A stretch of 32,686 bases of DNA from positions 9,022-41,707 of the forward strand of contig NZ_AYYT01000018.1 of the NCBI RefSeq assembly GCF_001435955.1, in the 5' to 3' direction. Each line of letters begins with the position of its first letter. The stretch's first letter is position 1. The notes below the pieces were generated by a model. The model did no database searches and was not told the DNA's origin. It saw only the letters and a program-made list of their open reading frames with translations. Of the stretch, positions 1 to 32,686 are shown piece by piece. The position numbers were made by a program, and so were the translations under genes. The stretch comes from Ligilactobacillus salivarius DSM 20555 = ATCC 11741 (GTDB lineage: Bacteria > Bacillota > Bacilli > Lactobacillales > Lactobacillaceae).

Positions 1-18
1 GAGAGGTTAAGATTATTC

Positions 19-1398
19 ATGCAAAAGGTAAAGAATGATATAAAAATAAAAGTTGGACAGAAGTTTCCTTTAACAATTAAAAGACTAGGAATAAATGGTG
101 AAGGAATTGGATATTTTAAGCGTAAGATAACATTTGTGCCTCAAGCACTTCCTGGTGAAGTAATTTTGGCTGAAGTAACTAAAGTTCATCCTAAGTATTT
201 AAATGCGAAAATAAAGAAAATTAGAAAAGCAAGTCCTGATAGGGTAGAACCTGTTGATAATTATGATGTTGGTGGGATAGAGCTTGAACATTTAGCATAC
301 AGCAAGCAGTTAGAATTTAAGACAGATGTTATTCGTCAATCTTTAGAAAAATTCAAACCAACCAATTATGAAAATATGGAATTACGGCCAACCTTAGGGA
401 TGGAAGTACCTTATGAGTATCGAAATAAAGCCCAATTTCAAGTAAGAAAAGTTAAGGGAAATAAGGTAATTGCCGGATTATACAAACCTAATAGCCATAT
501 CTTAGTAGATTTACCAACTTTTAAAACTCAAATGCCATTAACAATGGAAATAATGAGAAAGATAGTTAAGCTATTAGAAAAATGGAATATTTCAATTTAT
601 GATGAAAGAAGAAATTCTGGAATCTTAAAAACGGTTGTAATCAGACAAACGCTAAAGACAGAACAAGTTCAAGTAGTATTTGTAACGGCAAGAAATAATT
701 GTGCTAACTTAAATCAGGTTGTAAACGAAATTATGTCAGCATATCCACAAATCGTATCAGTCATGCAAAATATTAATCCAAGCCGTTCTTCCTTGGTTTG
801 GGGTGAAGAAACCTTTAAGTTAGCTGGAACGGATAGATTACTAGAACAATTAGGAGACATAAAATTTGAACTATCTGCACGATCATTTTTCCAATTAAAT
901 CCTAGTCAAACTGAAGTATTATATACAGAAGTGAAAAAGGCATTGGATTTAAAAGAAGATGAAACACTAGTAGATGCATACTGTGGGGTAGGAACAATTG
1001 GTTTATTTGTTTCACCAGACGCCAAAGAAGTAAGAGGAATGGATATTATTCCTGAAGCAATAGAAGATGCTAAGAAAAATGCAGAATTATCAGGTAGAAA
1101 GAATATTCATTACGAAGTAGGGAAGGCAGAAGATCTTTTTGCCAAATGGACTAAAAATAATTTTGTACCAGATGCTTTGGTAGTTGATCCTCCAAGAACT
1201 GGACTGGATGATAAGATGATAGAGACTATTTTAAAGTATCGTCCCAATAAATTTGTATATGTTTCATGTAATCCGTCAACTTTAGCTAGAGATTTAGTGA
1301 AGTTGGTCAAAATATATAATGTTGAGTACATTCAATCAGTAGATATGTTTCCACAAACAGCAAGAGTAGAAGCCGTTGTTAAATTGAGTAAAAAGTAA
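19..1398 (+). CDS. rlmD: 23S rRNA (uracil-5-)-methyltransferase RlmD family
   Basis: Predicted SAM-dependent enzyme that makes 5-methyluridine in 23S rRNA. The 459 residues show an N-terminal TRAM-type RNA-binding domain (about residues 10-70), a SAM-binding motif DAYCGVGTIG, the DPPRTG motif with Asp390, and the catalytic SCNPSTLARD segment with nucleophile Cys417. These are hallmarks of the RumA/TrmFO-independent m5U methyltransferase family, and the length is normal. The region that in E. coli RumA carries iron-sulfur ligands (C..F..CGGC) reads V..Y..VGGI here (Val79, Val84, Ile87), so no cluster is expected. A GAGAGG sequence lies 12 nt before the ATG, a rather long spacing. The gene starts at the window edge, and no strong terminator follows. 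The exact target uridine (747 or 1939) cannot be told from sequence. Confidence 0.9.
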   Translation: MQKVKNDIKIKVGQKFPLTIKRLGINGEGIGYFKRKITFVPQALPGEVILAEVTKVHPKYLNAKIKKIRKASPDRVEPVDNYDVGGIELEHLAYSKQLEFKTDVIRQSLEKFKPTNYENMELRPTLGMEVPYEYRNKAQFQVRKVKGNKVIAGLYKPNSHILVDLPTFKTQMPLTMEIMRKIVKLLEKWNISIYDERRNSGILKTVVIRQTLKTEQVQVVFVTARNNCANLNQVVNEIMSAYPQIVSVMQNINPSRSSLVWGEETFKLAGTDRLLEQLGDIKFELSARSFFQLNPSQTEVLYTEVKKALDLKEDETLVDAYCGVGTIGLFVSPDAKEVRGMDIIPEAIEDAKKNAELSGRKNIHYEVGKAEDLFAKWTKNNFVPDALVVDPPRTGLDDKMIETILKYRPNKFVYVSCNPSTLARDLVKLVKIYNVEYIQSVDMFPQTARVEAVVKLSKK

Positions 1399-1437
1399 TT
1401 AAATAATATACATTTTTTGTAAATTAATTAGCTCTTT

Positions 1438-1467
1438 TTGTGTATTTAGAGAAATATCTGGTATAAT
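1438..1467 (+). promoter_or_regulatory. Extended -10 promoter of ntdP
   Basis: A perfect extended -10, TGGTATAAT (TATAAT at 1462-1467), is preceded at 18 bp by a weak -35, TTGTGT (1438-1443). Transcription would start near 1474, at the upstream ATG at 1472, which supports the downstream start at 1526. Confidence 0.65.
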
Positions 1468-1525
1468 ATCAATGAATATCGGTGTAATTTACATTCGTGT
1501 TTATGAAGAAGCGGAGGATTTTCTT

Positions 1526-2071
1526 ATGATGAATATATCTGGTCCGCGAGAGGGCGATTTCATAACTATTAAAAGTTATAAGCATGACGGTAGTTTACAT
1601 CGAACGTGGCGAGATACAATGGTACTTAAAACCAGTGAGAATGCGTTAATTGGTTGTAATGACCATACTTTAGTAACAGAATCTGACGGAAGAAGATGGA
1701 TTACAAGAGAACCAGCTTTAGTTTATTTTCATAAACATTATTGGTTTAATATTGTGACAATGATTCGTGAGAACGGAGTATCATATTATTGTAATTTAGC
1801 CTCACCTGCTGTATTAGATAAAGAGGCTTTGAAGTATATTGACTATGATTTAGATGTCAAAGTCTTTCCTAATGGTGAAAAACGTTTGCTAGATGTCGAT
1901 GAATATGAGGATCATGGAAATAAGTGGCATTATTCGGCAGACATTGATAAGATTTTGAAACATAACGTTAGGGTTTTAGTTGATTGGATAAATAATGGTA
2001 AAGGTCCATTTTCAAAAGAATATGTTGAAATCTGGTATAACCGTTATTTAGAATTGTCGCGTCAACAGTGA
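1526..2071 (+). CDS. ntdP: NtdP-type nucleoside tri-/diphosphate phosphatase (DUF402)
   Basis: Predicted cytoplasmic phosphatase of the DUF402/NtdP family, which hydrolyses nucleoside tri- and diphosphates in Firmicutes. The 181 residues carry family-typical stretches: [19 protein letters not shown] near the N-terminus, [16 protein letters not shown], and [15 protein letters not shown]. The acidic [18 protein letters not shown] segment holds probable metal-binding Asp/Glu residues. I chose the start at 1526 because GCGGAGGAT lies 7 nt before it and because an in-frame ATG at 1472 coincides with the predicted transcription start. The ATG at 1529 is an equal alternative one codon on. The gene is monocistronic, with its own promoter and a terminator hairpin behind it. 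Confidence 0.88.
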
Positions 2072-2105
2072 ATTACCGCTGTAATGTAATATATTCTAAG
2101 GAGTA

Positions 2106-2147
2106 AAAAGAGGTTGCGATGTTATATCACAGCCTCTCTCTTATTTA
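2106..2147 (+). terminator. Rho-independent terminator after ntdP
   Basis: The stem pairs AAGAGGTTG..AT with AT..CAGCCTCTcTT (one G-T pair, one C/A mismatch) around a short loop. The downstream tract is only moderately T-rich, so it may leak into the next gene. Confidence 0.65.
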
Positions 2148-2172
2148 GCAATAGTTTTTTGAGGAGGTTTCT

Positions 2173-3303
2173 ATGCCTAATAAAAAGAATTTGATGTTTT
2201 GGTCGTTAGAAATTTTGATTGTTGCAACATTAATTTGGGTTTGTATGAAGATAAATTTTGTTTTTCAACCAGTAGCAGCATTCTTTTCAACCTTATTTAT
2301 CCCGGTAATCATATCAGGATTTTTGTATTACATGCTACTACCATTAGTGAAGTTATTAATGAAGGTTAAGATTGGGAAATTTAAAATTAATCGAACTGGA
2401 GCAGTCGCCATTGTTTTTATAGCAGTGTTTGCGATTATTGCGATGTCAATTGCTTTCCTCTTACCCAAAATTATTGTGCAGGTAGAAAATTTAATTACAA
2501 AATCTCCAACCTATGTTTCTCAGTTGGAGAAGAATTTCCAACATTTTTTGAAATATGATAGTCGAAGTAGTTGGTTGAAAGATATTGATTTGCAATCTTA
2601 CTTAAACCGTTTTGAAGGATCCGGTAGTGAGATGATAGCTAAATTTATGAAGTCATTAACTAACAGTTTAGGAAGTATTATCTCCGCAATAACTAATATC
2701 ACAGTTACAGTTTTAACTGTTCCATTTATGTTATTTTATATGTTAAAAGATGGTTATAAATTAATGCCTAGTATTTTAAAGTTTGTACCGCGTAAACGTA
2801 CTGCTCAAGTTGAAGCAATGTTACAAGATATGAGCAATACTTTATCAAAATATATTAGTGGACAAGCAATTGAATGTATTTTTGTTGGTATTTGTACAGC
2901 TATTGGTTATGGACTTGCCGGTGTACCTTATGCCTTATTGACAGGAATATTTGCTGGGGCAACTAATATTATTCCATATATCGGTCCTTATATTGGATTA
3001 GTTCCAGCTTTGATCCTATCCTTAACTGATTCTTTTAACACTGCAGTAATGGCAATAATAGTCTGCATTATCGTACAGCAAATTGATGGTAATCTGATAT
3101 ATCCAAATGTTATCGGAAAATCAGTCGATATCCATCCTCTAACAATTATCTTATTGTTGTTGGTAGCTGGAAAAATTGCTGGGTTACTAGGTATTATCTT
3201 ATGTATACCATTTTATGCAATCATCAAGGTAATTGTTAAACATGTAAGGGAAGTTATTATTTTAGAGAATGAATCCTCAGATGAAGTAAAAATTGAAAAA
3301 TAA
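2173..3303 (+). CDS. AI-2E family transporter (PerM/YueF type)
   Basis: Integral membrane protein of the AI-2E transporter family (PF01594 type), 376 residues, about eight membrane segments. Pairs of hydrophobic helices occupy about residues 9-55 and 73-95. A soluble stretch with the amphipathic segment around residues 105-160 follows, then further helices from about 160 to the end. The conserved C-terminal block QQIDGNLIYPNVIGKSVDIH followed by PLTIILLLLVAGKIAGLLG is diagnostic. Members have been linked to autoinducer-2 export, Na+/H+ antiport or polyprenyl-like lipid transport, and the substrate here cannot be inferred. GAGGAGG lies 6 nt before the ATG. It sits between two hairpin-free gaps and could be read through into gpsA. 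Confidence 0.85.
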   Translation: MPNKKNLMFWSLEILIVATLIWVCMKINFVFQPVAAFFSTLFIPVIISGFLYYMLLPLVKLLMKVKIGKFKINRTGAVAIVFIAVFAIIAMSIAFLLPKIIVQVENLITKSPTYVSQLEKNFQHFLKYDSRSSWLKDIDLQSYLNRFEGSGSEMIAKFMKSLTNSLGSIISAITNITVTVLTVPFMLFYMLKDGYKLMPSILKFVPRKRTAQVEAMLQDMSNTLSKYISGQAIECIFVGICTAIGYGLAGVPYALLTGIFAGATNIIPYIGPYIGLVPALILSLTDSFNTAVMAIIVCIIVQQIDGNLIYPNVIGKSVDIHPLTIILLLLVAGKIAGLLGIILCIPFYAIIKVIVKHVREVIILENESSDEVKIEK

Positions 3304-3322
3304 TTAAAATATTAAGATTTAT

Positions 3323-3351
3323 CTGAAACTATTAATGATTAGTGATAACAT
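3323..3351 (+). promoter_or_regulatory. Possible promoter of gpsA
   Basis: CTGAAA (3323-3328), 17 bp, then TAACAT (3346-3351) preceded by TG in the extended -10 position. Both boxes deviate from consensus, so this is tentative. Confidence 0.4.
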
Positions 3352-3387
3352 ATAAGAGTAGAACTCTAAAAAGTAAGGATGAGCGAG

Positions 3388-4404
3388 ATGACAGAAAAAA
3401 TTGCAGTTCTTGGTGCTGGATCTTGGGGAAGTATCTTGGCTGGTGTTTTAGATGAAAATAAAAACGAAGTATGGTTGTGGACTAATAAAGAATCACAAGC
3501 CAAAGAATTAAATGAAAACCATACTAATGAACATTACATACCAGGACACAAGTATTCAGAAACAATTAAGGCTACAACAAATCTTAAAGAGGCAGTTGAT
3601 GGAGCTTCAGCAGTTTTATTCGTAGTACCTACTAAAGTAATAAGACTAGTTGCTCAACAATTAGTTGAAGTTTTAAAAGAACTAGGACAAAAGCCATTAA
3701 TTATTCATGCAAGTAAAGGGCTTGAATTAGGTTCTCACAAACGAATTTCTGAAGTAATAGAAGAAGAAATTCCAAGTGAATATTGTAAAGATGTAGTAGT
3801 CTTATCTGGACCAAGTCATGCTGAAGAAGTAGCACGTAAAGATATTACTTTAATTACGGCAGCTTGTGAAAACTTAGATTCAGCTAAGAAGGTACAATCT
3901 TTATTTATGAATGATTATTTAAGAATTTATACAAATAAAGATGTAATAGGTGTTGAAACAGGAGCAGCATTTAAGAATGTTATTGCGATTGGTGCAGGTG
4001 CTTTGCATGGTTTAGGTTATGGTGATGACGCTAAAGCCGCTTTAATGACACGTGGTTTGGCTGAAATTAGTAGATTAGGTGTTGCTTTTGGTGCTGATCC
4101 ACTAACATTTATCGGTTTATCAGGTGTAGGTGATCTAATCGTTACATGTACTAGTGTTCATTCAAGAAACTGGCGTGCAGGTAATCAACTAGGTAAGGGT
4201 AAGGCACTTGATGAAGTTATTCAAGATATGGGCATGGTTATTGAAGGTATCAATACTTGTAAAGCAGCCTATGAATTAGCTCAACAAAAAAATATTGAAA
4301 TGCCAATTACTGAAGCTATCTATAATGTTCTTTATAATGGTAAAGATATTAAAGATGAAATTAGTTTATTGATGCAACGCGAAGGAAAAGAAGAAATTAA
4401 ATGA
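3388..4404 (+). CDS. gpsA: Glycerol-3-phosphate dehydrogenase [NAD(P)+]
   Basis: Cytosolic enzyme that interconverts dihydroxyacetone phosphate and sn-glycerol 3-phosphate, supplying the glycerol backbone for membrane lipids and teichoic acids. The 338 residues begin with a Rossmann motif, VLGAGSWGS (Gly9-Gly14). They carry LSGPSHAEE, the catalytic AFKN with Lys196, and the substrate-binding [16 protein letters not shown] block, all typical of GpsA. I place the start at 3388 because AAGGA lies 8 nt upstream. The in-frame ATG at 3379 overlaps that Shine-Dalgarno and would leave no spacing. Its product feeds the glycolipid and LTA pathway found at the end of this window, though the genes are unlinked. 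Confidence 0.94.
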
Positions 4405-4413
4405 TTATTTTTT

Positions 4414-4443
4414 GAGGTAGTCTGATTGAGGCTACCTTTTTTA
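4414..4443 (+). terminator. Rho-independent terminator after gpsA
   Basis: GAGGTAGTC and GGCTACCT form a stem with one G-T pair around TGATTGA, followed directly by TTTTTT. Confidence 0.85.
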
Positions 4444-4494
4444 TATAAGTTAACGATAAAAAACTAGAGTATTTTAATAATCAAAAATTACAGG

Positions 4495-4500
4495 TATAAT
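4495..4500 (+). promoter_or_regulatory. -10 box upstream of the ABC/LysM gene
   Basis: A perfect TATAAT follows the gpsA terminator, 39 nt before the start codon. No good -35 is seen at 16-18 bp spacing. Confidence 0.5.
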
Positions 4501-4539
4501 GATAATAGTTATTATTAAAATAAAAGGTGAGTAGTGGAC

Positions 4540-5982
4540 ATGGAAAAGATAAGTATAAAGTATTTAACTAAAAAAAGTCCGCTTTTAAGCGATAAGAATA
4601 AAAAATCAGAAAATAATTTTTGGTCTTTACGAGGGATCACTTTTAGCGTAACTGAAGGCGAAGCGATAGGTTTGATTGGGAGGAATGGTTCTGGAAAAGC
4701 CTTGTTACTAAAAATATTAGCAGGGCTAGAAGAACCTACTACAGGATTTATATCAACAAAGTCCCATATATATTTAGCATCAATGACAAATTCTATTAAT
4801 TTTCAGTTAACAGGACTTGAAAATATAAAAAAACAAGTAGACCAAGCATACGATGATGAAATTGAAGCTGATCATGTAGTTAAGGCGATTATTGATTTTA
4901 CTGAAATCGGGCAATGGGTATATCGACCAGTATCAGAATACTCAACAGGAATGTTGTCTAGACTAGCATTATCGATAGCTTTATTTAACAAACCTGAAGT
5001 AGTTTTGTTGGATGAAGTATTTGCATCGTTAGAAAGAGCATTCTTTGAAAAAGTTATTCGAAAAATTCAAGATTTAAAAGATCATGGAGTATCTTTTATT
5101 ATTACAGCTACGACTGGTTTAGTATTAGAAACTCTATGTGAACGTTCGATGTGGTTAGACTTTGGTGAAGTAAAAGAATTAGGTCCTACTCAAATTGTAA
5201 TGAGTAAATTCCAGTATCAAAATGATTGGTATAATGGTCTAACATTACCTGAAAAAAATAAATACTTAAAAGAAAAGCAAATAGAACAAGAAAATTTTGA
5301 TATTACTAAAGTGTATAATGAGTTCAAAGTTGAACAATTTGAGCATGGATATACTAGACGCGATGAACCTAGAATGAAAAAAGCATTTTATCACAATCAT
5401 CGCCAAGACCCAGTAATATCTGAAGCAGAGAAAGAAGTAAAAAATAACAATCTGAATAAGAATGTTAAAGGACATAAAAAGAAAAAAGGTAATAAGGGAT
5501 TAGTTAGAGTTGTAGGTGTTGTACTAGTTCTAATCTTATTACTAGGTGTAGGTAAGGTGTTGCATTCACACCATGAAACAAAAAACAGACAAGTGGAATC
5601 TAGTAAAAAAGTTGAAGCTAAGAAACGCTATAGCAAATCAGTATCTATCTCTAAAGCTGAGGAAGCAAGCAAGCAAAGTAAGATTGAGAGTTCAAAGAAA
5701 GAGCAAAGTTTAGCAGAAAGTAAACGTGCAAGTGAAGCAGCAGCCTCAAGTGCTGCCGCTGCAAGTGAAAGTGCTAGAAAAGCTAGTGAGAGTGCTGCCA
5801 GTGAAAGTAAAGCTTCTATGTTATCAAACTCACAGGAAGTGACAGTTAATGATGGTGATACTTTAGCAACGTTAGCTAGCCAATATGGAACGACAGCACA
5901 AGCTATTCAAGATTTGAATGATATGGGGACAAGTAACTCATTAACGGCTGGGCAAACTATTAGAGTTCCAAATAGTAATTAG
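4540..5982 (+). CDS. TagH-like degenerate ABC ATPase with TM and LysM domains
   Basis: The N-terminal 230 residues (480 in all) resemble ABC ATPases of the teichoic-acid/polysaccharide exporter type (TagH/Wzt): NxQLTGLENI, a signature YSTGMLSR (residues 134-141) and Walker B VVLLDE (Asp158, Glu159). Walker A reads GRNGSGKA, so the Mg-coordinating Ser/Thr is Ala54, and the switch His is Ala190 (ITAT instead of ISHS). These losses suggest weak or absent ATP hydrolysis. A basic patch (310-320) and one membrane helix (about 324-341) come next. A Ser/Ala/Glu/Lys-rich linker and a C-terminal LysM (about 434-477) follow, so the ABC-like domain should be inside and LysM outside. The ATG at 4540 has AAAGGTGAG 8 nt upstream; a GTG at 4534 is too close. 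No TagG-like permease is adjacent. It may be a scaffold or a regulator; its function is unknown. Confidence 0.8.
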   Translation: MEKISIKYLTKKSPLLSDKNKKSENNFWSLRGITFSVTEGEAIGLIGRNGSGKALLLKILAGLEEPTTGFISTKSHIYLASMTNSINFQLTGLENIKKQVDQAYDDEIEADHVVKAIIDFTEIGQWVYRPVSEYSTGMLSRLALSIALFNKPEVVLLDEVFASLERAFFEKVIRKIQDLKDHGVSFIITATTGLVLETLCERSMWLDFGEVKELGPTQIVMSKFQYQNDWYNGLTLPEKNKYLKEKQIEQENFDITKVYNEFKVEQFEHGYTRRDEPRMKKAFYHNHRQDPVISEAEKEVKNNNLNKNVKGHKKKKGNKGLVRVVGVVLVLILLLGVGKVLHSHHETKNRQVESSKKVEAKKRYSKSVSISKAEEASKQSKIESSKKEQSLAESKRASEAAASSAAAASESARKASESAASESKASMLSNSQEVTVNDGDTLATLASQYGTTAQAIQDLNDMGTSNSLTAGQTIRVPNSN

Positions 5983-5988
5983 AAATAT

Positions 5989-6020
5989 AAGGGGTAGGTG
6001 TTGAAACCTGCTCTTTTCTT
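5989..6020 (+). terminator. Terminator after the ABC/LysM gene
   Basis: GGGTAGGT pairs with ACCTGCTC (two G-T pairs) around GTTGAA, followed by TTTTCTT. The stem is modest. Confidence 0.6.
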
Positions 6021-6029
6021 ATGTAGTAT
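6001..6029 (+). promoter_or_regulatory. Possible prfC promoter inside the preceding terminator
   Basis: TTGAAA (6001-6006), 17 bp, then TAGTAT (6024-6029). The -35 lies in the loop of the upstream terminator hairpin. Four of six bases match in the -10, so this is tentative. Confidence 0.4.
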
Positions 6030-6070
6030 AGAAAATGGTATTTGAAAAGAATTAATTAGAGAGGTTTAAA

Positions 6071-7648
6071 ATGGATAAAAAACAATTAGAAGAATCAGTT
6101 AATAATCGTCGTACATTTGCGATTATTTCTCACCCGGATGCTGGTAAGACTACGATAACTGAACAATTATTACTTTTTGGTGGAGTTGTAAGAAAAGCAG
6201 GAACTGTTAAAGCTAAAAAAAGTGGAAATTTTGCTAAGTCTGACTGGATGGAAATTGAAAAGAAACGTGGAATTTCTGTAACAAGTTCGGTAATGCAATT
6301 TGACTATGCTGGGAAAAAAGTCAACATTCTTGATACACCTGGGCACGAAGATTTTTCCGAAGATACATATCGTACTTTGATGGCGGTTGACTCAGCTGTC
6401 ATGGTTATTGACTCAGCTAAGGGTATTGAACCACAAACAAAGAAATTATTCCAAGTTTGTCGTATGAGAGGTATTCCAATTTTTACTTTTATTAATAAAT
6501 TGGACCGCGATGGTAGAGAACCATTAGATTTAACAGCTGAATTGGAAGATGTTTTGGGAATTGAATCCTATGCTATGAACTGGCCAATTGGTATGGGTAA
6601 AGGTTTGAAGGGGTTATATGACATTTATAATCATCGCATTGAATTGTACCGTTCTGAAGATGAAGGTCAAGCCTTTTTAGAATTAGACGATAATGGTGAA
6701 ATAAAAGGAGATAACCCATTAAAAGATGAAAGTATCTACAAACAAGTTTTAGAAGAAATAGAACTTATTGAAGGTGCAGGTAGTGAATTTGATGAAGAAA
6801 AAATCGCTAAAGGTGAATTGACACCAGTATTTTTCGGATCTGCACTGACAAACTTTGGTGTTAAGACATTCTTAGATGCATACTTAAAATACGCTCCAAA
6901 GCCTGCAGCACATAAAACAGAAGATGGTTCAGAAGTAGAGCCAGATAGAAAAGATTTCTCTGGATTTATCTTCAAGATTCAAGCCAACATGAATCCAAAT
7001 CATCGTGACCGTATTGCTTTTGTTAGAATCTGTTCCGGTGAATTTGATAGAGGAATGGATGTGTTCCTAGAAAGAACAGGCAAGAAACTAAGATTATCTA
7101 ATTCAACTCAGTTTATGGCTGATACACGTGAAACATTGGAAACAGCTGTTGCTGGGGATATTATTGGTTTATATGATACTGGTAACTTCCAAATTGGAGA
7201 TTCAATTTATACAGGTAAAAAAGCTGTTAAATTTGAAAAATTGCCACAATTTACACCAGAATTATTTATGCGTGTGACTGCCAAGAATGTTATGAAACAA
7301 AAATCTTTTCATAAAGGAATTCAACAATTAGTACAAGAAGGAGCTGTTCAGCTCTACCAAAGTTACAGTACTGGAGATTATATTTTAGGTGCTGTAGGAC
7401 AACTTCAATTTGAAGTGTTCCAATTTAGAATGGCAAATGAATATAACTCTGAAGTTGTTATGACTCCAATGGGACATAAGATTGCACGTTGGATTGATCC
7501 AGAACAATTAGATGAAAAGATGTCTAGTTCACGAAATCTTCTAGTTAAGGATAGAGCTGGTATGCCATTATTCTTATTCGAAAATGAATTCGCTGAAAGA
7601 TGGTTTATGGATAAATATCCAGATGTTAAATTAACAGCTAAATTATAA
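6071..7648 (+). CDS. prfC: Peptide chain release factor 3
   Basis: Translational GTPase that removes RF1 or RF2 from the ribosome after peptide release. The 525 residues match the usual length. G1 is SHPDAGKT (residues 20-27), the switch [10 protein letters not shown] starts at Asp88, and G4 is NKLD (142-145). RF3-specific blocks are present: [35 protein letters not shown], and the C-terminal [18 protein letters not shown], LepA and TypA lack these combinations. A strong GAGAGG precedes the ATG at good spacing. The gene stands alone between terminators. Confidence 0.95.
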
Positions 7649-7656
7649 TAATAACT

Positions 7657-7693
7657 AAGTCATTAGAAAAATTTCTAATGGCTTTTTATTTTT
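7657..7693 (+). terminator. Rho-independent terminator after prfC
   Basis: AGTCATTAGAAA pairs with TTTCTAATGGCT (one G-T pair) across a very short loop, followed by TTTTATTTTT. Confidence 0.85.
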
Positions 7694-7733
7694 ATAAAGA
7701 CAAAGACACTTTCTAAGTAAAATTTTTATTAAA

Positions 7734-7753
7734 TTTACTAATATTTTAGTAAA
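7734..7753. promoter_or_regulatory. Probable GalR/LacI-family operator upstream of lacZ
   Basis: TTTACTAA and TTAGTAAA form a perfect 8-bp inverted repeat separated by TATT, ending 6 bp before the lacZ -35. The left octamer is also preceded by TTATTAAA (7726-7733), which makes an alternative 16-bp palindrome with one mismatch. The same octamer occurs twice at the lacS and galK promoters. Binding by the LacI-type protein encoded at 13045-14043 is inferred, not shown. Confidence 0.65.
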
Positions 7754-7759
7754 AATAGT

Positions 7760-10849
<3,090 letters not shown>

Positions 10850-10857
10850 CAAAATAG

Positions 10858-10893
10858 AGTCTCGTATTTCTTATGAAGTATGAGACTTTTTTG
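10858..10893 (+). terminator. Rho-independent terminator after lacZ
   Basis: A 13-bp stem AGTCTC..TTC / GAA..GAGACT with two G-T wobbles, loop TTAT and a run of six T. It separates lacZ from lacS. Confidence 0.9.
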
Positions 10894-10940
10894 ATACAAA
10901 AGAACAGGTGGTAAATGTATATGATGTCACTAAAATAACT

Positions 10941-10980
10941 TTAGTAAAAATTAATAAAAAATATCCTGAAAATTTACTAA
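10941..10980. promoter_or_regulatory. Probable operator pair upstream of lacS
   Basis: TTAGTAAA (10941-10948) and TTTACTAA (10973-10980) are inverted octamers with centres 32 bp apart, about three helical turns. The second ends 6 bp before the lacS -35. They match the octamers at lacZ and galK. Confidence 0.6.
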
Positions 10981-10986
10981 ACATTA

Positions 10987-11015
10987 TTGACTTAATCGTT
11001 GAAATCGTTTACTAT
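10987..11015 (+). promoter_or_regulatory. lacS promoter
   Basis: TTGACT (10987-10992), 17 bp, then TACTAT (11010-11015). It sits directly after the second octamer and overlaps a cre-like site. Confidence 0.65.
11000..11013 (+). promoter_or_regulatory. cre site (CcpA) in the lacS promoter
   Basis: TGAAATCGTTTACT matches 13 of 14 positions of the cre consensus TGWAANCGNTNWCA. It covers the spacer and -10 of the lacS promoter, a place where CcpA would block RNA polymerase when glucose is present. Confidence 0.7.
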
Positions 11016-11050
11016 AAAGTTGTAAAAAATAGTAAAGGGGATTTCGTTAT

Positions 11051-12985
11051 ATGGAAATAAGAAATTCACAAAGTAAAAGTGAGAAGATTACTTCTCGTAT
11101 TGCATATACCTTTGGTGCCTTTGGTAACGATGTGTTTTATGCAGCGATGTCTACATATTTAATTAATTTTATTACATCTCATTTGTTTGATACAGGGGAT
11201 AAAACGTTAAATAACCATTTAGTTAGTGCTGTTACATTGATTATCATGGTTTTACGTATTGTTGAATTATTAATTGATCCATTTATTGGTAACGCTATCG
11301 ACCGTACCAAGACACGCTGGGGACACTTTCGTCCTTGGGTAGTAATTGGTGGTACTGTTTCATCAATTGCTTTATTGGCATTATTCTCAAATATGGGTGG
11401 TTTAACTAAAACACATCCATGGTTATATTTAGTAATTTTTGCATTTCTTTATATTGCAATGGATATATTCTATTCATTTAAAGACGTCGGTTTCTGGTCT
11501 ATGTTGCCAGCGCTATCATTTGATTCAAGAGAACGTGAAAAGACAGCTACATTTGCTCGTATCGGTTCTTCAATCGGTGGTTCCTTAGTTGGTGTTGTTG
11601 TTATGCCTCTTGTATTATTCTTCTCCCTTCAAAGTAATGGAGGAACAGGTGATGACAGAGGTTGGTTCTGGTTTGGCTTTATTGTAGCTGCAGTTGCTTT
11701 TGTAACAGCATTAGCAGTTGGTATTGGAACACGTGAAGTTGACAATAAATTACGTGAAAATAAAGAAGATACAGCTGGTGTAAGTGCAGTTTTCAAGATG
11801 TTAGTTAAGAATGACCAATTAATGTGGGTAGCTTTGGCTTACTTACTATATGGTGTAGGAGTTAACTTAGTAAATGCTCTAGAACTTTACTACTTCCAAT
11901 ATATTATGGGGAATCCAAAAGGTTTCAGTCTACTACAATTTATAAACATGTTTGTAGGTATTTTTGCTGTAAGTGCCTTCCCTAAATTAGCAGATAAATT
12001 AAATCGTAAGCCATTATTTATTTGGTGTTTAGTAACTATGTTAATTGGAATTGGTTTATTCACTGTTGCTGGCAAGAGTTTATTGCTTGTATTGATTGCC
12101 GCTGAATTATTCTACATTCCTCAACCAATTGTTTTCTTAGTTATTTTAATGATTATTACTGACTCCGTTGAATATGGTCAATGGAAGTTAGGGCATCGTG
12201 ACGAATCACTTGCTTTATCAGTTCGTCCTTTAGTTGATAAGTTCGGTGGAGCTGTTTCTAACGGTGTTGTAGGACAAATTGCTGTTTTAGCAGGAATGAC
12301 TACTGGTGCAACTGCTGCTTCTATCACTATGCATCAACAAATGGTCTTCAAATTTATGATGTTTGGTGTTCCAGCAATCTTCATTTTAATTGGGATGTTT
12401 GTTTTCTGGAAGAAGATTACTTTAACTGAAGAGCGACATGCAGAAATCGTTGCAGAACTTGAAAAGACTTGGGGCTATCAATTTGATCAATCTAATGCAG
12501 AAAACGATAAGTTAATTAAGTCTGACGAATTAACTGCAATGGTTCCAGTAGCAGGTAAAGTTATTGCTATGAAAGATGTACCTGATGAAGTATTTTCAAC
12601 GGGTAAGATGGGACAAGGTATTGCAATTAAACCTACAGATGGTAAAGTATATGCCCCATTTGATGCTGAAGTTAAGACAGTCTTTGCAACTCGTCACGCT
12701 ATTGGTTTGGTTTCTGATAACGGAATTCCAGTTCTAATTCACGTAGGTATTGGTACTGTTTCTATGAAGGGTACAGGTTTTGTAACATATGTCAGAGAAG
12801 GACAACATGTTAAGAAAGGTCAACAAATTCTTGAATTCTGGGATCCAGCAATTAAGAAAGCTGGTTTAGATGATACAGTATTAATGACCTTTACACATTC
12901 AGATTTATTTAAGGAATTTGATGTAAAAGTACCAGTTGGTTCAGAAGTTGTTAATACAAATACAGCTATTGAAATAAAGAAATAG
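11051..12985 (+). CDS. lacS: Lactose/galactoside permease LacS with C-terminal IIA domain
   Basis: Membrane transporter of the GPH (glycoside-pentoside-hexuronide) family, which imports lactose with a cation or in exchange for galactose. Twelve membrane helices occupy about residues 15-460, with the family motif GNAIDRTKTRWGHFRPW after helix 2. A IIA-Glc-like domain follows at about 505-644. Its phosphorylatable His is His564 in LIHVGIGTVSMKG, and the partner is His549 in TRHAIGL. The 644-residue length is typical. In the LacS of Streptococcus thermophilus, HPr phosphorylates this domain to tune transport, and ptsHI lie about 12 kb downstream here. GGGG lies 10 nt before the ATG. Melibiose or raffinose transport is possible too, given the alpha-galactosidase in the same cluster. 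Confidence 0.95.
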   Translation: MEIRNSQSKSEKITSRIAYTFGAFGNDVFYAAMSTYLINFITSHLFDTGDKTLNNHLVSAVTLIIMVLRIVELLIDPFIGNAIDRTKTRWGHFRPWVVIGGTVSSIALLALFSNMGGLTKTHPWLYLVIFAFLYIAMDIFYSFKDVGFWSMLPALSFDSREREKTATFARIGSSIGGSLVGVVVMPLVLFFSLQSNGGTGDDRGWFWFGFIVAAVAFVTALAVGIGTREVDNKLRENKEDTAGVSAVFKMLVKNDQLMWVALAYLLYGVGVNLVNALELYYFQYIMGNPKGFSLLQFINMFVGIFAVSAFPKLADKLNRKPLFIWCLVTMLIGIGLFTVAGKSLLLVLIAAELFYIPQPIVFLVILMIITDSVEYGQWKLGHRDESLALSVRPLVDKFGGAVSNGVVGQIAVLAGMTTGATAASITMHQQMVFKFMMFGVPAIFILIGMFVFWKKITLTEERHAEIVAELEKTWGYQFDQSNAENDKLIKSDELTAMVPVAGKVIAMKDVPDEVFSTGKMGQGIAIKPTDGKVYAPFDAEVKTVFATRHAIGLVSDNGIPVLIHVGIGTVSMKGTGFVTYVREGQHVKKGQQILEFWDPAIKKAGLDDTVLMTFTHSDLFKEFDVKVPVGSEVVNTNTAIEIKK

Positions 12986-12993
12986 AGATTAAT

Positions 12994-13031
12994 AAAAAAG
13001 TATGAGCTCAATTGAACTCATACTTTTTTTG
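12994..13031. terminator. Bidirectional terminator between lacS and galR
   Basis: AAAAAAGTATGAG and CTCATACTTTTTT form a perfect 13-bp stem with A and T runs on both sides. It serves lacS on the plus strand and galR on the minus strand. Confidence 0.92.
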
Positions 13032-13044
13032 TGAAGATAAATAA

Positions 13045-14067
<1,023 letters not shown>

Positions 14068-14076
14068 TCAATATAT

Positions 14077-14085
14077 ATTGTATCA
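14077..14085 (-). promoter_or_regulatory. Extended -10 promoter of galR
   Basis: On the minus strand the sequence is TGATACAAT, an extended -10 with a TACAAT core (14077-14082). No good -35 is seen. Confidence 0.5.
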
Positions 14086-14119
14086 TAGATTGATATAATA
14101 ATAAATTTTTCTCATATTT

Positions 14120-14148
14120 TTAGTAAATTTTATTGAAAAGTTTACTAA
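14120..14148. promoter_or_regulatory. Probable operator pair at the galK promoter
   Basis: TTAGTAAA (14120-14127) and TTTACTAA (14141-14148) are inverted octamers with centres 21 bp apart, two helical turns. The pair brackets the galK -35, and the second lies in the promoter spacer, an effective place for a repressor. Confidence 0.65.
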
Positions 14149-14161
14149 AAAGTACTACAAT
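14133..14161 (+). promoter_or_regulatory. galK promoter
   Basis: TTGAAA (14133-14138), 17 bp, then TACAAT (14156-14161): five of six bases match in each box. It likely drives galK-galE-galT and the alpha-galactosidase gene. Confidence 0.75.
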
Positions 14162-14171
14162 AAAATTGTTA

Positions 14172-14185
14172 ATAAAACGTTTTCT
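14172..14185 (+). promoter_or_regulatory. Weak cre-like site downstream of the galK promoter
   Basis: ATAAAACGTTTTCT has the AAACGTTTTC core of cre sites but three mismatches to the 14-base consensus. It lies just after the expected transcription start. Confidence 0.4.
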
Positions 14186-14214
14186 TTATACGAGATAACG
14201 AGGAGGATTATATT

Positions 14215-15378
14215 ATGGATAAAAAGGTAATTAATGATAAATTTACAGAAATTTTTGGTGAACAAGCTGAAGCTACATTCTTCTCACCAGGACGTATTAA
14301 TTTAATTGGTGAACATACAGACTATAATGGCGGTCATGTTTTCCCATGTGCAATTAGCTTAGGAACTTATGGTGCTGCTCGTAAACGTGAAGATAATAAA
14401 TTACGTTTTTATTCCGCTAACTTTGAAGATTTAGGAATTATCGAAACATCACTTGATGATTTAAAGTACGACAAAAAAGACAATTGGGTAAATTATGCTA
14501 AAGGGATGATTTATTTCTTAAAGGAAACTGGTCATGATGTTGATAAAGGAATGGACATCTTTATTGAAGGAAATATTCCTAATGGTTCCGGCTTATCTTC
14601 ATCTGCTTCATTAGAAATGTTAATTGGTGTAATTGCCCAAGAATTATTTAACTTAGATATTGATCGTGTTGACTTAGTTAAGTTAGGAATGGAAACAGAA
14701 AATAAATTTATTGGTGTAAATTCTGGTATTATGGATCAATTTGCAGTAGGAATGGGTAAACAAAACCAAGCAATCTTATTAGATACTAATACTCTTGAAT
14801 ATTCATATGCACCAGTAGATATGGGAAATAACGTAATTGTTATTATGAATACAAACAAACGTCGTGAATTAGCTGATTCTAAGTATAATGAACGTCGTAG
14901 TGAATGTGAAACTGCAGTAGGTGAATTACAAGCTAAATTAGATATTAATACTTTAGGTGAACTAGATGCTCAAACTTTTGATGAATATGCTTACTTAATT
15001 GAAGACGAAAATCGTTTGAAGAGAGCACGCCATGCTGTATGGGAAAATCAACGTACAATGCAAGCACAAGCTGCATTAGAAGAAGGTGACCTAGAAAAAT
15101 TCGGTCGCTTAGTAAATGCATCACATGTTTCACTTGAACATGATTATGAAGTTACAGGAATCGAGCTTGATACATTAGCACATACTGCTTGGAAACAAGA
15201 AGGTGTACTTGGAGCTCGTATGACTGGTGCTGGTTTTGGTGGTTGTGGTATCGCAATTGTTGATAAAGATAAAGTTGAAGCATTTAAAGAAAATGTGGGT
15301 AAGGTTTATACAGAAAAGATAGGTTATGCTCCTGCATTCTATATTGCAGAAATTGCAGATGGAACAAAAGTACTTTAA
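14215..15378 (+). CDS. galK: Galactokinase
   Basis: Phosphorylates alpha-D-galactose with ATP to galactose-1-phosphate, the first committed Leloir step. The 387-residue GHMP kinase has the galactokinase signature [15 protein letters not shown] (residues 26-40), the ATP-binding loop [13 protein letters not shown], and the C-terminal [12 protein letters not shown] motif. GAGGAGG lies at good spacing before the ATG. It is first in a same-strand run with galE, galT and the alpha-galactosidase gene at gaps of 18-31 bp, so one mRNA is likely. Confidence 0.97.
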
Positions 15379-15405
15379 TAAAGAATAATTAATGGAGGGA
15401 TTTTG

Positions 15406-16401
15406 ATGGCTACTTTAGTTTTAGGTGGAGCTGGATATATTGGTTCACATACAGTGGATAGATTGATAGAGAAGGGTGAAAAAACAATCGTTGTTGATAG
15501 TCTGGTGACTGGACATCGTCAAGCGGTTAACAAGGATGCTAAGTTTTATCAAGGAGATATTGCAGATAAAGATTTTATGCGTCAAGTTTTTAAAGAAAAC
15601 TCTGATATAGATGCGGTCATTCACTTTGCTGCCTATTCTTTAGTAGCAGAGTCCATGAAAAAGCCATTGAAGTATTTTGATAACAATACTGCTGGAATGG
15701 TTAAGTTATTAGAAGTAATGAATGAATTTTCAATTGATAAAATTGTTTTTTCATCTACAGCAGCTACTTACGGTATTCCAGAAGAAGTTCCCATTAAGGA
15801 AACAACTCCACAAAATCCAATCAATCCATATGGAGAAAGTAAGTTAATGATGGAAAAGATTATGCGTTGGGCTGATAAAGCATATGGAATAAAATTTGTA
15901 CCATTACGTTACTTTAATGTGGCTGGTGCTAAACCTGATGGATCAATCGGTGAAGATCATATGCCTGAAACTCATCTTTTACCAATTGTGTTACAAGTAG
16001 CAATGGGTAAAAGAGATAAGCTACAAATCTTTGGCGATAATTATAATACTCCAGATGGTACTAATATAAGAGATTATGTTCATCCTTTAGATTTGGCAGA
16101 TGCGCATATTCTAGCGGTAGATTATCTAAAAGCCGGTAATCCAAGTACGGCATTTAACTTAGGTTCGTCTACAGGTTTTTCTAATCGAGAAATTTTAGAA
16201 GCTGCAAGAAAGGTTACAAATAAAGAAATCCCAGCTGAAATAGCACCTAGACGTGGTGGAGATCCAGATGTATTAGTGGCTTCTTCTACAAAAGCGCGAG
16301 AAGTTTTAGGTTGGAAACCTCAATTTGATGATATTAGTAAGATTATTGAGACAGCGTGGAAGTGGCACACTTTACATCCAGAAGGTTATCAAGATAAGTA
16401 A
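15406..16401 (+). CDS. galE: UDP-glucose 4-epimerase
   Basis: NAD-dependent interconversion of UDP-galactose and UDP-glucose, which recycles the UDP-sugar used by GalT. The 331 residues show the Rossmann motif GGAGYIGSH (from Gly7) and the SDR catalytic pair Tyr142/Lys146 in NPYGESK. The substrate-binding RYFNVAGA and the late [10 protein letters not shown] motif are also present. I start at the ATG 15406, which has GGAGGG 6 nt upstream; a TTG one codon earlier is less likely. It sits 27 bp after galK. It can also supply UDP-galactose for cell-surface sugars. Confidence 0.96.
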
Positions 16402-16419
16402 AGAGAGGTTCTGAGAAAG

Positions 16420-17907
16420 ATGGATGATAAATTACTATTAGATACATTTATAAAACAAGTAATTGAACAAGGAAATTATACAGAACTTGATAGGAATTAC
16501 TTATATAATCGGATTTTGAATTTGGTAGGAGAAGGTGTTGAAAAACTAACAACTACTAAAAATGAAATTATTGATTTAAAAGACGGGCTAGTCGAATATG
16601 CTGTCCAACATGGTAAAGTTGGTGAAACTTTGAATGAACAAGATTGTTTAGGCGCAGAGTTGATGAATTTCATTACTCCTTTACCAAGTAAAGTTAATCA
16701 AGATTTTTGGCAAACTTACCAACAAAATTCACCAGAAGAAGCTATTCAGAATTTTTATGATTTAAGTAAGCGAAATGACTATATTAAGACAAAAGCTATT
16801 GCGAAAAATATTTATTTTCCAGTTGAAACATCATATGGACAATTAGAGATAACAATTAATTTATCGAAGCCTGAGAAGGATCCAAAACAAATTGCTTTGG
16901 CTAAAAAGATGAAGGCAAGTGGATACCCTCTATGTCAACTTTGTATGGAAAATGAAGGCTATCAAGGAAGAGTTAATTATCCTGCAAGAGCAAATCATAG
17001 AATTATTCGTTTCGATTTAGATGATAAACAATGGGGATTCCAATATTCGCCATATGCTTATTTTAATGAACATTGTATTTTCTTAGATACAATTCATGAA
17101 CCAATGGAAATCACCAAGCAAACATTCAATAATTTGTTAGGTATTATTGAGCAATTTCCAGGATATTTTGTAGGAAGTAATGCTGATCTGCCAATTGTAG
17201 GTGGTTCTATATTAACACATGAACATTATCAAGGTGGACGTCATACTTTCGCAATGGAAAAAGCACCAATAGAAACAGAATTAAAATTTGCAGGTTATGA
17301 AGATATACAAGCAGGAATTGTTAAATGGCCAATGTCAGTTATTCGTTTACGTGGAAATTCAAAAGAAGATTTAGTAGATCTAGCTGATAAAATTCTAAAA
17401 ACTTGGCGTAGATATTCAGATGAAAAAGTTTCTGTCTTAGCTGAATCTAATGGTGAAAAACATCATACGATTACGCCAATTGCTCGCAAACGAGATGGAC
17501 AGTTAGAATTAGATTTGGTATTGCGTGATAATCAAACTTCAGAACAATATCCAGATGGCATCTACCATCCTCATCCAGATGTTCAACATATTAAGAAAGA
17601 AAATATTGGGTTAATTGAAGTAATGGGATTAGCAATTTTACCTCCTCGTTTGAAAGGTGAACTTCAAGAAGTTGAGAAATACTTATTAGGTCAAGAAAAT
17701 AAAATGGAAGAATATCATCAAGTGTGGGCTGATGATATTAAACAAAAATATTCAGATATAAATCAAGATAATGTTGATACAATTATTCATCAAGAATTAG
17801 GTCGAGTATTTGCTAGAGTGCTAGAAGATGCTGGAGTTTATAAGCATGATGAAACCGGTAGAATGGCATTTAAACGTTTTGTAGAAGAAGTAGGCATTGT
17901 GGATTAA
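16420..17907 (+). CDS. galT: Galactose-1-phosphate uridylyltransferase, Firmicutes type
   Basis: Transfers UMP from UDP-glucose to galactose-1-phosphate, giving UDP-galactose and glucose-1-phosphate. At 495 residues it belongs to the long Gram-positive GalT class rather than the approximately 350-residue E. coli class. The active-site His-Glu-His is His267-Glu-His269 in [10 protein letters not shown]. Other family blocks are [26 protein letters not shown] and [25 protein letters not shown] lies 11 nt before the ATG. Spacing of 18 bp after galE supports cotranscription. Confidence 0.95.
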
Positions 17908-17938
17908 AGTAAACTATAGCTAAGGAAGGTTTGGTAAA

Positions 17939-20134
17939 GTGGTAGATTTAATTACAGTAGATAAAGAAAATCGAGTTTTTCATTTGCATAATGAGCAACT
18001 TTCATATATTTTTTCAATTGAAGATGGCGATACTATTAGTCATTTATATTTTGGTAAAAGGGTAAAAAGTTATCATGGACAATTACGTTATCCACGAGTA
18101 GATAGAGGATTTTCTGGTAATTTACCAGGTAGTTTAGATAGAACCTTTTCCAAAGATACTTTGCCACAAGAATATAGTAGTGCCGGTGAGATGGATTATC
18201 GAGTTCCAGCAACAGTAGTGCGTCAAAAAGATGGCTCAAATGGCTTAATGCTAAAATATAAGACTTACAAAGTTGAAGAAGGAAAACCTGAATTGACAGG
18301 ACTTCCAGCAGCTTATGTAGAGTCAGAATCGGAAGCTAATACTTTGATTGTTACGCTAGAAGACGAGAAAAGTGGAGTTTTATTTGACTTACTATATACA
18401 ATATATCGTGATTATCCAATTATTACACGTTCAGTTAAGGTTAAGAATCTAGGACAAGAAAATGTAAACTTGGAAAAAGTTGCATCCATGCAAATAGATT
18501 TCTCTCAACGAGACTTTGATGTAATTAGTTTACCAGGAGCCCATGTAAACGAACGTCATTTAGAAAGACAAAAATTAGGATATGGGATTCAAACATTTGG
18601 TAGCATTCGTGGTACTTCTAGTCATCAAATGAATCCGTTTGTTGCTTTGGTTGATAGCAATACTGATGAATTCAATGGTGCTGCGTATGGCTTTGCGTTA
18701 GTTTACTCAGGAAACCATGCTTTTGAAATTGAAAAAGATCAACTTGATCAAGTTCGATTATTAGTAGGGATTAATGGTTATAATTTCAATTGGCAGTTGC
18801 CAGCAGGGGAAAGTTTCCAAACTCCAGAAGTATTAATGACATATACTGATAATGGATTGAATGCTATGAGTAAAGCATTTCATAGTATTATCAGAGATAG
18901 AATTACACGCTCCAAATATAAATATAAGGAACGCCCAATTCTAGTTAATAATTGGGAAGCTACATATTTTGACTTTGATGAAGATAAATTAAAGCCAATC
19001 GTAGACGAAGCCAAGGAACTGGGGATAGAGATGTTTGTATTAGATGATGGATGGTTTGGTCATCGCGATGACGATAATTCATCATTAGGTGATTGGAATG
19101 TATACGAGAAAAAATTCCCTCAAGGCTTAAAACATTTTGCAGATTACGTACACAGCAAAGATTTGAAATTTGGTATTTGGTTTGAACCAGAAATGATTTC
19201 AATGGATTCAGAATTATATAGAAATCATCCTGAATATTTGATGCAAGTTCCAGGAAGACAACCAAGTCCATCACGTAATCAATATATTTTAGATATGACA
19301 AGAAAAGATGTCAGAGATGACATAGTTGATCAGGTTTCAACTATTATTGCTGATAATGACATTGACTATGTTAAGTGGGATATGAATCGTAATTTATCTG
19401 ATATCTATTCACAAAATCTACCTGCAGATAGACAAGGTGAAGTTTATCATCGCTATGTTCTAGGGGTTTATGATATTTTAGAAAGAATAACTAGCAAGTT
19501 CCCAGATGTTTTATTTGAAGGTTGCTCTGGTGGCGGTGGACGATTTGATGCAGGTTTTGTTTACTACATGCCACAAAGCTGGACTAGTGATAATACGGAC
19601 GCAATTGCCAGATTAACTATTCAATATGGTACAAGTTTAGTATATCCACCATCAATGATGACAGCTCATGTGTCTGCAGTTCCAAATCATCAAACTGGTA
19701 GAGTGACACCAATCGATACTAGAGGTGCAGTTGCTATGAGTGCAGTCTTTGGTTACGAGTTAGACTTAACAACATTAACAGACGAAGAAAAAGAAATTGT
19801 TAAAAAACAAGTAAATCAATACAAAGGTATTAGAAAATTAGTCCAATACGGAGATTTCTATCGTTTACAATCTTCTAAAGATGGAAATAAAACAGCTTGG
19901 ATGTTTGTAAGCCCTCAAAAAGCTGAAGCAGTAGTAATGGTATGTAAAGTTTTAGCAGAAGCTCAACCTGTATTAACGAAAACTAAATTATATGGCTTGG
20001 ATACCAATAGGAACTACCGTGATGTTGAAACTAATAAGGTTTATGGTGGCGATGAATTAATGGAATTAGGATTCTATGATCCTATTATCCGTAATGACTA
20101 TGCTGCTACAATGTATCATTTTAAAGCTGAATAA
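17939..20134 (+). CDS. melA: Alpha-galactosidase, GH36
   Basis: Removes terminal alpha-galactose from melibiose, raffinose or stachyose in the cytoplasm. The 731 residues have the GH36 three-domain layout: N-terminal beta-supersandwich (about 1-325), catalytic barrel and C-terminal beta domain. The nucleophile is Asp481 in VKWDMNR and the acid/base is Asp551 in SWTSDNTDA, spaced 70 residues apart as in bacterial GH36 enzymes. LDDGWFG, GIWFEPEMIS and FEGCSGGGGRFDAG are also present. No signal peptide. The start is a GTG with AGGAAGG 9 nt upstream. As last gene of the gal run it would be induced with the Leloir genes, letting the cell use plant alpha-galactosides. Confidence 0.95.
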   Translation: MVDLITVDKENRVFHLHNEQLSYIFSIEDGDTISHLYFGKRVKSYHGQLRYPRVDRGFSGNLPGSLDRTFSKDTLPQEYSSAGEMDYRVPATVVRQKDGSNGLMLKYKTYKVEEGKPELTGLPAAYVESESEANTLIVTLEDEKSGVLFDLLYTIYRDYPIITRSVKVKNLGQENVNLEKVASMQIDFSQRDFDVISLPGAHVNERHLERQKLGYGIQTFGSIRGTSSHQMNPFVALVDSNTDEFNGAAYGFALVYSGNHAFEIEKDQLDQVRLLVGINGYNFNWQLPAGESFQTPEVLMTYTDNGLNAMSKAFHSIIRDRITRSKYKYKERPILVNNWEATYFDFDEDKLKPIVDEAKELGIEMFVLDDGWFGHRDDDNSSLGDWNVYEKKFPQGLKHFADYVHSKDLKFGIWFEPEMISMDSELYRNHPEYLMQVPGRQPSPSRNQYILDMTRKDVRDDIVDQVSTIIADNDIDYVKWDMNRNLSDIYSQNLPADRQGEVYHRYVLGVYDILERITSKFPDVLFEGCSGGGGRFDAGFVYYMPQSWTSDNTDAIARLTIQYGTSLVYPPSMMTAHVSAVPNHQTGRVTPIDTRGAVAMSAVFGYELDLTTLTDEEKEIVKKQVNQYKGIRKLVQYGDFYRLQSSKDGNKTAWMFVSPQKAEAVVMVCKVLAEAQPVLTKTKLYGLDTNRNYRDVETNKVYGGDELMELGFYDPIIRNDYAATMYHFKAE

Positions 20135-20136
20135 AT

Positions 20137-20182
20137 AAAAAAAGAGATGTAAGTTGAATTTCAACTACATCTCTTTTTAAAA
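20137..20182. terminator. Bidirectional terminator
   Basis: AAAAAGAGATGTA..GTTGAA and TTCAACTACATCTCTTTTT pair over 19 bp with a single bulged A. It ends the gal operon and the convergent minus-strand gene. Confidence 0.9.
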
Positions 20183-21217
20183 TTGTAGATATTCCCAAAT
20201 AGTCCAACCTAGGCCATCGACTTCAAACCAAAGCATACGACCGACACGGTTACGAGCAGTTATGAGTACAGTCTTTCCATTTTCTATCTCATTAATTTTT
20301 TTACCAAATGGTCGATCATAAAGAGCAAGTTTTTGGTTAGGTACAAAGTTAATTTCAGCAGTAACAGATAATTTAACTGGTTCAGGAATACTTAGTTCAG
20401 GATCATCCTGGATAGGAGCAATCTTTAATGTATCTGATAAAGTATATGGATTGTTTTCTAGTAATTCCATGCGTTGTTCATCAAATTTAACCCAGGAATT
20501 TCCGCCAATGTTATACCACCAATCATTATTGATAAGCTGAATAGACTCAAATGTTTGCCAAATAGTATCTGGAGCAAGTGTGACAGAAATATCATGTCCT
20601 TCAGGTTCTGTATAACTTAAACAATAAGAATTGATACGAAGATAATGTACATTATGATCAACAATTTTCCAACGTGATTTACGATAATAGTATGTGACTA
20701 ATTGTTGTTTATCTGAGAAGACACCACGAGTAGGCCCAACAGCTTTTTGTAGTGAATAGTCAGGGATGGTAGGGGCATTTAATTCAAAGCGTTCCCCAAA
20801 ATCTCCTCGGATAAAGACAGGACGCATCAGTAACTTTTGCTTATCAATATCTTGTGAAAATAGCCAAACATCAGCCCCTTGATGTTTACGATAGGTAAGA
20901 GTTATAGAACCATATGGATCAACAAAGGCACTAGTAAATCCTGAAATATTAATTAAGTCATAGTTGGGAAATTCTTTGAATCTTAAATGAAGTTCTTCGC
21001 CAATATATCCGGAAATAATTTGTGGAGTAGTCAGACTTTGACCACGATCGTCTTGATATATGATGATTAAAGTAGCGTTATGTCCAACTTTAGTGATAGG
21101 TTCCTTATTTTTATCTGAGAGATAACTTTTTTCAACTGTGGATACATCATTTTTTTGTTTTGTTTCATTATTTTTATTAAACTTCATCAAGTTTTTTACT
21201 GAGTCTAAGAATGCCAT
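20177..21217 (-). CDS. MucBP/SH3-like repeat protein without export signal
   Basis: Unknown function, 346 residues. Two modules resemble MucBP folds: about residues 48-111 (ATLIIIYQDDRGQSL ... GSITLTYRK) and 128-178 (ending LVTYYYRKS). Two SH3-like beta modules follow at about 180-265 and 285-346, the last ending GLGWTIWEYLQF. Such domains usually sit on secreted surface proteins. This one starts MAFLDSVKNLMKFNKNN, has no signal peptide, no membrane helix and no LPxTG, and so looks cytoplasmic or membrane-peripheral through its amphipathic start. It has its own promoter and RBS (GAGGTG) and is convergent with the gal operon. The domain calls are by eye and moderately sure; a fold search could change them. 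Confidence 0.6.
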   Translation of the reverse strand: MAFLDSVKNLMKFNKNNETKQKNDVSTVEKSYLSDKNKEPITKVGHNATLIIIYQDDRGQSLTTPQIISGYIGEELHLRFKEFPNYDLINISGFTSAFVDPYGSITLTYRKHQGADVWLFSQDIDKQKLLMRPVFIRGDFGERFELNAPTIPDYSLQKAVGPTRGVFSDKQQLVTYYYRKSRWKIVDHNVHYLRINSYCLSYTEPEGHDISVTLAPDTIWQTFESIQLINNDWWYNIGGNSWVKFDEQRMELLENNPYTLSDTLKIAPIQDDPELSIPEPVKLSVTAEINFVPNQKLALYDRPFGKKINEIENGKTVLITARNRVGRMLWFEVDGLGWTIWEYLQF

Positions 21218-21253
21218 TATTTCACCTCATTTCATGAAGAGCTATTATCTTCT

Positions 21254-21262
21254 ATTATATCA
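21254..21262 (-). promoter_or_regulatory. Promoter of the MucBP/SH3-like gene
   Basis: On the minus strand TGATATAAT is a perfect extended -10, 36 nt before the start codon. The -35 region is not recognisable. Confidence 0.55.
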
Positions 21263-21300
21263 TTAAAATAAACAAGATTTTAAATGAATTTGTGAAATAA

Positions 21301-21346
21301 TAAAAGCCCGACAAATTTGATGTAAAATATCAATCTGGGGCTAATA
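21301..21346 (-). terminator. Terminator after the DUF1827 gene
   Basis: On the minus strand AGCCC and GGGCT close a long hairpin with inner pairing TTGATAT/ATCAAA, followed by TTTTATTATTT. Internal loops make it imperfect. Confidence 0.6.
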
Positions 21347-21365
21347 AGTAGTAGTTATATATGAA

Positions 21366-21644
21366 TTAATTATTAACAATAATTTCAACTAAACTCTTTT
21401 GTTTAGTAATCTCCATATTTTTAGTGTCATTCTTCAAAAGTTTTTCAACAACAAAATTTATTTCTTTGTCAGTTATTCCACGTAATTTATTAGAAATTAC
21501 AATTTCAGAAAATCCATGTTTCTTTTTATATACAACACGTGAATTCCCTAAAGTATAAACTTTAATGAAGTGGACAGGGGTGGCTGCTAATTCACGTTGA
21601 ATATCTTTAGCATGACTAGCAGTTACATCAACTAAATGCATCAT
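21366..21644 (-). CDS. DUF1827 family protein
   Basis: Small cytoplasmic protein of unknown function, 92 residues. The pattern MHLVDVTASHAKDIQRELA, then VHFIKVYTLGNSRVVY and FSEIVISNKLRGITDKEI, matches the DUF1827 family of lactic acid bacteria, often found beside clpE as here. I prefer the ATG at 21644 (or 21641) to an in-frame GTG at 21653, which lies only 4 nt after AAAGG. It has its own promoter and a terminator separates it from clpE, so it need not follow CtsR control. Confidence 0.7.
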   Translation of the reverse strand: MMHLVDVTASHAKDIQRELAATPVHFIKVYTLGNSRVVYKKKHGFSEIVISNKLRGITDKEINFVVEKLLKNDTKNMEITKQKSLVEIIVNN

Positions 21645-21679
21645 AATAATCACCGAACCTTTCCTATATCTCTAATTAT

Positions 21680-21708
21680 ATTATAGCTAAATATATTAAT
21701 TTTATCAA
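21680..21708 (-). promoter_or_regulatory. Promoter of the DUF1827 gene
   Basis: On the minus strand TTGATA (21703-21708), 17 bp, then perfect TATAAT (21680-21685). Confidence 0.75.
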
Positions 21709-21728
21709 AAATATTGAATAAAAAAGCA

Positions 21729-21760
21729 TAAAAAAGAGAGTTAAAAAATTAACTCTCTCA
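21729..21760 (-). terminator. Rho-independent terminator after clpE
   Basis: On the minus strand AGAGAGTTAA and TTAACTCTCT form a 10-bp stem followed by TTTTTT. Confidence 0.88.
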
Positions 21761-21765
21761 AAAAA

Positions 21766-23958
21766 TTAGCCTTCATTTTTTTCAGACTTAGATTTAATTA
21801 CGATGTCATCATTCTCATCTAAATCAGCAACAAAATTTTGAACATTTGGATTATCAAGATAAAAATCAGCAATTTTATCTTCAATTTGTTCTTGAATTAC
21901 ACGACGAAGAGGTCTAGCGCCCATCTTAGGATCATAACCTAATTCTGCAAGTTTATCTGCGACTTTATCACTAACATCAATGTGCATATTTTGATCAGCC
22001 ATCATTTTATTAACATCATCTAGCATTAATCGAACAATTTTGACTAAATTATCTTTAGACAATGGATTAAATTCAATGATATCATCAAAACGATTTAAAA
22101 ATTCAGGTTTAAAGTACTTGGTTAATTTATCAATAACTGAATGAGATGAACCATTTGCTTCAGCTCCAAAACCAACTGATACTACAGAATCACCACTACC
22201 AGCATTACTTGTCATAATAATGATAGTATCTTTAAATGAAACTGTTCTTCCTTGGGAATCGGTTAGACGACCATCATCAAGGATTTGTAAGAACATATGC
22301 ATTACATCAGGATGAGCTTTTTCAACTTCATCAAGTAAAATTAAGCTATAAGGATGACGGCGAACTTGTTCAGTTAATTGACCAGCTTCTTCATAGCCGA
22401 CATATCCAGGAGGAGAACCGATTAATTTAGAAACTGAGAATTTTTCCATGTATTCACTCATGTCAAATCGAATCATTGAGTCTTCAGTACCAAATAACTC
22501 GCGGGCTAATTGCTTAGCTGTTTCAGTTTTACCTACACCAGTAGGACCAACGAATAAGAATGAACCAATTGGACGTCCTGATTTGTTGAAACCTATACGA
22601 TTTCTTCGAATTGAACGAGCAACCTTATCTACAGCTTCATCTTGACCAATAACATGTTTTTCAAGTGAAGAGCCTAAATCACGAAGTTGTTCCTTTTCCT
22701 TAGCTTTTAATTCACCAACAGGAATGTTAGTTTTTTCTTCTATAATATGTTCCATATCTTTTTCGGTAACAACCGGAGTATCTTCATCTGAAGCATTGTC
22801 TTTCATCTTTTCAAAACGTGATACTTGATCACGATAGTAAGCAGCTTTTTCATAATTTTCTTCTTTTAGTGCAGCTTGTTTTTGATTTTCGGCATTCTTA
22901 ATGCGTTCTTCAATAATTTTTGGATCAGTTGCATGAATTGTTAAATTCTTACGAGACCCAGATTCATCTAATAAATCAATTGCTTTATCAGGTAAGAATC
23001 TATCTTGAATATATCTATTAGATAAAGTTACAGCAGCCCTTAAAGCTTCATCAGTATATTTTACATGATGATAAGCTTCATATTTATTACGAATACCATT
23101 TAGAATTTTAATAGTTTCTTCTACACTAGGTTCATCAACTTGAACTGGTTGAAGACGACGAGCAAGTGCGGCATCTTTTTCAATTGTTCTGAATTCATTT
23201 AGGGTAGTAGCACCTACTAATTGGAATTCTCCACGAGCAAGAGATGGTTTGAGTACATTACCAGCATCCATTCCACCTTCTGCATTACCAGCACCAACAA
23301 TTTCATGAATTTCATCAATAAATAAGATTACATCTTTTTGTTGTTTCAATTCTTTCATTAGTTGTTGCATTCTTTGTTCAAATTGTCCACGGATACCAGT
23401 TCCTTGTACTAAAGAAACAACATCTAGACGAATAACTTTTTTCCCGATTAGTTTTTGAGGAACATCGCCATTAACAATTTTTTGGGCGAGTCCTTCAACA
23501 ACAGCAGTTTTACCAACACCAGCTTCACCAATTAAAACAGGATTATTTTTAGTACGTCTATTTAGAATTTCAATTACTCTGGCTATTTCTTTATCACGTC
23601 CAATAACTGGATCGATTTGACCATTTTTTGCTTCTTCTGTTAAATCTAATCCATATTGTCCCAGAATAGAGGAATCACCATTACGATTACCGTTATTTCC
23701 ACCTATGCGACCACTTTGTGTAGGTGGCTCTTGAGACATACTTTGTTGGTTAGAAAAATTAGGATTAGATATAGCTTTGAAAATATCATCTAAACTACCA
23801 AAACCAAATGGATCTTGTCCGATATTATTAAAGCCGTTAGCTTCATTTTTGATTTCTTGGTAACAATTTTGACAAAGATCAATAGAGGTTTGGCGACCGT
23901 TTAAATTAGTTGTTAAGTGAATTGTCGCAGGATTTTTATGACAATTTTGACATAACAT
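21766..23958 (-). CDS. clpE: ATP-dependent Clp protease ATP-binding subunit ClpE
   Basis: Hsp100 unfoldase that feeds damaged proteins to ClpP; ClpE is part of the Gram-positive heat-shock response. The 730 residues start with the ClpE-specific Cys4 zinc finger (Cys3, Cys6, Cys29, Cys32). AAA1 has Walker A GEAGVGKT (144-151) and FIDEIHE. A UVR-like coiled coil (about 351-386) with [11 protein letters not shown] follows. AAA2 has GPTGVGKT (471-478) and [13 protein letters not shown]. The zinc finger and UVR separate it from ClpC and ClpB. AAAGG lies 13 nt before the ATG. The gene has a sigma-A promoter with a CtsR operator overlapping the transcription start. Confidence 0.96.
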
Positions 23959-23996
23959 TGATTTTCACGACCTTTCTATCAACATATCAAAGTTAT

Positions 23997-24013
23997 TTTG
24001 ACCAACTTTGACC
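23997..24013 (-). promoter_or_regulatory. CtsR operator of clpE
   Basis: On the minus strand two perfect heptads GGTCAAA are separated by GTT, the CtsR direct-repeat format. It sits just downstream of the clpE -10, so CtsR would block initiation until heat releases it. Confidence 0.9.
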
Positions 24014-24024
24014 TTAATGACTTC

Positions 24025-24052
24025 ATTATACAATGTTAGGTATAAAGTTCAA
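24025..24052 (-). promoter_or_regulatory. clpE promoter
   Basis: On the minus strand TTGAAC (24047-24052), 16 bp, then perfect TATAAT (24025-24030). Confidence 0.8.
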
Positions 24053-24076
24053 GTATAAAGACTTGGATAAAATATA

Positions 24077-24085
24077 TGTTATAAT
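24077..24085 (+). promoter_or_regulatory. Extended -10 promoter of the 64-residue gene
   Basis: TGTTATAAT is a perfect extended -10, 21 nt before the start codon; no clear -35. It lies back-to-back with the clpE promoter. Confidence 0.55.
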
Positions 24086-24106
24086 TTTGTGCGCGAGGTG
24101 ATTTTT

Positions 24107-24301
24107 ATGGAAAAAGATTATACTGCATTGTTAGACGAACTTAGAGAAGGAACACTAGATAAGTTAGAAATAAATACAGAAGAATTCATGGATTTTCAAA
24201 AAGCTTTTATGAATTATAGTCATAGAAAGAATATTGTTGGAACAGCTAAACGAGGTGGGGGAGCTACCTATATTTATAGTAAGGAATCCAAATTAATTTA
24301 G
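24107..24301 (+). CDS. Small protein of unknown function (64 aa)
   Basis: Not recognised. The 64 residues start MEKDYTALLDELREGTLDKL, an acidic, probably helical segment (about 20 of the first 50 residues are charged). They end with a basic, glycine-rich tail, TAKRGGGATYIYSKESKLI. No membrane segment, signal peptide or cysteines. The gene looks real: GAGGTGAT sits 5-7 nt before the ATG at 24107, and an extended -10 lies just upstream. An in-frame GTG at 24089 lies almost at the expected transcription start and is unlikely. It is divergent from clpE and precedes ptsHI by 258 bp. From memory, comparable small genes occur between clpE and ptsH in other lactobacilli, but I cannot verify this. Confidence 0.65.
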   Translation: MEKDYTALLDELREGTLDKLEINTEEFMDFQKAFMNYSHRKNIVGTAKRGGGATYIYSKESKLI

Positions 24302-24418
24302 TATTAATTATGTTTTGTGCATGATAATGATTTTAGCAAGTATATTTTAAGTATAAATCAGTAAAGACAGTTATTTAACAGTAAAAATACCTAAAAAATA
24401 TGTATAAATTTAAAATGA

Positions 24419-24436
24419 AGTAAGTCTTGTCTTACT
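24419..24436. repeat. Short inverted repeat over the ptsH -35
   Basis: AGTAAG and CTTACT are 6-bp arms around TCTTGT, the latter overlapping the ptsH -35. It could be a regulator site or chance. Confidence 0.35.
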
Positions 24437-24455
24437 AAGGTTTTCATGTTATTAT
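24427..24455 (+). promoter_or_regulatory. ptsHI promoter
   Basis: TTGTCT (24427-24432), 17 bp, then TATTAT (24450-24455) with TG in the extended position. This implies a leader of about 100 nt before ptsH. The 258-bp gap before ptsH holds this promoter, the cre sites and a short dyad, and I see no gene in it. Confidence 0.7.
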
Positions 24456-24469
24456 CATAGTATCGAGAT

Positions 24470-24506
24470 TGTTATCGTTTGCATATTGTTAATGTAAACG
24501 TGTTCT
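24470..24506. promoter_or_regulatory. Two cre-like sites in the ptsHI leader
   Basis: On the minus strand 24470-24483 reads TGCAAACGATAACA, 13 of 14 to TGWAANCGNTNWCA. On the plus strand 24493-24506 reads TGTAAACGTGTTCT, 12 of 14. Both lie after the expected start, fitting a CcpA roadblock or a site of positive control. Confidence 0.6.
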
Positions 24507-24559
24507 TAACAAGGCTCTTAATCACATATATTTACTTATTCAAAGGAGATTGATTAATA

Positions 24560-24826
24560 ATGGAAAAGAAAGAATTTCACGTAATCGCAGAAACAGGTAT
24601 TCACGCACGTCCAGCTACATTGTTGGTACAAGCAGCAAGCAAATTTAACTCAGATGTAACATTGGAATACAATGGCAAGTCTGTAAACTTGAAGTCTATC
24701 ATGGGTGTTATGTCCTTAGGTGTAGGCCAAAATGCTGATGTTGTAATTTCTGCAGACGGTGCAGATGAAGCAGAAGCAATTGCTGCTATTGAAGAAACAA
24801 TGAAAAAGGAAGGTTTAGCTGAATAA
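24560..24826 (+). CDS. ptsH: Phosphocarrier protein HPr
   Basis: Carries phosphate from enzyme I to PTS IIA domains and, when phosphorylated on serine by HPr kinase, acts as CcpA corepressor. The 88 residues have the catalytic His15 in TGIHARPAT and the regulatory Ser46 in [11 protein letters not shown], both intact. AAAGGAG lies 11 nt before the ATG. Its stop TAA shares one base with the ATG of ptsI (TAATG), so the two are translationally coupled. HPr is also the likely phosphodonor for the IIA domain of LacS in this window. Confidence 0.97.
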
Positions 24827-26547
24827 TGACTAAGGTTTTAAACGGTATCGCAGCTAGTGATGGTATTGCAGCTGCTAAAGCTTACATGCTCGTTCAACCT
24901 GATTTATCATTTGAAGAAAAAACTATTGATAATCCAGATGCTGAAATCGAACGTTTAAGTGTAGCTGTTGAAACTTCCAAACAAGAACTTGAAGTCATTA
25001 AGCAAAAAGCTACTGAAAATCTAGGTGCTGAAGAAGCACAAGTTTTTGAAGCTCATTTGACAATTTTATCTGATCCAGAATTATTTGGACAAATTAACGA
25101 TAAAATTAAAAATGACAAAGTAAATGCTGAAGCTGCTTTGAAGAGTGTAACTGATATGTTCATTCAAATGTTCGAAGCAATGGAAGATAATGCTTATATG
25201 CAAGAACGTGCTGGTGATATTCGCGATGTTACTAAGCGTGTTATGGGTCACTTGTTGGGAGTATCTATTCCTAACCCTGCATTAATTAATGAAGAAGTAG
25301 TTATTGTTGCTCATGACTTAACTCCTTCCGATACAGCTCAATTGGATCGTAATTTTGTTAAGGGATTTATCACAGATATTGGCGGACGTACTTCTCACTC
25401 TGCTATTATGTCTCGTACATTAGAAATTCCTGCAGTTGTAGGTTCTGGTAATGCTACAAGTGAAATTTCTGAAGGTCAAATGGTTATTATTGATGGTTTA
25501 GATGGACAAGCATTAGTAGAACCAACTGACGAAGAATTAGAAGATTACAAGGCTAGAGCTAAAGCTTTTGCTGATCAAAAAGCAGAATGGAAATTATTGA
25601 AGGATGCTAAGTCAGTTACAGCAGATGGTAAAGAGGTTAAATTAGCTGCAAACATTGGTACACCTAAAGATGTTGAAGGTGCAAATGATAATGGTGCAGA
25701 AGCAGTCGGTTTATTCCGTTCTGAATTTCTTTACATGGATGCTTCTGAATTGCCATCTGAAGAAGATCAATTTAAGGCATATAAAGCTGCTGTTGAAGGT
25801 ATGAATGGTAAGCAAGTTGTTGTTCGTACAATGGATATTGGTGGAGATAAGGAATTACCATATCTTCCATTACCAGAAGAACAAAATCCTTTCTTAGGAT
25901 ATAGAGCTATTCGTATTTCTTTAGATCGCCAAGATATTTTCCGCACACAATTAAGAGCTTTGTTGCGTGCATCCCATTATGGTAGCTTAGCTATCATGTT
26001 CCCAATGATTGCTACTGTCCAAGAATTTAAGGATGCAAAAGCAATCTTTGAAGAAGAAAAAGCAAAACTTGTTGCAGATGGTGTTCCAGTATCTGATGAT
26101 ATCGAAGTAGGTATGATGATGGAAGTTCCAGCTGCTGCAATGGTTGCAGATAAATTAGCTAAGTACGTTGACTTCTTCAGTATTGGAACAAACGACTTAA
26201 TCGGTTATTCTATGGCTGCTGACCGTGGTAATGAAAAGATTTCTTACCTATACCAACCATATAACCCTTCAATCTTGAGATTAATTAAGAATACAATTGA
26301 AGCATCACACAAAGAAGGTAAATGGACTGGTATGTGTGGTGAAATGGCTGGAGATCAAGTTGCAGTTCCTATCTTATTAGGATTAGGTTTAGATGAATTC
26401 TCAATGAGTGCTACTTCAATTTTGAAGACACGTAGTTTGTTGAAGACACTAGATTCTAAGAAGATGGAAGAATTAGCTGATAAAGCAGTTAATGATTGTG
26501 AAACAGCTGATGAAGTTGTAGAACTTGTAAATCAATACACAAAATAG
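24826..26547 (+). CDS. ptsI: PTS enzyme I (phosphoenolpyruvate-protein phosphotransferase)
   Basis: Takes phosphate from phosphoenolpyruvate and passes it to HPr. The 573 residues match the family. The active-site His191 lies in [12 protein letters not shown]. The PEP-binding barrel shows [23 protein letters not shown] and [10 protein letters not shown], and the catalytic Cys is in GMCGEMAGD near the C-terminus. It starts on the base that ends ptsH. A strong terminator follows, so ptsHI forms a two-gene operon. Confidence 0.97.
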
Positions 26548-26568
26548 TTTAGTATAACTTATATAAAA

Positions 26569-26602
26569 GGCTTGAGAGGGGAATACCTTCTCGAGCTTTT
26601 TT
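26569..26602 (+). terminator. Rho-independent terminator after ptsI
   Basis: GCTTGAGAGGG and CCTTCTCGAGC pair over 11 bp with two G-T wobbles, followed by TTTTTT. Confidence 0.9.
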
Positions 26603-26659
26603 GATTTGTAAATTATTTGTAAAATTTGGGATATTTGTTGATCAAATTATGGGTTTTAA

Positions 26660-26688
26660 TTGCAATGGTTTTGTTAAAAACATATAAT
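26660..26688 (+). promoter_or_regulatory. Promoter of the laf operon
   Basis: TTGCAA (26660-26665), 17 bp, then perfect TATAAT (26683-26688), 35 nt before the lafA start. Confidence 0.75.
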
Positions 26689-26723
26689 TAACAATGACTA
26701 TAAAATGACAGAGGGGGATATAT

Positions 26724-27923
26724 GTGAATATCGGAATATTTACGGATACTTATTATCCGCAAGTAAGTGGTGTTGCGACCTCTATCAAAACGTTACGAGA
26801 ACAATTAGAGAAACAAGGTCACACAGCGTACATTTTTACGACAACTGATCCTAATGTTGACAAAAGTATTTATGAGCGTAATATTTTTCGCTTTTCAAGT
26901 ATTCCATTCATTTCATTTACAGATAGACGTATTGCTGTAAGGGGACTTTTTCATGCTTATCAAGTAGCTAAAGAATTAAATTTAGATATTATTCATACTC
27001 AAACAGAATTTTCGATGGGATTAATTGGGAAATTCGTCGCTAAAAATTTGAAAATTCCATGCATACATACTTATCATACAATGTATGAGGACTATCTACA
27101 TTATGTGGCTAAAGGAAGATTATTAAAGCCTTATCATGTTAAACAAATGTCTAAATCTTTTTGTTACCACATGTCAGGAATAGTAGCACCTAGTTTAAGA
27201 GTTAAAGAGACATTAGAACGATATGGAATTGATGAACCTATTGAAATAATTCCAACTGGAGTAGATATCTCTAAATTTTCTAAAAGTACAAATGAAAATA
27301 TTAGAGAAAAATATAAAATAAATTCAGAGCAACCTTTACTACTAACTTTGAGTAGATTGGCTTTTGAAAAAAATATAGATAAGTTACTAAATGCTATGCC
27401 CGATATTTTAGCTAGAGTTCCAGCAACTAAGTTGATGATTTGTGGTGATGGACCTGCTAGGGAGAGTTTGGTACAACAGGTATCTGATATGAATTTAACT
27501 GATAGCGTTATTTTTACTGGAGAAATTAACAATGATGAAGTAGGTAGCTACTATAAGGCAGCTGATGTTTTCGTTTCAACTTCAGTATCAGAGTCACAAG
27601 GATTGACCTATATAGAAGCAATTGCTTCAGGTACAAAAGTAATTACTACTCACAGTCCATATACAGATTCAATTTTGACAGATGCAAGTATAGGTATGAC
27701 CTTTACAGGCGAAGATGAATTGGTTAACAAAGTTGTTGATTACTTAGTGAATGGTAAAAAATATAATGATCCTAAACCGAGAGAAGAATTGTTGAATAGT
27801 ATTTCTGCAGATAATTTTGGGAGAAAAGTTGTTTCTTTTTATGAAAAATGTATGCTAGATTTTGATATGAAAAAGAAATTAAGATTTAATTCTGATGAGC
27901 TGAACAAAGCGAAAGGAAGATAA
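26724..27923 (+). CDS. lafA: GT4 glycosyltransferase, diacylglycerol glucosyltransferase type
   Basis: Probable membrane-associated enzyme that adds glucose to diacylglycerol, the first step to the glycolipid anchor of lipoteichoic acid (Listeria LafA, enterococcal BgsB type). The 399 residues have a GT-B fold: N-terminal GIFTDTYYPQVSGVATSI, IPCIHTYHTMYEDY, and the donor-site E-x7-E (Glu290, Glu298) in SESQGLTYIEAIASG. The start is a GTG at 26724 with AGGGGG about 8 nt upstream; an ATG two bases earlier (ATGTGA) stops at once. It is 2 nt from the next gene and part of a three-gene unit with a second GT4 and a LafC-type protein, which supports the role. Sugar and linkage are inferred. Confidence 0.85.
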   Translation: MNIGIFTDTYYPQVSGVATSIKTLREQLEKQGHTAYIFTTTDPNVDKSIYERNIFRFSSIPFISFTDRRIAVRGLFHAYQVAKELNLDIIHTQTEFSMGLIGKFVAKNLKIPCIHTYHTMYEDYLHYVAKGRLLKPYHVKQMSKSFCYHMSGIVAPSLRVKETLERYGIDEPIEIIPTGVDISKFSKSTNENIREKYKINSEQPLLLTLSRLAFEKNIDKLLNAMPDILARVPATKLMICGDGPARESLVQQVSDMNLTDSVIFTGEINNDEVGSYYKAADVFVSTSVSESQGLTYIEAIASGTKVITTHSPYTDSILTDASIGMTFTGEDELVNKVVDYLVNGKKYNDPKPREELLNSISADNFGRKVVSFYEKCMLDFDMKKKLRFNSDELNKAKGR

Positions 27924-27925
27924 TT

Positions 27926-28936
27926 TTGATAAAGATAGGGATGTTTTCTTCGGCAACTAAGGTTAAAGGACAAGGTGTTGGAAGTGCATATACAGAGTTA
28001 ATAAATTTATTAAAAAAATATTATTCACAAGAACTTAATATAGAGATTAATAAATTTAACCGTGTAAATATTAGTCATTATCACACTATTGATCCGCAAT
28101 TTTATTTATCTACTTTTCTTCCGGGAAGAGGCTGCAAAATTGGATATGTACATTTTTTGCCAGAAACGATAGATGGAAGTTTAAAATTGCCTTGGTTGGC
28201 GAAAAAAGTTTTTTTTAAGTATATAATTTCTTTTTATAAAAGAATGGATCAGCTAGTAGTTGTTAATCCATCATTTATTGAGAAATTGACGGCTTATGGA
28301 ATAAAGAGAGAAAAGATAACTTATATACCTAATTTTGTATCCAGTGATACTTTTTATAAAATTTCAGATTCAAAAGAGAATTTGAGAAAGAAATTGAATT
28401 TAGATAATAAATTTACAATAGTTGGTGTAGGACAAGTACAAGAACGTAAGGGAGTACCTGACTTTGTAAAATTAGCTAAGCTAAATCCTGGAATACAGTT
28501 TGTTTGGGTAGGTGGATTTTCTTTTGGAGCTATTACTGATGGATATGACGAACTAAAAAAAGTTATAAAGAATCCTCCTGCAAATTTGAAATTTCCGGGA
28601 ATAGTTGATAGGGATAAAATGAATGAGTATTATAATGCTGCTGATTTATTTTTGCTTCCTTCATACAATGAATTGTTTCCAATGAGTGTATTAGAAGCAT
28701 TTAGTGCAGGTCTGCCAGTTATGTTACGTGATTTAGATTTATATTATTCAATCATTGATGGTTACTATGAACCGGCTAAGGATGTAAATGATATGAATAA
28801 AAAAATTATTAATTTATCGCAAGATAGAAAAAAATTAGAAAAATTGGAAGAAAAGTCTAAAAAAGCTGCAGAATATTATTCTGAAAGAAGACTAGCAAAA
28901 ATATGGCTAGCTTATTATCAAAAATTTAGTAGGTAA
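27926..28936 (+). CDS. lafB: GT4 glycosyltransferase, glycolipid second-sugar type
   Basis: Probable second glycosyltransferase that extends monoglycosyl-diacylglycerol (Listeria LafB, enterococcal BgsA type). The 336 residues show KIGYVHFLPETIDGS in the acceptor half and VGVGQVQERKGVPDF at the interdomain start. The E-x7-E donor motif (Glu249, Glu257) lies in NELFPMSVLEAFSAGLP. No signal peptide or membrane helix. It starts with TTG at 27926: AAGGAAG lies 6 nt upstream, inside the end of lafA, whereas the first internal ATG (27941) would be 21 nt away. The 2-nt gap implies translational coupling. Confidence 0.83.
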   Translation: MIKIGMFSSATKVKGQGVGSAYTELINLLKKYYSQELNIEINKFNRVNISHYHTIDPQFYLSTFLPGRGCKIGYVHFLPETIDGSLKLPWLAKKVFFKYIISFYKRMDQLVVVNPSFIEKLTAYGIKREKITYIPNFVSSDTFYKISDSKENLRKKLNLDNKFTIVGVGQVQERKGVPDFVKLAKLNPGIQFVWVGGFSFGAITDGYDELKKVIKNPPANLKFPGIVDRDKMNEYYNAADLFLLPSYNELFPMSVLEAFSAGLPVMLRDLDLYYSIIDGYYEPAKDVNDMNKKIINLSQDRKKLEKLEEKSKKAAEYYSERRLAKIWLAYYQKFSR

Positions 28937-28940
28937 GATT

Positions 28941-29960
28941 ATGACAAGAAAAAATAGAATAGTGTTATTCATAATGTTTGGTATAGGAATAGCGATTTTT
29001 TTATTCTCTTTACGAGAAATATCTTTTCGTAGCTTTGTACATGATGTTACCACCTTAAATTTGTGGTGGTTAGGAATAGCATTTTTGTGTATGTTTCTTT
29101 CCTTAGTATTTGAAGCGTTAGTCATAAAAATACTAGTTCAAAGGCAGATTAAAAGTTATCCTTTTTTTGATGCGTTACGCGTGCCAATGTTAGAGCAACT
29201 ATTTAATGGGATAACACCTTTTTCAACAGGGGGACAACCCGCACAATTATTTGCATTAATGCAATCAGGCTTAGATGCTGGACGTGCAACGTCAAGTACA
29301 TTGATGAAATTTATTGTTTACCAAGCTATGATAGTTGTTAATTTTGTATTATGTTTATTAATAGGTTTTAATTTTATTCAAGAAAAAATACATACGCTAG
29401 CGTGGTTGGTAGTATTTGGTTTTATTATACACCTAGCTGTTATCGTCAGTTTGCTAATGGTGATGTATTGGTATGATTTTACTAAGAAGTTTATAAAAGT
29501 AACATTATTACCAATAAAATGGATATTTAATGACGAAAAATATCAAAATTGGAATAAAATAGTTGATGAGAAAATTGATAATTTCTATGAAGAGAGTTTA
29601 AAATTGAAATCTAATTGGAAATTATTATTAAAAATAAGTGCAATAACTTTTGTACAGTTAGCTGTATATTATATTATTCCATACTTCATCCTATTATCGT
29701 TAGGAGTGACACATGTTAACGTCATTATGGTAATTTCTATGCATGTTTTGATAGTTATGATTGTGTCTTTATTCCCAATACCTGGAGGAGCTGGAGGAGC
29801 TGAATATAGCTTTTCGGTAATCTTTAGTAGTTTTATCGGTACTGGAAGCAAGTTAGTTTTAGCAATGCTTTTATGGAGAATAGTTACTTATTATTTTGGG
29901 ATGCTGAGTGGCTTGATAGCAATGTTAATTCAACCTAAACGAATTGTAACGAAAAAATAG
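28941..29960 (+). CDS. LafC-type flippase-fold membrane protein (LPG_synthase_TM)
   Basis: Polytopic membrane protein, 339 residues, about eight helices, of the lysylphosphatidylglycerol synthase transmembrane/UPF0104 type (PF03706). It lacks the soluble aminoacyl-transferase domain of MprF. Family motifs are LNLWWLGIAFLCMFLSL, the conserved NGITPFSTGGQPAQ and PIPGGAGGAEYSF. Listeria LafC occupies the same position after lafB. Its role in glycolipid/LTA metabolism is not defined, and lipid translocation is a reasonable guess. AGGTAAG lies before the ATG, 4 nt after lafB. Confidence 0.85.
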   Translation: MTRKNRIVLFIMFGIGIAIFLFSLREISFRSFVHDVTTLNLWWLGIAFLCMFLSLVFEALVIKILVQRQIKSYPFFDALRVPMLEQLFNGITPFSTGGQPAQLFALMQSGLDAGRATSSTLMKFIVYQAMIVVNFVLCLLIGFNFIQEKIHTLAWLVVFGFIIHLAVIVSLLMVMYWYDFTKKFIKVTLLPIKWIFNDEKYQNWNKIVDEKIDNFYEESLKLKSNWKLLLKISAITFVQLAVYYIIPYFILLSLGVTHVNVIMVISMHVLIVMIVSLFPIPGGAGGAEYSFSVIFSSFIGTGSKLVLAMLLWRIVTYYFGMLSGLIAMLIQPKRIVTKK

Positions 29961-30010
29961 ATTGTATAGAAAAGGGAAATTTTTAATAAAATCTAATGTA
30001 AAAATATGGT

Positions 30011-30031
30011 AAACATGATATTATCATGTTT
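30011..30031. repeat. Perfect 21-bp palindrome upstream of the DUF1797 gene
   Basis: AAACATGATA and TATCATGTTT are exact inverted arms around one T. No T run follows on either side, so it is not a standard terminator. It lies 57 bp before the next gene and could be an operator. Confidence 0.55.
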
Positions 30032-30087
30032 GTATATTATAAGTATTGCAATAACGATTATTGTTTAAAGAAAAGAGGCTGTAATTT

Positions 30088-30321
30088 ATGGAAAATTCAC
30101 AACTTGTAGCGATTATCACACGTCTTGATGCTATGGCTAAAAGTGATAGCGATGAAGTTCAAGTTAGACGTTTTGAAAAAAATGGCTCTGAACGTGGTCA
30201 AGTAGCATATGATCCAACTACAAATACTTACACTCTTGAAGAGATGCAGACACATCAAAAGTTTGAATTTGATGATATTGATCTAGCAGCTATTGAAATT
30301 TTTGATTTGTTGGATGATTAG
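30088..30321 (+). CDS. DUF1797 (YkuJ) family protein
   Basis: Small cytoplasmic protein of unknown function, 77 residues. It matches the YkuJ pattern: LVAIITRLDAMA at the N-terminus, then VQVRRFEKNGSERGQVAYD, and the ending FEFDDIDLAAIEIFDLL. The family forms small alpha/beta proteins with no known activity. GAGG lies 12 nt before the ATG. A terminator follows it, and the palindrome precedes it, so it may be a separate unit between the glycolipid genes and ltaS. Confidence 0.82.
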   Translation: MENSQLVAIITRLDAMAKSDSDEVQVRRFEKNGSERGQVAYDPTTNTYTLEEMQTHQKFEFDDIDLAAIEIFDLLDD

Positions 30322-30352
30322 TCTTAACTTTAATTTGTTAAGTAATTATGAA

Positions 30353-30389
30353 GGATGGCTTACTATTATTTAAATAGGCCATCTTTTCT
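30353..30389 (+). terminator. Terminator after the DUF1797 gene
   Basis: GATGGC pairs with GCCATC and CTATT with AATAG inside it, with a bulge, followed by TTTTCT. Confidence 0.7.
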
Positions 30390-30391
30390 AT

Positions 30392-30397
30392 TATAAT
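30392..30397 (+). promoter_or_regulatory. -10 box of ltaS
   Basis: Perfect TATAAT 35 nt before the start codon, with a poor -35 (TTTAAA, 30369-30374) at 17 bp. Confidence 0.5.
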
Positions 30398-30432
30398 CGT
30401 TTTGTATTAATCTGTTATGGAGGCAAAAAGAG

Positions 30433-32502
30433 ATGCGATTAGCATTAAGAAAAATTCGAGATGGATTGAGTACACGAATAGGTTTCTTTACATTAACGCT
30501 TTTCCTTTTTTGGATGAAGACTTATATCGTATACAATACTAAATTCACTTTGGGAGTATCGGATGGGATGCAAGAATTCTTGTTAGCTTTGAATCCGATA
30601 CCGGCAGGATTATTATTATTTGGAATAGCACTTTATTTCAGAGGTAGAAAATCTTATTGGATTATGATAGTCATTAATCTGCTACAATCGTTATGGTTGT
30701 TTGCCAATATTTTATACTATCGAGAATTTTCAGATTTTCTATCGATGAGTATCATAAAATCATCGGGTTCTGTTTCAAATAACTTAAGTTTAAGTATTAG
30801 TCAGATTATACATGGAACAGACTTTTTAGTATTTTTAGATGTAATTATTTTAGCCCTATTGGTGATTTTTAAAGTAATCAAACCTGATTTGAGCCCTGTG
30901 AAAATTTGGAGACCTATAATAATTACGGTGTCTTCACTAGTTTTATTTGCTATTAATTTAGGTTTAGCCGAGAAAGACCGTTCGCAACTATTAACAAGAA
31001 CATTTGATAATAATTACATTGTTAAGTACTTAGGTTTAGATTTCTTTGCGGGTTACAGTACATATCAAGCTCATCAAGAATCTGCAACTAGAGCTAATGC
31101 TAGCAAGAAAGACCTAGATGAAATTCTGAAGAAAATTAATAAAAATAGAACATCTCCTAATATTGAGTATTATGGAAAGGCTAAAGGAAAGAACGTGTTT
31201 ATTTTCCATTTAGAAAGTTTCCAACAATTTATGATTGATTATAAAGTTAATGGTGAAGAAGTAACACCAAATATAAATAAGTTTTATCATGATTCTAATA
31301 CATTAGCATTTGATAATTTCTTTAATCAAGTAGGACAGGGTAAGACTTCTGACGCAGAAACTATGTTAGAGAATTCATTGTATGGATTGCCATCAGGTTC
31401 TGCTATGACAAGTTATGGAGCTGGAAATACGTTCCAAGCATTGCCAGCAATGTTAGATCAAAGAGGATATACCACAGCTGCATTCCACGGAGATGTAGGA
31501 AGTTTCTGGAATAGAGATAATACCTATAAGTCTTGGGGATATCAATATTTCTTTAGTAAAGACTACTATAAGAGTAAGAAAGATTATAATATAGGTTATG
31601 GATTAAAAGACAAGATTTTCTTAAAACAATCCGTAAAATATATTGAACAATTGCCACAACCTTTTTATGCAAAAATTATTACTCTAACAAACCATTATCC
31701 ATATGAATTGGATAAAAAGAATCAATCAATTGCGAAAACAACAACAGGAGATGCAACTGTTGATGGTTATGTCCAAACTGCGCGCTACCTCGATCAGTCA
31801 TTTGAAGAATTTATTAATTATTTGAAGAAGGCAGGATTATATGATAATTCAATGATTGTTGTATATGGTGATCATTATGGTATCTCAAATAACCACAAAA
31901 AAGCAATTGCGCAATTATTGGGTAAAAAGAAAGTAACTAGTTATGATTTGGCTATGTTCCAAAAAGTTCCATTCATGATCCACTTAAATGGATTGAAAGG
32001 TGGCATTAATCATACATATGGTGGAGAAATTGATGTAATGCCTACGTTAATGGACTTACTAGGAATAAAAGATACAGGAACTGTTCAACTTGGACAAGAT
32101 TTGTTATCAAATAATAGAAGTCAGACAGTTGCGTTTAGAAATGGTGACTTTGTATCTCCTGTTTATAGTAAAATTGGAAGCAAAGTTTATAATAATAATG
32201 GTGAAGTTGTAAATTCTAAGTTAACTTCTAAGGAGTCTAAGGAAGTTGAAAAGCAACAAGATGAAGTAGACAGTGAGTTGAATATGTCTGATAAGATAAT
32301 AACAGGTGATTTACTGAGATTCTACAATTTGGAAGGCTTTAAGAAAGTAGACAAGTCACAATATACTTATAAGAAGAGTGTGGCTTTGAAGGAATTGAAA
32401 GAAGCACAGAAGAAAAAGAAAACAAGTTTATTAACAAAGAATAATGGTAAATCGACAGAGGATATGTTCTCAACTGATGCTCCAGAACTAAAAGAGAAAT
32501 AA
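30433..32502 (+). CDS. ltaS: Lipoteichoic acid synthase
   Basis: Membrane enzyme that polymerises glycerol phosphate from phosphatidylglycerol onto the glycolipid anchor outside the cell. The 689 residues have five N-terminal membrane helices (about 15-178). A cleavable linker with Ala-Asn-Ala at 221-223 follows, then an alkaline-phosphatase-like domain. Metal and catalytic residues include Glu261 in FHLESFQQF, nucleophile Thr305 in GQGKTSDAE and the YGDHYG motif. All key residues of Staphylococcus aureus LtaS are matched. A charged, Lys-rich tail (about 590-689) extends past the catalytic domain. GGAGG lies 9 nt before the ATG. LtaP-type primase is a less likely alternative. Confidence 0.93.
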   Translation: MRLALRKIRDGLSTRIGFFTLTLFLFWMKTYIVYNTKFTLGVSDGMQEFLLALNPIPAGLLLFGIALYFRGRKSYWIMIVINLLQSLWLFANILYYREFSDFLSMSIIKSSGSVSNNLSLSISQIIHGTDFLVFLDVIILALLVIFKVIKPDLSPVKIWRPIIITVSSLVLFAINLGLAEKDRSQLLTRTFDNNYIVKYLGLDFFAGYSTYQAHQESATRANASKKDLDEILKKINKNRTSPNIEYYGKAKGKNVFIFHLESFQQFMIDYKVNGEEVTPNINKFYHDSNTLAFDNFFNQVGQGKTSDAETMLENSLYGLPSGSAMTSYGAGNTFQALPAMLDQRGYTTAAFHGDVGSFWNRDNTYKSWGYQYFFSKDYYKSKKDYNIGYGLKDKIFLKQSVKYIEQLPQPFYAKIITLTNHYPYELDKKNQSIAKTTTGDATVDGYVQTARYLDQSFEEFINYLKKAGLYDNSMIVVYGDHYGISNNHKKAIAQLLGKKKVTSYDLAMFQKVPFMIHLNGLKGGINHTYGGEIDVMPTLMDLLGIKDTGTVQLGQDLLSNNRSQTVAFRNGDFVSPVYSKIGSKVYNNNGEVVNSKLTSKESKEVEKQQDEVDSELNMSDKIITGDLLRFYNLEGFKKVDKSQYTYKKSVALKELKEAQKKKKTSLLTKNNGKSTEDMFSTDAPELKEK

Positions 32503-32505
32503 TAT

Positions 32506-32549
32506 AAATACTGTTAAGTGTCGTAAGAGATACTTAACAGTATTTTTTT
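32506..32549 (+). terminator. Rho-independent terminator after ltaS
   Basis: AAATACTGTTAAGT and ACTTAACAGTATTT form a perfect 14-bp stem followed by a T run. Confidence 0.93.
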
Positions 32550-32561
32550 GTAAAAAAATAA

Positions 32562-32590
32562 TTGACTCTTAAAAATAAGTTTGCTATTAT
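32562..32590 (+). promoter_or_regulatory. Strong promoter P1 at the window end
   Basis: TTGACT (32562-32567), 17 bp, then TATTAT (32585-32590). It is the first of two tandem promoters directed out of the window. Confidence 0.7.
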
Positions 32591-32642
32591 ATTACTTGTC
32601 GCTGATTTAGAAAGTGATAAAAAATATTAAATGAAAAAGTTA

Positions 32643-32671
32643 TTGACAAATATATGACAACTTGATATGAT
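32643..32671 (+). promoter_or_regulatory. Strong promoter P2 at the window end
   Basis: Perfect TTGACA (32643-32648), 17 bp, then TATGAT (32666-32671). P1 and P2 are 81 bp apart, an arrangement common before rRNA or tRNA operons. Confidence 0.75.
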
Positions 32672-32684
32672 ATAAAAGTTGTCA
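32655..32684. repeat. 9-bp inverted repeat around the P2 -10
   Basis: TGACAACTT (32655-32663) and AAGTTGTCA (32676-32684) are exact inverted arms with centres 21 bp apart. They flank the -10 box, as a repressor operator would. Confidence 0.6.
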
Positions 32685-32686
32685 GT

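Follow-up and report, generated by a model that had tools for sequence, protein, structure and literature searches.

The gene at positions 4540..5982 (+ strand) of the window, meaning the whole 32,686-nucleotide stretch of DNA analysed here, encodes a member of a protein family that is homologous to TagH, the ATPase subunit of TagGH (the exporter of wall teichoic acid), and that has lost motor residues of this enzyme. We refer to it as pseudo-TagH and, on sequence grounds, lean towards the reading that an exporter ATPase became a non-hydrolysing, TagG-independent membrane scaffold that would connect the cell wall with a partner in the cytoplasm or membrane.

The open reading frame, checked for coordinates and frame, starts with ATG, comprises 480 amino acids and is preceded at ~10 bases by a ribosome-binding-like AAAGGTG, as judged by eye. 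It sits between gpsA (3379-4404) and prfC (6071-7648). A stem scan against shuffled sequences revealed three terminator-like stems in the region, both strands included (shuffle mean 0.5), among them one 3' of gpsA and hence 5' of the pseudo-TagH gene (4414..4438, +) and one 3' of the pseudo-TagH gene itself (5989..6016, +). Given these stems on both flanks, the gene probably forms a transcription unit by itself. The terminator reported in the initial annotation was thus recovered, while the -10 box that it assigned to the gene did not stand out, as promoter-like sites were no more frequent than expected by chance (7 versus a shuffle mean of 6.4). As that annotation had also stated, no ABC permease gene is adjacent: none was present among the annotated neighbours, five around the gene and ten further on. 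Elsewhere in the window, positions 7817-20134 hold a galactoside block with a LacZ-type beta-galactosidase, a LacI regulator (- strand), a galactokinase, an MFS-type sugar transporter with a PTS EIIA tail, an NAD-dependent epimerase, GalT and a GH36 alpha-galactosidase, and positions 20177-21217 (- strand) encode a probable surface protein with a MucBP domain match.

The ABC (nucleotide-binding) domain spans residues 1-235 (4540..5244, +; Pfam ABC_tran, 7.3e-20). Its nearest solved structures are those of TagH/TarH (PDB 7dd0 at 4.9e-42, and at 1.3e-59 with the genus profile), and homology to these proteins (PDB 7dd0, 6jbh and 9cfl) covers the whole length of the domain. The NCBIfam models for the teichoic acid export ATPase gave scores far under the curated values (150.4 versus 538 and 121.8 versus 320 bits). 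Downstream of the ABC domain, also on the + strand, follow a motif predicted to be cytoplasmic (residues 258-291; 5311..5412), a membrane helix (residues ~321-340; 5500..5559), a poorly conserved linker rich in Ser, Ala, Lys and Glu (5560..5835; sequence and identity scan) and a LysM domain (residues 435-477; 5842..5970; Pfam E 2e-11, 44.1 bits versus a cut-off of 20.9). The initial annotation had likewise described one helix, the only one in our hydrophobicity scan, followed by a linker of this composition and a LysM domain.

We compared the motor residues of 36 family members (25 from the window's genus, ten from a second genus and one from a third; near-copies are included, and L037 equals L038 in the tree) with those of 21 true TagHs, which form a subset of all matches. 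The H-switch His column, Thr191 in the window (5110..5112, +), contains His in none of the 36 family members and in all 21 true TagHs. This column had been placed at Ala190 in the initial annotation, a residue that aligns with the Ser preceding the His; the pseudo-ABC reading itself is supported by the family-wide loss. The A-loop aromatic, a loss absent from that annotation, is also gone: its column (Ser13; 4576..4578, +) is aromatic in 0/36 family members compared to 19/19 readable true TagHs, a count that excludes two rows (L041, L042) whose N-ends are cut by the chosen start. Other motor positions, each intact in 21/21 true TagHs, persist in part of the family, namely the Ser/Thr after the P-loop Lys (position 54; 18/36), the catalytic Glu (Glu159; 9/36) and the signature Gly (Gly137; 27/36). 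While these residues drift, the P-loop Lys53 and Walker B Asp158 are found in all 36 members, and the Gly-rich P-loop is retained in at least 94%. Among the 74 columns of residues 1-259 that are invariant in true TagHs (at least 95%), the family keeps 30 at 90% or more and has 27 at less than 25%, the lost columns taking in the Q-loop and the helix region after it.

In the window itself, Walker A reads GSGKA with Ala54 in place of Ser/Thr (P-loop, residues 47-55; 4678..4704, +), the signature reads YSTGM (residues 134-138; 4939..4953, +), and Asp158 and Glu159 of Walker B are followed by an ASLE D-loop at 162-165 (5011..5034 from Asp158 to Glu165, +), all in agreement with the initial reading. 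The catalytic set of a TagH is thus replaced at three positions (Ser13, Ala54 and Thr191) and retained at Glu159. Of the two substitutions highlighted at the outset, one turned out to be universal, the loss of the His, and Ala54 is not conserved. Intact GK(S/T) and His in relatives had been named as a sign of recent decay; at position 54 such relatives do exist, making up half of the family, and at the His column there are none. One family member, L018, has NTASKS instead of NGSGK plus Ser/Thr as its Walker A, a P-loop that is more degraded still.

In S. aureus TarH, as described in PMC11971408, Tyr14 represents the A-loop, Ser64 coordinates magnesium, Glu169 is a typical general base and His201 bonds the gamma-phosphate; the matching of these residues to pseudo-TagH columns is from our analysis. 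Because motor residues of the TarH type are missing in the family, we strongly infer that hydrolysis has been lost. The conserved Lys53 and Asp158 speak to some degree against a mere scaffold, as nucleotide may still be bound. Together with the Gly-rich P-loop, retained amid drifting catalytic neighbours, they would fit a protein whose P-loop binds nucleotide without splitting it and transmits a change in shape or pairing, by way of the helix, to the partner of the motif or the wall side. We consider such a nucleotide-gated switch unlikely: no member has the A-loop aromatic, the absence of the signature Gly from nine of the 36 would weaken ATP-sandwiched pairing, and a helix that crosses the membrane once and continues into a long linker of low conservation would be expected to conduct signals badly.

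To place these losses in the history of the family, we used an unrooted maximum-likelihood tree of the ABC domain from which the seven key columns had been removed. A single branch splits the 36 family members from the 21 true TagHs (support 99/97), another has the 35 sequences of the first two genera on one side (100/99), and the second genus forms one group (97/99). The 25 sequences of the window's genus were not recovered as one group, needing 2 changes and falling on one side of a branch in 7% of the bootstrap trees. Long branches lead to L064, L040 and L039 (1.41, 1.28 and 1.05), and the third-genus member is on a long branch of 1.41. On this tree, the His column needs one change, Ser/Thr54 seven, Glu159 six and Gly137 four. 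In the simplest reading, the His and the A-loop aromatic were lost first, the aromatic being placed here because it is absent in all 36, and the others drifted afterwards in various lineages; the window's Ala54 would belong to these secondary changes. A single loss event is likely, if less than certain on a tree that lacks a root and has the third-genus member at the end of so long a branch.

The family is found throughout the window's genus. The genome of the window (1.98 Mb in 62 contigs) contains no second close copy of the gene (next match 30% identical, 5.8e-17), and no intact TagH-type partner gene was found in it. Orthologues were detected in 24 of the 25 other genomes of the genus, each at 4.3e-77 or better. 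The remaining assembly, G001, is 84% complete and was not taken as a true absence; since its prfC match, at 31% identity, is no true one, the gene region seems to be unassembled there. Searching 251 family genomes with the 25-sequence genus profile resulted in matches in 109, of which 22 are owners of pseudo-TagH. The same protein occurs in 10 second-genus genomes (2.7e-176 to 1.9e-185), a count of owners among the matches listed, as the 122 unlisted non-matching genomes could include further ones of this genus. The third genus, represented by a single genome among the 251, has a divergent member (1.5e-95). In an order-wide search at 1e-77, 5/395 genomes matched, four from the window's genus and the third-genus one, in a sample that may not contain the second genus. 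A Bacteroidia match at 28% identity, which came up in a search for related loci, is not an orthologue.

The gene also keeps its neighbourhood. Within flanks of up to 1.5 kb, gpsA is found upstream in 23/25 and prfC downstream in 18/25 loci of the window's genus, and at the one locus checked a CNNM/CorC-type gene lies between the pseudo-TagH gene and prfC. In the second genus, a ytvI-like transporter is upstream in 10/10 loci and prfC downstream in 8/10, again with a CorC-type gene in between at the one locus checked. In the third genus, the upstream genes encode a ytvI-like transporter, a tagD-like cytidylyltransferase and a CDP-glycerol glycerophosphotransferase, and downstream follow a small LysM protein, a CorC-type protein and prfC. 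Judged from the tagD-like and glycerophosphotransferase neighbours, the locus resembles a piece of an ancient teichoic acid cluster. The small LysM protein of the third genus appears to be of a membrane type, and its gene (L076, 8332-8961) lies directly 3' of the pseudo-TagH gene.

A TagG search at 1e-5, which detected relatives as low as 24% identity in other genomes, gave no match in that of the window. TagG was matched in 2/25 other genomes of the genus and in none of the 10 second-genus genomes. In both TagG-owning members of the genus, separate intact TagHs lie beside TagG, and the third-genus genome carries TagG elsewhere together with a separate intact TagH. TagB/TagF (PF04464) was likewise not matched in the window's genome and is present in 15/25 other genomes of the genus; with the wall teichoic acid genes predicted in W. 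confusa according to PMC12982343, this makes teichoic-type polymers possible within the genus and counts against a scaffold that is independent of the exporter. Searches for ABC-2 permeases (PF01061) returned three matches in the window's genome, one below the cut-off and two over it, each of the latter adjoining its own ATPase. Neither the protein nor the Pfam searches thus revealed a fitting TagG partner elsewhere in this genome, which the initial annotation had named as evidence against its view, and the suggestion in the same annotation that the protein might scaffold an exporter of teichoic acid has no support there. A permease too divergent for these searches is possible.

Such an unrecognised permease, or another ATPase beside which pseudo-TagH served as a regulatory half, would allow the protein to be an exporter subunit still. 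Descent from TagH, the teichoic acid genes adjoining the third-genus gene, the TagG elsewhere in that genome and the TagB/F-type gene in 15/25 other genomes of the window's genus would all agree with this. We nevertheless regard it as decidedly unlikely, since the two members of the window's genus with TagG have separate intact TagHs beside it, since the permeases over the cut-off in the window's genome have their own ATPases and no TagG is matched, and since the lost columns include the Q-loop and the helix region that follows it.

The gene is under purifying selection. For the pseudo-TagH gene alone (~240 codons), dN/dS ranged from 0.004 to 0.058 among the six pairs whose dS was <0.9 and had a median of 0.27 over the 114 usable of 630 pairs, the others being outside dS 0.05-2 or not computable. 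Between distant subclades it was 0.25-0.55, values that weigh against the scaffold reading, although at these distances synonymous sites approach saturation. Every extracted orthologue is open across the ABC domain and the motif. That the catalytic residues drift and that neither TagG nor TagB/F was matched in the window's genome is what a decaying remnant of a lost exporter, without present function, would also show. With open frames in all orthologues, the low dN/dS of close pairs, a conserved private motif and a conserved locus, this explanation is barely credible; recent decay is disfavoured by dN/dS, by the pattern of the His column and by the conserved locus.

The most conserved part of the protein is the motif that precedes the membrane helix (residues 258-291, consensus xYEEFKxEQFKxGYTRKDEPRMRKAFFVxxGxDP). 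Its mean pairwise identity was 0.73 over 34 distinct rows from two genera, compared to 0.55 for both the ABC domain and LysM; the values of the basic stretch, helix and linker were 0.20-0.26. The top 34-residue window among those tested (residues 1-322) starts at 259. A profile of the motif, built from 27 of the 36 rows with near-copies omitted and the third-genus member included, had one match at E 0.01 in each of 22 of the 251 family genomes, all of them owners of pseudo-TagH, with own-genome matches arising by construction. The 36 residues of the motif region in the window matched their own gene only. A docking module common to other proteins was rejected, as the profile matched the pseudo-TagH family only in the 251 genomes. 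LysM was found in 21/25 members of the window's genus, so that binding to the wall would not be constant, a further point against the scaffold. The constant core, as far as the sequences go, is the ABC fold, motif and helix, and LysM is usual, not universal. The four members without a LysM match are L033 and L040 (confirmed) and L035 and L036 (judged); L033, L035 and L036 share a nearly identical short tail after the helix.

Near the membrane, [ST]RxxR[RK] is the pattern of GpsB clients. It was present in 0/36 family members within the first 330 residues. In S. aureus, GpsB is linked to TarG, which is located at the division site, and B. subtilis TagH localises like GpsB, as reported in PMC9241681. 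The link between GpsB and TarG serves at most as a lead on where pseudo-TagH might be sought. It is a natural idea that pseudo-TagH may have inherited a place at the growing wall from the exporter.

In the scaffold reading that we favour, pseudo-TagH would descend from TagH, and the ABC domain would have lost the H-switch His and A-loop aromatic in an ancestor shared by these lineages. With TagG not found in most genomes that own the family, the ABC domain may have been retained as a folded cytoplasmic platform without hydrolysis. The private motif before the helix probably docks a partner; fold and motif together would hold one or more partners from the cytoplasm or membrane, and helix and flexible linker would put LysM on peptidoglycan in most species. 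A more far-reaching version, which we put forward tentatively as a possibility short of even chances, is that the dead ABC ATPase forms the core of a lineage-specific wall-to-cytoplasm scaffold that in these genera organises division or the growth of the wall, and that, once the exporter had been lost, it retained its fold and its position at the growing wall and gained its docking motif.

Several known systems resemble pseudo-TagH in part. MapZ-like streptococcal proteins have a cytoplasm-helix-wall layout. This overall arrangement is like that of pseudo-TagH, whereas the cytoplasmic domain is unrelated, and no MapZ domain was among the 7 Pfam matches of pseudo-TagH up to E 0.1. A short protein with a cytoplasm-helix-linker-LysM layout is also encoded on another contig of the window's genome (L080, 924-1475), beside a gene that by eye is cytidylate-kinase-like, and we take it to belong to the SAG1386/EF1546 family. 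In type I ABC exporters with a degenerate site, a second, intact site does the work. Their degenerate nucleotide sites have lost catalytic residues as pseudo-TagH has (described in PMC7756269); in contrast, no intact TagH-type partner gene for pseudo-TagH was found in the window's genome. FtsE uses its ATPase activity and a separate FtsX, whereas pseudo-TagH lacks residues for hydrolysis and has its helix in the same chain. Shared with FtsEX-type proteins, which transmit a signal in place of a substrate according to PMC11627006, would be the coupling of an ABC fold across the membrane to the wall. The layout is also shared with TagH/TarH. For B. subtilis TagH (the ATPase is named TagG in that source), PMC11466899 predicts a single helix followed by an SH3b-like outside domain, and a LysM tail was found in 4/6 true TagHs tested (L042, L044 and both of G007; not G017 and G078). 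The combination of helix and outside domain is thus already known for TagH, and neither a TagH with LysM nor an outside LysM is new or unusual. What distinguishes pseudo-TagH from TagH/TarH is the lack of the H-switch His and A-loop aromatic, the drift of the Mg-binding Ser/Thr and catalytic Glu, the private cytoplasmic motif and, in the window's genome, the absence of a TagG match. In the open-access literature, we found no account of a genus-wide TagH family that lacks the motor residues and, in most genomes, TagG.

ABC ATPases are viewed as motors, and pseudo-TagH provides a natural test case for what this fold can do without splitting ATP. This case rests on 35 genomes of two genera in which the motor residues are gone and TagG is mostly missing, together with purifying selection and a private motif. 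In this group of lactic acid bacteria, the set of teichoic acid genes varies from genome to genome, and the pseudo-TagH gene, as an apparent transcription unit of its own that could be deleted in food-grade strains, offers a handle on their wall biology. If the more far-reaching version of the scaffold reading is true, pseudo-TagH would parallel the pseudokinase scaffolds as a pseudo-ATPase made from an export motor.
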